Part shown: piece after piece, positions 1 through 64,000 of the stretch | Numbering within the stretch: position 1 is the stretch's first letter | Layout: every line of letters starts with the position of its first letter | DNA from: Acidobacteriota bacterium | Lineage (GTDB): Bacteria > Acidobacteriota > Vicinamibacteria > Vicinamibacterales > 2-12-FULL-66-21 | NCBI GenBank assembly: GCA_016184105.1 | Contig: JACPDI010000021.1 | Coordinates: 62,001-126,000 of the forward strand | Direction of reading: 5' to 3' | DNA length: 64,000 nucleotides | Made by a program: the position numbers and the translations under genes | Notes under the pieces: generated by a model | The model's input: the letters and a program-made list of their open reading frames with translations, nothing else | Database searches by the model: none | Told to the model about the DNA's origin: nothing

Positions 1-1
1 G

Positions 2-1357
<1,356 letters not shown>

Positions 1358-1366
1358 CGCGGTGGT

Positions 1367-2188
1367 CTATTTGTTTGACCAGCGCTTCTTGAATTCTTCC
1401 CACTGATCGCGCAGCGCGGCGGCCTGTTTCTCCGGGTCCTGCCCGTTGCGGCGCGCGCGTTCGGGGATCAGCGCCTGCGTCACGATCCGCTCGAGGTCCG
1501 CGCGCAGCTCGGCGCCGCGGTCGTGCGCGAGCGGCGCGCGCACCCACGCGGCCATCGCCGCGTCCCACGCCGCATCGAGATCGCCGGCGCCCCGCGCGGC
1601 CACCACGCGCCAGTACGCGGCGGTGCCGAGCGACCCGTCGCGTTCGAGCTCCTGCTCGAGCCGCGCGTCCAGTCGCGAGTACTCGGCTTTGCGGGCGTGG
1701 CCGTCCCGCGCCTGCGCGGCGCGATCGGACGCCGTCGCCCACCAGTCCAGCAACCGCTCGCGCCCGCCCGGAACGGTGGCGGCGGCCCGGGGGTCGTCGA
1801 TGAGCGTGGTGAACAGCGTGGCCGCAGCGCCGAACGCCCCCTCGAAGAACAGCGCCTGCGCCGAGCCAACCAGCCATTCCGATCTCAGAGGTTCCGCCAG
1901 CGCGGTTCCGCCCGACGTGACGAGCACCTGGCGTGCCTCGGCGAGGTCCTCTGGGCGGCCCGTCTGGCGGTACCGCTCGATCAGGGCGCGGCCGAGGACG
2001 ACGCGCGCGTCGGTCGCGGATTTCTCGTCTTCCGCCGCGGCTCGGGCCGACTGGATGGCGGCGTCGTAATGGCCCTCGTTGTACGCCTGCCGCGCGGCGG
2101 CCAGCACGTCCGCGCCCCAGGCGGCCGTTGGATGAGACAGGGCCACGGCCGCCAGCAGGGCCGCTGCGCTTCTCCGCATGATCGGCAT
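1367..2188 (-). CDS. secreted TPR-like repeat protein
   Basis: 273 residues with an N-terminal signal peptide (MRRSAAALLAAVALSHPTAA, from the second Met) and helical repeats resembling tetratricopeptide units (for example ARQAYNEGHYDAAIQSARAA near residue 35). No catalytic motif is visible. It is probably a periplasmic scaffold protein; the specific role is unknown. Start: ATG at 2188, or the internal ATG at 2179 that gives a cleaner signal peptide. Its start is only 21 bp from the divergent pcnB start, and the two share a single AT-rich box. Confidence 0.7.
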   Translation of the reverse strand: MPIMRRSAAALLAAVALSHPTAAWGADVLAAARQAYNEGHYDAAIQSARAAAEDEKSATDARVVLGRALIERYRQTGRPEDLAEARQVLVTSGGTALAEPLRSEWLVGSAQALFFEGAFGAAATLFTTLIDDPRAAATVPGGRERLLDWWATASDRAAQARDGHARKAEYSRLDARLEQELERDGSLGTAAYWRVVAARGAGDLDAAWDAAMAAWVRAPLAHDRGAELRADLERIVTQALIPERARRNGQDPEKQAAALRDQWEEFKKRWSNK

Positions 2189-2209
2189 CGTACCCTATAA
2201 TCGAATCCG
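2189..2209. promoter_or_regulatory. 21-bp divergent promoter region
   Basis: The whole space between two divergent start codons is 21 bp. On the plus strand TATAAT lies at 2196-2201, 8 nt before the pcnB ATG. On the minus strand GATTAT (2203 to 2198) lies 9 nt before the ATG at 2188. Both transcripts would begin at or within a few bases of the start codon, so neither has room for a Shine-Dalgarno. Inferred from sequence only. Confidence 0.5.
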
Positions 2210-3553
2210 ATGGTCGATCCGCTCATCGTGCCGCGCTCCGAGCACACGATCTCGAGACGCGCCATCGATGCGGACGCGCTCAAGGTTCTCTACCGGCTCA
2301 AACAGCACAACCATCTCGCGTATCTGGTGGGCGGCAGCGTCCGCGACCTGCTCCTCGACCGGCACCCCAAAGACTACGACGTCGGCACCTCCGCGCACCC
2401 GTACGAGGTCAAGCGGCTGTTCCGGAACTGCTGGATCATCGGCCGCCGTTTCCGCCTGGCGCACGTCCGGTTCGGCCCGAACAAGGTGATCGAGGTCGCG
2501 ACCTTCCGCAGGAAGGCGGAGCCGGGGGAGATGCCGATGCCGGATGCGACGGCCGCCCCCGCAGCCGATCACCGGCTGGTCCACCGCGACAACACGTTCG
2601 GAACGCCCGAGGAAGACGCGTTCCGCCGCGACTTCACCGTCAACGCTCTCTTCTATGACATCGAGACGTTCTCGATCATCGATTACGTCGGCGGGATGGC
2701 GGACCTGCGGAACCGCGTGCTCAGGAGCATCGGCGATCCGAACGAGCGCTTCCTCGAGGACCCCGTGCGCATGCTGCGCGCCGTTGTGCTCGCCGAGCGG
2801 CTGGATTTTTCGATCGACCCCGCGAGCCTCGATGCCGTCGCGAGACACGGCGCCGAGATCACCAAGGCGTCGCCGGCGCGCATGCTCGAGGAGTACTACA
2901 AGATCCTGCGCTCAGGCGCGTCGGAACGCATCTTCCGCCGGCTGGCGGACGTGGACCTGCTGCGCCACATCAGCCCCGAGCTGGTCGATCCGCCCGACGA
3001 GGTGTGGCAGTCCCTGGAGGAGCTGGACGAGTACCGCGCGCGTTTCACCTCCGCCCCCGACACGCTCACGAACCCGATTCTGATCGGGTCGCTGCTCGCG
3101 CCGCTCGGGATGATGTCCCGCCGGCCGCGCCGCCGGCACGAGGAGCCGGAAGGGGAGACCCCTCGCGCCCGGCCGCCGAAGCCGCCGCGCCTCTCGCTCG
3201 GCATGCTGCCGATCGCGCGCGGCGACGTCGAGCATCTCCGGCACATCCTGGCGCTGCAGTCGCGGCTCGCCGAGCAGCCCCCCTCGCCGCGCGCGCAGCG
3301 GTCGCTCATGCACCGGTCGACGTTCGCCGACGCGATGACCTGGATGGACATTCACGGCCAGTATCCCGAGGCCGTGCAGCACTGGCGCGGTGTCCGCGAA
3401 GCGGCCGGCGACGAGATCGTCCCCGAACAGCGCCACCGCCGGCGACGTCGCCGCAGGCGGCGACGCGGGCCGAGGCCGGGGGTGGTGCCGGAGTGGGGTT
3501 CAGGGTTCAGGGTTCAGGGTTCAGGGTTCTCGACGCGATTTCAGGGGACATAG
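2210..3553 (+). CDS. pcnB: poly(A) polymerase / CCA-adding-type nucleotidyltransferase
   Basis: Class II tRNA nucleotidyltransferase-fold enzyme that adds 3' adenylates to RNA. The head domain holds the metal motif LVGGSVRDLLLDRHPKDYDV (about residues 40-60). It is followed by the CRNW-like segment LFRNCWIIGRRFRLAHV typical of PcnB rather than CCA enzymes, then by the RRDFTVNAL and EDPVRMLRAV motifs. After residue about 400 the protein ends in an arginine run and then a low-complexity Gly/Ser/Phe tail encoded by a GGGTTCA heptamer array, so the tail looks acquired. The stop overlaps the stop of the convergent TonB receptor by 13 nt. The start is set by the TATAAT 8 nt upstream (likely leaderless). 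Confidence 0.9.
   Translation: MVDPLIVPRSEHTISRRAIDADALKVLYRLKQHNHLAYLVGGSVRDLLLDRHPKDYDVGTSAHPYEVKRLFRNCWIIGRRFRLAHVRFGPNKVIEVATFRRKAEPGEMPMPDATAAPAADHRLVHRDNTFGTPEEDAFRRDFTVNALFYDIETFSIIDYVGGMADLRNRVLRSIGDPNERFLEDPVRMLRAVVLAERLDFSIDPASLDAVARHGAEITKASPARMLEEYYKILRSGASERIFRRLADVDLLRHISPELVDPPDEVWQSLEELDEYRARFTSAPDTLTNPILIGSLLAPLGMMSRRPRRRHEEPEGETPRARPPKPPRLSLGMLPIARGDVEHLRHILALQSRLAEQPPSPRAQRSLMHRSTFADAMTWMDIHGQYPEAVQHWRGVREAAGDEIVPEQRHRRRRRRRRRRGPRPGVVPEWGSGFRVQGSGFSTRFQGT
3496..3529 (+). repeat. GGGTTCA heptamer array, four units plus a partial
   Basis: Four perfect GGGTTCA units and a fifth GGGTTC lie in the last codons of pcnB. The five GGG runs separated by TTCA loops satisfy the classical G-quadruplex pattern on the plus strand. 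Because the unit is 7 bp, the array is translated in changing frames and supplies part of the PcnB tail. Confidence 0.9.
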
Positions 3554-5676
3554 AACCGCACGCCGGCGCGCGCGGTCCGCGGGGTGCCGATCGTCCTGAC
3601 CGGCGTCCGGCCGACGTCGACCTCCGCATCGAACACGTTCTCCACGGCCACGAACGGCTGGATCCGCCGCAGCGCGACTCCCGCATACAGATCGGCGACG
3701 GTCGCGCGCCTCAGCACGAACTGGTTGCGATCATCGTCGAACTGCGCGCCCGTGGAGCGCACGTCAAGGGTGGCAACGGCGCGTCCCGGCGTCAGCCGCA
3801 ACGACGCGGCCGCGACCCAGCGCGGCACCTGCGGGACGCGACGCCCCGTGAGACCGGGCTCGACGCCGCCGGTGAACCGCGAGTCGAGCAACGCCGCGCT
3901 GGCGGCGAGGGCGGTCCAGCCCGATGGCCGCCACTCGCCCTCGAGCTCAAGACCGCGCGCGCGGATATGACCGGCGTTCTGGCGCTCGCGACTGATGCGC
4001 CCGGCCGCGACGTCAAGCGTCACGTTCGTGATCGCATCGCCCAACTTGGTCCAGAAGCCCACGAGCCGCGCCGATCCGCGAGGCGCGCGCAGCAGCACTC
4101 CCCCCTCGAACGCACCCGCCCGCTCGGGTGTCAGCCGGCCGTTCGCGAAGGTGGTCGTGTTGCCGACCTGGAAGTCGCGATAGAGCTCGTTCAACGTCGG
4201 CGTGCGCCCCGGCCGCGTCCACGAGGCATGCACCGAGACGTGCTCGCCGGCCGACCATGCCGCCGATACGCGCGGCATGACATAGACCCGCTGGCGGCGC
4301 TCGACTCCCGCCGGCCCCGTGGACCACGCGCCCGCACGGGCACCCGCCGCGATCGTCAGCCGGGGCGAAGGGCGGGTGGATATCTGCGCGTACGCCGCGT
4401 AGTCGCGCTGCGACACTTCGGGCTCGCCGTGCGGCGTCGCGACCACGCGCGCCAGGTCGCCTCCCGCCGTCAGCCAGTGGCGGTTCCAGGCGGAGGTCCA
4501 TTGGACAGACGCGGACTGGTGCGCACTCGCGACGCGCTGCCGCGCCGTGAGCATTTCCGCCGCGCGGCCGGCGCGTACGGCGCTGAACGACTGGTCGTAG
4601 TCCACGGTGCCGCCGGAGGCCGCGACGGCCCACGCGCCGGCAGTGCCCGTCCCGCGCGCGCGCGCCGAGACGCTCCGAAGGTTCGTGTCGTTGCGCTGAA
4701 GGGGCGTGCCGTTCGAGCGGTCCTCGTCCAGCGCGCCGGCGCGCACGGCGAGCGACCACCGCTCCGCCCGGCGCTCGATCGAGGCGAGGGCGCTCGAGTA
4801 TTTCACGCCGGCATCGATGTCCACCGGGCCGCGGTCATCGGGCGCCACGACGGGAAATCCATCGAGCACGAATCGCTCGCCGGCTGCAAACGCGCTCCAC
4901 GCCGCGACACGGATTCCGCCATAGACGGTGCCCCGTGCCATCCCGCCCTGTCCCGCCTCGACACCTGCCCGCAGCGTGCCGGCCGCCGGATCCACAGTGA
5001 GGACCTGGATCGTTCCCGCGATCGACTCATGGCCGTACAGCTCGGCGCTCCCGCCCCGTACCACCTCGATGCGATCGATCGCCGCCTGCGGCACGCGGTT
5101 CCAGTAGATCCATCCGCCGAACGGATCGTTCATCGGCACACCGTCGGCCAGCACGAGCGCGCGGCTGGCGCCGGAGGCCGCGAGCCCGCGCAAGCTCGCG
5201 CCCTGCGTCGTCGGGTTTGCCACGCGCGAAGAGGAGCGGCGGAACAGGGAAAACCCGGGCACGCTGCGCAGCGCGTCATCGGCGGTGAGCGCGGCAGAGG
5301 TCAGCAGGATGCTGGCGGGAAGGACGGCAGTCGCCGTCGCGGTCGCCGCGAGCCGCTCCTGCGATCGCGCCGCTGTGACGGTGAGCGATTCGGCGATGCC
5401 GGCCGGTTGCAGCACGATGCGCAGGACGGCGGGCGCGCGAACGCGCGCCGCGTAGTCGGCATAGCCCTGCGCGCGCACCGTGAGCGTGGCTTCGGGTCCG
5501 CCGGCGTCCAGGCTGAACGCGCCACGCGCGTCGGTGGCGACGCTGCGTCCGTCGGACGAGACGCTGGCCCCCGCGACAGAGGTGCCGGTCACGTCGACGA
5601 TGACTCCGCGAAGCTGGGTTGGAGAAACCGGCTGCGCCGCGAATGCGGCCAGCAAGGCGACGAGCGCGGGGTTCAT
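3541..5676 (-). CDS. TonB-dependent outer-membrane receptor
   Basis: 711-residue outer-membrane transporter driven by TonB. Order: signal peptide (about 1-15), carboxypeptidase-regulatory-like beta-sandwich (about 20-85), plug domain with LADGVPMNDPFGG and IDRIEVVRGGSAELYG (about 175-210), then a 22-strand-type barrel with alternating short beta segments. The plug is closest in style to BtuB/FepA-type receptors, but the ligand cannot be read from sequence. No cobalamin riboswitch is visible upstream: only 43 nt separate it from the desaturase stop, and they hold a perfect stem-loop (5679-5714). The last residue is Pro rather than the usual aromatic residue that favours barrel assembly. Confidence 0.88.
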   Translation of the reverse strand: MNPALVALLAAFAAQPVSPTQLRGVIVDVTGTSVAGASVSSDGRSVATDARGAFSLDAGGPEATLTVRAQGYADYAARVRAPAVLRIVLQPAGIAESLTVTAARSQERLAATATATAVLPASILLTSAALTADDALRSVPGFSLFRRSSSRVANPTTQGASLRGLAASGASRALVLADGVPMNDPFGGWIYWNRVPQAAIDRIEVVRGGSAELYGHESIAGTIQVLTVDPAAGTLRAGVEAGQGGMARGTVYGGIRVAAWSAFAAGERFVLDGFPVVAPDDRGPVDIDAGVKYSSALASIERRAERWSLAVRAGALDEDRSNGTPLQRNDTNLRSVSARARGTGTAGAWAVAASGGTVDYDQSFSAVRAGRAAEMLTARQRVASAHQSASVQWTSAWNRHWLTAGGDLARVVATPHGEPEVSQRDYAAYAQISTRPSPRLTIAAGARAGAWSTGPAGVERRQRVYVMPRVSAAWSAGEHVSVHASWTRPGRTPTLNELYRDFQVGNTTTFANGRLTPERAGAFEGGVLLRAPRGSARLVGFWTKLGDAITNVTLDVAAGRISRERQNAGHIRARGLELEGEWRPSGWTALAASAALLDSRFTGGVEPGLTGRRVPQVPRWVAAASLRLTPGRAVATLDVRSTGAQFDDDRNQFVLRRATVADLYAGVALRRIQPFVAVENVFDAEVDVGRTPVRTIGTPRTARAGVRFYVP

Positions 5677-5678
5677 GC

Positions 5679-5714
5679 CTGAGGGGCGCCGCTCGTGCGC
5701 CTGGCGCCCCTCAG
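5679..5714. terminator. 12-bp perfect stem-loop between desaturase and receptor genes
   Basis: Arms CTGAGGGGCGCC (5679-5690) and GGCGCCCCTCAG (5703-5714) with a 12-nt loop. It starts 5 nt after the desaturase stop and ends 2 nt before the receptor start codon. There is no T-run, so it may be a terminator/attenuator, a processing stem or a translation-masking structure for the receptor. Confidence 0.6.
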
Positions 5715-5719
5715 CATGT

Positions 5720-6472
5720 CTAGCCTTGAGCGGTAGCCTGGGCGTGCGCCTGTTCGATCGTCTTGTACGGGTGCGCGAGGCGCATCAGCGTCAGCGCCTT
5801 GATGACGGGCCACGCCGGATCGATCTCGCCGCGGCGGAAGCTGAACTTCGGGCTGCGCGGATATCCGTGATGGTTGTTGTGCAGACCCTCGCCGCCGGTC
5901 AGCCACGCGATGAATCGGATGTTGGTCGCCGTATTCGCGAAGTTGCGATAGCCGGCGTAGTGGCAGAGGCCGTTGATCGAGGAGGAGAGCACGAAGATGT
6001 ACATGATCCCGTGCAGCGCCGCCGCGAAAAGCCCCCAGCCCCAGCCGATCGTGAAGCCGAGCGTCGCGATGCCGATGACCAGCCCGAGCGTGCCGTGGTC
6101 GAACAGCGCCCGATCCCAACGGTCCGGCGGCATATCGCGGGCGTACTTGGGCACGAGCTCGGGGTCCCTCAGCTCGCGCAGGTAGTAATAGATGTTGCCC
6201 AGCTGGACCTTCCAGAAGCCCTCGATCTTGGGGCTGTGCGGATCGCCTTCCTCGTCGGTAAACGCGTGGTGCTTCCGGTGCACGGCCACCCATTCACGCG
6301 GCACGATGCCGGTGGTCAGCCAGATGCACAGGCGGAACACCCACGCGGCGAGCGGATGGAGCACCACCGCGCGGTGCGTGACCGTACGGTGCAGGTAAAT
6401 TGTGGTGCTGTACACCGCGATCTGGGTGACCACGGTCGACACGAATAGCGCGATAGCAAGCGAAACCAGCAC
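5720..6472 (-). CDS. acyl-CoA/fatty-acid desaturase (delta-9 type)
   Basis: Membrane di-iron desaturase that puts a double bond into fatty acyl chains. 250 residues with the three histidine boxes of the family: HRTVTH (28-33), HRKHH (65-69) and HNNHH (near 200), set among four predicted transmembrane segments. GTG start at 6472, supported by GGAGGG at 6478-6483 (8 nt spacing). A minus-strand TACAAT (6511 to 6506) is a plausible -10. The upstream promoter side runs directly into a REP-like palindrome, which would have to supply the -35 region. Confidence 0.9.
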   Translation of the reverse strand: MLVSLAIALFVSTVVTQIAVYSTTIYLHRTVTHRAVVLHPLAAWVFRLCIWLTTGIVPREWVAVHRKHHAFTDEEGDPHSPKIEGFWKVQLGNIYYYLRELRDPELVPKYARDMPPDRWDRALFDHGTLGLVIGIATLGFTIGWGWGLFAAALHGIMYIFVLSSSINGLCHYAGYRNFANTATNIRFIAWLTGGEGLHNNHHGYPRSPKFSFRRGEIDPAWPVIKALTLMRLAHPYKTIEQAHAQATAQG

Positions 6473-6513
6473 TAGCTGCCCTCCAGCAGTTTGGCCGAAA
6501 CTCTAATTGTAGC

Positions 6514-6579
6514 AGATAAGGGGGACAGTCACACTTTCCTGGGCCGCTGCTTCGGAAAGTGTGACTGTCCCCCTTATCT
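6514..6579. repeat. REP-like palindrome, copy A
   Basis: Perfect 26-bp inverted repeat (6514-6539 and 6554-6579) whose arm includes GGGGGACAGTCACACTTTCC, with a 14-nt loop TGGGCCGCTGCTTC. It begins 3 nt after the serC stop. Copies B (10246-10303) and C (28208-28279) belong to the same family; C differs in the loop by one base. It could act as a bidirectional terminator but lacks a T-run. Confidence 0.92.
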
Positions 6580-6582
6580 CCC

Positions 6583-7677
6583 TTACCCGTTCTGTCGCTC
6601 GAACTCCTGCATGAACGCGACGAGCGCGTCGATCCCGGCTTCGGCGAACGCGTTGTAGACAGACGCGCGGATCCCGCCCACCGAGCGGTGGCCTTTCAAG
6701 CCGTCCAGCCCGGCCGCCGTGGCCTCCTTCGCGAACTTCTTTTCGAGCTCCTCGTTCGGCAGCCTGAACGTGATGTTCATGCGCGAGCGGCTGTCTTTCT
6801 GCGCATGTCCGCGGTAGAAACCCGTGCGATCGATTTCCGCGTACAGCTTCGCGGCCTTTCGCTCGTTCACCTTCTCGATCGCCGCGAGCCCTCCCTGGCC
6901 GAGCAGCCACTTCATGATCAGCCGCATCAGGTAGATCCCGAACGTGTTGGGCGTGTTGTACAGCGACCTGTTCTCCGCATGCACGCCGTAGTTGAGCATC
7001 GTCGGCAGCGTGGCTGGGGAGCGCTTGACGAGGTCGTCGCGGATGATCACGAGCGTCACGCCAGAGGGACCGAGGTTCTTCTGCGCGCCGGCGTAGACGA
7101 GCGCGTGCCCGGCGATGTCAATCGGACGGCTGAACATGTCCGACGAGGTGTCGCACACGACGGGCGCGTCGCCAAGGTCCGGCGTGTACCGCCACTGGGT
7201 GCCGAAGATCGTGTTGTTCGACGTGTAGTGCACGTACGCCGCGCCCTTCGACAGCGCGATCTCGTCCTGCCGGGGGATGCGCGTGAAGTTCTCCGCCTCG
7301 GTCGTCGCGGCGATGTTGACGGCGCCCACGCGCCTGGCTTCCTTCACCGCCTTCTGCGACCACGCCCCGGTGACGATGTAGTCGGCGCTGCCGCCGGGAG
7401 GCAGCAGGTTCATCGGCACCATCGAGAACTGCAGGCTCGCGCCCCCCTGGAGGAACAGGACGTGGTAGTTGTCCGGGATCGAGGCCAGCGTGCGGATGTC
7501 CTTCTCGCACGACTGGACGATCTCGTCGAACGTCTTCGAGCGATGGCTGATTTCGAGGACGGACATGCCGACGCCGGGCAGCGCGATCAGATCGCGCTGC
7601 GCCTCTTCGAGCACCGGCAGGGGCAGGACGGCGGGGCCCGCCGCGAAGTTGAAGATGCGGGTGGTGGTCGTGGCCAT
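6583..7677 (-). CDS. serC: phosphoserine aminotransferase
   Basis: PLP enzyme converting 3-phosphohydroxypyruvate and glutamate to O-phosphoserine (serine synthesis, cytoplasm). 364 residues, normal length. The PLP lysine is K200 in YAGAQKNLGPSGV; the substrate-binding SHRSKTF segment is at 44-50 and GGASLQF at 78-84. Starts 10 nt after the serA stop, so the two are co-transcribed. A REP-like palindrome follows the stop at once. Confidence 0.96.
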   Translation of the reverse strand: MATTTTRIFNFAAGPAVLPLPVLEEAQRDLIALPGVGMSVLEISHRSKTFDEIVQSCEKDIRTLASIPDNYHVLFLQGGASLQFSMVPMNLLPPGGSADYIVTGAWSQKAVKEARRVGAVNIAATTEAENFTRIPRQDEIALSKGAAYVHYTSNNTIFGTQWRYTPDLGDAPVVCDTSSDMFSRPIDIAGHALVYAGAQKNLGPSGVTLVIIRDDLVKRSPATLPTMLNYGVHAENRSLYNTPNTFGIYLMRLIMKWLLGQGGLAAIEKVNERKAAKLYAEIDRTGFYRGHAQKDSRSRMNITFRLPNEELEKKFAKEATAAGLDGLKGHRSVGGIRASVYNAFAEAGIDALVAFMQEFERQNG

Positions 7678-7687
7678 GACTGACTCC

Positions 7688-8998
7688 TTACCAGGTGCTC
7701 AGGGATCTGGCGAGCTGGTATGACGCGGCGGGGGCGCCGAGCGGCACCACCTGCACGTCGAAGATGTTCGGGTTGCCGGTCCTGATGCGACGCAGCTGAT
7801 CGTCGGTCGGGTGGCCGTCCAGGTTGATCCTGGCGACGGCTGCCCGCGCTCCCGTGAAGATGATGTTCTCCGTCTCCTGCACGTTGACGTGGCTGTCCCG
7901 CAGGACGTCGAAGACGTGGGCGAGCACGCCCGGCTCGTCGCGGTGGCGCACCACCATCACGTGGCTCGCCGGTGTCTGCCGCGACAGGTTCACGACGTTC
8001 AGCACGCGGCCGGTCTCGAGGTACGTCCGGATGATCCGCACCGTCTCTTCGGCGATCGCCTCCTGCGCCTGGTCGGTGGACGCGCCGATGTGGTGCGTGC
8101 CGTAGACGTTGGGCAGCTTGACGATCGGATCGTCGAAGTCGGCCTGCGCCGCCGCGGGCTCCTTGTCGTAGACGTCGAGCGCGACGCGCAGGTCGCGCTC
8201 CTTGACCGCGGTGGCGAGCGCCGCGTAGTCCACCACCTCGCCGCGCGCGGTGTTCAGGAAAAACGACCCCGGTTTGAGGCGGTTCAGCACGTTGGCGTTG
8301 ATCATCCGGCGCGTGCGATCGTTCGCCGCGACGTGCACCGTGAGGATGTCGCTCTTCTCCGCCACTTCCTCCGGCGTCTCGCAGACCTCGGCGAACGGCT
8401 CCACCGGGTACCCGGAGGACGGGCGCAGCCGGACGAGCAGCGGCATGTCGACCGGCATGCCGGAGCGATCGACCTCGACGCCGATCTCGCTCCAGATCGC
8501 GATGTGCATCCCGAACGCCTGGGCGCGGCGCGCCATCTCCTGGCCGATGTTGCCAAACCCGATGATGCCGAGCCTGCGCCCGTGCAGCCCGCGCGCCCTG
8601 GAGTACTCCTTCTTGTTCCACTTGCCGGCGCGCAGGTCGATCACGTTGTCGGGGATGCGGCGGTCGAGGGCGAGGATCAGCCCGAATGCCAGTTCCGCCA
8701 CCGCGAGTGAGTTCTTGCCCGGGCAGTTCGCCACGTAGATGCCGCGCGCCGATGCCGCCTGCACGTCCACGTTGTCATAGCCCGCCCCCGCGCGGACGAT
8801 CAGCGAGATCTGGCCGGCGTCCATCATGGCGGCGGTGATCTTCGTGCTGCGGACGATCACGACCACCGCCTTGCTCTCGGCAACGGCAGCCGTCAACGCG
8901 TCATTCTTGAGGTCGGGGTTGTACACGACCTCGCAGCCCAGGGCTTTCAGGCCGTCGAGGCCGGATTTCTCGAACTTGTCTGCGACGAGGACCTTCAT
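7688..8998 (-). CDS. serA: D-3-phosphoglycerate dehydrogenase with ACT domain
   Basis: NAD-dependent oxidation of 3-phosphoglycerate, the first step of serine synthesis. 436 residues: catalytic domain with VRAGAGYDNVD, Rossmann motif GFGNIGQ (near 150), catalytic histidine in THHIGAS, and a C-terminal ACT domain (about 350-425, SHVMVVRHRDEPGVLAHV) that usually gives serine feedback. The segment between the NAD motif and SDILTVHV is longer by an estimated 12-18 residues than in many homologues. Middle gene of the DUF1015-serA-serC operon, with gaps of 15 and 10 nt. Confidence 0.95.
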   Translation of the reverse strand: MKVLVADKFEKSGLDGLKALGCEVVYNPDLKNDALTAAVAESKAVVVIVRSTKITAAMMDAGQISLIVRAGAGYDNVDVQAASARGIYVANCPGKNSLAVAELAFGLILALDRRIPDNVIDLRAGKWNKKEYSRARGLHGRRLGIIGFGNIGQEMARRAQAFGMHIAIWSEIGVEVDRSGMPVDMPLLVRLRPSSGYPVEPFAEVCETPEEVAEKSDILTVHVAANDRTRRMINANVLNRLKPGSFFLNTARGEVVDYAALATAVKERDLRVALDVYDKEPAAAQADFDDPIVKLPNVYGTHHIGASTDQAQEAIAEETVRIIRTYLETGRVLNVVNLSRQTPASHVMVVRHRDEPGVLAHVFDVLRDSHVNVQETENIIFTGARAAVARINLDGHPTDDQLRRIRTGNPNIFDVQVVPLGAPAASYQLARSLSTW

Positions 8999-9013
8999 AA
9001 CTGCATCTCGAGA

Positions 9014-10216
9014 TCAAATCAGGTTGACGATGAGGCCGTCCCGGAGCTTCGGCTCGAACCACGTGGACTTGGGCGGCATGATGCCCCCCTCGTCCGCGAT
9101 GGCGATGAGATCTTCGACCGTCACCGGGTGCATCGAGAACGCCACAGCGGCCTTGCCTTCGTCCACCAGCCGCTGCAGCGCGCCGGCGCCGCGCGCGCCG
9201 CCGACGAAATCGATCCGCTTGTCCGTCCGCACGTCACGGATATTCAGCAGCGGCTCGATCACCTTGTGCTGGAGGACACTGACGTCGAGCGTCTCGGCAC
9301 GATCGGTCGTCGCCGCCGGGCGGACGTTCCACAGATCCAGCTCGTGCCACGTCCCCGCCAGGTACATTTCGACGAGCCCGGGCCGCGGCGGCGACGGGCG
9401 CCCGTCCTTCACCGGCACGACCGCGTTCAGCTTCTTCAGGAAGCCGTCGGGCGTGTTCCCGGCCAGGTCCTTCACCACGCGGTTGTACGGCAGGATTTGC
9501 ATCTGATCGTCTGGGAACGCGACCGCGAGAAACGTGTCCGCGCCCTTGATTGCCGACCGGACGCGCGCGGCGCTTGCGGCGCGATGATGCCCGTCGGCGA
9601 TGTACAGCACGGGAATCTGCGCAAAGGCCTGCACCAGGCCGTTCATCTCCGCGCCGGTCACCTTCCACACGGTGTGCCGGATCCCGTCGCCGGCGGTGAA
9701 GTCGTAGAGCGGCGGGGTGGCGGTCACCCGGGCGGCGATGCCGTTCACGGGGGCGGACGCGAGGTAAGTCAGGAACACCACGCCCGTCTGGGCCCGCGTC
9801 TGCGTGATGTGGCGCGTGCGATCGTCTTCCTTGTCGCGGCGTGTGCGCTCGTGCTTCTTAATCAGGTCGCGGTCGTACTCGTCCACCGAATAGGCGGCGG
9901 CGAGCCCGGTCTGCTCGTGCGTGCCCATGCGAAGGCGATAGAGGTAGAGCGCCGGTTCCGCTTCGATGAGCAGCGGCGCCGACCGTTTGAGCTCCTCGAG
10001 ATTGCGGACCGCCTGCTCGTACACCTCTGGTGAATATGGATCGGTGTCGGGCGGCAGATCGATCTCGGAGCGTGTCACATGGAGAAAACTCAAGGGGTTG
10101 CCGTGGGCCAGCGCGCGCGCTTCTTCCGTACTGACGACGTCATAGGGGACCGACGCAACACGCGGGGCCACTTCGGGCGCGGGACGCAGCGCCCTGAAGG
10201 GACGTATGAGGGCCAT
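9014..10216 (-). CDS. DUF1015 family protein in serine operon
   Basis: 400-residue cytoplasmic protein of the DUF1015/COG4198 family. The family often sits beside serA and serC; its reaction is not settled to my knowledge. The N-terminus has FRALRPAPEVAPRVASVPYDVV. A central KKHERTRRDKEDDRTRH segment and the motif YIADGHHRAASA (about residues 205-216) resemble the GxxRxxA-type nucleotide-binding motif of ParB/sulfiredoxin-fold proteins, which include free-serine kinases. An enzymatic role on serine or phosphoserine is therefore plausible but unproven. First gene of the operon; a minus-strand TAGAAT ends 9 nt before its ATG. Confidence 0.85.
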   Translation of the reverse strand: MALIRPFRALRPAPEVAPRVASVPYDVVSTEEARALAHGNPLSFLHVTRSEIDLPPDTDPYSPEVYEQAVRNLEELKRSAPLLIEAEPALYLYRLRMGTHEQTGLAAAYSVDEYDRDLIKKHERTRRDKEDDRTRHITQTRAQTGVVFLTYLASAPVNGIAARVTATPPLYDFTAGDGIRHTVWKVTGAEMNGLVQAFAQIPVLYIADGHHRAASAARVRSAIKGADTFLAVAFPDDQMQILPYNRVVKDLAGNTPDGFLKKLNAVVPVKDGRPSPPRPGLVEMYLAGTWHELDLWNVRPAATTDRAETLDVSVLQHKVIEPLLNIRDVRTDKRIDFVGGARGAGALQRLVDEGKAAVAFSMHPVTVEDLIAIADEGGIMPPKSTWFEPKLRDGLIVNLI

Positions 10217-10225
10217 AGACTGACT

Positions 10226-10231
10226 ATTCTA
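10226..10231 (-). promoter_or_regulatory. -10 box of the DUF1015-serA-serC operon
   Basis: Minus-strand TAGAAT (10231 to 10226) ends 9 nt before the ATG at 10216, with no Shine-Dalgarno between. The transcript is probably leaderless. The copy B palindrome lies 15 bp further upstream, in the -35 zone. Confidence 0.5.
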
Positions 10232-10245
10232 TCTGGCGATTTGGG

Positions 10246-10303
10246 AAAAGGGGGACAGTCACACTTTCCCAGTCGGCCGCGGAACGTGTGACTGTCCCCT
10301 TTA
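10246..10303. repeat. REP-like palindrome, copy B (imperfect)
   Basis: Left arm 10246-10269 matches copies A and C (GGGGGACAGTCACACTTTCC). The right arm 10281-10303 has one mismatch (GGAACG for GGAAAG) and one C fewer in the C-run; the 11-nt loop is also different. The right arm supplies the TAA stop of the M23 gene (10303 to 10301). Confidence 0.85.
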
Positions 10304-11566
10304 CTGCGCGGCCTTGACGGCGTCGCGCGCGCGCGGCTCGGAGGCGCGCGCGAGGAGCGTCGTCGAGAGCTCGCGCATCATGCGCTCGCGCTCGGCGGCG
10401 AATGCGGCGCGCGCGCCGCCCGCGATCGGCTCGCCGGGAGGCATCCGCCGGTGGATCGTGAGCGGGTTGACGAACGCGCCGTTTCGCTTGAGGCGGTAGT
10501 CAAGGTGTGGACCGGTGGCGGTGCCGGTCGACCCCACGCGGCCGATCAGTTGTCCCTGCTCGACTTTCGTGCCGGCGCGGACACCCTTCCCGAGCGACGA
10601 GAGGTGAAGGTAATAGCTCTCGAATCCGTTCGGATGGCGCAGCCGGACCATCAGCCCCGATCCGCCGCTGTACCCGGCCGAGACGGCGATGCCCGATGCC
10701 ACCGCCACGACCGGCGCGCCGTGCGGCGCGCCGTAGTCCACCGCCAGGTGCGCGCGATAGCTGCGGTGCACGGGGTGCAGGCGGCGGTACGAGAACCCTG
10801 ACGTGACACGCGCTTCGAACTTCAGCGGTGACCTGAGAAAGACGCGCCGGAGCGAGCGCCCGCGTTCGTCGTAGTAGCCCGCCTTCCCGTTCTGCACGAA
10901 GCGGTAGGCGTGCAGATCGCGGCCATCGTTCTTGAGCCGCGCGGCGAGCAGGTTGCCGTAACCGGCAAATTCCCCCTCGCGGAAGATCTTCTCGAACAGC
11001 AGTTCGACGCTGTCGCCCGGCTGGAGATCGCTCTCGAAGTCCACGTCGCCGGCGAACACCTCGGCGAGCCCAATCGCGAGCTGGACCTTCCCGCCGGCCG
11101 CGTCGATCGCGGCCACGAGCGACGGGTGCTCCTTGTCGATGTCGGCGTGAATCGCGGCAACCTCGGTGGTCTTCTCGTACGCGATCACCTGGACGTCGAA
11201 GCGATTCGGCTGATCGCGATCGACGTTGGAGACCTGGAGAAACCGATCCGCGTCGATCCGGTACTCGAAGCGGCGCAGCAGGCCGTCGACCGTCCGCACG
11301 AGCCGGTACGGCTGGTCGGCGCGCAGGATACGCGGGCTCAACACGGTGCGCACGGCCTCGATCGCCGCGACCGCAACGTCGGCACGGAGCTGGTGCGTGC
11401 GAAAGATCGCCTCGAGCGTCGCGTTCGGCGTGACGCGCGCCTCGAACGTCTGGGTGTCGGGCACGAGCACGATGTCGCCGCGGCCGGCCGGTGCGGGTTC
11501 GGGCGCGCGCTCGCAGGCGGTGAGACAGGCGAACGCAGCAAGACACACAAATGCCCGCAACCTCAT
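10301..11566 (-). CDS. M23-family murein endopeptidase lipoprotein (MepM-like)
   Basis: 421-residue predicted peptidoglycan DD-endopeptidase. Signal peptide with a lipobox (LTAC, lipidated Cys18), so probably anchored in the outer membrane. A helical/opacity-associated N-terminal region (about 40-260) is followed by the LytM/M23 domain (about 270-375). Zinc motif HLAVDYG supplies His and Asp; the usual HxH is GPHLDYR, so the third ligand is Asp instead of His. I recall that variant in MepM-like relatives. A minus-strand TATATT (11584 to 11579) lies 12 nt before the ATG, suggesting its own promoter despite the short 35-nt gap to the upstream gene. Confidence 0.88.
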   Translation of the reverse strand: MRLRAFVCLAAFACLTACERAPEPAPAGRGDIVLVPDTQTFEARVTPNATLEAIFRTHQLRADVAVAAIEAVRTVLSPRILRADQPYRLVRTVDGLLRRFEYRIDADRFLQVSNVDRDQPNRFDVQVIAYEKTTEVAAIHADIDKEHPSLVAAIDAAGGKVQLAIGLAEVFAGDVDFESDLQPGDSVELLFEKIFREGEFAGYGNLLAARLKNDGRDLHAYRFVQNGKAGYYDERGRSLRRVFLRSPLKFEARVTSGFSYRRLHPVHRSYRAHLAVDYGAPHGAPVVAVASGIAVSAGYSGGSGLMVRLRHPNGFESYYLHLSSLGKGVRAGTKVEQGQLIGRVGSTGTATGPHLDYRLKRNGAFVNPLTIHRRMPPGEPIAGGARAAFAAERERMMRELSTTLLARASEPRARDAVKAAQ

Positions 11567-11601
11567 GAGGGTGCAGGCAATATAGCACGCCTTCGGTCAG
11601 C

Positions 11602-13269
11602 TCATGACGCCGGATCGGCGGGGCGCGACATGATCCACACCGACCAGGAACCGGATCGGCGGCTGTGGAACGCGAGCCGGCGACCCGTGGCGTCCCACGC
11701 AAACTCCTCGGCGGTCGGATCGGCGAGGATACGCTGCATCGATCCATCCGTCAGATCGAGCAGCCACGCGCCGTCACGCAGCACCTGGAAGGCGATGTGA
11801 CGTCCGTCGGGGGACACGGCGGGCGTTCGCACGACACGCCCCGCGCGTGGTGACTGGTACAAGCGCCGCGCACCGGTGGCCAGGTCCAGCACGGTCAACC
11901 GATCCTCGTGACTGTACGCGAGCCTGCGGCCGTCGGGAAACCACGACGCGCCCCACGGCTGCCCGTAACGGTAGGAGGTCAGGCGGACGCTCGCGTTCGA
12001 CGCGAGGTCGAGCACCCACAGGTTCCACACGCGACCCGCCGTGGCCGCCTCGCCGCGAACGAACGCGAGCCGGGTTCCATCGGGAGACCAGCTCGGCACC
12101 GCGGCCAATCCCGGCCCGCTGACGCGCCGGACCTCGGATCCATCCGCGTTCGCAACATAGACACCGCGCTCGCCGTCGCGATCCGAGTCGAAGGCGATAC
12201 GCGAGCCATCCGGCGAGGGCTTCACGTGATAGTTCCGCGCGCCGTCCTGCAGGAGGCTGATCACGCGCAGGTCGCCGGTGGAGGCGTCGGTCTCGGCCTT
12301 GAGCAGCGCGGTCCCGGCCCCCTCGTCGCGATGATAGAAGACGGCGCTGCCTGCGCTCGAGAACGCGGGAGAGAAACTCGGCAACCCTGTCACGCTCGCC
12401 TTGCGCAGGCTCCGCGAAGGTTCCGGCTGGCGTCGCGCCGTGTTGTCGGCGGACGCTTCGGGCGGCGACGGCCGGGGCTGCACCGGCACGGCGCCGGCCG
12501 GCACCGGTGCGGACGATTCGCGCACGGGCAAATCGGTCTCGCCGCTCGCTCCTCGCGGCGCCACATCCGACGCCGTGGAACCTGGAGCGGGCGGCGGAAT
12601 CGCGGTGGCGGCCCGGCGCGGCGGCGCGACCGGCGTGCTGTGCAGGCGATCGACCGCGAGGCCGCCGGCGATCACACCCGCCGTGAAGACGGCGGCCGCG
12701 GCGGCGAGACGGCCCGCTCGACGGCGCGCCCGCGGGACCGCCGGCGCGAGTGCGGCGTCCGGCGCATCGATCTGGCGCGCGCGCTCCGCCTCGACGATGG
12801 CGAGCACGCGCGCGGGGTCGAGCCCGGCGGCCGTCGCGTACGCGTCGCATACGCGACGGGTCCAACCTTCATGGTGCCACCGGCGGAAGTCTCCCCACTC
12901 GAGCTGACGCAGCACGTACCGCGGCAGCGCGGTGTCGTGCGCCAGCCGCTCGAGCGTGATCCGCGCCTCGCGACGCGCGCGGCGCACGTCTGAGATATCC
13001 ACGAGGCTGGTTGAGTGAAGCATGAAACGCCGGACGGCGGCGCGAAACTCCTCGGGGGTGGCGAACCGTGGTACGTCGAGCTCCCCCTGCGCGCGCGCGA
13101 GAACGAGCTGGAGCGCGCCGGGGACGCGGGGCGGCAACACGCTGCGCAGCAGGCGCGCGCCTTCGGCGAGGTCGCTGCCGCGCCAGCGGGCACAGAACTC
13201 CGCGCACGCATCGGACACGGCACGAGCACTACCGTTTGCAGGAAAGCTGACGAGGTTATCGGGTGACAC
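11602..13269 (-). CDS. RodZ-like HTH, transmembrane helix and TolB-type beta-propeller protein
   Basis: Bitopic membrane protein of about 555 residues. Order: poorly conserved N-terminus, a RodZ-type helix-turn-helix (about 93-156, RRARREARITLERLAHDT then GLDPARVLAIV), one transmembrane helix (about 186-206), a Pro/Ala-rich linker, then repeated PD40/WD40-like blades (SPDGSRIAFDSDRDGERGV, SPDGTRLAFV, FPDGRRLAYS, SPDGRHIAFQ), presumably periplasmic. In RodZ the HTH contacts the actin-like cytoskeleton; a link here is inference. Start uncertain: GTG 13269 was chosen because the reading frame further upstream runs into the neighbouring gene. Lies downstream of the pseudokinase and TonB-C genes. 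Confidence 0.72.
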   Translation of the reverse strand: MSPDNLVSFPANGSARAVSDACAEFCARWRGSDLAEGARLLRSVLPPRVPGALQLVLARAQGELDVPRFATPEEFRAAVRRFMLHSTSLVDISDVRRARREARITLERLAHDTALPRYVLRQLEWGDFRRWHHEGWTRRVCDAYATAAGLDPARVLAIVEAERARQIDAPDAALAPAVPRARRRAGRLAAAAAVFTAGVIAGGLAVDRLHSTPVAPPRRAATAIPPPAPGSTASDVAPRGASGETDLPVRESSAPVPAGAVPVQPRPSPPEASADNTARRQPEPSRSLRKASVTGLPSFSPAFSSAGSAVFYHRDEGAGTALLKAETDASTGDLRVISLLQDGARNYHVKPSPDGSRIAFDSDRDGERGVYVANADGSEVRRVSGPGLAAVPSWSPDGTRLAFVRGEAATAGRVWNLWVLDLASNASVRLTSYRYGQPWGASWFPDGRRLAYSHEDRLTVLDLATGARRLYQSPRAGRVVRTPAVSPDGRHIAFQVLRDGAWLLDLTDGSMQRILADPTAEEFAWDATGRRLAFHSRRSGSWSVWIMSRPADPAS

Positions 13270-13306
13270 GCCGACAGGAGTGCCAGATTCGGGCCAGCAG
13301 GTATAG

Positions 13307-13376
13307 ATGTGCTGCGTGCCAGGTGCGGCGTGCCAGGTGCCGAGTTGCCAGGTGTTAAGTGCCGAGTGCCGTGCTG
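13307..13376. repeat. degenerate TGCCAGGTG/GTGCCGAGT repeats
   Basis: About 70 bp of imperfect direct repeats built on TGCCAGGTG and AGTGCCG words fill the gap between the stop of the TPR/TonB-C gene (13386) and the start of the HTH-propeller gene (13269). No open gene or promoter is visible here. Confidence 0.75.
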
Positions 13377-13385
13377 AGTGCGCGT

Positions 13386-14276
13386 TCAGCGGCGAGCGAC
13401 CGTCACGGCAATGCGCTTGCGGAACTTCACGGGCCGCCCGTCGATCGTCGCGGGCCGGTAGCGCCAGCCGGCCGCGGCGGCGACGAGCATCGCGTCGTAG
13501 GTGACGTGCACCGACGCGCGGATCGCGGCGGATTCGACGCGCCCGGCCTCGTCGATGACGACCTCGAGCACGCCGCGGTCGCGCGCCAACGCCACAATTG
13601 ACGACGGCAGACGCGGCAATTCCTGGCGGACGGTGACCGGCGCGACGACCTGGGTGTCGTCCGCCGAGTAAATCATCGGCTGCGCCGGCGCGGCCGCAGG
13701 CGCGGAGATGGCGGGCTCGGGTGGAACCGGGGGCTCGGCCGCCTTCGCGGCGGCCTCGCTGAGCTCGAGGAATCCGCCCGCCAGCGTGCGCATGTCCGCC
13801 AGCCTGCCCTGCATGTCCGGGTCGTCCAGCAGCTGAATGACCTGCTTGAACTGATCGGCCGCCGCCGCGAACTCCTTGCGATCGTAGGTGGCCTTGGCGG
13901 CCGTGTATCGCTCGCCGGCAATCTCGGGCAGCATGCGGCGTCGCACGTCGGAGAATGCCGTCCGCACGCGCGGCGCGGCTTCGGCGTCGGTCGGCTGGTA
14001 AAACGGATCCGCCGTCACGACCGCTGAAATCGCCGCCTCGGCTTCCGACGCGCGCCCGAGCGCGAGCAGGCACAGCGAGCGGACCTGCTCGACCGCGCGC
14101 ACGTCCTCGGGACGCACCGACACGTCCTCGGCGACCTTGATCGCGCCGAGCGTGGCAAGCGCCTCGTCGTAGCGCGCCGAGGCGTACAGCTCGCGCGCCG
14201 AGACGAGGGGGTCCTGCGCCGCGAGCGGCGCGGCGGTCACGAGCAACAGGACGACGGTGGCAAACACGGTTCGCAT
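13386..14276 (-). CDS. periplasmic TPR protein with TonB-like C-terminal domain
   Basis: 296 residues: signal peptide (cleavage likely after LAAQ, about residue 21), TPR-like helices (about 25-165), a Pro/Ala linker, then a TonB C-terminal-like domain (about 205-295; LPSSIVALARDRGVLEVVIDEAGRVESAAI, here abbreviated from the full domain). There is no N-terminal transmembrane anchor, so it is not a classical energy transducer. It may bind receptors or envelope proteins in the periplasm. Starts 3 nt after the pseudokinase stop, so translation is probably coupled. Confidence 0.8.
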   Translation of the reverse strand: MRTVFATVVLLLVTAAPLAAQDPLVSARELYASARYDEALATLGAIKVAEDVSVRPEDVRAVEQVRSLCLLALGRASEAEAAISAVVTADPFYQPTDAEAAPRVRTAFSDVRRRMLPEIAGERYTAAKATYDRKEFAAAADQFKQVIQLLDDPDMQGRLADMRTLAGGFLELSEAAAKAAEPPVPPEPAISAPAAAPAQPMIYSADDTQVVAPVTVRQELPRLPSSIVALARDRGVLEVVIDEAGRVESAAIRASVHVTYDAMLVAAAAGWRYRPATIDGRPVKFRKRIAVTVARR

Positions 14277-14279
14277 GGC

Positions 14280-16445
14280 CTACTTCCGCATGTCAACGCT
14301 GACGCGCACGGGCGCCGACGGCGTGACCGAAATCGCCTGCCGCTTCTCGCCGAACTGCGGGTGCCTGAACACCACTTCGTGAGGCCCGATGGGCAGCGAC
14401 AGGTTGCCGATTGGCGTCTCGCCGACGCGGCGGTCGTCGATCCACACCTCAGCCCAGGGCAGCGCGTTCAGGTTGACGTTGCCATTCGGCAGTTCGATTC
14501 CGACGGCCGCGGTCTTCCCGGGCTGCACCTGCACGACGCGCGTGACGCGGTAACCGAGCGTCTCGTTCACAAGCTCCAGACTGTGACGGCCGGCGGGGAC
14601 CATGATGCGGTCGGTCTCGGTCGAGCCAATCAGCCGGCCCTGCTCGAAGATCTGCATCGAGAAGGGCGCGGTGACCGCGACCCAGCCGGAGGCGGGTCCC
14701 GTGACCGCGGCCCCGAGCGGCGCGACGAGCGACGCCGTCATGCCCGCCTCGACGATGACGGTGTGCTGCACCGTGGCTCCCTCGTGCTCGAGCACGATGC
14801 GGTGCTCGCCGGGAGCCAGATTCTGGCCGATGGTCGGCGCGGTGCCGGCGGCTTGCCCGTCCACGGTCACGCGCGCGCCCGGCGGGTCGGAGCGCACGTC
14901 AAGCTGGCCGGTGGAGGGAACCACCGCCTCGGCAAACTCGACAAACTGCGACATCGTCGCGCCGGCGGCCATCGTGACCGGCATCACGCGCGGCAACCCC
15001 TTTCCGCGCAGCTCGAGGATATGCGCCCCCGCCTTGAGCGTCAGGCGCACCGGCGTCACGCCGCGTGCCTGGCCGTCGACCACGACGTCCACGCCCGCGG
15101 GAGAGGACTGCACGATGAGCGTGCCGGTCTCCGCCGCAGGGGGCGCCGCCGCCGGAGCGGACATGTACGTGCGTGCGCCAAACACACCGGCGGCGCCGAT
15201 TGCGACAAGCACCACCAGCACGATCGCGATGCGGAGTCCGCGCGAGGTTCCGCGCGACTCTCTCGGCATGTCGATCAGCGGCACCATCGGCTCCTCCGGC
15301 TCCTCAGCGATCGGACCGGGAGCGCCAAATGACGCCTGCAGCGCGTCGAGATCGAGGGGCTCTTCACGTGCCACGTGCGACGGTGCCACGTGCGACGGTG
15401 CCACGTGCGACGGTGCGACGGGTGACGGGGCCACGTGCGGTGGCGCGGCGGGAGGCGCTTCGACCTGGGGCGGCTCGACGGGTGCCACCGCTGCCAGGGG
15501 CAGCGCGGGGGCGGGCGCCGGCGGTTCCTCCGGCGTCTGCAGCTCGATGATGGCGTCCACGCAGCGCGACATGAACGCTTCGACCGCCACGGCCGAGGCC
15601 ACGTAGCGCGCATCGGCCGCGAGAATCTGGTCCAGCCCCATCTGCGCCTCGCGCGCCGAAAGGAACGGGCGTCGCGGGTCGAGCTGAAGTGCGCGCGCCA
15701 GCCATCCGCGGAGCCCCTGCGAAAGCGGCTGGCGCGCGCCGCCGGCCGAAGCCTCGGTGGACTCCGCCAGCAGGTCGTTGATGCGCCCGAACTCGTCCTC
15801 GTGGAGCGTGCGCCCCAGGATCAGCGACAGCGACGTGACGCCTGCCTGCATCACGTCGGCGCGATGATCGAAGCGCGGCGCCCCGGCCGACGGGGGCATC
15901 GGAATCCGGTAGTCCCGCCAGAGGCGGTCGTGCGAAAGTTGTAGCTGTTCGAGCGCGGAGCCGAGCACGTAGTCGGCCACCACCAGCCGGGCGTGCGGCG
16001 TGACGATCAGCCGGTCGGGCCCGATCGCGCCGTGCGCCACATCGCGCGCGTTCTCGTGCAGCAGCACGATCGCCGGCAGCAGCTGCTGGATCAGCGACAG
16101 CGCCGCGTTGGTGTCCACCGCGAGGCCACGGTCTTCGGCGATGCGCAGCATCTGCGCGAGACGAAAGCCGCCGACATGATCGGCGACCACCGACAAGCCC
16201 GTCGCGGTGCGATCCACGCGCCGCACGCGGGCAAACGCGTTCTGGCGGAAATTCGCCAGGCGCGCCGTGCGCTCGCGCAGCGCGAACTCGAAGGACGGCA
16301 CGCTGGTCAGCGCCGTGCGCAGGTGAAGCACCTCGACGGTGTCACCGCTGGCCGCATCGGCCAGCAGGGTGCGTTCGCCGAGTCCGTCGACGAACTCGGG
16401 CGCATCCAGCGCGCGCGGCTCTGCCTGGGCCGGGTCCATGTCCAC
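14280..16445 (-). CDS. membrane pseudokinase with C-terminal PEGA repeats
   Basis: 721 residues. The N-terminal 300 residues have a protein-kinase-like layout but lack catalytic residues: the HRD loop reads HGAIGPDRL (138-146), the DFG position reads ADY (157-159), and no VAIK lysine is evident. A Pro-rich linker with APSHV repeats and a single transmembrane helix near residue 410 follow. The rest contains PEGA-type beta domains (GTLIVQSSPAGVDVVVDGQA, GQLDVRSDPPGARVTVDGQA, and further related units). PEGA domains occur outside the membrane in kinases of this phylum, so a cytoplasmic pseudokinase sensing or reporting on the envelope is inferred. AGGAG precedes the ATG. Head of a probable operon. 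Confidence 0.8.
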   Translation of the reverse strand: MDMDPAQAEPRALDAPEFVDGLGERTLLADAASGDTVEVLHLRTALTSVPSFEFALRERTARLANFRQNAFARVRRVDRTATGLSVVADHVGGFRLAQMLRIAEDRGLAVDTNAALSLIQQLLPAIVLLHENARDVAHGAIGPDRLIVTPHARLVVADYVLGSALEQLQLSHDRLWRDYRIPMPPSAGAPRFDHRADVMQAGVTSLSLILGRTLHEDEFGRINDLLAESTEASAGGARQPLSQGLRGWLARALQLDPRRPFLSAREAQMGLDQILAADARYVASAVAVEAFMSRCVDAIIELQTPEEPPAPAPALPLAAVAPVEPPQVEAPPAAPPHVAPSPVAPSHVAPSHVAPSHVAREEPLDLDALQASFGAPGPIAEEPEEPMVPLIDMPRESRGTSRGLRIAIVLVVLVAIGAAGVFGARTYMSAPAAAPPAAETGTLIVQSSPAGVDVVVDGQARGVTPVRLTLKAGAHILELRGKGLPRVMPVTMAAGATMSQFVEFAEAVVPSTGQLDVRSDPPGARVTVDGQAAGTAPTIGQNLAPGEHRIVLEHEGATVQHTVIVEAGMTASLVAPLGAAVTGPASGWVAVTAPFSMQIFEQGRLIGSTETDRIMVPAGRHSLELVNETLGYRVTRVVQVQPGKTAAVGIELPNGNVNLNALPWAEVWIDDRRVGETPIGNLSLPIGPHEVVFRHPQFGEKRQAISVTPSAPVRVSVDMRK
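15368..15412. repeat. three tandem 15-bp units inside the pseudokinase gene
   Basis: Three perfect copies of GTGCCACGTGCGACG encode repeats of the pentapeptide APSHV in the Pro-rich linker. Length variation here would change linker length without a frameshift. Confidence 0.9.
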
Positions 16446-16449
16446 TCCT

Positions 16450-16542
16450 CTACGCGCGTGCGGGCTGCAACGCCCGCTCCAGCAGAATCGTAATCAACGG
16501 GTACGGCACGAAATGGTTGCGCCGTAACGACTTCGTCAGCAT
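16450..16542 (-). CDS. possible 30-residue leader ORF before the pseudokinase
   Basis: An ATG-to-TAG frame of 30 residues (begins MLTKSLRRNHFVPYPLITIL) ends 4 nt before the pseudokinase ATG, with the AGGAG of the next gene directly after its stop. It is basic at the N-terminus and hydrophobic in the middle, and the DNA is less GC-rich than its surroundings, unlike a shadow frame. It has no clear Shine-Dalgarno and I recognise no family. It could be a leader peptide or a remnant of a larger gene's 3' end. Confidence 0.3.
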   Translation of the reverse strand: MLTKSLRRNHFVPYPLITILLERALQPARA

Positions 16543-16653
16543 TTCGGCGTCCCGGACGTGGACAACGGTCTTACAAACCCGTGAACACCGATGACAAAAG
16601 CGTGATCGGAGCACAGTGTTATTCTGTGCAGCCAGTCCCTGGAGGGAGAAGAA

Positions 16654-18249
16654 ATGAGAGCGACACGTCCACGCCGCGTGCTGATGGCGATTGCGCTGAC
16701 CGGCGCGATCGCGATGCCGACCGGCGCGCAGCAGGCGCAGGAAAACGTTGATTACGACGCCATCTATCGCATCAAGGAAGAGGGATTCCAGCGCTCGAAG
16801 GTGATGGAGATCACCAGCTATCTCACCGACGTGCACGGGCCACGCCTGACCAACTCGCCGAACTACAAGGCGGCGGCCGACTACGCGGTGAAGAAGCTGA
16901 ACGAGTGGGGCCTGGCCAACGTGACGCTCGAGCCGTGGGGCCCGTTCGGCCCCGGCTGGTCGAACGAACTCACCGCCATCCGCGCCGTGTCGCCGCAGAA
17001 TTACCCGATCATCGGGTACTCAAAGGCGTGGGGCGGCGGCACCAGCGGTCCGGTCTCCGGCGAGGCGGTCGTCGTGAAGATGGACCCGAACGACCGCGAG
17101 CTGAAGGGCCTCGAGGAGCATCGCGGCAAGCTCCGCGGAAAGATCGTCCTGCTCGGGGAGCCACGCGAGCTGAAGCCGATTTTCGAGCCGGCCGCGAATC
17201 GGTTCACCGAGCGGCAGCTCGAGGAGATGACAACCGAGAACGACAACCGTCCGCGCCCCGCCGCCTACAACGAGGCGGTGCGTCGCCAGTTCATGGAAAT
17301 CACCCGCAAGCGCATGCAATTCTTCAAGAACGAAGGGGTGGTTGCCGTGCTCGACGAGGGGCGGAACGGCGACGGCGGCACGGTGTTTCTGGGCGGCGTG
17401 AACCCGCGCGACCCGAAGGATCCCAATTACGTCGCCATCCCGCAGCTCACGATCGCGGCGGAGCATTACGGCCGCATCGCCCGGACGCTCGACAAGAAGA
17501 TTCCGGTGACGCTCGAGCTCAACATCAGGAACACGTTCCACGAGGCCGACCCGAATTCCTTCACGATCGTCGGCGAGATTCCGGGCACGGACAAGGCCGA
17601 TGAAGTCGTGATGATCGGCGCGCACTTCGACTCGTGGCACGCCGGCACCGGTGCGACCGACAACGCGGCCGGCTCGGCGGTGATGATGGAGGTGATGCGC
17701 ATCCTGAAATCAGCGGGTCTCAAGCCGCGCCGCACGATCCGCATCGCCCTCTGGTCTGGCGAGGAACAGGGACTGCTCGGCTCGCGCGCCTACGTCAAAC
17801 AGCACTACGCCGACCGCGAGACGATGCAGCTCAAGCCGGAACACGCGAAGTTCGCCGGATACTTCAACGTGGACAACGGCACCGGAACGATCCGCGGCGT
17901 GTACCTCCAGGGCAACGAGGCGATCGCGCCGATTTTCTCCGCGTGGATGGCGCCGTTCAAGAACCTCGGGATGACGACGCTCACCGTCCGCGACACGAGC
18001 GGCACCGATCACCTCGCGTTCGATGCCGTGGGGCTCCCCGGCTTCCAGTTCATCCAGGACGAGGTGGAGTACGACACGCGCACGCACCACTCCAACATGG
18101 ACGTCTACGAGCGCATCCAGCCTTCCGACATGATGAACAACGCCGTCATCGTCGCCTCCTTTGCGTATCACGCCGCGATGCGCGACGAGAAACTGCCTCG
18201 CAAACCGCTGCCGAAGCCGGCGCCGCCGCAGCGCACGACGACGCCGTAG
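16654..18249 (+). CDS. secreted M28-family zinc peptidase
   Basis: 531-residue exported aminopeptidase-type enzyme. Signal peptide to about residue 24 (GAQ), N-terminal helical region, an inserted PA-like domain (about 120-270), and the M28 catalytic core: HFDSWHAGTGATDNAAG (first His and Asp ligands plus bridging Asp, about 325-341), SGEEQGLLGS (catalytic Glu and ligand), and a final histidine in THHSN. Close in layout to carboxypeptidase Q-like M28 proteins. GGAGGGAGAAGAA precedes the ATG, one of the strongest ribosome sites in the window. Probably releases amino acids from peptides outside the cytoplasm. Confidence 0.92.
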   Translation: MRATRPRRVLMAIALTGAIAMPTGAQQAQENVDYDAIYRIKEEGFQRSKVMEITSYLTDVHGPRLTNSPNYKAAADYAVKKLNEWGLANVTLEPWGPFGPGWSNELTAIRAVSPQNYPIIGYSKAWGGGTSGPVSGEAVVVKMDPNDRELKGLEEHRGKLRGKIVLLGEPRELKPIFEPAANRFTERQLEEMTTENDNRPRPAAYNEAVRRQFMEITRKRMQFFKNEGVVAVLDEGRNGDGGTVFLGGVNPRDPKDPNYVAIPQLTIAAEHYGRIARTLDKKIPVTLELNIRNTFHEADPNSFTIVGEIPGTDKADEVVMIGAHFDSWHAGTGATDNAAGSAVMMEVMRILKSAGLKPRRTIRIALWSGEEQGLLGSRAYVKQHYADRETMQLKPEHAKFAGYFNVDNGTGTIRGVYLQGNEAIAPIFSAWMAPFKNLGMTTLTVRDTSGTDHLAFDAVGLPGFQFIQDEVEYDTRTHHSNMDVYERIQPSDMMNNAVIVASFAYHAAMRDEKLPRKPLPKPAPPQRTTTP

Positions 18250-18263
18250 CGACAGAGTCCGCG

Positions 18264-18293
18264 AGGGGTCAGGTCGTTCACGACCTGACCCCT
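18264..18293. repeat. short REP-like palindrome between convergent genes
   Basis: Arms AGGGGTCAGGTCGT (18264-18277) and ACGACCTGACCCCT (18280-18293), a perfect 14-bp stem. It lies between the M28 stop (18249) and the convergent stop at 18292-18294, which overlaps the arm end. Sequence style (AGGGG(T/A)C at the arm start) resembles the longer palindromes at 6514, 10246 and 28208. It may terminate both genes. Confidence 0.8.
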
Positions 18294-20511
18294 AGCGGCT
18301 GACGTCGATCTCCGCGATCGACCAGTAGGTCTCCAGGGATCGGCCCGTCTGGCGAAGCCTGATGAACCTGGCGGTCTGTGGCGGAAAGGACATCGTGAAG
18401 CGGGTGCGGGTGATGTCCCTGACGGCGGCGATGTAGGCGAGGCCCGCCGTCTCGCCTTCCCACGCGCGAGACCACGACCGCGCGTCGGTCGAGAGCTCGA
18501 TGATGAGATGCCGCGGATAGTCGGTGACGCGCCGTGCCAGCGAGAGCGCGACGGCGCCGACGGGAGCCGAATCCTGTAATTCCACGGTGACGGCTTCCTT
18601 TCCATGCTGCCAGGTGGGGGACTCCCACCAGGTGTCGTGCCGCCCGTCGGCGGCGCTCGTCGCCGGCGCGGTCCACCCTTCGGGAACGACCCGCCGGATC
18701 GAGATCGGCGCAGCGGTTCTGTCGGCGGGCACCTGCTGGCGCTCGAACGTGTAAAAGAGGTAGTCGCGGTCGGTACCCGCCAGCCGTCCTCCCGAACTCT
18801 CGGTGAGCGCACGGGAGTCGGCGGCGAGCGGGAGTCGGCCGTCGATCACGACACAGAGCCGGCCGAACGTGGCGAGGGCGGGCAGCGCGGACCGATCCCG
18901 CTCGCGCAGCGCCGCGATCAGCATCTGGTACGGACCCGGAAAATATCCCGTGTAGCCGTTCGCCACCGGGCGGCCGTGCGACATCCCGCGCGACATCGCC
19001 GCGATATCGTCGTCAACGATCTCTCCGAGCGGCAGCTCGATCACGGAGGTGTCGCGCAGGGTCTCGGGAAGCGCGTACTGCTCGCGTGGCGCGTGCATCG
19101 GGATCGCGGTGGCCCACGAGTCTGCGAGCACGGCCGCGATGGCCGCCGCGACGGCCCCGATGGCCGCACGGCGCGGCAGCTGGCGGGTCAGGCGCGCGAA
19201 CGCCAGCGAGACGGCGACGGCGAACGACAGCACGGCGACCATCATGAACCGCGTGGGCACGCGGAGGTTGTCCACGCCCGGCACTTTCATCAGCCACCAG
19301 TACGGGGGCTTGTCGACGATCGGCTCTCCCATGAGCCGCCCCGTCGGACCGAGACACATCGCGAAAGCGACGAGAGCCGCGAGCGTGTAAAAGGCCAGCG
19401 GGGAGCGCGACCTGAAGGCATGGCGGAATCGCGGATCGAACATGCCCGCCGCGAGGAAGCAGGCCAGCGCGTTTGTCAGCGGCTTGCCGGCGCGGCGACC
19501 CGTGGCGTGGATTGGCCCGAACTGGAGCTCCCATTCGCCGAACGCGAAGGAGGCGAGTGCCGCCAGCAGCCTGATGGAGACAATCGCCGCGCCGAGACCC
19601 GCAACAAGCATCAGCGCGGCGGCCGCGCCGGGATACAACTGCTGCTCCGGTCGCGTCTCCGGCCTGAACGGCCAGAACCGGACAAGCTCCGCCGCCGTCA
19701 CAAATGACGAGACATCACCGCTGAACTCGGTGATTTCGTCGAAGCCGCGCGCCAGGTTCCAGTATTGATGGACCGCTTTGTACTTCAGGAGCACGGGTAC
19801 GGTCAGCAATCCAGCCGCGAGCCACACCGCCGCGATGACGAGCCCCACCCGGATGGCGCTCGAGCGCGCGGTGAACCAGAGGAGCCACAAGCCGACGAGC
19901 ACCGAGAAGTAGAACAGGAAGTACCCGTTCGAGAACGCCTGAAGGAGCCAGGCGGCGGCAAACAGCGCCAGCCATGGAGCCGCCTTCGCCGGCGACGAGG
20001 CCTGCAGGATGCGGTGCAGCGCCAGGAGCGCGAGGGGCATCCACCACGACGCCAGCACCTGAATATGCGGCGTCTGTCCGAGCCGATACGGACTGAAGCC
20101 GAAGACGAGCGCGCCGATGACGGCCGCGTCGTGCCGCCCGGTGAGCCTCCAGCACAGGATGTGCGCGGCGACCGCCGACAGCGGCCACGACAGCAACAGG
20201 ACGAGGTTGTAGGTGAGCTGGGGGCCTGCGCCCATCCATTGCAGCGGCGTGCTGAGCACGGAGATGCCGACCAGGTGCTCCGAGAGCGCCATGAAATTCG
20301 GCAGCGGCCAGAACGCCGGCCCGTTCCACCATCGATCCGTGAACGGAATCGCCTGCGCGTTCCACCAGAGAATCCAGGCGTTCAGAATCGGATCCCCGAC
20401 GTCGTGCGGGATGCCCGCGCGCAGGTCGCGCGCGAGCGGCCAGAACATGATCACCGCCAGGGCGAGATACGCCAGAAAGAAGAAGAGGAGCTTTCGTGCG
20501 TGCGGCGGCAC
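18292..20511 (-). CDS. polytopic GT-C-like membrane protein with C-terminal discoidin domain
   Basis: 739 residues. The first about 470 residues have roughly ten or more hydrophobic segments and the GT-C-like early loop HDVGDPILNAWILWW (about 35-50), as in lipid-linked-sugar transferases. The soluble C-terminus (about 600-739) looks like an F5/8 type C (discoidin) carbohydrate-binding domain: DGRHDTWWESPTWQ and ARFIRLRQTGRS. A glycosyltransferase role is inferred from fold style only. GTG start at 20511; a minus-strand TATGAT (20525 to 20520) ends 8 nt before it, indicating a leaderless transcript. Confidence 0.68.
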   Translation of the reverse strand: MPPHARKLLFFFLAYLALAVIMFWPLARDLRAGIPHDVGDPILNAWILWWNAQAIPFTDRWWNGPAFWPLPNFMALSEHLVGISVLSTPLQWMGAGPQLTYNLVLLLSWPLSAVAAHILCWRLTGRHDAAVIGALVFGFSPYRLGQTPHIQVLASWWMPLALLALHRILQASSPAKAAPWLALFAAAWLLQAFSNGYFLFYFSVLVGLWLLWFTARSSAIRVGLVIAAVWLAAGLLTVPVLLKYKAVHQYWNLARGFDEITEFSGDVSSFVTAAELVRFWPFRPETRPEQQLYPGAAAALMLVAGLGAAIVSIRLLAALASFAFGEWELQFGPIHATGRRAGKPLTNALACFLAAGMFDPRFRHAFRSRSPLAFYTLAALVAFAMCLGPTGRLMGEPIVDKPPYWWLMKVPGVDNLRVPTRFMMVAVLSFAVAVSLAFARLTRQLPRRAAIGAVAAAIAAVLADSWATAIPMHAPREQYALPETLRDTSVIELPLGEIVDDDIAAMSRGMSHGRPVANGYTGYFPGPYQMLIAALRERDRSALPALATFGRLCVVIDGRLPLAADSRALTESSGGRLAGTDRDYLFYTFERQQVPADRTAAPISIRRVVPEGWTAPATSAADGRHDTWWESPTWQHGKEAVTVELQDSAPVGAVALSLARRVTDYPRHLIIELSTDARSWSRAWEGETAGLAYIAAVRDITRTRFTMSFPPQTARFIRLRQTGRSLETYWSIAEIDVSR

Positions 20512-20519
20512 GGATTCCC

Positions 20520-20525
20520 ATCATA
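20520..20525 (-). promoter_or_regulatory. -10 box of the GT-C-like gene
   Basis: Minus-strand TATGAT ends 8 nt before the GTG start at 20511, leaving no space for a ribosome-binding site. This supports the GTG choice. Confidence 0.45.
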
Positions 20526-20576
20526 GGCGAGCCGCGCGTCGATGAGCAGGCCGTTGGGACGTGCCTGCCGAGGTAG

Positions 20577-22118
20577 TCAGGAGGTGGCCGCAGTGCTCGT
20601 CGTCGTGACCAGGCGGCGCGCCTCACGAATGCCGGCGCGGATCTTGTTCTGCTCGCGATCGAGCGCGGTGCGGATGAACGGCGTCAGCTCGGCGGCCGCA
20701 GTGGCGAGGTGGAGCGCGGCCTCGAGTCGCGGCAACGCCGAGTAGCGCACCGCCGGATCGTGGTCGAAGCGCTCGCCCCGAGCGTAGCCGAGGGGCACGA
20801 GCACGCGCGCGAGGCGCCGCAGCGTCGCGTTCAGCCGGCGGCGGAGGTCGCGGTCAGCAGGATCGCGCGCAATCGCCGCCTCCGCGTCCGAGCGCCACGC
20901 GCCGATCGCGCGGCGCAGTGCTCCCAGGTCCTGCGAGACGCCACCCAGGTTCACTGCCTCGCCCGCGGCCGACTGGTAGCGCTGCACGGCCGCCCCCAGC
21001 TCGAGGACGGCGGCGGTGTAATCGAACGGGTGGAGCGGCGCGTTGGCGACGCGCGCGATCGCGGTGAGATACGCGCGCAAATCGCCGTCGAAGCGTCGTC
21101 CCCCGAAGAGGCCGGTCACCCCAATCTGGTTGAACGAATAATCGCCCGACCGCGCAGGGCGCCGTCCCTTGACACCCTCCGCGCCTGAGTCCGCCATCGC
21201 GTCGAGGCAGAGTTCCGCCGCCTCCGCCATCCAAGTGGCGTCCGCCAGGCGCGCCTCGCTGCCGGCGTCGACGCACACGTGGGCCACGCACCATTCGTCG
21301 ATTTCGGCGGCGAAGGCGTCCGCGTACCAGGCAGACGCGGCGTGCGCGCCGGCGATGCGCGCGGGCCACCAGACCACGCGGACGCTTCGCCGCAGATCGT
21401 CGCGGCAGCCGCACAGCGCCGACGCCATCGCGAGCAGTGCCGGGGCGTCGCCGCCGTGCACGAGCACGAACTCTTCGGCGTCGTCGGCCCCCTGGATGTC
21501 GCCAACGGGTATCTGGCACTGCCGCCATTCCTCGACGAGCCATGCCGCCACCGAAACGGGTCGCCCGGCCTGGGCTGCGCGCATCAGGCGCTCCCGCTCG
21601 CGACGGGAGACGGACACCACGGGTGTCCGCGGCCTGCGGCCAATCGTCTCGTGCGTGGGCACGCCCCATACCGTCGTGCTGACCGAGTCCGGAACGTCAT
21701 CGCCGGCGGCGATGTACACCTGCGCGAGCGCTCCCCGCCGCTCGATCGCATACACGTCGTCTGGAGCGATCGGGCCGTCCAGGATCGCGATCCGGCCCGC
21801 CACGGCTTCCTCGCCGGCCGCGGTGGCTGCCACGGGAACGCCCGACACGGCATTCGCGCCGGTCGCGCGCGAGAACGCGGCGGGGCGCGAAGCGATCTCC
21901 GCACCGTCGATCACGAGCACCGAGCGGTCGGGGACGCTCAGGTAGAGCGAGGGTTCGTGCACGCGTGCCTCGAGACCTTCAGCCTGCATGCACTCGAGCA
22001 GCGCGCCCGCGGTCGTGCCGTCGTCTCCGTCGAGGGGAAACGACATCCCGGCCGGACCGAACGCGTCGAGCACGCCGGCAAGCGCGCGCTCAAGCGCGGG
22101 ATCTTTGAATCCGGCCAT
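20577..22118 (-). CDS. degenerate M28-like protein without zinc ligands
   Basis: About 513 residues starting at MAGFKDPALERALAG. The layout recalls the M28/transferrin-receptor type: an N-terminal helix and PA-like region (about 60-150), an alpha/beta core with VLVHGGDAPALLAMASAL, and a helical C-terminal region (about 370-513). The zinc and catalytic motifs of M28 (HxD, GAxDNA, EE) are absent, so it is probably a pseudo-peptidase; the family link is tentative. No signal peptide is evident. Its start overlaps the end of the small membrane protein gene by 29 nt. Last gene of the operon that begins with the aminotransferase at 25303. Confidence 0.6.
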   Translation of the reverse strand: MAGFKDPALERALAGVLDAFGPAGMSFPLDGDDGTTAGALLECMQAEGLEARVHEPSLYLSVPDRSVLVIDGAEIASRPAAFSRATGANAVSGVPVAATAAGEEAVAGRIAILDGPIAPDDVYAIERRGALAQVYIAAGDDVPDSVSTTVWGVPTHETIGRRPRTPVVSVSRRERERLMRAAQAGRPVSVAAWLVEEWRQCQIPVGDIQGADDAEEFVLVHGGDAPALLAMASALCGCRDDLRRSVRVVWWPARIAGAHAASAWYADAFAAEIDEWCVAHVCVDAGSEARLADATWMAEAAELCLDAMADSGAEGVKGRRPARSGDYSFNQIGVTGLFGGRRFDGDLRAYLTAIARVANAPLHPFDYTAAVLELGAAVQRYQSAAGEAVNLGGVSQDLGALRRAIGAWRSDAEAAIARDPADRDLRRRLNATLRRLARVLVPLGYARGERFDHDPAVRYSALPRLEAALHLATAAAELTPFIRTALDREQNKIRAGIREARRLVTTTSTAATS

Positions 22119-22554
22119 GCACCAATGCCCACACCGCCGCGGCGGCCGCAGCGGCAAACAGGATGAGTGCCATCGCGCGCCGCGAATTCCTGCGCGCCGG
22201 CATGACGTCGACGAACTCGGGCGGGGCGGAAAGCTGCGCGACACCGCGAGGGCGTCCCGCGTCCGTGCTCCAGCGGAGATCGGGAACCGAGGCAGGCGGG
22301 ATCGACGCGCCCGCGGCCAGTCGCACCTCGAGGTCCACTGGCCCCTGGTTGCGTATGGACGGAATCGCGCAACGACCTGGCGCGCGGGGCATGTAGCTCA
22401 TCTCGCTTCGGCCGCCGGCGCCGCGGACGGCAATGCTGCACGTGCCGTCAGACAGGATGTCGAGCGCGATCGTCGTACGGGACTGCGCGACGAGTGTCGC
22501 GGAGAAGACGAGGGTCAGGGCCAGGGCCTGGGTCAGGGTCAGGAAACGCACCAC
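22090..22554 (-). CDS. small periplasmic protein with signal peptide and C-terminal membrane helix
   Basis: About 154 residues. The signal peptide (RFLTLTQALALTLVFSATL) is encoded by near-repeats of CTGACC/CTGGCC hexamers. A short soluble domain with an S/GRSEMSYMP segment follows, and the protein ends in a basic RRNSRR stretch and one transmembrane helix (ALILFAAAAAAAVWALV). No family recognised. GTG start at 22554 (or 22551), 10 nt after the malQ stop. It overlaps the next gene, so the two are probably translated together. Confidence 0.6.
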   Translation of the reverse strand: MVRFLTLTQALALTLVFSATLVAQSRTTIALDILSDGTCSIAVRGAGGRSEMSYMPRAPGRCAIPSIRNQGPVDLEVRLAAGASIPPASVPDLRWSTDAGRPRGVAQLSAPPEFVDVMPARRNSRRAMALILFAAAAAAAVWALVHGRIQRSRA

Positions 22555-22564
22555 GGCAAACCTA

Positions 22565-24133
22565 TCACGTCCGGCGGGAGTCGTTCGCCTTGCGGAGGAG
22601 GAAGGCGGCGCGCTCGCGCGTTTCCACCTCGGCGTCCAGCCGGTCAATGGGCCAGGGCAGTCGCCAGCGCCAGTTCTCATGGTTCGTGCTCGCGGGCGTA
22701 TTGATGCGATCGGGCCAGCCGAACACGTCCCCGAACGGCAGGATCAGGTACTCCGAACCTGAGTGGAAGAGCGTGTCGAGGATCGCGTCCCGGAGCGCGG
22801 GCGTGAACGGCGATTCGGGGGCGAGGCCGGGGCGCCCGAGCCGTGGCAACGCCAGGAACTGGCGCCGCTCGTCCTCCTCCGCGCTGTTCCACCATTCGGC
22901 GAGCGGCTCGGTATCGTGCGTGCCGCTCGTCGCCACCGAGCGCGCGGGCCAGCTCGCGGGGTCGCGGAACGGCCGGTTCGGCAGGTCCCACTCGCGCTCC
23001 CATCGCATGACGTGGTAGCCGGGAAGCCCGAGCCGCCGGAGGGAGGCGCGGACGAAATCGGGGATCACACCGAGATCTTCGGCGATGATGACCGGCCCCG
23101 ACTCGAGGAAGATCTGCATCAGCCGCTCGCCGAGCGCGAGCTGCTCCGGCTGGCCGGACGGGGTGAAGTAGGGCTCTCCCTCCGGCGGCCGCGCGTACGT
23201 GCGATAGAACCCGACCAGGTGATCGATGCGGTACCCGTCGTACAGCGACGCGCTCCGCTCGGCGCGCTGGCGCAGCCAGGTGAAATCGTTGGCGGCCATG
23301 ACGTCCCAGCGATAGACGGGCAGGCCCCAGTTCTGCCCCGTCTCGCTGAACGCGTCGGGGGGTGTGCCGACCGAGGCCTCGTGCAGGAAGTCTCCCTGGC
23401 GCGCCCACACGTCGGCGCTGTCGCGACTCACGACAAATGGATAGTCGCCGAAGATCCCGGCACCCGCCTCGGCCCGCACCGCGTGCCACTGGCCGTCGGC
23501 GACCCACTGCAGGTACTGGTGCCGCAGTATCTCCCGCGCCAGCGACACGCGCGCGTCTCTCAACGCCGGCTCCTCGCGGCGCCGCACACCGGCGTCCCAC
23601 TCCCACCACGCGCGGCAGTGGTGCTCCTCGCGAAGAGCGCGGAACAGCGCGTAGTCGTCCAGCCACCAGCGCTCGCGCGCGATGAACGACCGCAGCTCCG
23701 ACGCCACCTGCGTGTCGCACTTCCAGTGACGCTCGAAAAAGTGATCGAACGCCGCGGCGAGCGCCGCCGACTTCAGCTCCCGCACCTCGGCGTACTCGAT
23801 GCGCGAGGAGGCACGGACGCGCGCGAGCTGCTCGCGCTGCGCCGGCCTCAGCGATCGCTCGCCTCCGATGTCGCGGAAGTCCTGCAGGTGGTCGAGGCCG
23901 ATGTACACGTGGTCGATCGCCATCGCGCTGAGCGACGAGTACGGGGACGTCTCCGCTTCGGAGACGGCGGTCACCGGCAGGAGCTGCACGAAGTCCTGCC
24001 CCGCCGTACGCATCCAATCGGCGAGATGGATGAGATCTGGAATTTCACCAATCCCCCAGCTCGTGGACGACGGGATCGAGAACAGGGGGACGAGGAGCCC
24101 TGCGTGACGGCCGGAGGCGAAGCGTCGAGACAT
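22565..24133 (-). CDS. malQ: 4-alpha-glucanotransferase (amylomaltase)
   Basis: GH77 enzyme that transfers alpha-1,4-glucan segments in glycogen/maltodextrin metabolism, cytoplasmic. 522 residues, normal length. Catalytic motifs: nucleophile Asp in GYRIDHLVGF (about 300), acid/base Glu in IIAEDLG (about 345), and Asp in TSGTHDTEP (about 398). The N-terminus FSIPSSTSWGIGEIPDL is typical. The upstream aminotransferase stop (TGA) is directly followed by the malQ ATG, so the two are translationally coupled. Confidence 0.95.
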   Translation of the reverse strand: MSRRFASGRHAGLLVPLFSIPSSTSWGIGEIPDLIHLADWMRTAGQDFVQLLPVTAVSEAETSPYSSLSAMAIDHVYIGLDHLQDFRDIGGERSLRPAQREQLARVRASSRIEYAEVRELKSAALAAAFDHFFERHWKCDTQVASELRSFIARERWWLDDYALFRALREEHHCRAWWEWDAGVRRREEPALRDARVSLAREILRHQYLQWVADGQWHAVRAEAGAGIFGDYPFVVSRDSADVWARQGDFLHEASVGTPPDAFSETGQNWGLPVYRWDVMAANDFTWLRQRAERSASLYDGYRIDHLVGFYRTYARPPEGEPYFTPSGQPEQLALGERLMQIFLESGPVIIAEDLGVIPDFVRASLRRLGLPGYHVMRWEREWDLPNRPFRDPASWPARSVATSGTHDTEPLAEWWNSAEEDERRQFLALPRLGRPGLAPESPFTPALRDAILDTLFHSGSEYLILPFGDVFGWPDRINTPASTNHENWRWRLPWPIDRLDAEVETRERAAFLLRKANDSRRT

Positions 24134-25303
24134 TCAGCAGGCCGCGGTCGCGCGCGCGATCACGCGTGAGAGGCCGTCGGCAAACTCGTCGGGCCGAGGC
24201 AGGAGACTGACCACGAGGAACGCTTCGTGGGCGAAGTCGAAGAAGTATCCCGGATGGACCAGCACGTGGTCTCGCAGGAGCAATTCCAGGGCCAGACGTT
24301 CTTCGCCGCAGGTGGCCGGCACCCGCAGCACGCCGTACCACCCGCCATCCGCGTTCAGCAGTTCCACTTCCGGCGTCCGCCTCGTCGTCTCGCGGAGCCA
24401 ATCGCGATTCGACTGCACTCGCGCCCGGATCTGGCGGCGGATGCTGCTCGACGCGCCGAGCAGCGCGGGAGCCGCATGCTGCACCGGTGTCGCAACGGAA
24501 AGATACGTGTCGCAGATGAGCTCGAGGCGCGCGTTCGCTTCCGCCACGAGCGCAGCCGGACCTGCCAGCGCCATCCAGCCGAGTTTCACCTGGGGCAGCC
24601 CGGCCGACTTCGAGAGCCCACCGAGCGAGCACGCCAGCGCGACGTCCTGCTCCACGACGCTCGGCCCAGGCGTTCGCTCGTCAAAAGGATAGTCCGCGAA
24701 CACCTCGTCGCCGATCAGTGCCAGGTCGTGGTCCACGCACAGGATGGCAAGCGCGTCAAGTTCCAGGCGGGACACGTACGATCCGGTTGGATTGTTCGGG
24801 CTCACGACCAGCACGGCGCGGGTGAGCGGCGTGATCGCACGGGCGACCGCCGCCAGGTCGATCGACCAGCGGCCGTGATACTCGAGCGGGTAGGTCGCCA
24901 GCCTCACGGCATCCAGGCGCGTCAGATGCTCGAAGAGGGGGTAGCTCGGCACCGGGACCAGCACCTCGTCGCCCGGATCGCAAAGCAGCTTGAACAGCAG
25001 CGAATACGCGTCCGACGTGCTCGCGGTGAGGACGATGCGATCGGCGGAGACGGGGACGCCACGGCGGGCATACTCGTCTGCGACCGCCTCGCGAGCCGCG
25101 GCGAGGCCGAAGGGCGCCGGCTCGTAGCGAAGCGCCGCAGGATCCGCCAGGGGTGCGAGCAGGGATGGTGGATATACGAACCCGGCGCCGGTCGGGTTGG
25201 CCTGCGTGAGGTCGAGGATCGGCACACCGCGCGCCTGGAGATCGGCGAGCGCCGCCGCATACGCGGTGGACGTCAGATCGGATGGAGGGCGGTGGGAGAA
25301 CAC
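24134..25303 (-). CDS. class I/II PLP-dependent aminotransferase
   Basis: 389-residue fold-type I aminotransferase (AAT family). Motifs: LTQANPTGAGFVYPP near the N-terminus, SPNNPTGS (about 176), DEVFADYPF (about 207), and the PLP lysine in GGLSKSAGLPQVKLGWM (about 237). Substrate unknown. GTG start at 25303 chosen because it begins the conserved part; the frame stays open further upstream only through an AAAAGGG repeat tract. First gene of the operon with malQ, a small membrane protein and the degenerate M28 protein. Confidence 0.85.
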   Translation of the reverse strand: MFSHRPPSDLTSTAYAAALADLQARGVPILDLTQANPTGAGFVYPPSLLAPLADPAALRYEPAPFGLAAAREAVADEYARRGVPVSADRIVLTASTSDAYSLLFKLLCDPGDEVLVPVPSYPLFEHLTRLDAVRLATYPLEYHGRWSIDLAAVARAITPLTRAVLVVSPNNPTGSYVSRLELDALAILCVDHDLALIGDEVFADYPFDERTPGPSVVEQDVALACSLGGLSKSAGLPQVKLGWMALAGPAALVAEANARLELICDTYLSVATPVQHAAPALLGASSSIRRQIRARVQSNRDWLRETTRRTPEVELLNADGGWYGVLRVPATCGEERLALELLLRDHVLVHPGYFFDFAHEAFLVVSLLPRPDEFADGLSRVIARATAAC

Positions 25304-25322
25304 AGGGGATAGACTAGAAGGT

Positions 25323-25364
25323 AAAAGGGAAAAGGCAAAAGGGAAAAGGGAAAAGGGAAAAGGG
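25323..25364 (+). repeat. six tandem AAAAGGG heptamers
   Basis: Six consecutive 7-bp units (five AAAAGGG, the second AAAAGGC) occupy half of the 87-bp region between divergent starts at 25303 and 25391. The purine tract lies where promoter elements for one or both genes should be, so copy number could tune expression. Confidence 0.92.
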
Positions 25365-25390
25365 AAGACGCAGGACGGAAGACTCAACCT

Positions 25391-26764
25391 ATGCGACGAC
25401 GTTATTGCGGAATCGCTCTGGCCGTGTTGCTCGCGCCGCTCGCGGCTTCGGCGCAGCCGAAGCTCGAGGTGCCTTACACGCAGTTCACGCTCGCGAACGG
25501 CCTCACCGTCATCGTGCACGAGGATCACAGCGTGCCGCTGGTGACGGTGAACGTCTGGTACCACGTGGGGTCCGGGCGCGAGAAGCCGGGACGAACGGGC
25601 TTCGCGCACCTGTTCGAGCACCTCATGTTCGAAGGGTCCGCGCACGTGAAGGAGGGGGAGTTCGACACGCTGCTCGAAGCGGCGGGCGGCAGCAACAACG
25701 GATCGACGAACGGCGACCGGACGAACTACTGGATTGACGCGCCCTCGAACGCCGTCGAGGTGGCCTTGTTCCTCGAGTCGGACCGCATGGGATGGCTGCT
25801 GGACGTCATGTCACCCGAGCGCGTGAACGGCCAGCGCGACGTGGTCAAGAACGAGCGGAGGCAGAGTTACGAGAACCAGCCGTACGGCCTTGCGAGCATC
25901 GTCCTCGACGAGATGCTGTTTCCCAAAGCGCATCCGTATCACTGGCCCACGATCGGGTACATGGACGATCTGACGGCGGCGAGCCACGAAGACGTGGTGG
26001 ACTTCTTCCAGAAGTATTACCCGCCGAACAACGCGAGCCTCGTGCTTGCCGGCGATATCGATGCCGCGCGGGCGAGGGCGTTCGCGGAAAAGTGGTTCGG
26101 CGAGATCAAGCCGCGCGATCCGGTGCCGCCGCTCGACGTGCCTCCCGCGTTCCTGACCTCCATCCAGAAGCGCACCCTGACCGATCGCGTCCAGCTGCCG
26201 CGGCTGTATCTCGCGTGGGTGACGCCGGCGCAGTACCGCCCCGGCGACGCCGCGCTGGACATCGTGAGCCAGGTCCTGGCGGGCGGCAAGAACTCGCGGC
26301 TGTATCGGCGCCTCGTGTACGACCTGCAGATCGCGCAGGACGTCACGGCGTTCCAGGCGTCGGCTGCGCTCGCCTCGACGTACCAGATCGTCGTCACCGC
26401 GAGGCTGGACCGCAAGGACGGCAGGACGGTCACGCCGCAGGCGGCCATCGAGGACGTGCATCGGATCATCGACGAGGAACTGGATCGGCTCCGCGCCGAA
26501 CCGCCGGCCGAGCGTGAGATGGAGCGCGCGCTGAACCAGGTCGAGGCGTCGTTCCTCGACGGGATGGAGGCGGTCGGCGGCTTCGGCGGCAAGGCCGATC
26601 GGCTGAACGCGTACTACTTCGCCACCGGAAATCCCGATTATTTCAACGAGGATCTCGCGCGGTACCGCGCGCTGGCGCCGGGGGACATCCGCGCGGCCGT
26701 CACCAGGTTCCTTCCAAAGGAACGGCGCGTCGAGCTGACGGTGCTTCCGGAGACACAGAAATAG
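25391..26764 (+). CDS. M16 zinc protease, catalytically complete subunit
   Basis: 457-residue exported pitrilysin-family protease with a signal peptide (cleaved near ASAQ, about residue 20). The inverted zinc motif HLFEH is at 73-77, and the downstream Glu ligand lies in NERRQSYENQP (about 150). The second half carries the duplicated M16 fold. Only 14 nt separate it from the next M16 gene, which lacks the zinc motif. The pair most likely forms the active/inactive heterodimer known for two-subunit M16 enzymes and degrades peptides in the periplasm. Confidence 0.93.
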   Translation: MRRRYCGIALAVLLAPLAASAQPKLEVPYTQFTLANGLTVIVHEDHSVPLVTVNVWYHVGSGREKPGRTGFAHLFEHLMFEGSAHVKEGEFDTLLEAAGGSNNGSTNGDRTNYWIDAPSNAVEVALFLESDRMGWLLDVMSPERVNGQRDVVKNERRQSYENQPYGLASIVLDEMLFPKAHPYHWPTIGYMDDLTAASHEDVVDFFQKYYPPNNASLVLAGDIDAARARAFAEKWFGEIKPRDPVPPLDVPPAFLTSIQKRTLTDRVQLPRLYLAWVTPAQYRPGDAALDIVSQVLAGGKNSRLYRRLVYDLQIAQDVTAFQASAALASTYQIVVTARLDRKDGRTVTPQAAIEDVHRIIDEELDRLRAEPPAEREMERALNQVEASFLDGMEAVGGFGGKADRLNAYYFATGNPDYFNEDLARYRALAPGDIRAAVTRFLPKERRVELTVLPETQK

Positions 26765-26778
26765 TCTCACGAGGAGAT

Positions 26779-28206
26779 ATGAGGACGCTCGCCATTGTTC
26801 TTTGCCTCATCCTGCCGGCGCCCGCGGCGGCGCAGCAGGCGGACCGATCCCGGCCGCCCGCGCTCGGCCCGGCGCCGCCGGTGACGCCGCCTGCGATCCA
26901 GAGGCGCGCGCTGTCGAACGGCCTGCGCGTGTGGATCGTGGAGCACCACGAAGTGCCTGTTGTGCAGGTCGATTTGATCGTGAGGAGCGGCAGCGCCGCG
27001 GACCCCTCGGGCAAGTTCGGCCTCGCAAGCCTGACCGCCGCGATGCTGGACGAAGGGGCCGGCGCGCGCGACGCGCTCCAGCTTGCCGACGCGATCGACC
27101 ACCTGGGCGCGTCGCTGTCAGCGGGAATCTCCGTGGACGCGTCGAGCGTGAGACTGCATGTGCCGGTCGCACGGCTGAACGACGCCCTGCCGATCATGGC
27201 GGACGTCGCGCTCCGGCCGACGTTTCCGCAGCGCGAGCTGGACCGGCTGCGCAACGAGCGGCTGACGGACCTGCAGCAGGGTCGCGACGATCCCGGCGAG
27301 ATCGTGCGCGCCGCGTTCCCGCTCGTGGTGTTCGGGCCGCAGCATCGGTACGGCACGGGCGGCGTCGGCACGACCGTCACGCTGAAGTCGTTCACCGCGG
27401 ACGACCTGCGTGCCTTCCACGCGGCGCATTTCCGGCCCTCGAACGGGGTGCTCATCGTCGTGGGCGACGTCACGGCCGACGCCGTGCTGCCGCTGTTCGA
27501 GCAGGCGTTCGGCTCATGGGCGTCTGCGGGCGCCGCGTCGACGGCGGCCGCCGTGACCGCGCCGCCCCAGTTGCGCGCGCGCCGGGTGGTCATCGTGGAC
27601 AAGCCGGAAAGCGCGCAGTCGCAGGTTCGCATCGGGTGGGTCGGGGCGCCGCGCTCGTCGCCGGACTTCTACATCCTCCAGGTGATGAACACGATCCTCG
27701 GCGGGTCCTTCACGTCGCGGCTGAACCAGAACCTGCGCGAGCAGCACGGCTACGCCTACGGCGCGGGTTCCGGGTTCGACATGCGGCGCGTGTCGGGTCT
27801 TTTCTTCGCGGGCGCCGGCGTCCAGACGGACAAGACCGCGGAGTCGCTGACCGAGTTCTTCAACGAGCTGAACGGGATGCTGAAGCCCATCCCGGCCGAA
27901 GAGGTCACGAAGGCGAAGAACTACCTGGCGCTCAGCTATCCGCGCGATTTCGAGACCACGCGGGACATCGCCGCGCAGCTCGCGACCTCGTTCGTGTACG
28001 ACCTGCCGGAGGACTTCTTCAACACCTACGTGCAGAAGATCCAGGCGGTCACACCCGAACAGGTGCAGGCGGCGGCGAAGACATACGTGCAGCCCGGGAA
28101 GTTCGTGGTGGTCGTCGTCGGGGATCGCAAGGCGATCGAGGCGCCGGTGAAGGCGCTCAACCTCGGGCCGGTGACGTTCATGAGGGTGGAGGAGGCGCTC
28201 CGCTAG
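26779..28206 (+). CDS. M16 family protein, non-catalytic partner
   Basis: 475 residues with a signal peptide. At the place of HxxEH the sequence reads SLTAAMLDEG, so zinc binding is lost. It keeps the Arg/Tyr substrate-binding pair typical of the other subunit (SRLNQNLREQHGYAYG, about 315-330). GAGGAGATAT precedes the ATG. Partner of the protease at 25391-26764. Its TAG stop is followed 1 nt later by REP-like copy C. Confidence 0.92.
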   Translation: MRTLAIVLCLILPAPAAAQQADRSRPPALGPAPPVTPPAIQRRALSNGLRVWIVEHHEVPVVQVDLIVRSGSAADPSGKFGLASLTAAMLDEGAGARDALQLADAIDHLGASLSAGISVDASSVRLHVPVARLNDALPIMADVALRPTFPQRELDRLRNERLTDLQQGRDDPGEIVRAAFPLVVFGPQHRYGTGGVGTTVTLKSFTADDLRAFHAAHFRPSNGVLIVVGDVTADAVLPLFEQAFGSWASAGAASTAAAVTAPPQLRARRVVIVDKPESAQSQVRIGWVGAPRSSPDFYILQVMNTILGGSFTSRLNQNLREQHGYAYGAGSGFDMRRVSGLFFAGAGVQTDKTAESLTEFFNELNGMLKPIPAEEVTKAKNYLALSYPRDFETTRDIAAQLATSFVYDLPEDFFNTYVQKIQAVTPEQVQAAAKTYVQPGKFVVVVVGDRKAIEAPVKALNLGPVTFMRVEEALR

Positions 28207-28207
28207 A

Positions 28208-28279
28208 GGTGAATAAGGGGGACAGTCACACTTTCCTGGGCCGTTGCTTCGGAAAGTGTGACTGTCCCCCTTATTCACC
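28208..28279. repeat. REP-like palindrome, copy C
   Basis: Perfect 29-bp inverted repeat (28208-28236 and 28251-28279) with a 14-nt loop TGGGCCGTTGCTTC that differs from copy A by one base. The arm again contains GGGGGACAGTCACACTTTCC. The outermost bases (GGTGA/TCACC) differ from copy A but still pair. Confidence 0.93.
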
Positions 28280-28334
28280 CCCGTGCGGTGCCGCCGCCGT
28301 ACCAGACACCCACCGGGAAGAAGGGAGGAGAAAC

Positions 28335-28372
28335 CTGAGGATTTGAGGATTGGGTGATTTGAGGATTGGGGG
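28335..28372 (+). repeat. imperfect GATTTGAGGATTGGG direct repeats
   Basis: Two and a half near-copies of TTTGAGGATTGGG(T/G)GA follow copy C in the 245-bp gap before the S9 gene. Apart from these and the promoter at 28422, nothing else is recognisable in the gap. Confidence 0.75.
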
Positions 28373-28410
28373 ATGCGGCCAACAGGACGAGCGCGCAGAC
28401 GATGGAGGCG

Positions 28411-28427
28411 GATTCTACAGGTAGAAT
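28411..28427 (+). promoter_or_regulatory. -10 box and small palindrome upstream of the S9 gene
   Basis: ATTCTAC-AG-GTAGAAT is a perfect palindrome (28412-28427) whose right half contains a -10-like TAGAAT at 28422-28427. It lies 23 nt before ATG 28451, which also has GAGGTGATC in front. This points to 28451 as the original start of the S9 gene. Confidence 0.45.
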
Positions 28428-28450
28428 CACCGTCTCCCGAGGTGATCGCC

Positions 28451-28591
28451 ATGCGCAAGCTGATCGTTCCGTTCTGCTTCACCGCCATCCTCCTTCCAGT
28501 TCGTAGCCGGCAGCGACGTAGCGGTCATCGCGGGCACCTCTGGCATCCTCAGGATCGGCACGGCTGGCTTTGCCATCGGCCTCACAGCTGA
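28451..28591 (+). other. signal-peptide fragment, out of frame with the S9 peptidase
   Basis: ATG 28451 begins MRKLIVPFCFTAILLP, a good signal peptide with a ribosome site, but its frame stops at 28591. The peptidase frame is open from 28464 and already shows family sequence (LRRINPRTNGPHRLPG from about 28593) but has no ATG, GTG or TTG before 28716. An indel or deletion has therefore separated the export signal from the enzyme, or there is a sequence error. Confidence 0.6.
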
Positions 28592-28715
28592 AGGACTCCG
28601 GCGCATCAACCCGCGCACGAACGGCCCGCACCGCCTGCCCGGACTCGTTGGGCTGACGCTGAAATCCATCGACGGCAGCGAGCGGCCGGTCGCGCTGCCC
28701 CCGGGATCGAAGCTC

Positions 28716-30800
28716 ATGACGATCGGCTTCTCCCCCGACGGGAGCCGGCTCGCCTTCGCGAACGTCCGCGAGCGCGGCATCGAGTTGTGGATCGCCGAAG
28801 TGAAGACTGCGCAGGCCAGAGCGGCGACCGCGCCGGCGCTGAACGCCGCGCTCGACACCCCCTGCGAGTGGCTGGACAGCAACACGGAACTGCTCTGCAC
28901 GTTCGTGCCCGCCGGCCGGAGCGCCGAACCGGCGGAGCCGGCCGTTCCCGCCGGACCCAACGTGCAGGAACACTCGGGCAAGGCGGCGCCGGTGGCCACC
29001 TACGAAGACCTGAACAAGACGCCGCACGACGACGACCTGTTCGATCACTACGCGACGAGCCAGGTCGAGTTCGTGGACGCCATCACGGGCCGGCGCGTGC
29101 CGGTGGGCACGCCGGGTCTCGTGGACAGCTTTTCCGCCTCACCCGACGGCCGGTTCGTGCTCCTCGCCACGCTGCAGCGACCCTTCTCGCGGCTGCTGCC
29201 GGCGAGCGGCTATCCGAAGCACATCGTCATTCTCGACCGCGCCGGAAAGACCGTGCGCCAGCTCGCCGACCTCCCGGCCGCGGAGCACGTGCCGATCCTC
29301 GGCGTGCTGACCGGCCCGCGCGGGTACCGCTGGAACCGGGCGGAACCGGCGACGGCCGTCTGGATCGAAGCGCTCGACGAGGGAGACCCGCGCAATCAGG
29401 TCCCGTTCCGCGACCGCATCGTCGCGCTGAGGGCGCCGTTTACGGGTGAGCCGGCCGAGATGATGAAGACGGAGTACCGCTTCCGCCGCATCGCCTGGAC
29501 TGAGAGGGGCGTCGCGATCGTCAGCGAGTACGACCGCCCGAAGCGGCGGACGCGCACGTGGCTGATTGACGCGCCGGGCGCGGAGGCGCGCAAGCTCTGG
29601 GACCGCAGCGACGAAGACCGCTACGGCGATCCGGGCCTGCCGCTGACGGTCACCGGCACCACCCCGTCCCCATTCGGCGGTGGCGGCGACGGCCTCGTGA
29701 TGCAGCGCGGCGACTCGATCTTCCTGCGGGGTGACGGCGCGTCGAAAGACGGCGACCGCCCGTTCCTCGACCGGCTGGACCTGAAGACGCTCGCCACCGA
29801 GCGCATCCACCGCAGCGACGAGAAGAGCTACGAATACGTCGCCCACGTGCTGAGCGACGACGCGAAGACGCTCCTGACGCGATACGAGACGCGAACCAAT
29901 CCGCCGAACTATCTCGTTCGCGACCTGCGCGCCGGCACCGCCCGGGCGCTCACGGCGTTCAAGGACCCGCACCCGCAGATCACCACCGCGCTCGCCAACC
30001 GCGAGTTCGTGACCTACGAGCGCAAGGACGGCGTGACGTTGTCCGGGACAATCTACCTGCCCACGAATTACCAGAAGAGCGCGCGCGTGCCGATGTACGT
30101 CTGGGCGTACCCGCGCGAGTTTGCGGACCCGGGCGCCGCCAGCCAGGTCGTCGGCTCGCCGAACCGCTTCACGGCGGTCAGCGGCGCGTCCCACCTGCTG
30201 ATGCTCACACAGGGCTACGCGATCTTCGACGGGCCGACGATGCCGATCGTCGGGACGGGCGAAACGGCGAACGACACCTACGTCGATCAGCTCGTCGCGA
30301 GCGCGCAGGCGGCGGTGGACAAGGCGGTCGACATGGGGATCGCCGACCGCGACCGGATCGGGGTGGGCGGCCACAGCTATGGCGCGTTCATGACCGCGAA
30401 CCTGCTCGCCCACTCCGATATCTTCCGCGCGGGCACCGCCCGCAGCGGCGCCTACAACCGCACGCTGACGCCGTTCGGCTTCCAGAACGAGCGGCGCACG
30501 TTCTGGGAAGTGCCGCAGGTGTACTCGAAGATGTCGCCGTTCTTCTACGCCGACAAGATCAACGAGCCGATCCTGCTCATTCACGGAGAGATCGACGACA
30601 ACTCGGGGACGTTCCCGATCCAGTCCGAGCGCCTGTTCATGGCGCTCAAGGGCCACGGCGCGACGGTCCGGTACGTCACGCTGCCGTACGAGGCGCACGG
30701 CTACGCGGCGCGCGAATCGATTCTCCACACCGTGGCGGAGATGTTGAACTGGCTCGAGACGTACGTGAAGAACGGCGTCAAGGCAAAAGGAAAGAGCTAA
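28716..30800 (+). CDS. S9-family serine peptidase (glutamyl-endopeptidase-like), 5' end disrupted
   Basis: Prolyl-oligopeptidase-type enzyme: N-terminal beta-propeller and C-terminal alpha/beta hydrolase. Catalytic Ser554 lies in GGHSYGAFM, Asp in [12 protein letters not shown], and His in [11 protein letters not shown] (numbering from 28716). Most similar in style to the S9D glutamyl endopeptidase group. The ATG at 28716 is the first in this frame, but homology begins about 40 codons earlier and the true signal peptide is in another frame (28451-28591). The visible product would stay in the cytoplasm and lack the first propeller part. Followed 11 nt later by another protease gene. Confidence 0.8.
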
Positions 30801-30811
30801 AAGGCACAACG

Positions 30812-33295
30812 ATGAACAAGACGATGACGTGGCTGGTGATCGGGCTGCTGACCGCGGTCAGCGCGGCAGCGCAGGAGAACAGGCCAAAGACGATCGCGGA
30901 GCGCACCGGAGGTCTCCAGAAGATTGACGGCTACATGCCGCTCTACTGGGACGCGAACGGCGGCCGCATGCTGATGGAGATCGCACGGTTCGATGCCGAG
31001 CTGCTCTACCAGCTGTCGCTGCCGGCCGGCGTGGGGTCGAACCCCATCGGCCTCGACCGCGGCCAACTCGGCGACAGCCACGTCGTGGTCTTCCAGCGCT
31101 TCGGGCCGAAGGTCCTGATGACGCAGCCGAACTACCGCTACCGGGCCATCAGCGACAGCGTGGCGGAACGGAAGGCAGTCGAGGACTCGTTCGCCAGGTC
31201 CGTGCTGTGGGGTTTCAAGGTGGAGGCCGCCGAGGGGGGTCGCGTGCTCGTGGACGCGACCGCATTCTTCCTCCGCGACGCGCACGGCGCCGCCGATCGC
31301 CTGCGGCAGTCGCGGCAGGGACGGTATCGCATGGACGAGAGCCGCAGCGCGTTCTACCTGCCGCGGACGAAAGGCTTCCCGCAGAACACGGAAGTCGAGA
31401 CGGTCATCACGCTAACGACCGACGAAGACCCCGGCCGGCTCCTGTCGCAGGTCGCCCCGACGGCGCAATCGGTGACGGTACGCCAGCACCACTCGTTCGT
31501 CGAACTCCCGGACGACAGATACCGGCCGCGCCGGATGGATCCTCGGGTCGGCGCCTTCGGCATCGAGTACTACGATTTCGCGTCGCCGTTCCCGCAACCA
31601 ATCGAGCAGAAGTTCGTCGCACGGCACCGGCTGGAGAAGAAGGACCCGGCCGCGCCCGTCTCCGAGGCGGTGAAACCGATCGTGTATTACGTGGACAACG
31701 GCGCGCCCGAGCCGATCAGGAGCGCGCTCGTCGAGGGCGCGTCCTGGTGGAACCAGGCGTTCGAAGCTGCCGGATTCCGCAACGCGTTCCAGGTGAAGGT
31801 CCTGCCCGAGGACGCCGACCCCATGGACGTGCGCTACAACATCATCAACTGGGTGCACCGCTCGACCCGCGGCTGGTCGTACGGCGGCTCGGTGGAAGAC
31901 CCGCGGACCGGCGAGATCATCAAGGGGAACGTCACGCTCGGGTCGCTGCGCATTCGCCAGGACTTCACGCTCGGCAGCGGCCTGGTGCCCGTGTATGGAG
32001 AGCCCGGCCGCTACGCCTGCGAGGCGGGCGCGCTGGTCACCGATGATGAGGCGCTGGCGGCGCTGGATCCCGCAACGGATCCGGAAGCAATGTCGCTGGC
32101 CCGCATCCGCCAGCTCTCGGCGCACGAGGTGGGCCACACGCTCGGCTTCGCGCACAACTTCGCCGCAAGCACGTACGGGCGCGCGTCGGTGCTCGACTAT
32201 CCGGCGCCCTGGGTCGACATCAAGAACGGCAAGCTGGATCTGTCCAATGCGTACGCCAGGGGCATCGGCGACTACGACACGTTCGCGGTCCGCTATTCCT
32301 ACACGCAGTTCCCGCCCGGAACGAACGAAACCGAGGCGCTCGAAACGCTCGTCGAAGACGGCGTGGCGAAGGGCTACCTGTTCCTGAGCGACCAGGACGC
32401 GCGCCCCGCCGGGGCGGCCAATCCGCTCGCGACGTTGTGGGACAACGGCGCGGACGCGGTCGAGACGCTGAAGCACGAGATGGAGGTGCGCCGAATCGGG
32501 CTGGAGCAGTTCGGCCTGAACAGCATCCCGACCGGCACGCCGCTCTCACTGCTCGAAGCGAAGCTGCTGCCGCTGTACCTGCACCACCGCTACCAGCTCA
32601 ACGCGGCGGTGAAGACGATTGGCGGCACGTACTACACCTACGCGGTGCGTGGCGCGAAGGGGCCGGTTCCCGCGACGCCGATCGAGATCATCCCGGCGGC
32701 AAAGCAGCGCGAGGCGCTCGCGGCGGTCCTCGATACCATCGAACCCGAGGCGCTGAAGGTCCCCGAGCGCATCCTGGCGCTGATCCCTCCGCGGGCGTTC
32801 GGGCACGGCGGCGGCACGCTGGAGTTGTTCGACAAGCGCACGGCGCCCGTGTTCGATCCGCTGAGCGCCGCCGGCATCGCGGCCGATCTCACGGTCTCCG
32901 GCTTGCTGCAGCACGAACGCGCCGGCCGGCTGATCGCGTTTCACGCGCGCAACCCGCAGAACCCGAACTTCGGCGACGTGCTCAACCAGCTGCTGAAAAA
33001 GGCGTGGACGCGCCCTGCCGATCCCTACGGCCAGCAGATCGCTCGCACCACGCAGTGGGTGATTGTCTCGCGCCTGATGGATCTCGCCTCCAACGCCGAC
33101 GCGATGCCCCAGGTACGCTCCACCGCGACGATGGCGCTCCGGAACATCGTCACGGCGACGGGGGCGTCGCCCGATGCGATGAAGGACGAGATCGAACGGT
33201 TCCTGCGCCGGCCGGATCCGACCAACAAGAAGACGGATCCGCTGGCGACCCCGGCGGGAGATCCAATCGGAGGACAGGAGATGCCCCAGCGCTGA
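30812..33295 (+). CDS. zinc-dependent metalloprotease of the DUF5117/DUF4953 type
   Basis: 827-residue exported protein (signal peptide to about AAAQ, residue 21). N-terminal DUF5117-like region ([18 protein letters not shown] and following), then a metzincin-like catalytic domain with the zinc motif [13 protein letters not shown] (about 435-447). The C-terminal half is DUF4953-like. The family is known as large secreted metalloproteases in Acidobacteriota and Bacteroidota, with substrates unknown. It lies at the end of the M16-M16-S9 run, so it may share their peptide-scavenging role. Its last 146 nt overlap the convergent amidohydrolase gene. Confidence 0.88.
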
Positions 33296-34859
33296 GCACC
33301 TGTCCCGGCCGTGCCCGTGTGATTTCGGCGTCGCGCACGACAAACTCGCCGTTCACGAGCACGAACGGGACGCCCGTGGCGTAGGCGTGCGGCCGCTCGA
33401 AGGTGGCCTGATCGGCAACCGTCGCGGGGTCGAACACGACCAGGTCCGCCGCGTAGCCCTCTCGAATCAGGCCGCGATTCGCGAAGCGGAAGTGCTGCGC
33501 CGGCAGCGACGTCATCTTTCTGACGGCCTCTTCAAGCGCGATGAGGCGGCGCTTGCGGACGTATTCGCCGAGCACGCGCACGTTGTTGCCGTAGCCGCGG
33601 GGATGCGGCACGCCGTCGCCTAAAGCGAGGACGGAACTGTCGGACGCGACGCTTACGTGCGGATGCCGCATGATGCGCTCGACATCGTCGTCACCCATGA
33701 AGTGATACACCATCGAGGCGCCGCCCTGCAGCAGCATCTCGCGCGCCACTTCGAGCTGCGCGTCGGCGGAGTCGTCGTGCCTGATCGTCGCGGCCACCTG
33801 TCTGATGGTCAGGCCGTTCAGCGACGGGTCGTGGCGGTAGGAGGCGACGGTCGCGAACGAGAAATCCTTCAGCCCCCGCGCCGCCAGCGCCTGGCGCATC
33901 TCGGTCCTGATGCGGGCCCATAGCGCCGGGTCCTTCAGCCGCTCGGCAATTTTCGGCGCGCCCCCCTCGAGCGCCCAGGAGGGAAACCGGATCGCCAGGC
34001 TGGAGCTGGCCGCGGTGTACGCGTACTGATCGGCGCGGACGTCCACGCCGCGTTTTCGCGCCGCATCGATCAGCGCGAGCGCGGCGGCGCTGGCGCCCCA
34101 GCGGCTGGGGCTGTCCACCTTCAGATGCGAAATCTGCACGCGCGCGCCCGACGTTTCGCCGATGCGGATGGTCTCGGCCACCGCCGCCTCGAGCGCCGTC
34201 CCTTCGTTCCGCATGTGCGACGCGTAAATCCCGCCCGATGTGGCGGCCACCCTGGCCAGCTCGATGATCTCGACCGCATCCGCGTAGGCGCCCGGGACGT
34301 ACTCGAGCCCGGTGGACAGGCCAACGGCGCCATCCGCCATCGCCTTCCACACGAGCGACTTCATCTTCGCGAGCTCGTCCGGCGTGGGCAGCCGCCGCTC
34401 GGTGCCCATCACCGCGCGGCGCACCGTGTTGTGACCCACGAGCGTCCCGAAGTTCACCGACGAGCCGACCTGGCGGACGCGCGCGAGCGCCGCGCCCACG
34501 TCCAGCGCCGACCCACCGCAGTTCCCCGCCACGATCGTCGTCACGCCCATCCGGATGTAGTTCTCGGCAAGCGGGCGATCCGCAAGATCGTCGGCGTGGG
34601 TGTGCACGTCGATAAACCCTGGCGCGACGGCAAGGCCGGCGGCGTCCACGACCCGATCGGCCTGCGAGCGCGGCACGCGCCCGATGCGCGCGATGCGGCC
34701 GCCGGCCACCGCGACGTCCGCCACGCGACCGGGTGCGCCGCTTCCGTCGATCACCAGGCCGCCCGTCATCACGACGTCGTATGACGGCGCGCGACGGGCC
34801 GACGTCACCCACGTGGCCGCGACGATCAGGATGCCGGCGAGCAGCGCCGCGCGCCTCAT
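33150..34859 (-). CDS. N-acyl-D-amino-acid deacylase (D-aminoacylase-type amidohydrolase)
   Basis: 569-residue exported amidohydrolase (signal peptide/anchor [20 protein letters not shown]). Metal-site motifs: HTH in [11 protein letters not shown] (about 92), metal-bridging Cys in AGNCGGS, His in SHMRNEG and ISHLKV, Asp in ASDSSVL. The normal C-terminal motif ([23 protein letters not shown]) is followed by about 45 extra residues read from the antisense of the convergent protease gene, suggesting loss of the original stop. ATGA overlap with the upstream symporter. Likely frees D-amino acids from N-acyl derivatives for uptake. Confidence 0.9.
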
Positions 34860-36583
34860 GCCGGCCTCTTGCCTTCGACGAGGCTGATCGTCATACCGAC
34901 GGCCACGACCACGGCGACGCCGATCACGTTGTGCCAGAGGAACGAGATGCGGCTCGTTGCAGGGTGGAAGGCGACGGTCGACACGACGGCCATGCCGGCA
35001 AGGAGGCCCCAGAATGCGCCGTTGGAGGTCGCGCGGCGAATCCCCAAGGCCAGGACGAACACGCCGAGCAGCGAGCCGTAGAAGAACGACCCGAACCGGT
35101 TCACGACTTCGATCAGCGACCCCAGCGTCGTCGCGTACATGGCCACCGCTGACGCCCACAGCGCCCACAGGCCCGTGGCCGCGCGGGACACCCTCAGGTA
35201 GTGCGCGTCGGTCGCCACCGGCTTGAGGTGCCGCCGGTACACGTCGATCACCGTGGCCGTCGCGAGCGAGTTCAGCTCGGCGGCGATGGTGGACATGGCC
35301 GCGGCGAGGATGGCTGCGATGATCAGCCCGACGAGTCCCACGGGCAGGTAGGTCGTGACGTACTGAGGAAAGATGTAGTTGACTTCGCCGGCGGGCACGT
35401 CGCCGGTGAACCGGTCGTATCCGGGGGTGCCCGTCACGTCGCTCACGATGGCGCCGGCCTTCCGGCGCACCTCCTTCAGCGTGACCTCGCTTCGCCCGAA
35501 TACACCGCGCGCCTGCTCCTCGCGCGCGCGGTCTCCATCGCGCCGGGCCGCGGCCAGCACGGTCGCGGCCTCGCGCCTGGCGGATGCGGCAGCGCCGAAT
35601 TCCTGTTCGAGCGACGCAAACTCGCCGGCGCGATCGCTCGCTCGCACCCGCTCCGCGATCCTGGGATTGAAGATGAGCGGCGGCTGCTGGAAGAGAAAAA
35701 AGACGAACACGAGGACCCCGGTCGCGAGAATCAGCGCCTGCAGCGGGATCTTGACGAACGCGCTCACCAGCAGCGAGTGCCGTCCTTCGTCCACTGATTT
35801 CGCCGTGAGGTAGCGCTGCACCTGGCTCTGATCGCAGCCGAAGTACGACAGCATCAGGAAGAGCCCGCCAATCAGGCCGGACCAGAACGTGTAGGTCTCG
35901 TTCACGTTGAAGGAGAAATCGATGGTCCTCATCCGCCCGGCGGCGCCCGCCACGCGAAACGCGTCCAGCGCGCTGATGTCCTCGGGCAGGCCGGCGATCA
36001 GCACGGCCACGGCGGCGAGCACGCCGGCGACGATCACGAACATCTGCTTCACGTCGGTCCACGTCACCGCCTGCACACCGCCGAGGATCGTGTAGATCGC
36101 GGTGGGCACCGCGATGAGCAGAATCGTCAGCGTCAGGTTCAGCCCCAGCACCACCGACAGGATGACGGCAGGGGCGGCAATCACGGCGCCGCACGACAGG
36201 CTGCGCAAGAGCAGGAAGAGCACCGCCGCGAGCGTCCGCGTCTTCATGTCGAAACGGTGCTCGAGGTATTCGTACGCGGTATAGACCTTCGCCCGGTAGA
36301 AGAACGGCACGAGCGTGACCGACAAAATGATCATCGCGATCGGCAGCCCGAAGTAGAACTGCACGAACCGCATCCCGTCCGCGGCCCCCTGGCCTGTCGT
36401 TCCGACCAGCGTGATCGCGGAAAGCTGCGTGGCCATCACCGACAGGCCAACCGCCCACCAGGGCAGGCTTCGATTGGCGAGGAAATAGCCTTCTACCTCG
36501 TCGGTCCTCTTCGACCGTCTCAACCCGTCCCAGACGATCCAGACCAGGTACGCGACGACGACGGCCCAGTCAAGTGGACGCAT
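34856..36583 (-). CDS. sodium:solute symporter (SSS family)
   Basis: 575-residue inner-membrane transporter with about 13-14 transmembrane helices. Typical N-terminus [26 protein letters not shown] and Na-site helix region [14 protein letters not shown] large hydrophilic, charged loop (about 310-385) interrupts the helices. Substrate unknown; coupling (ATGA) to the D-aminoacylase suggests an amino-acid or acyl-amino-acid substrate. Its ATG directly follows a TGA (TGAATG) of a 16-codon basic frame, and a 27-residue membrane peptide lies just before that. Confidence 0.93.
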
Positions 36584-36633
36584 TCAGGCCTCGCGGCGCG
36601 GGCTGCGCCGGCGCCGTTGCTGTGGTGTCGTCA

Positions 36634-36717
36634 TCAGCGGAGATAGGCACCCAGCACCCAAAGCGCCGAGACGACGATGATTTCGGTGATGATGACGGCG
36701 GTGTAGAGGCGGCCCAT
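36634..36717 (-). CDS. 27-residue single-helix membrane peptide before the symporter
   Basis: MGRLYTAVIITEIIVVSALW followed by VLGAYLR: one clear transmembrane helix with a basic end. A minus-strand TAGAAT (36735 to 36730) lies 12 nt before its ATG, so it would be the first gene of the symporter operon. Its TGA overlaps (TGATGA) the ATG of a 16-codon basic frame (36584-36634, MTTPQQRRRR start) that in turn ends TGAATG into the symporter. Small accessory peptides are known for some SSS transporters. Membership here is inferred from position and hydrophobicity; no family match can be made by eye. Confidence 0.55.
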   Translation of the reverse strand: MGRLYTAVIITEIIVVSALWVLGAYLR

Positions 36718-36729
36718 CGATGGGCCACC

Positions 36730-36735
36730 ATTCTA
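36730..36735 (-). promoter_or_regulatory. -10 box of the symporter operon
   Basis: Minus-strand TAGAAT, 12 nt upstream of the ATG of the 27-residue peptide. It supports translation of that peptide from a very short leader. Confidence 0.45.
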
Positions 36736-36775
36736 GGCGATCGGACGTGCACCCCGCGATGCCGCCCCGCGATCG

Positions 36776-37240
36776 CTACGCGATCGGGGCGCCAAGCCCC
36801 TCGGTGCCGCGCGTGCTGTCGGCGGGATGTGGCCGGGCGGGCCCCGGCGCGATCTCGATGACGATGTCGCCGTCCAGAACGCTCGCGTTGATGTCGATCG
36901 TCTCGGGCGCCTTCACGATCGCCTCGCCCGGACGAAGCTCGATCTGCAGCCGGTACTTCCCGGGAGGGACCTTGACCGTGAAGCCGCCGTCCGCGCCGCT
37001 GCTCACGGACCGGCGGCTGCCCGTCGCCACGTTGACGACCTCGACGCGGCGCCCCGCGAGCCGTGAAGCATCGCCGGGAGTCATGAGGCGCCCGCTGATT
37101 GTGCCGTCGCTCGTTGGCGGCGCCGGGCCGGGATCGACCACCGGCACACCCCTCCGGCAGGCGGCCACCGACGGCAGCACTGCCGCGCTCAGCACACCCA
37201 CGGCAACAATCCACGCCGCCCGACGGGCCTGTATCCCCAC
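36776..37240 (-). CDS. small lipoprotein with carboxypeptidase-regulatory-like domain
   Basis: 154 residues: signal peptide with lipobox VAAC (Cys28), a short Pro-rich linker, then one beta-sandwich domain (about 45-125; GTISGRLMTPGDASRLAG, TGSRRSVSSGADGGFTVKVPPG abbreviated) of the CarboxypepD_reg type. Role unknown; such domains are structural in outer-membrane and surface proteins. No neighbour suggests a partner. The 172 bases upstream (37241-37412) show no gene. Confidence 0.7.
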   Translation of the reverse strand: MGIQARRAAWIVAVGVLSAAVLPSVAACRRGVPVVDPGPAPPTSDGTISGRLMTPGDASRLAGRRVEVVNVATGSRRSVSSGADGGFTVKVPPGKYRLQIELRPGEAIVKAPETIDINASVLDGDIVIEIAPGPARPHPADSTRGTEGLGAPIA

Positions 37241-37412
37241 AAACGCCCCTTGCGACGGTTCTGCAAGATGAACGCCGCGCTCGTGGACAACGCCTCGACC
37301 GACGACACGGCAGAGGTGGCGAGCGCGTTCTGTAGAACTTGCGGCCCGGCTGCTCGACGACGATGAGGAGATCGGCCGGGGCTGGCGTTGTTGCCAGCGG
37401 GCGACTCAACGG

Positions 37413-38201
37413 TCAGGGCTTCCTGCCGGTGAGATTCAGCCTCCAGTAGTCGAGGACGAACGGGGGATCGTCAGCCGCCGCTCGAGACACGAGCGCGTCG
37501 GCAAACGCGGATTGCAGGTGCGGCGGCAACCGATTGAGATACGGGTGCAGACAGACGATCTCGACAAACGCCCGGAACTCGTCCGCCGCATCGAACTGGA
37601 TCGGAGCGGGCTCGAGCCACGTCGAGACGTCGCGAAACCCGGCGTGTTCCATCCTGGCTCTTGTCGTCTCCGGATCGGCGTACGTCCAGGGCTCCGACCA
37701 GCCCGTCTCAAAACAGGTCAGGTAGGGTTCCTGCTGAATGAGTTGTGATGCGCGCCCGCGCAGGCGCGCGAGGTTCGGCCCGCCCCCAGCCTGGGCGTGC
37801 AGTCGCCCGCCGGAGGCGAGCGCCACGAAGAGGCTGCGGAAAAGCGCGTCATGATCGAGCACCCAATGGAACGTGGCCGTGCTGAACACGACGTCGAACG
37901 CGGCCACGAACGGCAGCGCGGCGGCATGCGCCCGGACGAGCGGCACGCCGACGTCCACAAGATGCGTCCTCGCCTGCGCCAGCATGGAGGCGGACCTGTC
38001 GACGCCGACCACCCTCCCGGCGGACACGCGGGACGCGACTTCCCGCGTCAGTCGCCCCGTGCCGCAGCCGACGTCGACGATCCGCTCGGTGCCGTCGAGC
38101 TCGAGGCGCGCGAGGACCCGCATGCCCCAGTTGAATTGAGGAGCCGATACGCGGTGGTAGACGCCGGCGTTCCAGTCAGCCATCCCAGCCGATTCTTTCA
38201 T
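37413..38201 (-). CDS. class I SAM-dependent methyltransferase
   Basis: 262 residues from MKESAGMADWNAG (ATG 38201; ATG 38183 is an alternative). SAM motif I is VDVGCGTGRLTREVA (about 42-56), the acidic residue after strand 2 lies in VVGVDRSASMLA, and motif IV region FDVVFSTATFHWVLDH is typical of the trans-aconitate/biotin-type (Methyltransf_11/25) group. Substrate unknown. No Shine-Dalgarno is visible for either start. Confidence 0.83.
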   Translation of the reverse strand: MKESAGMADWNAGVYHRVSAPQFNWGMRVLARLELDGTERIVDVGCGTGRLTREVASRVSAGRVVGVDRSASMLAQARTHLVDVGVPLVRAHAAALPFVAAFDVVFSTATFHWVLDHDALFRSLFVALASGGRLHAQAGGGPNLARLRGRASQLIQQEPYLTCFETGWSEPWTYADPETTRARMEHAGFRDVSTWLEPAPIQFDAADEFRAFVEIVCLHPYLNRLPPHLQSAFADALVSRAAADDPPFVLDYWRLNLTGRKP

Positions 38202-38297
38202 AGTCGGAACGCCGATTTTCCGTCGCCGGCACGCCGCCACCACCTGGGCGGGACCGCAAGTTACCGGCACTTTCAGCGCGATTTCGTGGCACCCCAA

Positions 38298-38326
38298 TTG
38301 CGTCGCGTACGGATGCTCTTTACAAT
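38298..38326 (+). promoter_or_regulatory. promoter of the ybaK-like/usp operon
   Basis: TTGCGT (38298-38303), a 17-bp spacer and TACAAT (38321-38326). The ATG lies 43 nt further on with AAGGAGG at 38358-38364, so this operon has a conventional leader, unlike several neighbours. Confidence 0.55.
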
Positions 38327-38369
38327 AGGCCTCTCTTCCTTTTCGACGCAGCGCGCCAAGGAGGTCCGT

Positions 38370-38840
38370 ATGGCGATCGCGTCACCCATTCGCGAGTACC
38401 TGAACAGCGAAGACGTCTCGTACGTCGCCTTCACGCATCCCGTCGCCTTCACCGCCCAGGAGGAAGCGGCACGCTCGCACGTCCCCGGCTGGGCCTGGGC
38501 GAAGATCGTCGTGTGCTTTGCTGACGACGAGCCGATCCAGGCCGTCGTGCCCGCGCCGATGAACGTCGACCTCGGGCGGCTGCGCGCATTGGCGCACGCC
38601 GCGGTCCTGCGTCTTGCCCGCGAAGATGAAATGGCCGCGCTCTACCCCGGGTGTGAGCCGGGGGCCGAGCCACCCTTCGGCCCGCTCTTCCATCAGCGCG
38701 TGTTCGTGGATGAGCGTCTTGGGGGACAGGACGAGGTCGTGTTCAACGGCGGCACGCATCGCGACGCGATTCGCATGGGCTATCGTGAGCTCGTCGAGAT
38801 CACCAACGCGATCGTCGGACGGTTCGGTCGGCCTGCGTAA
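38370..38840 (+). CDS. YbaK/ProX-type aminoacyl-tRNA deacylase
   Basis: 156-residue cytoplasmic protein of the YbaK/EbsC family, which hydrolyses mischarged aminoacyl-tRNAs. Family features: EYLNSEDVSYVAFTHP at the start, FTAQEEAARSHVPGWAWAK with the conserved lysine (about 48), and VFNGGTHRDAIRMGYRELVEI at the end. Start fixed by a perfect AAGGAGG 5 nt upstream. 17 nt before a universal stress protein gene, so likely one transcript. Confidence 0.88.
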   Translation: MAIASPIREYLNSEDVSYVAFTHPVAFTAQEEAARSHVPGWAWAKIVVCFADDEPIQAVVPAPMNVDLGRLRALAHAAVLRLAREDEMAALYPGCEPGAEPPFGPLFHQRVFVDERLGGQDEVVFNGGTHRDAIRMGYRELVEITNAIVGRFGRPA

Positions 38841-38857
38841 CCGAGCAGGAGGTCCCC

Positions 38858-39757
38858 ATGATCTCCATCACCCGGATCCTGTGCCCCGTGGACTTCTCCG
38901 GCCACTCGCGGCTCGCCCTGGATTACGCCACGGCGCTCGCGCGGTGGTACGAAGCGGAAGTCGTCGCGCTCCACGCGCACTCCGTCAGCATGGTGCCCGC
39001 CACGATCGGCGCGTTTCCCGCGGCAACGTCGGTCGGCGTACCGCTCACGCGCGAAGAAATCACCGGCGACCTCGACGAGTTCGTGCGCCCCGTGCAGGCG
39101 GCACAGGTGCGCGTGCGAACGGTCGTGGCGATGGGAGGCGCCGCCCACAATATCCTCGAGGCCGCCGAGAAGCTGCCCGCGAGCCTCATCGTGATGGGTA
39201 CACACGGCGCCTCGGGCTTCGAGCGCCTGATGCTCGGCTCAATTACCGAGAAGGTGCTGCGGAAGGCGAGTTGCCCCGTGCTCGTCGTCCCCCGTCGCGC
39301 GGACGCGCCGAGCGGCAGGCCGATCGTGTTCCGGCGAATCCTGTGCGCGGTGGATTTCTCCCCATGCTCGCGGAAGGCGGCGTCGTACGCGCTGTCGCTG
39401 GCCGAAGAGGCCGGCGGCGCGCTCACGTTCCTCAACGTCGTCGAGGCATTCGACGACGAGCCGCTCACGGCGGCACGCTTCGACGTGGCAGAATATCGCG
39501 AGCACCTGCGCCAGGCTGCCGGGGAGCGGCTCGCCGACCTGGTGCCCCGCGAGGCGCGGACGTGGTGTGACTGCCACACGGTGGTGCGCGCAGGCAAGCC
39601 GCACCGCGAGATCCTCGAGGCGGCCCGGGTCATGGACGCGGACCTGATCGTCGTCGGCGTCCGCGGCCGCAACGCGGTAGAACGGGCCCTGTTCGGCTCC
39701 ACGACCAACCAGGTGGTGCGCCGGGCGGAGTGCCCCGTGCTGACCGTTCGCTCCTGA
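38858..39757 (+). CDS. tandem-domain universal stress protein
   Basis: 299 residues with two UspA domains (about 1-147 and 155-299). Each ends with the ATP-binding motif: GTHGASGFERLMLGSITEKV and GVRGRNAVERALFGSTTNQV, so nucleotide binding is likely. AGGAGG before the ATG. Cytoplasmic; role in stress tolerance is general to the family. Confidence 0.93.
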   Translation: MISITRILCPVDFSGHSRLALDYATALARWYEAEVVALHAHSVSMVPATIGAFPAATSVGVPLTREEITGDLDEFVRPVQAAQVRVRTVVAMGGAAHNILEAAEKLPASLIVMGTHGASGFERLMLGSITEKVLRKASCPVLVVPRRADAPSGRPIVFRRILCAVDFSPCSRKAASYALSLAEEAGGALTFLNVVEAFDDEPLTAARFDVAEYREHLRQAAGERLADLVPREARTWCDCHTVVRAGKPHREILEAARVMDADLIVVGVRGRNAVERALFGSTTNQVVRRAECPVLTVRS

Positions 39758-39764
39758 CCGCGCG

Positions 39765-39770
39765 TATAAT
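39765..39770 (+). promoter_or_regulatory. -10 box of the second amidohydrolase gene
   Basis: Perfect TATAAT, 10 nt before ATG 39781, with no Shine-Dalgarno between them. A TGACC-type -35 candidate overlaps the end of the preceding usp gene. Suggests a transcript with a leader of only a few bases. Confidence 0.5.
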
Positions 39771-39780
39771 CCGGCGGATC

Positions 39781-41481
39781 ATGCGACACGGATTCGCCGG
39801 ATTCCTGCTTCTCCTCATCCTTGCCACCGGGATCGGCCTCGCGTCGTACGCCGTCACGCGCCAGCCGGAGCGGTACGACGTCCTCATCCTCAACGGCACG
39901 GTCTACGACGGCACCGGCGGCGAGGGGACTCGCGCCGACGTGGCGATTCGCGGCGATCGCATCGCGCGGGTGGGATCGCTCGAAGGGCACGGCGCGGGCC
40001 TCGTGATCGACGCGCGCGGACTCGCCGTCGCCCCGGGTTTCATCAACATGCTCTCCTGGTCCACCGAGTCGCTCCTGGTCGACGGGCGGTCGCTCGGCGA
40101 GATTGCGCAGGGTGTCACGACGCAGATCTTCGGCGAAGGGGATTCGATGGGCCCCCTCACGCCGGAGATGACGAAGCGCCGCCTCGAGGCGCAGGGGGAC
40201 ATCACGTTCGACATCACCTGGACGACGCTCGCCGGGTACCTGCAGGAACTCGAGCGCCGCGGGGTCTCGCAGAACGTCGCGTCGTTCATCGGCGCGACAA
40301 CGCTTCGTGAATACGTCGTCGGACTGGAGGACCGAAAGGCGACGCCCGAGCAGATCCGGCAGATGCAGCGGCTCGTGCGACAGGAAATGGAGGCGGGCGC
40401 GCTGGGGATCGGCTCATCCTTGATCTATGCCCCGGCGTTCTATGCCGGCACCGAAGAGCTGATCGAGCTGTGCCGCGCGGCGGCGCCGTACCGGGGCAAG
40501 TACATCTCGCACATGCGCTCGGAAGGGAACCGGCTGATCGAGGCGGTCGAGGAACTCCTGCGCGTGGCGCGCGAGGCGAAGGTCCCGGCGGAAATCTACC
40601 ACCTGAAGGCGGCCGGCCAGAACAACTGGCCGAAGATGGATCGCGTCATCGCGATGGTGGAAGCCGCGCGCGCTGAAGGGTTGTCGATCACCGCGGACAT
40701 GTACACGTATCCGGCCGGCGCGACAGGACTGGACGCGGCCATGCCGCCGTGGGTGCTCGACGGCGGATACGAGGCGCTGTTCAAGCGGCTCCGGGATCCG
40801 AAGGAGCGCGCGCGAATCGCCCGGGCGATCCGCACGCCCACCGACGAGTGGGAGAACCTGTATCTCGCGGCAGGCTCGGCCGACCGCGTGCTGCTTGTGG
40901 ACTTCAAGAAACCGAGCATGAAGAAATACACGGGCCTGACGCTTGCGGAAGCGGCCAAACAGCGCGGGGAAGATCCCGTGGACACGATCATGAACCTCGT
41001 GCTCGCAGACGAGTCGCGCGTGGGGACCGTGTATTTCATGATGTCCGAGGAGAACATCCGCAGGCAGATCCGCCTGCCGTGGTTGTCCTTCGGGTCGGAC
41101 GCGGCATCGATGGCGCCCGAAGAACCCTTCACCCGGTCGTCGGCTCACCCGCGCGCCTACGGGAATTTCGCGCGCGTGCTCGGCAAGTACGTCCGCGACG
41201 AGCGCGTGCTGACGCTGGGCGAAGCGGTGAGGAAGCTGGCGGCGCTGCCCGCCGCCAACCTGGAACTGGAAGGGCGCGGGCTCCTGAAGGCGGGCATGTT
41301 CGCCGACCTCGCGATCTTCGATCCGGCAACGGTGGCCGACACGGCCACGTTCGAAAAACCGCACCAGCTGGCCGTGGGCATGAAGCACGTCTTCGTCAAC
41401 GGCGCGCACGTGCTGCGGGACGGCGAGCATACAGGCGTCAAGCCGGGGCGCGCGCTGCGAGGCGCCGGCGCGCGGCCGTAA
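39781..41481 (+). CDS. D-aminoacylase-related amidohydrolase lacking the HxH motif
   Basis: 566 residues with an N-terminal membrane anchor/signal (FAGFLLLLILATGIGLASYA). The same overall fold as the deacylase at 33150-34859: LILNGTVYDGTGGEG at the start, SHMRSEG and IYHLKAAG histidines, GSDAAS aspartate. The first metal motif is not HTH but GFINMLSWSTESLL, and the Cys position is a Glu (FGEGDSMGP). I recall a distinct subfamily with these changes. Activity may differ from N-acyl-D-amino-acid deacylation. Start at ATG 39781 set by the TATAAT 10 nt upstream. Confidence 0.82.
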   Translation: MRHGFAGFLLLLILATGIGLASYAVTRQPERYDVLILNGTVYDGTGGEGTRADVAIRGDRIARVGSLEGHGAGLVIDARGLAVAPGFINMLSWSTESLLVDGRSLGEIAQGVTTQIFGEGDSMGPLTPEMTKRRLEAQGDITFDITWTTLAGYLQELERRGVSQNVASFIGATTLREYVVGLEDRKATPEQIRQMQRLVRQEMEAGALGIGSSLIYAPAFYAGTEELIELCRAAAPYRGKYISHMRSEGNRLIEAVEELLRVAREAKVPAEIYHLKAAGQNNWPKMDRVIAMVEAARAEGLSITADMYTYPAGATGLDAAMPPWVLDGGYEALFKRLRDPKERARIARAIRTPTDEWENLYLAAGSADRVLLVDFKKPSMKKYTGLTLAEAAKQRGEDPVDTIMNLVLADESRVGTVYFMMSEENIRRQIRLPWLSFGSDAASMAPEEPFTRSSAHPRAYGNFARVLGKYVRDERVLTLGEAVRKLAALPAANLELEGRGLLKAGMFADLAIFDPATVADTATFEKPHQLAVGMKHVFVNGAHVLRDGEHTGVKPGRALRGAGARP

Positions 41482-41546
41482 CAGAAATCTCCCGGAGAAC
41501 CCACCGCAGAAGCCGCGGAACACGCGGACGGCTCCTGTGGGGAGTG

Positions 41547-41552
41547 TATAAT
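41547..41552 (+). promoter_or_regulatory. -10 box of the HD-GYP operon
   Basis: Perfect TATAAT 11 nt before the GTG start of the GAF/HD-GYP gene, again without a Shine-Dalgarno. Confidence 0.5.
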
Positions 41553-41563
41553 CGCCGGCCACC

Positions 41564-43153
41564 GTGATCGCCGACCGCTCGCAGAGAGAACTCGCCCAGC
41601 TGACGCGGCAGCTCGAGGAGCTGAATCGTGTCGGCGCGGCGCTGTCTGCGGAGCGGGAGCTGCCGAAGCTCCTCGAGCTGATCCTGACCAAGGCGCGTGA
41701 GATCACCGGCGCCGAGGCGGGCTCGCTGTATATCGTCGAGACCGTTCCCGACGCGCTGCCGCCCGCGTCCGGCGTCGACGCGCCGCGGCAGCTCCGCTTC
41801 AGGCACGCGCAGAACGACGCCGTGCAACTCCCCTTCCGCGAGGCGCCGCTCGCCATCACCGACCGGTCCATCGCCGGCCACGCGGCGCTGACAGGCGCCC
41901 TGCTCAACATCCAGGACGCGTACGACCTCCCGGCGGGGGTTCCGTACTCTCTCGACCAGTCGTTCGACGAAGCGGCGGGCTATCGCACGCAGTCGGTGCT
42001 CGCCGTGGCCATGCGCACGCCCAAGGGCGATACGGTCGGCGTGCTGCAGTTGATCAACGCGAAAGAGGACGGGCGCGTCGTCCCGTTCACGGCGCAGCAC
42101 GAGGCGCTGCTGACCTCGCTCGCCGCGCAGGCGGCGGTGGCGCTCGAAAATTCGCTGCTGTACGCGGCGATCCAGAACCTGTTCGAGGGATTCGTCCGCG
42201 CGTCGATCGTGGCGATCGAAGCCCGCGATCCGACGACCAGCGGACATTCGTTCAGGGTGGCGAACCTGACGGTGGCACTGGCCGAGGCCGCGGACCGGTC
42301 CGGCGGCGGCCCGCTCGCGGGCGTCACGTTCTCGCGCGAAGAGATGCGGACGATTCGCTACGCCTCGCTGCTGCACGATTTCGGCAAGGTCGGCGTCCGC
42401 GAGGAAGTGCTCGTCAAGGCCAAGAAGCTGTATCCCCACCAGCTCAATCTGATTCACGAGCGCTTCAAGCTCGCGCGCCGCAGCCGCGAAGTCGCGGCGC
42501 TCCAGCGGCGGCTCGACTTCCTGCTCGCCAACGGCCGCGAGGCGTACCTGCAGCAGCTTCCCCAGTTCGACGTCGAGCTGGCGGACGGCTTCGGGGAGCT
42601 CGATCGGCTGCTCGCGGCGATCCTGGCCGCCAACGAGCCGACGGTGCTCGCCGAGGGAAGCTTCGAGGCCCTGCAGGAGGCCGCCGCGTTCGCCTTTCCC
42701 GACGTGGATGGCGCGAGCCGCAGCCTGCTGCAACCCGAGGAAGTGCGGCTGCTCTCGCTCCGGAAGGGATCGCTCTCGGAGGCCGAGCGCGTGCAGATTG
42801 AATCGCACGTGGTCCACACCTATCGCTTTCTCAGCCAGATCCCCTGGACCCGGGAGATCCGCGCGATCCCGGCGATCGCCGTCGGCCACCACGAGAAGCT
42901 GAACGGACAGGGCTATCCATACCGCCTGTCCGGCGCGGACATTCCGATCCAGACGCGGATGATGACGATCTCGGACATTTTCGACGCGCTCTCGGCGTCC
43001 GACCGTCCTTACAAGAAGGCGGTGCCGATCGAGCGCGCGCTGCAGATTCTCGACTTCGCGGTGAAAGACGGCGAGATCGATCCCGACCTGTTCCAGCTGT
43101 TCGTCGAAGCGAAGGTCTTCGAGCGCTGGAACGTCGAACCGGAACGGTACTGA
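41564..43153 (+). CDS. GAF/HD-GYP signalling protein (predicted c-di-GMP phosphodiesterase)
   Basis: 529-residue cytoplasmic protein. A short coiled start (QLTRQLEELNRVGAAL), GAF domain (about 20-195), then an HD-GYP domain that in other proteins hydrolyses c-di-GMP. SGHSFRV begins the domain; HDFGK is at 271-275; HHEKLNGQGYPYR has GYP at 450-452. Between KKLYPHQLNLI and EAERVQIESHVVHTYRFL there is an extra segment of roughly 110 residues not seen in standard HD-GYP domains. GTG start at 41564. Its TGA overlaps the ATG of the GH13 gene (TGATG). Confidence 0.87.
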   Translation: MIADRSQRELAQLTRQLEELNRVGAALSAERELPKLLELILTKAREITGAEAGSLYIVETVPDALPPASGVDAPRQLRFRHAQNDAVQLPFREAPLAITDRSIAGHAALTGALLNIQDAYDLPAGVPYSLDQSFDEAAGYRTQSVLAVAMRTPKGDTVGVLQLINAKEDGRVVPFTAQHEALLTSLAAQAAVALENSLLYAAIQNLFEGFVRASIVAIEARDPTTSGHSFRVANLTVALAEAADRSGGGPLAGVTFSREEMRTIRYASLLHDFGKVGVREEVLVKAKKLYPHQLNLIHERFKLARRSREVAALQRRLDFLLANGREAYLQQLPQFDVELADGFGELDRLLAAILAANEPTVLAEGSFEALQEAAAFAFPDVDGASRSLLQPEEVRLLSLRKGSLSEAERVQIESHVVHTYRFLSQIPWTREIRAIPAIAVGHHEKLNGQGYPYRLSGADIPIQTRMMTISDIFDALSASDRPYKKAVPIERALQILDFAVKDGEIDPDLFQLFVEAKVFERWNVEPERY

Positions 43154-44649
43154 TGCGTGCCCGCGCGATCCAACGACCCCACCCCCACCTCTTCGAGATC
43201 TCCACGCTCCCCTGGCTCGAGCGGCTGTCGGCGGCGGCCGGCCGCGTCGTGACACTCGGCTCGGTGCCGGACGCCGAGTGGGACCGCCTGCGGGTGCTCG
43301 GATTCGATCTGGTGTACCTGATGGGGGTCTGGCGGCGCAGCGCGATCGGGCGGCAGATTGCGCGATCCGAGCGGCGGCTGTTCGAGGGCTACGACCGCGC
43401 GCTGCCGGGATGGACGCTGCGCGACGTCGCCGGCTCCCCGTACTGCATCGCCGAGTACTCGCCCGACCCGCGCGTGGGGACATGGGAGGAGATCGAACGG
43501 ACGCGGGAGAAGCTGCACGCGCGCGGCATGGGGCTGGTGCTGGACTTCGTCCCCAACCACACCGGGTTCGACCACCCGTGGATCGCCTCGCACCCCCACC
43601 GCTACGTCACCGGATCGCTGGATCGGTTCCGCGCCGCGCCCGCCGACTTCCGGGTCGTGGAGCCGCCGGATGGCGAGCCGCGCTTCATCGCCTGCGGCCG
43701 CGACCCGTACTTCCCGGCGTGGACCGACGTCGCGCAGCTCAATTATTTCGAGCCCGACACGCGCGCGGCGATGATCGCCGAGCTAGGCGCGATCGCGGAG
43801 CGCTGCGACGGCGTCCGGTGCGACATGGCCATGCTGGTGCTGAACGACGTGTTCGCCCGCACGTGGGCCTCCTTCGCACCCGCCGACGCCCAGGCCGCCG
43901 TCCCGGGCGAGTTCTGGTCGGCCGTCCGCGCGGCGCTCCCGGGCTTCCTCCTCATCGCCGAAGCGTATTGGGACCTCGAGTGGCGCCTCCAGGAGCTGGG
44001 GTTCTCCTTCACGTACGACAAACGGCTGTACGACCGCCTGGCGCACGAGTCCTCCGGATCGGTGCGCGATCATCTGCGGGCCGCCATGGCGTACCAGAAC
44101 CGGTCGGCGCGGTTTCTCGAGAACCACGACGAGCCGCGCAGCTTCGCGACCTTCGGGCCCGAACGGATCGAAGCCGCCGCGACGATCTGCGGGGCGTCGC
44201 CCGGCCTGCGCTTCTACTACGATGGGCAGTTCGAGGGCCGGACGCGTTTCGCGCCCGTCCAGTTGGCACGGTGGGCAGACGAACCGGAAGCGCCAGGGCT
44301 TCGCGGGTTCTACGATCGGCTGCTGGCAGCGACCGGCCACCGCGTGCTGCACGACGGCGACTGGTCGTTGCTCGACGTGGCTGAAGCGGGCGACGCCACA
44401 AACGCCCGGCTCGTCGCCTTCCGCTGGCGCCTCGGCGATGAGCTTCACGTGATCGTGTCGAACCCGGGCGATCAGCCGGCGCAGGGGCACGTGCTCGTCG
44501 GCGCGGACCTGCCGGGCACGGCGCCCAAGCTGATGTTCGAGGATCAGATCCGCGACGGGCGCTACGAGTGGGATCGCGAGGCGCTCGCCGAGCGCGGGCT
44601 GTACGTCAGTCTCGAGGCGGGCCGCGCCCACGTATTCCACGTCCGGTGA
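43153..44649 (+). CDS. GH13 alpha-amylase-family enzyme
   Basis: 498-residue cytoplasmic glycoside hydrolase/transferase of the alpha-amylase clan. Motifs: region I DFVPNHTGFDHPW (about 130), nucleophile Asp224 in GVRCDMAML, acid/base Glu270 in LIAEAYWDLEW, Asp326 in ENHDEPRSF. No signal peptide. Substrate specificity cannot be read by eye. Translationally coupled to the HD-GYP gene, an unusual partner. malQ at 22565-24133 is another alpha-glucan enzyme in this window but in a separate operon. Confidence 0.86.
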   Translation: MRARAIQRPHPHLFEISTLPWLERLSAAAGRVVTLGSVPDAEWDRLRVLGFDLVYLMGVWRRSAIGRQIARSERRLFEGYDRALPGWTLRDVAGSPYCIAEYSPDPRVGTWEEIERTREKLHARGMGLVLDFVPNHTGFDHPWIASHPHRYVTGSLDRFRAAPADFRVVEPPDGEPRFIACGRDPYFPAWTDVAQLNYFEPDTRAAMIAELGAIAERCDGVRCDMAMLVLNDVFARTWASFAPADAQAAVPGEFWSAVRAALPGFLLIAEAYWDLEWRLQELGFSFTYDKRLYDRLAHESSGSVRDHLRAAMAYQNRSARFLENHDEPRSFATFGPERIEAAATICGASPGLRFYYDGQFEGRTRFAPVQLARWADEPEAPGLRGFYDRLLAATGHRVLHDGDWSLLDVAEAGDATNARLVAFRWRLGDELHVIVSNPGDQPAQGHVLVGADLPGTAPKLMFEDQIRDGRYEWDREALAERGLYVSLEAGRAHVFHVR

Positions 44650-44690
44650 GATCTTCGCCGCTGAACACGCGGCGCGCGCGGAAATCCATT

Positions 44691-46700
44691 ATGAAGAAAG
44701 CAGCCGCAGGTCTGGCAATCGGTCTGGCGGGCGCCGCGCTCGTCCTGGCGCTGAACGCGCTGTTCTCCGCCATGGCCGGCGGCGCGGGACTGACTCCGCT
44801 CGATGCGGTCGAGCTGAAGACGTACGACTGGCGAATGCGTCAGACCGCGCGCCCCGAGACCGCGCGCAAGGACATCGCGCTCGTCGAGATCGACGAGTAC
44901 AGCCTCCGCAACCTCGAGACCAACGTCGGCCGCTGGCCGTGGCCGCGCCTCGTGCATTCGTTCCTGATCGACTACCTGCGGCACGGCAAGCCGCGCGCGA
45001 TCGCCTACGACATCAACTTCGCCGGCGCGGACAACCGCCGTTTCGAGTTCGGCGGCGAGGAGTGGACCGGCGAGCAGTCGGACAAGGCGCTCGTGGATGC
45101 CGTCAGGGACGCCGGCAACGTGATCCTCCTGGCCGACGCCACCTTCGAGGGCAGGAAGGGGGACGCGCCGCCTCCGCCGGATGCGGGATATCGACTGGGC
45201 GGACGTGTCTACGACCGCCACGTGATCTTCACGCCGTTTGGCGATCTGGCGCGGGCGGCCGCCGCGCTGGGGCACAACCTGTTCGTGCTCGACGCCGACG
45301 GCCCGCTGCGGCACACGATTCCATTCGTGCGCTCGGAAGGACGCTATCTCCCGCTGCTCGGCGCCGCGGCCGCGCTGCGCGCCGCCGGTGTTGCGCCATC
45401 CCAGGTCCGGCTCGATCGCGAAGCGCTGACGCTGGGAGACCGCGCGATGCCCGTTTCCCTGCGCCGTCTCGACACGAGCCAGGGGACGCAGGAACACGTC
45501 TGGGCGCTGATCGACTTCCGGGGGCAGTGGCTCGAGGACCTGAAGACCCGCCCCTATCCTCACTACTCGTTCTTCGACCTGATCTACTCGAACGAGCAGA
45601 TCCTGGCGGGCGTGAAGCCGAACGTCGATCCTTCCGTGTTCCGGGACAAGATCGTCTTCGTCGGCGTCAACGCCGCCAGCCTGTTCGACGCCTTCGAAAC
45701 TCCATTCGCGCGCGGCAGGATGCCCGGCATCCAGATCCATGCGGCCGTCGCCGACGACATCCTGTCGAACCGCTTCATGCGGCCCGCCGGGACCGGCGTG
45801 CGCCTGTTCATCGTGCTGCTGTGCGCGCTCTCGGTCGGCGCCATCGCCACGCTCGTGCCGGCCTGGTATGCGACCGCCGCGACGATCGCCCTCGCGGCGG
45901 CGCTCGCGTGGATCGCGACGATCGCGTTCGGCAACGGGTTGTGGATCAATCTGTCGCAGCCCGTACTGGTCATGTCGCTCGCGCTGTTCGGCGGCGTCAG
46001 CTATCAGTACTTCGTCGAGGGACGCGAGAAGCGGCAGGTGAAACGGCTCTTCGGCCGCTACGTGTCGAAGGACATCTACGATCAGCTCGTGGCGAACCCG
46101 GGCCTCGCGCGCCTCGGGGGACAGCGGCGGGAGATGACCGTGCTCTTCTCGGATATCCGCGGCTTCACCACCGTGTCCGAGTCGGGCGAGCCCGAAGACG
46201 TCGTCGCCGTGCTGAACGCGTACTTCACGCGGATGGTCGACATCGTCTTCAAGCACGGGGGCACGCTCGACAAGTTCGTCGGCGACATGGTGATGGCGCT
46301 CTTCGGCGCGCCGCTCGACGACCCGGACCACGCGGACCACGCCGTCGAAGCCGCCCTCGAGATGATCGAGGAGCTGCAGCGGCTCAACGCCGAGTGGCAG
46401 ACAGAGGGGCGCCCTGCGCTCGACATCGGCATCGGCATCAACACCGGACCGATGATCGCGGGCAACATCGGCTCGGAAGCGATCATGAGCTACACGGCGA
46501 TCGGCGACGCGGTGAATCTCGGCTCCCGGCTCGAGTCGCTCAACAAGAACTACGGCACCCGGATTATCATCAGCGAGGCGACCCGATCCCGGCTCAAAGG
46601 CGGTTACACCTTCCGTCCCCTGGGGGACGTCGTGGTCAAGGGAAAGACCAGGGCAGTCCCGATTTTCGAAGTGGTGGCAAGGAGCGAGGCACCAGTATGA
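44691..46700 (+). CDS. CHASE2-domain class III adenylyl cyclase
   Basis: 669-residue membrane protein that should make cAMP from ATP. N-terminal helix, periplasmic CHASE2 sensor (about 30-360), three transmembrane segments (about 365-440), then the cyclase domain (about 475-660). Catalytic residues present: Asp488 in FSDIRGF, Asp532 in KFVGDMVMA, purine-binding Lys528 (TLDKF) and Thr in SYTAIGDAVNLGSR, with Asn and Arg of the last motif. Lys plus Thr fits adenylyl (class IIIb-like) rather than guanylyl cyclase. ATG 44691 lies 41 nt after the GH13 stop; its TGA overlaps the start of the M48 gene. Confidence 0.9.
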   Translation: MKKAAAGLAIGLAGAALVLALNALFSAMAGGAGLTPLDAVELKTYDWRMRQTARPETARKDIALVEIDEYSLRNLETNVGRWPWPRLVHSFLIDYLRHGKPRAIAYDINFAGADNRRFEFGGEEWTGEQSDKALVDAVRDAGNVILLADATFEGRKGDAPPPPDAGYRLGGRVYDRHVIFTPFGDLARAAAALGHNLFVLDADGPLRHTIPFVRSEGRYLPLLGAAAALRAAGVAPSQVRLDREALTLGDRAMPVSLRRLDTSQGTQEHVWALIDFRGQWLEDLKTRPYPHYSFFDLIYSNEQILAGVKPNVDPSVFRDKIVFVGVNAASLFDAFETPFARGRMPGIQIHAAVADDILSNRFMRPAGTGVRLFIVLLCALSVGAIATLVPAWYATAATIALAAALAWIATIAFGNGLWINLSQPVLVMSLALFGGVSYQYFVEGREKRQVKRLFGRYVSKDIYDQLVANPGLARLGGQRREMTVLFSDIRGFTTVSESGEPEDVVAVLNAYFTRMVDIVFKHGGTLDKFVGDMVMALFGAPLDDPDHADHAVEAALEMIEELQRLNAEWQTEGRPALDIGIGINTGPMIAGNIGSEAIMSYTAIGDAVNLGSRLESLNKNYGTRIIISEATRSRLKGGYTFRPLGDVVVKGKTRAVPIFEVVARSEAPV

Positions 46701-47812
46701 GGACAGTGGTCGTGGCAGCGGCAATCGTGGCGATCGCGTCGCCCGCCTACGCGCAGTTCGGTGCGCTGAACAAGGGGCTCAAACGCGCGCAGCAGGTCCA
46801 GGACCTGCAGATCACCGACAGCGAGGAGCACCAGATCGGCGCCGAGGTGAGCGCGCGCCTCCGCGCGCGGTTCGGCGTCGTGCAGGATAAGGAGATCCAC
46901 AAGTACGTGACGAGCGTCGGGATGCTGCTCGCGCAGGAAAGCACCCGCGCGAGCCTGCCCTGGACGTTCATCGTGCTCGACACCGACGGCGTGAACGCGT
47001 TCGCCTCGCCTGGCGGCTTCATCCACGTCACGAAAGGGGCGCTCGCGCTGATCGCGAACGAGGCGCAGCTGGCCGGCGTGCTCGGGCACGAGATCACCCA
47101 CGTCACCGAGAAGCACACCATCAACGCGATTCGGAAGAGCAAGGCGGTGCAGATCGGCGCCGACGAGGCGGGCGGCAACAAGGGCCTGCTCGTCAAGGCG
47201 ATGGCAGGCAAGGTGTACGAGATGGTGATCGAAAACAGCTTCGATCGCGGCGACGAAGGGGAGGCCGACAAGAAAGGGGTCGCGCTCGCGGCAAAGGCCG
47301 GCTACGCGCCGGCGGGACTCGCCGACTTCCTCGCGACGCTCGCCGGGCGGAACAAGGGACAGAAAGAGCGGAACGGCCTGTTCGCGTCACACCCGGAAAC
47401 ACAGGACCGCATCGAGAAAATCAGAAAGGACGCCGCGTCGCTGAAGGGCAGTGCCGCGCTGGTGGCGGCACGCTATACGTCTCACGTCAAGTACCAGCCC
47501 ATCGACCTGACGGAAGTGCCGCAGGCCGGCGAAGGGGCGGCAGGTCTCGCCGGCGGCTCGTCGTCGAAATCTGGTGAGACCCCCAAGGGCGAAACCAAGG
47601 CGGCCCAGGAGCAGCCCAGGAAGAAGGGCTTCGGGTTGGGCAGCCTGAAACGCGCTGTCGCGCCGGAGGGCCAGTCCGCGCAGGTGTCGGCCTCGGGAGG
47701 CGCGCGAGGAGTGGGTCCGGACAGAAACGCCAACGGGGGCCCGAACGCGGCGCTCGTGACGGTCACGGTGACCGCGGCGGAGCTTGCGGCGTTCAAGAAG
47801 GGGATCGCGTAG
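46697..47812 (+). CDS. M48-family metallopeptidase, exported
   Basis: 371 residues with a signal peptide (to PAYAQ, about 20). Zinc motif HEITH at 131-135, third ligand Glu in RGDEGEADKKG (about 191). The BepA/LoiP-like M48 core ends at about 260; a Gly/Ser/Lys-rich tail of roughly 100 residues follows with no recognisable domain. ATGA overlap with the cyclase gene. Periplasmic protein or outer-membrane-protein quality control is the family role. Confidence 0.88.
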   Translation: MRTVVVAAAIVAIASPAYAQFGALNKGLKRAQQVQDLQITDSEEHQIGAEVSARLRARFGVVQDKEIHKYVTSVGMLLAQESTRASLPWTFIVLDTDGVNAFASPGGFIHVTKGALALIANEAQLAGVLGHEITHVTEKHTINAIRKSKAVQIGADEAGGNKGLLVKAMAGKVYEMVIENSFDRGDEGEADKKGVALAAKAGYAPAGLADFLATLAGRNKGQKERNGLFASHPETQDRIEKIRKDAASLKGSAALVAARYTSHVKYQPIDLTEVPQAGEGAAGLAGGSSSKSGETPKGETKAAQEQPRKKGFGLGSLKRAVAPEGQSAQVSASGGARGVGPDRNANGGPNAALVTVTVTAAELAAFKKGIA

Positions 47813-47816
47813 ATCG

Positions 47817-47866
47817 TTGAATTTGGTGATCTGGTGATCGGCAAATTACCAAATCACCAAATTCAA
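47817..47866. terminator. AT-rich stem-loop between convergent genes
   Basis: Arms TTGAATTTGGTGAT (47817-47830) and ATCACCAAATTCAA (47853-47866), a perfect 14-bp stem with a 22-nt loop that itself carries GGTGAT/TACC words. It begins 5 nt after the M48 stop; the right arm contains the final TGA of the rhodanese gene. Likely bidirectional terminator. One of the few AT-rich stretches in the window. Confidence 0.7.
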
Positions 47867-48255
47867 GGTTTGCCTCCCGTAACGACCTCCCCTCCGCTCG
47901 TCAGCCACTTGTCGTAGCCACCAATCAACGCGCGAACATTCGGGACGCCGGCGTTCCGCATCGTGAGCGCCGCACCGGCGCTCGTGTGCTCGCTGGGTCA
48001 ACTGCAGTAGGTGACGAGCGCCTGCTTTTCCTTCCGCAGTTCGGGGATGGCCGCCTCGACGCGGTCGAGCGGCAGCCAGCGGGCGCCAGCGATGTGACCT
48101 GCGAGGTACGACTGCTCACCGCGCGTGTCGAGGACGATGACCTGGCCCGCGTCGTACAGCTTCCTGAACTCGTCGTAGCTGATGCGCAGCGCGGGCGAAT
48201 CCACCGTCAGCGGCTGCGCCTGGATCGCCAGCGAGAGGACACATGCGAGCAGCAT
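47863..48255 (-). CDS. periplasmic rhodanese-domain protein with in-frame UGA at the catalytic cysteine (candidate selenoprotein)
   Basis: Signal peptide (MLLACVLSLAIQAQP), then a rhodanese domain: RISYDEFRKLYDAGQVIVLD, RGEQSYLAGHIAGARWLPL, ALVTYCS. Codon 86 is TGA (48000 to 47998), followed in the same frame by PSEHTSAGAALTMRNAGVPN and RALIGGYDKWL, the normal second half of a rhodanese, ending at TGA 47865-47863. With codon 86 read through, the protein has 130 residues. Homologues as I recall them have CPxE.xSA at this place, so TGA replaces the catalytic Cys. A 7-bp stem with loop GGUGC follows 21 nt after the UGA. Either Sec is inserted or this is a fresh nonsense mutation truncating at residue 85. 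Coupled to the YHS gene (1 nt gap). Confidence 0.75.
47965..47983 (-). promoter_or_regulatory. SECIS-like hairpin after the rhodanese UGA
   Basis: On the minus strand GAGCGCC-GGTGC-GGCGCTC forms a perfect 7-bp stem and a 5-nt loop beginning GG. The loop starts 21 nt after the UGA. Bacterial SECIS elements lie directly downstream of the UGA and need a G in the apical loop. In GC-rich DNA such stems also arise by chance, so this is suggestive only. Confidence 0.45.
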
Positions 48256-48256
48256 C

Positions 48257-48409
48257 TCAACCCTTCTTGCTCAGGTAGTGCTCGGGATCTGCGTCAAACT
48301 TCCTCTTGCAGCCCTGCATGCAGAAGTAATAGGTCTGCCCCTTGTAGTCACTCTTGGCGGGCGCCGTCTTCTCGTCCACCGTCATCCCGCACACCGGATC
48401 TTTCGCCAT
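48257..48409 (-). CDS. YHS-domain metal-binding protein
   Basis: 50 residues, essentially one YHS domain: DPVCGMTVDEKTAPAKSDYK with Cys7, then YYFCMQGCKRKF with Cys30 and Cys34, the usual metal-binding cysteines. ATG 48409 chosen because AAGGAAGGTGG lies just upstream. Cytoplasmic. Starts the operon with the rhodanese; YHS and rhodanese modules are often associated in metal or sulfur handling. A minus-strand TATAGA/GATTAT box lies 60-70 nt upstream. Confidence 0.85.
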   Translation of the reverse strand: MAKDPVCGMTVDEKTAPAKSDYKGQTYYFCMQGCKRKFDADPEHYLSKKG

Positions 48410-48510
48410 CGTCCACCTTCCTTGTCCCTCGTGCCCCCGTGAGCCTTGTGTCTCCATGATACCGCCTCTATAATCGCGCCCCTGCCGCGGTCATGAACAG
48501 CCTGACTCGC

Positions 48511-50895
48511 TCACGCCTGGGCGGGCGCCGCGGCGGCTGAGCCGAGCAGCGCGATGAAGCGTTGGTCGGAGCGCAGGTTGTCGAGGTCCGGATCGACGCG
48601 CGCACGCACGGCGCTGATCGCCGGCAGAACGGCGAACGACCGCTCGAGGTGCGCGATGGCGCGGTCCGTGTTCCCGCAAAGCGCCTCGAGGTCCGCCATG
48701 TAGTACCGAGTGTAGGGGTCGTCGGCGCCCTTCGCCACGCGATCCTCGAACGCCTTCGCGGCCATGGAGAGGTAGCGGTGCGCGCGTTCGCTCTCACCCT
48801 TGCGCAGCCACGCGGCGCCGAGCTTCTGCGCGACTTCGATCGTGGAGCGCTCGCGAAGCGCGTGATCGCCGGAGCTGATAAACGCCATCTCGCGCTCGTA
48901 CTCGGCGATCGCCTCGTCGTAACGTCCCTGCAGGTAGCGCACGTATCCCAGGCGCGAGTGCGCGCCGATGATCTGCATGCCCTCGCTGCCCGAAATGAAC
49001 CGCTCCTGCAGATCGACGGCGGTCGCCGCGACCTGCTCCGCCTCATCGTACCGTCCGCGCAGCGACAGCAGCAGCGCGAGCTGCAGGTAGGCGTAGCCCC
49101 CCTCGGGGTTCAGCGACAGCACCTTGCGGAATTCGCCGATCGCCTCGTCGATCTGTCCTTTTCCGATCCAATATGCCCGGGCGAGCGACGCGCGCGCGGC
49201 CGCGTTGTCCGGCTCGAGCCGCACCGCCTGCCGGATCGACGCGAGCGCCTCCTCGTACCGCCCCTGGTTCAGGTACGCGTGTCCGAGCCACGCGTGGGCC
49301 CGCGCGTTGGCCGCGTCCAGCGCGAGCGCGCGCCGCTCGAACTCGATCGCGCGCTCCACCAGTTCGGGCACGGTCATGAACTGGCCCTTGTAGCCGTACG
49401 CCGCTCCGAGCGCCGCCCACGCCTCGGCGTATCCCGGGTCCAGCGTCGTCGCACGCTCGAAGAGCGTGATGGCCCGATCCATCGACTCGCGCGATGCCAG
49501 GCGCAGGTTCATCAGCCCGCGCGAGTACGCCTCATACGCGGCGAAGGATCGCGTCTCCGTTTCTTCGATGTCCTCGATCTCGCCCGAGCCCAGCTGCAGG
49601 TTGATCCCCTGCAGCAGCTCGAAGACGATGCGGTCCTGCAGCGCGAAGATGTCCTCGACCTTCCCGTCGAGCTTCACGGTCTTCTCGAGCGAGCCGGTGC
49701 GCGCGTCGATGAACTGCGCCGTGATGCGCAGCGCCGGCCCGAACCGCTGGTAGCCGCCGGTGATGATCCACGTGGCGCCGAGCCTGCGGCCGACGTCCAC
49801 GGCCACGTGGTCGTCGATGCGCCCGTTCTCGGCGCCGCTCAGGTGCTTGATGGCGTCGTAGAGGCGCGCGCGGCTGATGACGCTGACGCCGTGGACGTTC
49901 TTCAGGTCCGAGGTGACGGTCTCGGCGATGCCTGACCCGATCCAGTCGTCCGATGGCTCGCGGCTGATGTTCGCAAAGGTCATGACCGCCACCGAGCAGC
50001 ACTCCCCGACGACGACCCGCTGCGAACTCCGCGGCATGCGCGCGGCCGTCGACGGCCCCGGCGCGTCCCCGTTGAGCGCCCGCTCCAGCGCGTCGCGGAG
50101 CTCGGTCGCGCTCTGGAACCGCTGCGACCGGTCTTTCGCGAGCGCCCGCAGCACGACCGCGTCCATGGCGGGACTGATGCCCGGCCGCCGATCGGATGGC
50201 GCGGGAGGGCTCACGTGAAGGATCTGCTCGATGATCTCTCCCTGCGTCAGCCCGCCGAACGGCAATTCACCGGTCAGCAGCTCATAGAGGACCACGCCCA
50301 GCGAGAACAGATCCGCGCGGCCGTCGATGGCCTGCCCCAGCGCCTGTTCCGGCGCCATGTAGCTGATCGTGCCGAGGACGACGCCCGGCAGCGTGAGGCG
50401 CACGTAGGTCTGGTCCTCGCCGGCCTGCATCACGTGCGCGAGACCAAAGTCGAGCACCTTGACGAGCCCGCGCTCGGTCAGCATCAGGTTCGACGTCTTG
50501 ATGTCGCGGTGGATAATCCCGTGCGCGTGGGCCTCGTCGAGCGCCTCGGCCACCTGCATGCCGATGCGCACCGCTTCATCAACGGGCAGCGCCCCCGACC
50601 GGACGCGGTCGGAGAGCACGTCGCCCTGCACGAACTCCATGGCGATGAAGGCGCGCCCGTCGTGCTCGCCGATGTCGTACGTCACCGCGATGTACGGGGA
50701 CCGCAGGGCGGAGGCCGCGCGGGCCTCGTTCAACAGCCGCTTCTGGCTCTCCGGGTCGGACCGGAGCGCAGCGGACAGGAACTTCAGCGCCACCTCGCGC
50801 CGGAGCCGCAGGTCCTCGGCGAGATACACGTCGCCCATACCGCCTCCGCCGAGGCGCGACGTGATCCGGTAATGCTGAACGACGGTGCCAATCAT
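48511..50895 (-). CDS. serine/threonine protein kinase with TolB-like and TPR regions
   Basis: 794 residues, no transmembrane helix seen. Hanks-type kinase domain with all key residues: P-loop GGGGMGDVY (16-24), Lys38 in VALKFL, HRD at 129-131 (IIHRDIKTSN), DFG at 149-151. From about 305 a TolB-N-like domain (VAVMTFANISREPSDDWIG), then about eight TPR units (450-790). This architecture is common in Acidobacteriota and is linked to signalling, but its target is unknown. ATG 50895 preferred: a minus-strand TATAAT (50921 to 50916) would make the earlier TTG lie inside the promoter. Confidence 0.92.
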   Translation of the reverse strand: MIGTVVQHYRITSRLGGGGMGDVYLAEDLRLRREVALKFLSAALRSDPESQKRLLNEARAASALRSPYIAVTYDIGEHDGRAFIAMEFVQGDVLSDRVRSGALPVDEAVRIGMQVAEALDEAHAHGIIHRDIKTSNLMLTERGLVKVLDFGLAHVMQAGEDQTYVRLTLPGVVLGTISYMAPEQALGQAIDGRADLFSLGVVLYELLTGELPFGGLTQGEIIEQILHVSPPAPSDRRPGISPAMDAVVLRALAKDRSQRFQSATELRDALERALNGDAPGPSTAARMPRSSQRVVVGECCSVAVMTFANISREPSDDWIGSGIAETVTSDLKNVHGVSVISRARLYDAIKHLSGAENGRIDDHVAVDVGRRLGATWIITGGYQRFGPALRITAQFIDARTGSLEKTVKLDGKVEDIFALQDRIVFELLQGINLQLGSGEIEDIEETETRSFAAYEAYSRGLMNLRLASRESMDRAITLFERATTLDPGYAEAWAALGAAYGYKGQFMTVPELVERAIEFERRALALDAANARAHAWLGHAYLNQGRYEEALASIRQAVRLEPDNAAARASLARAYWIGKGQIDEAIGEFRKVLSLNPEGGYAYLQLALLLSLRGRYDEAEQVAATAVDLQERFISGSEGMQIIGAHSRLGYVRYLQGRYDEAIAEYEREMAFISSGDHALRERSTIEVAQKLGAAWLRKGESERAHRYLSMAAKAFEDRVAKGADDPYTRYYMADLEALCGNTDRAIAHLERSFAVLPAISAVRARVDPDLDNLRSDQRFIALLGSAAAAPAQA

Positions 50896-50915
50896 TTCGA
50901 GTCGCTGAATTCCCA

Positions 50916-50921
50916 ATTATA
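50916..50921 (-). promoter_or_regulatory. -10 box of the kinase gene
   Basis: Minus-strand TATAAT ending 20 nt before ATG 50895. The rest of the 214-nt gap to the M61 stop (51110) shows no clear gene. Confidence 0.5.
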
Positions 50922-51109
50922 TTGGACGGATGTCTCGAACTGCTGGATTCAGACGGGGCTCATGGCCGCTGCTTTCACACGTAGACCTGATCATCGCCAG
51001 ACACGCCACACGCGGCGCTCGTGCCTCGACGACCGCACTCAGGCGCCGGGCTTTCGCGATGTCTGTCGCGAGCGTGTCGAGCACTGCGAGCGCCAGCCGC
51101 AGCCGGACG

Positions 51110-52990
51110 CTAATGCGCAGCCTTCGGCGACAGCCACGCCGCGCGGAAGTTCCGCTGCTCCGCGCTGAGCCGCGCGCCGGTCGATTCGACGGTCACCACT
51201 TCCAGCGCGGGATCTTCGGCAAGCGTCAGCTCCGCGGTGACCGGATCGCCGCGACGCAAGAACCGAATCGCCACCACGTCGCCGGGTTTCCTGGCGCCGA
51301 GCGCGGCGGCGAGGTCCGCGGCGGTCGAGACCCGCTGGCCGTCGATCGCGACAATCACGTCATCGCGGTCGAGACCCGCGTGGTAGGCCGGGGTTCCGGG
51401 CGCGGTGAGCCGCGCGAGCCGCACCCCCTGCGCCTGGGAGTCGAACGATACGTCGCCGATCCACGCGCCGCCGGGACGCTCGCGGCGAACGACGAATCCC
51501 GCGCGCGACAGCAGGCGGGCGTAGTCCGGGGCCTCGCGCCCTTCGACGAATCGCGACACGAACTCGCCGGCAAACGCGCGGTCGCCGCTCACCTCCGCGA
51601 GGCGATCGCGCACGTCGTCCAGGGTGTACGGGCGGGCGACGTGTCCAGGCGCAGATCCGCCGGGCTTGCCGTGCGCCCGCCACATCGCGCGCATGAAGTC
51701 ATCGAGGCTCACGCGGCCGTTGCTGCGGTCGCGCAGCGCCAGATCCAGGGCGAGACCCAGGCCGGCGCCCCAGGTGTAATACGACAGGTGCGTGATCTCG
51801 AAGTTCGTCGGATCGACCGGCCGGGCGGCATCGACGAACGGCGCCATGCGGCTCGCCTCCACCACCGACCGCACCCGGCGCGCCGGCGTGTTGACGACCG
51901 CATCGACGAGCGCGCCAAGATCGCGCGCGGTCTCGTCGAGCGGCTGGAGGCCGGCACGCTGCATGACGAGCGCGCCGTAGTAGCTCGTCACGCCTTCGGC
52001 GAGCCACAGCTCGCCTGACATGTTCGCCCGCTCGAAGTCGAACGGCTCCAGCGAGGCGGGGCGGATGCGCTCCACGTTCCAGGCGTGGAACAGCTCGTGC
52101 GCGACGGTCGAGAGCGCGCCGCGGCGCGCGCGCGGATCCGCGAGGTCCGCCCGGCCAGTCAGCACCGTGCTGTTCCGGTGCTCCATCCCGTCGCCGGTGG
52201 CGTACGGAAGATAGTCGGCGAGGAACGTGTACGCGCCGGGCTCGTACTCAGGAAACTCGCCGAAGACGGCGGCCTCTTCGGCGGCGATCCTGCGAACGCC
52301 GCTGGCGTACTCGCGCGCGCCCGCCTCGTCGCCGGCGTGATGCAGCGCAATCCGAAACGACGCGTTGCCCGTCCCGCCGGGTTGCGGCACCGTGAAGCGG
52401 AGCTCCCAGACCGGGCCCAATTCCGTTGGGCTGTCCATGAAGTACTGGAGGTTCGGCGCCGTGAACGTCCACGGATCGTTCGTGGCAAACAGCTGCGTCG
52501 CCACCTTCCACCGCGCCCCGGCCGGCGGCGCGAACGTGATCCGGATCGGACGGTCCGCCAGCCCTCTCGCCCAGACGAAGGCCGCCGGCATGTTCATGTG
52601 GGCGTGCGTCGTGTCAATCGCCAGATACGTTCCGTCGACCTGCTCGCCGTAAACCTTGTACGCGACCCGCACCACGTCCGGCGCGGCGGGCACCTCCCAG
52701 CCGTACGGATCGGAACGCGACACCGCGATCTCGCGGCCGGTGGCGTCGAAGGCGCGCAGGTCGTGCACGTTCTTCGCGAACTCGTGCAACGCATAGCGGC
52801 CCGGGGACGACCGGCTCATGCGCAGCGCGAGCGGCGCGCGAACCGCCGTAAACGTCACCTCGACCTGCATCCACCGGTGTTCCGGCGCGGGAAAGGTCAC
52901 GCGGTAGCCGACCTCCTGCGCCGGGCTGGACGCGGCGGCCGCGAGCGCGACCGCCGTCACAAGAGAGACGACCATCAATCGCCGCGTCAT
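51110..52990 (-). CDS. M61-family glycyl aminopeptidase with PDZ domain
   Basis: 626-residue exported metallopeptidase. Signal peptide (to SSPAQ, about 25), N-terminal beta domain (YRVTFPAPEHRWMQVEV), M61 catalytic domain with HELFHAWN (about 290-297) and the downstream Glu in LWLAEGVTSYYG (about 322), then a C-terminal PDZ domain (about 500-585; GLDRDDVIVAIDGQRV). Overlaps the upstream YdjM-like gene by ATGA. Probably cleaves N-terminal small residues from peptides in the periplasm. Confidence 0.92.
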   Translation of the reverse strand: MTRRLMVVSLVTAVALAAAASSPAQEVGYRVTFPAPEHRWMQVEVTFTAVRAPLALRMSRSSPGRYALHEFAKNVHDLRAFDATGREIAVSRSDPYGWEVPAAPDVVRVAYKVYGEQVDGTYLAIDTTHAHMNMPAAFVWARGLADRPIRITFAPPAGARWKVATQLFATNDPWTFTAPNLQYFMDSPTELGPVWELRFTVPQPGGTGNASFRIALHHAGDEAGAREYASGVRRIAAEEAAVFGEFPEYEPGAYTFLADYLPYATGDGMEHRNSTVLTGRADLADPRARRGALSTVAHELFHAWNVERIRPASLEPFDFERANMSGELWLAEGVTSYYGALVMQRAGLQPLDETARDLGALVDAVVNTPARRVRSVVEASRMAPFVDAARPVDPTNFEITHLSYYTWGAGLGLALDLALRDRSNGRVSLDDFMRAMWRAHGKPGGSAPGHVARPYTLDDVRDRLAEVSGDRAFAGEFVSRFVEGREAPDYARLLSRAGFVVRRERPGGAWIGDVSFDSQAQGVRLARLTAPGTPAYHAGLDRDDVIVAIDGQRVSTAADLAAALGARKPGDVVAIRFLRRGDPVTAELTLAEDPALEVVTVESTGARLSAEQRNFRAAWLSPKAAH

Positions 52991-53529
52991 ATCCGTTCTG
53001 TCTTCCGGAGCCACACGTACACGCCGATCAGGATGGCGAGGTGCGGAAAGAAGATTCGCGGGTCGCCCCACGTGAGCCCGTGAATCTGCCACGATGACAG
53101 CGGCCACAGCGGCTGCGTGCGGTACCGCTCGTGGGTCGGCATGTCCATGAGGATGTGCAGCGCGTACGGCGCCGCGAGCCACAACCATCGCTTGCGCCCG
53201 GTCGCCCACAGAGCGAGGCACACGACGGCGAGCAGCACGAGGCTGTGCGTCTTCACGTAGTAGCGGCCGTACGCCATGACGAGGTCCGGCGGGAGCGGCG
53301 GTCCGCCTTCGCGCCAGATCCCGGGCTCTGCGCTGAAAGGAAAGTCGAGCGTCCCGCGCGCGAGCCACCACTCGATCCGCGACGGAACGAAGAACAGCAG
53401 GTCGGGCGCGGCCCCCGCCAGCGCGGCGGCCCACCAGTGGACGCGCCTCTGGCTCCCACCGGCCGGCGTCTCCTTCCGTGCGCTCCTGAGCGTGGCAACG
53501 CCCCACGCGGCGTGCGACAGCGTGTCCAC
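52987..53529 (-). CDS. YdjM-like membrane protein (DUF457-type metal-dependent hydrolase)
   Basis: 180 residues with about four transmembrane segments. Conserved His/Asp pattern of the family: DTLSHAAWG at the N-terminus, GAAPDLLFF (about 40), KTHSLVL, and HILMDMPTH (about 127-135). GTG start at 53529. Predicted membrane-bound hydrolase; substrate unknown. Translationally coupled to the M61 peptidase. Confidence 0.75.
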   Translation of the reverse strand: MDTLSHAAWGVATLRSARKETPAGGSQRRVHWWAAALAGAAPDLLFFVPSRIEWWLARGTLDFPFSAEPGIWREGGPPLPPDLVMAYGRYYVKTHSLVLLAVVCLALWATGRKRWLWLAAPYALHILMDMPTHERYRTQPLWPLSSWQIHGLTWGDPRIFFPHLAILIGVYVWLRKTERI

Positions 53530-53558
53530 GTCAGGCTTTCCGTCGGAGGAAATTCACC

Positions 53559-54863
53559 TCAGCTGGCCCTGACCCAGCGGAGCATTTCGCCGAGCGTCGC
53601 CGACTTGCCGTGCATCAGGATCCCCGTGCGGAAGATCTTGCCCGCCGCCCAGACCGCGGCCACCACCGTCAGCAGCACCAGGACGACGGAGAGAAGCACC
53701 TGCCACAACGGCGGCGACGGGCGCAGCGCGAGACGGAGCAGCATCAGGAACGGCGTCGCCGGCGGGAAGAGCGACATGCCGACCGCCAGCGCGCTGTCCG
53801 GCGCCCGCAGCACGGCGGTCCAGACGAAGATCGGCAGCATGACGATCAGCATCGCCGGCGTCATCATGCTCTGCGCGTCCTTGAAATCGCTGCAGGCGGC
53901 GCCAATCGACACGAAGATCGACCCGAAGAGCAGGACGGCGCACACCAGGAACAGCATGAACCAGCCCACCATCGGCGGCGTCAGCGCGTCGGCGTACCCC
54001 CAGTACGCGGCCGCGCGGTACGCGCCCAGCAGGTACACCACCGCGAGCACGATCGACACGGCGGCGCTGCCGAGCAGCTTCCCCATCATCAGCTGGAACG
54101 GCGTGATCGAGGACACCAGGACCTCGCTGATGCGCGACATCTTCTCTTCCATGACGCTGTTGAGGAGCTGCGGCGAGCTGGTCATCACCACGAGGAACAT
54201 CAGCGCCATGAACACCGCGGGGACCGCGATCGAGCGGACCCGATCGAGCTGCTCGGCGGATGTCAGGCGCCCGGACGCGTCGCGGTCGAACAGACCGAGG
54301 TTTTCAAGGCGCGGCGCCCGCGCCAGCCTGTCGATCTCGCGCGGATCGAGTGCGGCGGCGCGGAACCGGATCGCGAGGACCGTCCGCCCGATGGCCGCGT
54401 CCAGAAACCGCGGCAGCGTCTCGTAGGACGGGTGGTCGGAGTGGTACTGCACCCCGGCCGCCGGCTGCCGGGCGGGATCGAGCGCCTCACGCGGAACCTC
54501 GACGAAGGCGAACAGCTCCTTCCGGCGAACCTGGTCGGAGAGCTGCAGCCTCAGCTCGTCGATGGGACGCGCGGCGGGATCCACCTCGCGCGCGACAAAC
54601 TTCGGCGCGCGCGGCGCGCCGTCCGGCCCGATCGCCTGCGCGTTCCACTGTTCGACCGCGGCGGCCAGCACGGGGTACACGCCGCCGGTGTGATCGACCA
54701 CGGCAAAGGTCCGCGTCGTGCTGTCCAGGCGCTTCTCGGTGACGCGCTGAAACACGATCGTCCCCATCATGAAGACCGGCATCAGCAGGACGCCGATGAG
54801 GAACGCCTTCGTGCGGACCAGCGCCATGAACTCGAAGGTGGCGACGATGAGGATTCTAGACAT
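53559..54863 (-). CDS. ABC-2-type transporter permease (NatB-like)
   Basis: 434 residues starting MSRILIVATFEFMALVRTKAF (first helix), a large periplasmic domain (about 45-210), then five further transmembrane helices. The segment SPQLLNSVMEEKMSRISEVLVSS is typical of the ABC-2/NatB group, known for Na+ or organic-cation export. Start overlaps the ATPase gene end by 8 nt, so the two form one exporter. Confidence 0.88.
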   Translation of the reverse strand: MSRILIVATFEFMALVRTKAFLIGVLLMPVFMMGTIVFQRVTEKRLDSTTRTFAVVDHTGGVYPVLAAAVEQWNAQAIGPDGAPRAPKFVAREVDPAARPIDELRLQLSDQVRRKELFAFVEVPREALDPARQPAAGVQYHSDHPSYETLPRFLDAAIGRTVLAIRFRAAALDPREIDRLARAPRLENLGLFDRDASGRLTSAEQLDRVRSIAVPAVFMALMFLVVMTSSPQLLNSVMEEKMSRISEVLVSSITPFQLMMGKLLGSAAVSIVLAVVYLLGAYRAAAYWGYADALTPPMVGWFMLFLVCAVLLFGSIFVSIGAACSDFKDAQSMMTPAMLIVMLPIFVWTAVLRAPDSALAVGMSLFPPATPFLMLLRLALRPSPPLWQVLLSVVLVLLTVVAAVWAAGKIFRTGILMHGKSATLGEMLRWVRAS

Positions 54864-55809
54864 CTCCCGCCTTCGCGGCGCGCTCACGGTCCGCCGCTTC
54901 GGCACGGCTGCCGCCCGCGTCGGCGGGACGCGCGATTCGCACGAAGATGTCGTGCAGCGACGGACGCGTGACCTCGAAATGGTGCACGCGCGCCTGCGGG
55001 ACGAGCTTCGCCAGGAATTGCTGCGCGTCGCCGCGCAGCCGGATCTCCTGCAGCTGCCCGTGGTCGTTCATGGCCTCGATCTCCGAGAAACGCGACAGCG
55101 TGGCCACGCCACCGTCCACGCGCACGCGGACGGTATCGGCGCCGTACCGATCCTGGATGTCGCGCAGCGTGCCGTCGAGCACCGCCCGCCCCCGGAAGAT
55201 CATGAAGATGCGGTCGCACATCCTCTCGGCCGTCGCCATGTCGTGGGTGCTGAAGACCACGGTGGCCCCGCGGCGCTTCATCTCGAGCACCGCATCGCGC
55301 AGCACGTCGGCGTTGACCGGATCCAGCCCGGAGAACGGCTCGTCCAGGATCAGCAGCTCGGGTGAGGCCACGACGGCCGCGATGAACTGGAGCTTCTGCG
55401 CCATGCCCTTCGAGAGCGCCTCGATCTTCCGGTCCGCGTAACCGGCCAGTTCGAATCGCGTCAACCAGTCGCTCGCCGCCGCATCGACCGACGCCTGTGA
55501 CGCTCCCTTGAGCCGGCCGAAGTACCGCAGCAGCCTGCGGGGCGTCATCCTCTTATAGAGGCCGCGCTCTTCCGGCAGGTAGCCGACCCGATCCCGCGCC
55601 GCGTGGGTGTCCCGGCTGCCGAGCACCTCGATCTCGCCGGCGTCCGGGAGCAGGATGCTCAGGATCATCCGAATCGTGGTCGTCTTGCCCGACCCGTTCG
55701 GCCCGATGAAGCCATAGATGCATCCGCGCGGCACCGACAGCGACACGTCGTCGACGGCCGTGACGCCATTGAAACGCTTGGTCACGCGCCGGATTTCGAT
55801 GGCTTGCAT
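54856..55809 (-). CDS. ABC transporter ATP-binding protein (NatA-like)
   Basis: 317 residues. Walker A GPNGSGKTT (about 36-44), signature LSKGMAQKLQF (normal LSGGQ varied to LSKGM), Walker B LLILDEPFSGLDP, switch His in STHD. A C-terminal extension of about 90 residues after the nucleotide-binding domain. Partner of the permease at 53559-54863. A minus-strand TAGAAT (55829 to 55824) lies 14 nt before the ATG. Confidence 0.92.
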   Translation of the reverse strand: MQAIEIRRVTKRFNGVTAVDDVSLSVPRGCIYGFIGPNGSGKTTTIRMILSILLPDAGEIEVLGSRDTHAARDRVGYLPEERGLYKRMTPRRLLRYFGRLKGASQASVDAAASDWLTRFELAGYADRKIEALSKGMAQKLQFIAAVVASPELLILDEPFSGLDPVNADVLRDAVLEMKRRGATVVFSTHDMATAERMCDRIFMIFRGRAVLDGTLRDIQDRYGADTVRVRVDGGVATLSRFSEIEAMNDHGQLQEIRLRGDAQQFLAKLVPQARVHHFEVTRPSLHDIFVRIARPADAGGSRAEAADRERAAKAGDV

Positions 55810-55908
55810 TCGATCTGCGGCCGATTCTACATGGATCGGGCGGTCGGGCTTCGACGGGTCGCCCTTTTTGAAATACAGTAGTGAACTCTTGACCCGCTCG
55901 CGGGCCGG

Positions 55909-55937
55909 TTGACAGGTTGTGAAATTTTTCACATTAT
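55909..55937 (+). promoter_or_regulatory. ACIII operon promoter with CRP/FNR-type operator
   Basis: TTGACA (55909-55914), a 17-bp spacer and CATTAT (55932-55937), a good sigma-70-type promoter. Inside the spacer and touching the -10 is TGTGA-N6-TCACA (55918-55933), exactly the consensus half-sites and spacing of CRP-type regulators. At this place the bound protein would repress unless another start point is used. The actA ATG is 64 nt after the -10. Confidence 0.65.
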
Positions 55938-56001
55938 TGACCGGATCGTCCGGAGAAGCCGCGTTCTCCTGAGCGACAGCCTGAGCGATAGCTATCTTCC
56001 G

Positions 56002-56661
56002 ATGAGTCAGATCTTCCATCGCAGCGCCAACTGGCTCTCCCGTTTCAGCCTCATCGCCATCCTCCTTCTCATCGCGCTGACAATCTCGGTTGCCATGGTT
56101 CTCGCGCGCTCGGCGTATGTCACGCGTCAGGGTGAGATCCGGGAGCAGCCCATCCAGTTCTCTCACGCGCACCACGTCGGCGGGATGGGCATCGATTGCC
56201 GCTACTGCCACACGTCGGTCGAGGAGGCGGCTTTTGCCGGCATCCCTCCGACGAAGACCTGCATGAACTGCCACTCGCAGATCTTCTCGCAGGCCCCCTT
56301 CCTCGAGCCCGTACGCGCGAGCTTCCGCGACGGCCAGCCCCTCAAATGGACGCGGGTGAACGACTTGCCCGATTTCGTGTACTTCAACCACTCGATCCAC
56401 GTGGCCAAGGGAGTGGGCTGCGCCACCTGTCACGGGCCGGTGGACCGGATGCCCCTCATGTTCCAGCAGGCGCCGCTGACCATGCAGTGGTGCCTGGACT
56501 GTCATAACGCGCCGGAAAAGTTCCTCCGGCCGCGCGACCAGGTCTTCAACATGGCCTACCAGGCGCCCGACAATCAGCTGGAGCTGGGGCGCGAGCTGAT
56601 GAACGCGCACAAGGTCGCACCGGTGGAACAGCTCATTTCCTGCTCGACGTGTCACCGCTGA
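56002..56661 (+). CDS. actA: alternative complex III pentaheme cytochrome subunit
   Basis: 219 residues: one N-terminal transmembrane helix (about 15-38) and a periplasmic domain with five CxxCH haem sites at C66, C87, C140, C164 and C214. ActA passes electrons from the quinol site of ACIII to the acceptor. ATG 56002 chosen: the frame is open from 55909, but the first 31 codons are the promoter itself. No strong Shine-Dalgarno. TGATG overlap with actB. Confidence 0.95.
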   Translation: MSQIFHRSANWLSRFSLIAILLLIALTISVAMVLARSAYVTRQGEIREQPIQFSHAHHVGGMGIDCRYCHTSVEEAAFAGIPPTKTCMNCHSQIFSQAPFLEPVRASFRDGQPLKWTRVNDLPDFVYFNHSIHVAKGVGCATCHGPVDRMPLMFQQAPLTMQWCLDCHNAPEKFLRPRDQVFNMAYQAPDNQLELGRELMNAHKVAPVEQLISCSTCHR

Positions 56662-59604
56662 TGTCTATGGAATTTCCCGCCCAGGGCCGCACCTACTGGC
56701 GCAGCCTCGAGGAGCTTGCCGATACGCCGGAGTTCCAGGAGCTTCTGCACCGCGAGTTCCCCGAGAACGCGTCGACGTTCACCGACCCGAAGGGACGGCG
56801 CCAGTTCCTGAAGCTGATGAGCGCGTCTCTCGCGCTCGCCGGTGTGGGCGCCTGCACGCGGCAGCCGTCCGAGACGATCGTCCCCTACGTCCGGCAGCCG
56901 GAGGAAATCGTTCCCGGCAAGCCGCTGTTCTACGCGACGGCGATGCCCTTCGGCGGCTACGGGCTGCCGCTGCTCGTGGAAAGTCACGAGGGGCGCCCGA
57001 CGAAGATTGAAGGCAACCCCGAGCATCCCGCGAGCATGGGCGCGGCGGATGTGTTCGCCCAGGCGTCGGTGCTGTCGCTCTACGACCCGGATCGCGCCAA
57101 GACGATTACCTACCGCGGCGAGGTGAGGACCTGGGGCGAGCTGATGACCGGCGTGCGCAACGCGCTCACGCTCCAGCGCGCGCAGGGTGGTTCTGGCCTG
57201 CGAATCCTGACCGAGACCATCACGTCCCCCAGCACCGGCGATCTGTTGACCGGCCTGCTCCAGGCGCTGCCGCAGGCGAAGTGGCACCAGTGGGAGCCTG
57301 CCGGGCGCGACGGCGAGCGCGAAGGGCTGCGCCAGGCGTTCGGGCGCTACGTTGACGCCGTCTATCACTTCGACAAGGCGGACGTGATTCTCTCGCTCGA
57401 CGCGGATTTCCTGAGCTGCGGGCCGGGGGCGGTGCGCTACGCGCACGACTTCGCGAACCGCCGGCGGATCGAATCCGGTCCGATGAACCGGCTGTACGCC
57501 GTCGAGAGCTCTGTCACGAGCACCGGTCTCAAGGCGGATCACCGCCTGCCGGTCAAGCCCTCGCTGGTCGAGGCGTTCGCGCGCCTCATGGCCGCCGCGC
57601 TCGGCGTGCACGGCTCCGATGGGGACACGACCGGCATGTCCGAGGGCGCCGGCAAGTGGGTTGTCGCCGTGGCGAAGGATCTGCGCGCGCACAACGGCCG
57701 CGCGCTCGTCGTCGCGGGGGACCACCAGCCGCCCGCGGTCCACGTCCTGGCGCACGCCATCAACGCCGCGATCGGCGCGGTCGGCAATACCGTCACGTAT
57801 GTCGGTCCGATTGAGGCGCGCCCGACCAACCAGGCGGCGTCGCTCGCGGAACTGGCCGCCGACCTGGAAAATGGCGCGGCGCAGGTCGTCGTGATTCTCG
57901 GGGGCAACCCCGTGTTCACGGCGCCCGCCGACCTCAAGTTCGCGGAGAAGCTCACGCGCGCGCAGCTCGTCGTGTATCTGGGGCCCGACCTCAACGAGAC
58001 CGCTTCGCTTGCGCACTGGAACATCCCCGAGGCGCACTACCTCGAATCGTGGGGGGACGTGCGCGCGTACGACGGCACGGTCTCGATCGTCCAGCCGCTG
58101 ATCGCCCCCCTTTACGGCGGGCGCACCGCCGCGGAAGTGCTCGCGCTGCTGACCGACCGCGCCGATCGGACGGCGCACACGATCGTGAAGGACTACTGGA
58201 CGATCGGGCCGGGCTCCCGGCAGGTCGGCGGCAATGCCGCGTGGAGGCGCGCGCTGCACGATGGATTCGTTGCCGCCACGGCATCGACGCCGGCGCAGGT
58301 CACCGCCAACGCGGCGGCCTCGGGCAGCCCGCCCGCCCGCACGCGCGGCATCGAGGTCACGTTCCGGCCCGATCCCACGGTGTGGGACGGGCGCTACGCC
58401 AACAACGGATGGCTGCAGGAGCTGCCGAAGCCGGTCACGAAGCTCACGTGGGACACCGCGGCGCACATCGCGCCGGCAACCGCCGAGCGGTTCGGCATCT
58501 CGCGCGGCGAGATGATCGAGCTCCGCTCGGGCGGGCGCAGCATCCGGATGCCGGCGGTGATCGTGCCGGGACAGCCGGCGGACGCGATCGCCGTGCACTA
58601 CGGCTACGGCCGGCGGCACGCGGGCCGCGTGGGCGCGAACATCGGTTTCGACGCCTACCCGCTGCGCACCTCCGAGGCGCTCTCGTTTGCCGGCGGCGTG
58701 GAGGTCGTGCGCACCGGCACGACGTATCCGCTCGCCACCACGCAGCAACACTTCCTCATGGAGCACCGCGACATCGTGCGGTCCGTGACGGCCGAGCAGT
58801 ACGAGCACGAGCCCGGGATCGTGCAGCACATGGGGCACAAGCCGCCGAAGACGCTCACGCTGTATCCCGAGCACGAGTACACGGGCCACAAGTGGGGGAT
58901 GGCGATCGACGTCTCCGCCTGCACGGGCTGCAACGCGTGCATCGTCGCCTGCCAGTCGGAGAACAACATTCCGGTCGTCGGCAAGGAGCAGGTGCTCGCC
59001 AGCCGCGAGATGCACTGGCTGCGCGTGGACATGTACCACGCGGGGCAGCCGGACAATCCCGAGGGCCATTTCATGCCCGTGCCCTGCATGCACTGCGAGA
59101 ACGCGCCGTGCGAGGTGGTCTGCCCCGTGGCCGCGACGACGCACAGCTCGGAAGGCCTGAACGACATGGTCTACAACCGGTGCGTGGGGACGCGGTACTG
59201 CTCGAACAACTGCCCCTACAAGGTGCGGCGGTTCAACTTCACGCTGTACCAGGACTGGAACACCCCCTCGCTGCAGGGGGTGCGCAATCCCGACGTGACG
59301 ATCCGCAGCCGCGGCGTGATGGAGAAGTGCACGTACTGCGTGCAGCGCATCAGCCAGGCGCGCATCGAGGCGAAGAAGGACGATCGCGGCATCCAGGACG
59401 GCGACGTGGTGACCGCCTGCCAGGCGACGTGCCCGTCGCAGGCGATCGTGTTCGGGGACATCAACGATCCGAAGAGCAAGGTGACCGAGCTGAAGATGCG
59501 GCAGCGCAACTACGGGCTGCTCGAGGAGCTGAACACGCGGCCCCGCACGACGTATCTCGCGGCGATCCGCAATCCGAACCCGGAAATCGAGCCGGCGGAG
59601 CAGC

Positions 59605-59627
<23 letters not shown>
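56661..59627 (+). CDS. actB: alternative complex III molybdopterin-like and Fe-S subunit
   Basis: 988-residue fusion of a molybdopterin-oxidoreductase-like domain (about 50-735; cofactor not expected in ACIII) and a ferredoxin-like domain with four cysteine groups: [11 protein letters not shown] (about 754), [14 protein letters not shown] (about 811), [13 protein letters not shown] (about 847) and CTYCVQRI (about 893). A twin-arginine motif RRQFLK near residue 46 sits internally after a short N-terminal extension, as usual for ActB. Overlaps actC by 23 nt. Confidence 0.95.
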
Positions 59628-61000
<1,373 letters not shown>

Positions 61001-61008
<8 letters not shown>

Positions 61009-61549
61009 GACCTCCCGCGTCCCGCCGATCTACGGCCTGCTCGCGGAGTTCGAGACGCCCCAGGCGCTCGTGACCGCCGCCACGAAAGTGCGCGACGCGG
61101 GCTACCGCCGCATCGACGCGTTCTCCCCGTTCCCCATCGAGGAGCTGGCCGACGCCATCGGCTTCCGCGATCGGCGCCTGCCGATGTTCGTGCTGGTGGG
61201 CGGCCTGGCGGGCATGGTGGCGGGGCTCGGCCTCGAGTACTGGGTGTCGGCGGTGGCGTACCCGCTGAATATTGGCGGCCGGCCGCACGCCTCGTGGCCG
61301 TCGTTCATCCCGGTGGCCTTCGAGACGACGATCCTCTGTGCGGCCTTCGCGGCGGTATTCGGCATGCTGGCGCTCAACGGGCTGCCGATGCCGTATCACC
61401 CCGTGTTCAACGCGCCGCGTTTCAGCGCCGCGACCCGCGACCGGTTCTTCCTGGTGGTGGAGGCGACGGATCCGAAGTTCGACCGGATGCAGACGAGGAA
61501 GCTGTTCGACGATCTGCACGCGCGCGAGGTGACCGAGCTTGCACACTGA
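61001..61549 (+). CDS. actD: alternative complex III subunit with DUF3341
   Basis: 182-residue DUF3341 protein: cytoplasmic N-terminus ([20 protein letters not shown]), two transmembrane helices (about 60-85 and 105-128), and a C-terminal tail. Peripheral membrane subunit of ACIII. Its TGA stop is followed at once by a REP-like palindrome. Confidence 0.93.
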
Positions 61550-62168
61550 GAAAAGGGGGTCGGGAGCCTTTGTCCTCCCGACGCCCCGTGAAAAAAGGCG
61601 CCCGACCCCTTTTTCACTGCTGTGTTGCCTCCTGGCGGCCGCGTCGCTCGTCGCGTGCCGGCAGGACATGCACGACCAGCCGAAGTACGAGCCGCTGGAG
61701 CCGGCGGCGTTGTTCACCGACGGCCAGTCGGCGCGTCCGCCGGTTGAAGGCACCGTCGCGCGCGGGCAACTCAACGAGGACGAGCTGTTCACGACAGGCA
61801 AGAGCGGAGGGGCGCTGTCGAACGAGTTCCCCTACGCGGTCACGCGCGAGATGGTGGACCGCGGGCAGGAACGCTACGACATCTTCTGCGCGCCGTGCCA
61901 CGACCGAGCGGGCACCGGGCGCGGCATGGTCGTGCGCCGCGGCTACCGCCAGCCGCCGTCGCTGCACGATCAGCGGCTGAGAGACGCGCCGGCCGGACAC
62001 CTGTTCGACGTGATCACGAACGGGTTCGGCCAGATGCCGGATTACCGCGCGCAGGTGCCCGCGGCCGACCGCTGGGCGATTGCGGCCTACGTTCGCGCGC
62101 TCCAGGGCGCCGGGCAGGCGCCGCCAGCCTCCGCGCAGGCGCCCGCGGCGCCGCAGGAGCGCCACTGA
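61539..62168 (+). CDS. actE: alternative complex III monohaem cytochrome c lipoprotein
   Basis: 209 residues. Lipoprotein signal with hydrophobic core SLLCCLLAAASLVAC (lipobox LVAC) and one haem site CAPCH (about 119) with a downstream Met in GQMPDY. The only usable start in this frame is TTG 61539, inside the end of actD. All 20 or so residues between start and hydrophobic core are encoded by a REP-like palindrome (61550-61615). The element probably inserted here and its arms now form the basic n-region of the signal. Confidence 0.85.
   Translation: MHTEKRGSGAFVLPTPREKRRPTPFSLLCCLLAAASLVACRQDMHDQPKYEPLEPAALFTDGQSARPPVEGTVARGQLNEDELFTTGKSGGALSNEFPYAVTREMVDRGQERYDIFCAPCHDRAGTGRGMVVRRGYRQPPSLHDQRLRDAPAGHLFDVITNGFGQMPDYRAQVPAADRWAIAAYVRALQGAGQAPPASAQAPAAPQERH
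61550..61615. repeat. REP-like palindrome translated as part of actE
   Basis: Arms 61550-61568 (GAAAAGGGGGTCGGGAGCC) and 61597-61615, complementary at 17 of 19 positions. The central part carries a second possible stem (CTCCCGACGCCCC against the left arm). It starts directly after the actD TGA. Resembles the other palindromes in beginning with AAAAGGGGG. Confidence 0.8.
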
Positions 62169-62172
62169 GATC

Positions 62173-63381
62173 ATGATGGACCATCGTACCCCTGCGCCCG
62201 CTCTGCTTCCTTCCGACGCCATGGCGGGCGCGCAGCGCGCCGGCCTGTTCGTTGGCGGCGCGGGACTCGTGTTGGGCGCCGCCGGCCTGCTGCTCGGCGT
62301 ATCGCCCGAGCACTTCTTCCGCTCGTACCTCGTTGGCTTCATGGCGTGCCTCGGGGTCGCGCTCGGCTCGCTGGCGATCGCGATGATTCACCACCTCACC
62401 GGCGGCGGGTGGGGCATGATCGCGCGACGCCCGCTCGAGGCGGCGGCGGGAACCCTTCCGCTGCTGGTGCTCTACTTCATCCCGATCGCGCTCTTCGGGC
62501 TGAAGCCGCTGTACCCGTGGGCGCGTCCCGAGGTGGTCGCCGGCGACGCGATCCTCCAGGCGAAGGCGGCGTACTTGAACGTCCCGTTCTTTCTTGGCCG
62601 CGCGGCGTTCTACTTCGTCGCGTGGAGCGCGCTCGCCCTCACGATGGCCCGCTGGTCCCGCGAGCAGGACACGGCGGGACCGGGCCCGGTCGGCGCCGAG
62701 CGCAAGTTCCGTCTCCTGAGCGCCCCGGGGCTCCTGCTCTACGGCATGACGATTACCTTCGCGTCGATCGACTGGGTCATGTCGCTCGACCCGCACTGGT
62801 TCTCGACGATCTTCGGCATCCTGTTCATGGGGGGGCAGGGCCTCTCGGCGCTGGCGTTCGTCATCATCGTGCTCGCCTCGGTGCGCAACCTGACGCCGCT
62901 GGCCGGCGTGCTGAAGCCGTTGCACTTCCACGACATCGGCAAGCTGATGTTCGCGTTCACGATGCTGTGGGCGTACTTCTCGTTCTCGCAGTTCCTGATT
63001 ATCTGGTCCGGCAACCTGCCCGAGGAGATCCCTTGGTATCTGGAGCGCCTGCACGGCGTGTGGGGCTTCGTCGCGGTGGCGCTGGTGTTCGTGCAGTTCG
63101 CGGCGCCCTTCCTGCTGCTGCTGTCCCGGGATCTGAAGCGCAACCCGCGGCTGCTGCGCAACGTCGCGCTCGTGGTGCTGGCGATGCGCTTCGTGGACCT
63201 GCTCTGGCTGATCAAGCCGGGGGTGCCGGGGCTGTCGCTGCACTGGATGGATGTCGCGCTGCCGGCCGGCCTGTTCGGCCTGTGGCTGTTCGTGTTCGTG
63301 GGCCGTTTGCGGAAGCGCCCCGCGCTGCCGGTGCACGACCCGTTCTTCGCGGAGGCGATGGCGGTCCATGGCGGACATTGA
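62173..63381 (+). CDS. actF: alternative complex III NrfD-like membrane subunit, second copy
   Basis: 402-residue NrfD/PsrC-family protein with about ten transmembrane helices, paralogue of actC and the second membrane subunit of ACIII. Starts at ATG 62173, 4 nt after the actE stop. Its end overlaps the next gene by 14 nt. Confidence 0.94.
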   Translation: MMDHRTPAPALLPSDAMAGAQRAGLFVGGAGLVLGAAGLLLGVSPEHFFRSYLVGFMACLGVALGSLAIAMIHHLTGGGWGMIARRPLEAAAGTLPLLVLYFIPIALFGLKPLYPWARPEVVAGDAILQAKAAYLNVPFFLGRAAFYFVAWSALALTMARWSREQDTAGPGPVGAERKFRLLSAPGLLLYGMTITFASIDWVMSLDPHWFSTIFGILFMGGQGLSALAFVIIVLASVRNLTPLAGVLKPLHFHDIGKLMFAFTMLWAYFSFSQFLIIWSGNLPEEIPWYLERLHGVWGFVAVALVFVQFAAPFLLLLSRDLKRNPRLLRNVALVVLAMRFVDLLWLIKPGVPGLSLHWMDVALPAGLFGLWLFVFVGRLRKRPALPVHDPFFAEAMAVHGGH

Positions 63382-63880
63382 TCACGGCGGCAGCCAGACA
63401 CACCCGCTCGAGCCGACGCGGCCGGACGTGCCGGACGCGGCGCAGCCCAGGTCGGTGCAGAGCCACCCGGGGCACCTGCACGAAGAGGACGGGCACGTCG
63501 CCGCGCACGAGGAGAGCGACGTCAACATCCGCGCGATCGGCACCTTCATCGTCGTGCTCTTCACGTTCGGCGCCGTCGTCTGCCTTGGGCTCCTGTTGCT
63601 GATCAACATGTACTCGCGGCAGGCCGTGGCGGCGGATCCCGCCGTCTCGCCGCTCGCGGTCCCCTCGGGCACGCCGCCGCCCGAGCCGCGCCTGCTCACC
63701 GACGAGCCCGGCGCGCTCCGGCGCGCGCTCGCGGAGGACGAGCCGACGCTCAGGAATATCGACGCCGCGAAGCAGGCGGTCGTCGGCACGCTGCCCGCAC
63801 GCGCGGGCACGGCGGCGCCGAAGGAGACGCCGGGACGAAGGGCGTCGAGGATGGACACGAGTTCGGGCCGAAGACAGTGA
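63368..63880 (+). CDS. one-TM protein following actF, unknown family
   Basis: 170 residues: a His/Asp/Glu-rich hydrophilic N-terminus (MADIDHGG start, HPGHLHEEDGHVAAHEE), one transmembrane helix (about 58-82; GTFIVVLFTFGAVVCLGLLL), and a Pro/Ala-rich periplasmic tail. Overlaps actF by 14 nt, so it is probably part of the respiratory operon, between ACIII and whatever oxidase genes follow. I recognise no family. The His-rich end could bind metal; this is speculation. Confidence 0.72.
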   Translation: MADIDHGGSQTHPLEPTRPDVPDAAQPRSVQSHPGHLHEEDGHVAAHEESDVNIRAIGTFIVVLFTFGAVVCLGLLLLINMYSRQAVAADPAVSPLAVPSGTPPPEPRLLTDEPGALRRALAEDEPTLRNIDAAKQAVVGTLPARAGTAAPKETPGRRASRMDTSSGRRQ

Positions 63881-63888
63881 GCGCCGTC

Positions 63889-64000
63889 ATGAAGCAGCTG
63901 TTGTTCACCGTCGCGGCCGCTCTGGTCATCGCCGCACCCGTTTCGGCGCAGTGGGTCCGCCAGAAGCAGGATCCGCCGCCGCGGCAGGTCACGCAGGGAG
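63889..64000 (+). CDS. exported protein, N-terminal fragment at window end
   Basis: ATG 63889 begins MKQLLFTVAAALVIAAPVSA, a good signal peptide, and the frame stays open to the window edge (37 codons). In ACIII loci the next gene is often a SCO-type copper chaperone for cytochrome oxidase; too little is visible to confirm it. Confidence 0.6.
   Translation, partial: MKQLLFTVAAALVIAAPVSAQWVRQKQDPPPRQVTQG

Follow-up and report, generated by a model that had tools for sequence, protein, structure and literature searches.

A predicted CxU rhodanese selenoprotein in the Vicinamibacterales

Introduction

An in-frame TGA within an otherwise intact coding sequence can be read either as the end of the gene or as a codon for selenocysteine (Sec). 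The locus described here raises this question for a small rhodanese. It lies in a window of 64,000 nt, the whole stretch of DNA that was analyzed, taken from a draft Acidobacteriota genome of the order Vicinamibacterales. A sequence-only reading of the window had proposed that the gene encodes a selenoprotein with UGA exactly at the catalytic cysteine and that, coupled to an adjoining YHS gene, it would form a new sulfur/selenium or metal-handling pair. If the UGA is decoded as Sec, the next questions are where the residue sits relative to the rhodanese active site, whether such proteins are already known, and what the residue may do.

The interrupted reading frame and its product

The features of the gene, in coordinates of the window, are as follows:

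47863..48255, minus strand: Sec-rhodanese gene, 130 residues when read through, predicted Sec at codon 86; hydrophobic N-terminal leader and one rhodanese domain
48004..48006, minus strand: TGC codon for Cys84, which corresponds to the canonical catalytic persulfide Cys according to the alignment and the structural model, in which it follows beta strand 79-83
47998..48000, minus strand: in-frame TGA, predicted Sec86, in the motif Y-C84-S-U86-P-S-E-H-T-S-A
47965..47983, minus strand: SECIS-like hairpin with stem GAGCGCC / GGCGCUC and loop GGUGC, 14 nt past the TGA

The frame runs from ATG at 48255-48253 to a terminal stop at 47865-47863 and contains a single in-frame TGA (codon 86, 48000-47998). 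When it is read through this codon, PF00581 (Rhodanese) matches residues 27-118 with 58.9 bits (E 7e-16; gathering threshold 22.2 bits), a match that spans the TGA. The interrupted rhodanese frame of the sequence-only reading is borne out. An AlphaFold model built with an alignment of the locus homologues contains one well-formed rhodanese domain (pLDDT 93.5), with a strand at 79-83 that leads through a loop containing residues 84-89 to a helix starting at residue 90; its top fold matches in the PDB are rhodaneses. The N-terminal leader, MLLACVLSLAIQAQ, had been taken for a signal peptide. It is a plausible one, but it lacks a basic n-region, and clearer signal peptides occur in many relatives. 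The product is a small, single-domain and probably exported rhodanese, which ordinary gene calling would truncate at residue 85.

Decoding of the UGA

The genome holds the machinery that decoding would require, as expected for a selenoprotein-encoding organism. SelA (494 bits, contig C4, both pieces in one frame), SelB (356 bits, at the end of contig C52), SelD (352 bits, contig C12) and tRNA-Sec (56.9 bits, contig C47; anticodon UCA by ARAGORN) were all found. The selD gene (G000:C12:83064-83993, L019) is itself broken by one in-frame TGA, within ...YAACAGUASK..., and thus SelD of this genome is likely a selenoprotein as well.

Homologues of the Sec-rhodanese were found in 39 of 162 genomes sampled across the order. 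At the Sec86 codon, TGA occurs in 24 of these 39, and a stop is absent from the remaining 15; every codon examined at this position in the non-TGA genomes of the order is TGC or TGT. Of the 24 UGA genomes, 23 have a selA match, vs 101 of the 138 other genomes of the order (Fisher p 0.009); the one UGA genome without a match, G032, is 81% complete. Among 60 tabulated homologues, 44 carry TGA and 16 carry TGC or TGT, so that the position is always U or Cys. The same TGA recurs in homologues from public assemblies assigned to Acidobacteria, Vicinamibacterales, Pyrinomonas, Anaerolineae and Chloroflexi; the Vicinamibacterales homologue L094 has a domain identical to that of L033, a locus of the order. 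Selective constraint extends past the codon: in three close pairs (L047, L050, L051), dN/dS downstream of the TGA is ~0.1. This estimate excludes the comparisons of the window with L025 and L026, in which an indel follows the TGA and makes dN/dS invalid.

Several genomes carry additional copies. G102 has one Cys copy and one UGA copy of the rhodanese (L037; the second copy at C300:5154-5501), and G002 has two UGA copies, the second at C144:24097-24420. On an Anaerolineae contig (L097:3756-4687), the ORF immediately after a UGA rhodanese has a lipoprotein-like leader and resembles a second rhodanese.

The downstream hairpin provides a further line of evidence. Its stem comprises 7 bp; with G25-C29 as an eighth pair, the loop would shrink to a GUG triloop. 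The 7-bp stem and the GGUGC loop described by the sequence-only reading both exist; the distance of 21 nt given there for the stem is that from the TGA to the loop, and the stem begins at 14 nt. Bacterial SECIS elements are described as having a loop of 3-9 nt, a stem of 4-16 bp, a G in the first two loop positions and a UGA-to-loop distance of 16-37 nt (PMC13188914). With a 7-bp stem, a 5-nt loop, a loop G and a spacing of 21 nt, the hairpin agrees with these published values in place, loop size and loop G, as had been suggested.

At the hairpin, UGA and Cys homologues part ways. In the 44 UGA homologues, conservation of codons +6 to +10 reaches down to single bases: Ala is GCC in 44/44, Ser is AGC in 41/44 and Ala is GCG in 40/43, while the hairpin Arg codon is CGT in 25/33, although CGT makes up 10% of the Arg codons in the remainder of these genes. 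The 16 Cys homologues have mixed codons and residues at these positions and do not keep the hairpin. The three close pairs (L047, L050, L051) have a synonymous difference of 0 within the SECIS codons and of 0.27-0.54 outside them. The loop G, at the second loop position, and the two innermost stem pairs are invariant in the 44 UGA homologues; the third pair varies once (to G-U), and the fourth shows a C-G to U-A exchange in three sequences. With a stem that hardly varies, little covariation can be seen. Distant homologues do not preserve the outer pairs, and RNAalifold across the phylum supports the inner four pairs only. A covariance model of the hairpin (R1) gave 39-57 bits on six UGA loci, none of which had been used in building it, whereas scores for Cys loci did not exceed 13.9 bits; within the genome, the 48-nt element is unique by covariance model (56.1 bits, next best 18.7). 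By itself, the minimum free energy of these 48 nt is unremarkable (z -0.9), since the region is G+C-rich. The case for a SECIS element is decided by sequence conservation, not by folding energy.

In an alternative explanation, the TGA genuinely terminates the frame, or reflects faulty sequencing or assembly or a recent nonsense mutation, and the gene is a dying pseudogene that yields an 85-residue fragment. Under translation table 11 the frame is formally closed at 48000-47998, and the genome is a draft in 69 contigs. Against this, the same TGA, frame and hairpin occur in 43 further homologues from many families and independent assemblies, protein-level constraint persists beyond the codon, and the hairpin is kept at synonymous sites in the UGA copies only. 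Recurrence across independent assemblies rules out a pseudogene or sequencing error for practical purposes, and this explanation is now highly improbable. Since both the UGA and the downstream hairpin recur in dozens of relatives, the codon is, to judge from comparative evidence, almost certainly read as selenocysteine. The proposal of a candidate selenoprotein is therefore supported by the Sec machinery of the genome, by TGA at the same codon in relatives and by the conserved SECIS element.

Position of the selenocysteine

The sequence-only reading had placed the UGA exactly at the catalytic cysteine. Pairwise searches against PDB chains and alignment with the homologous loci show that Cys84, invariant in all rows of the alignment, corresponds to the canonical rhodanese catalytic Cys; therefore, its title was wrong on the position of the UGA. 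Sec86 lies two residues past Cys84, in an active-site loop two residues longer than the canonical CxxGxR. A replacement of the persulfide Cys by Sec is ruled out by this alignment. The observation of a Cys two residues before the UGA (Cys-Ser-UGA) was right, and the rhodanese loop carries a CxU motif in the form C84-S-U86. The present analysis thus corrects the interpretation of Sec as a substitute for the persulfide cysteine.

Relation to known rhodanese selenoproteins

Rhodaneses with a CxU motif have already been catalogued in reviews as "rhodanese-like domain-containing protein form 3", model NF041203 (PMC9312934, PMC13188914). This model (rhodanese_LYCAU) is the best NCBIfam match of the Sec-rhodanese, with 65.6 bits, under the curated cut-off of 115 bits. 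In a sample of 396 genomes from the phylum, a single one passes that cut-off (L054), and nearly all homologues in the phylum fall below it. Like form 3 (example TKB26178.1), the proteins considered here combine a rhodanese domain, Cys-x-Sec after the same strand, a UGA with a downstream hairpin and a mixture of Sec and Cys members. In contrast to it, the order-level clade scores below the cut-off and has the motif YCSU or YCAU with TSAGAA or TSARAA; in a tree this clade is separate from L054, with weak deep branches. Given its best match to NF041203 below the cut-off, the predicted Sec-rhodanese joins the catalogued CxU rhodanese selenoproteins as a member outside the curated core. The suggestion of novelty consequently holds only at the level of a new family member.

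Other relatives are more distant. Canonical single-domain rhodaneses (PF00581; GlpE 1gmx, Alr3790 3ilm, BH2092 3nhv) share the fold and the catalytic Cys, but their loop is two residues shorter and lacks a second thiol or selenol at +2. Further rhodanese selenoproteins, forms 1, 2 and 4 (UxxS or UxxG) and TsoB, are known (PMC13188914). These also have a rhodanese domain with Sec; however, they are either DsbD fusions or have a motif starting with Sec (UxxG/UxxS), whereas here Cys comes first and Sec follows at +2. A literature search found no experimental or biochemical study of a CxU rhodanese. The present work adds to this family a well-supported clade that is apparently widespread in Acidobacteria.

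Genomic neighborhood

Two kinds of neighboring gene were considered, a YHS gene and a GlcD-like FAD-linked oxidase gene:

48257..48457, minus strand, in the window: gene of a YHS-domain protein (66 aa) that ends one nucleotide before the Sec-rhodanese ATG; adjacent in the window's genome only
L025, L027, L031-L033, L038, L042-L045, L047-L051: loci bearing the FAD-linked oxidase (partial match only at L027)
2348-3865, at L088: FAD-linked oxidase gene

The sequence-only reading had coupled the Sec-rhodanese to the YHS protein as a new pair. This did not survive comparison: no YHS gene adjoins the rhodanese at any of the ~100 other loci compared, and in L088, from the same family, the YHS homologue lies ~1.7 kb from the rhodanese with the oxidase gene in between. 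The pair was accordingly rejected as a conserved feature, the adjacency being local to the window. A Sec-containing YHS selenoprotein is known (NF041384, GxU) and shares the YHS domain with the neighbor; unlike it, the window's YHS gene has no in-frame UGA, nor does it have an NCBIfam match, and its product is an ordinary YHS protein.

A more frequent neighbor is the FAD-linked oxidase, which is encoded divergently upstream of the rhodanese at 15 of 30 order-level loci (12 Sec, 3 Cys). Its gene starts ~330-450 nt upstream on the opposite strand, and the protein matches FAD_binding_4 (PF01565) and FAD-oxidase_C (PF02913) while falling below the GlcD equivalog cut-offs. Sec and Cys exchange at syntenic loci adjoining this same oxidase. 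The occurrence of both Sec and Cys orthologues at a single syntenic position, with or without a SECIS element, amounts to a natural experiment on the use of selenium by rhodaneses. In the window's genome no oxidase gene lies beside the Sec-rhodanese, and the genome holds only distant GlcD-type paralogues (45 bits). The simplest reading would be that loss of the oxidase brought the YHS and rhodanese genes together. On a broader view, the CxU rhodanese and the oxidase of the Vicinamibacterales could constitute a divergent module in which Sec and Cys exchange at one syntenic site, an undescribed system whose substrate would be thiol- or persulfide-linked. The window's rhodanese would then have lost its oxidase partner and come to lie by the YHS gene. 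This proposal is rather doubtful.

Possible mechanism and alternative roles

During translation, the hairpin that starts 14 nt downstream would recruit SelB with tRNA-Sec, and the ribosome would then read the UGA as Sec. In the mature enzyme, Cys84, the usual rhodanese nucleophile, may accept sulfane sulfur or become oxidized. Sec86, placed in the lengthened loop, could attack Cys84 to form a Cys84-Sec86 selenenylsulfide, releasing sulfide or a reduced product, after which cellular thiols would recycle the enzyme. The protein would then act as a redox-resolving sulfurtransferase or a thiol/selenol oxidoreductase, rather than as a simple thiosulfate:cyanide sulfurtransferase. This resolving role for the CxU motif is put forward tentatively, at less than even confidence.

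Equally tentative is the view that the protein is a plain sulfurtransferase acting through Cys84, in which Sec86 merely tunes the active site or binds a soft metal and no selenenylsulfide forms. Retention of Cys84 and of the rhodanese DxR, GG and W features agrees with such a role; however, the canonical CxxGxR loop is absent, its counterpart being two residues longer, and in the tabulated homologues position 86 is never Ser or any residue other than U or Cys. For the metal-binding form of this view, a Cys-x-U/Cys motif could indeed also hold a soft metal or metalloid, and a YHS domain gene adjoins in the window, but that adjacency is not conserved. The Sec-rhodanese might instead serve the neighboring oxidase, e.g., by removing a harmful by-product such as a thiol or persulfide, or by keeping the oxidase reduced. 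The divergent arrangement with both Sec and Cys forms (L027 being a partial match) speaks for this role, whereas the window's genome, with distant GlcD-type paralogues only, has no oxidase neighbor, and thus the rhodanese can persist without the oxidase. Such a service to the oxidase is unlikely.

An inverted repeat beyond the gene

A long inverted repeat, TTGAATTTGGTGAT...ATCACCAAATTCAA (47818-47866; fold z -7.7), overlaps the real stop of the Sec-rhodanese and sits between this gene and a convergent upstream gene on the plus strand. Elsewhere in the genome, related ACCAAATCACCAAATT units are present at several sites, with 11 matches in total vs 0 for the control.
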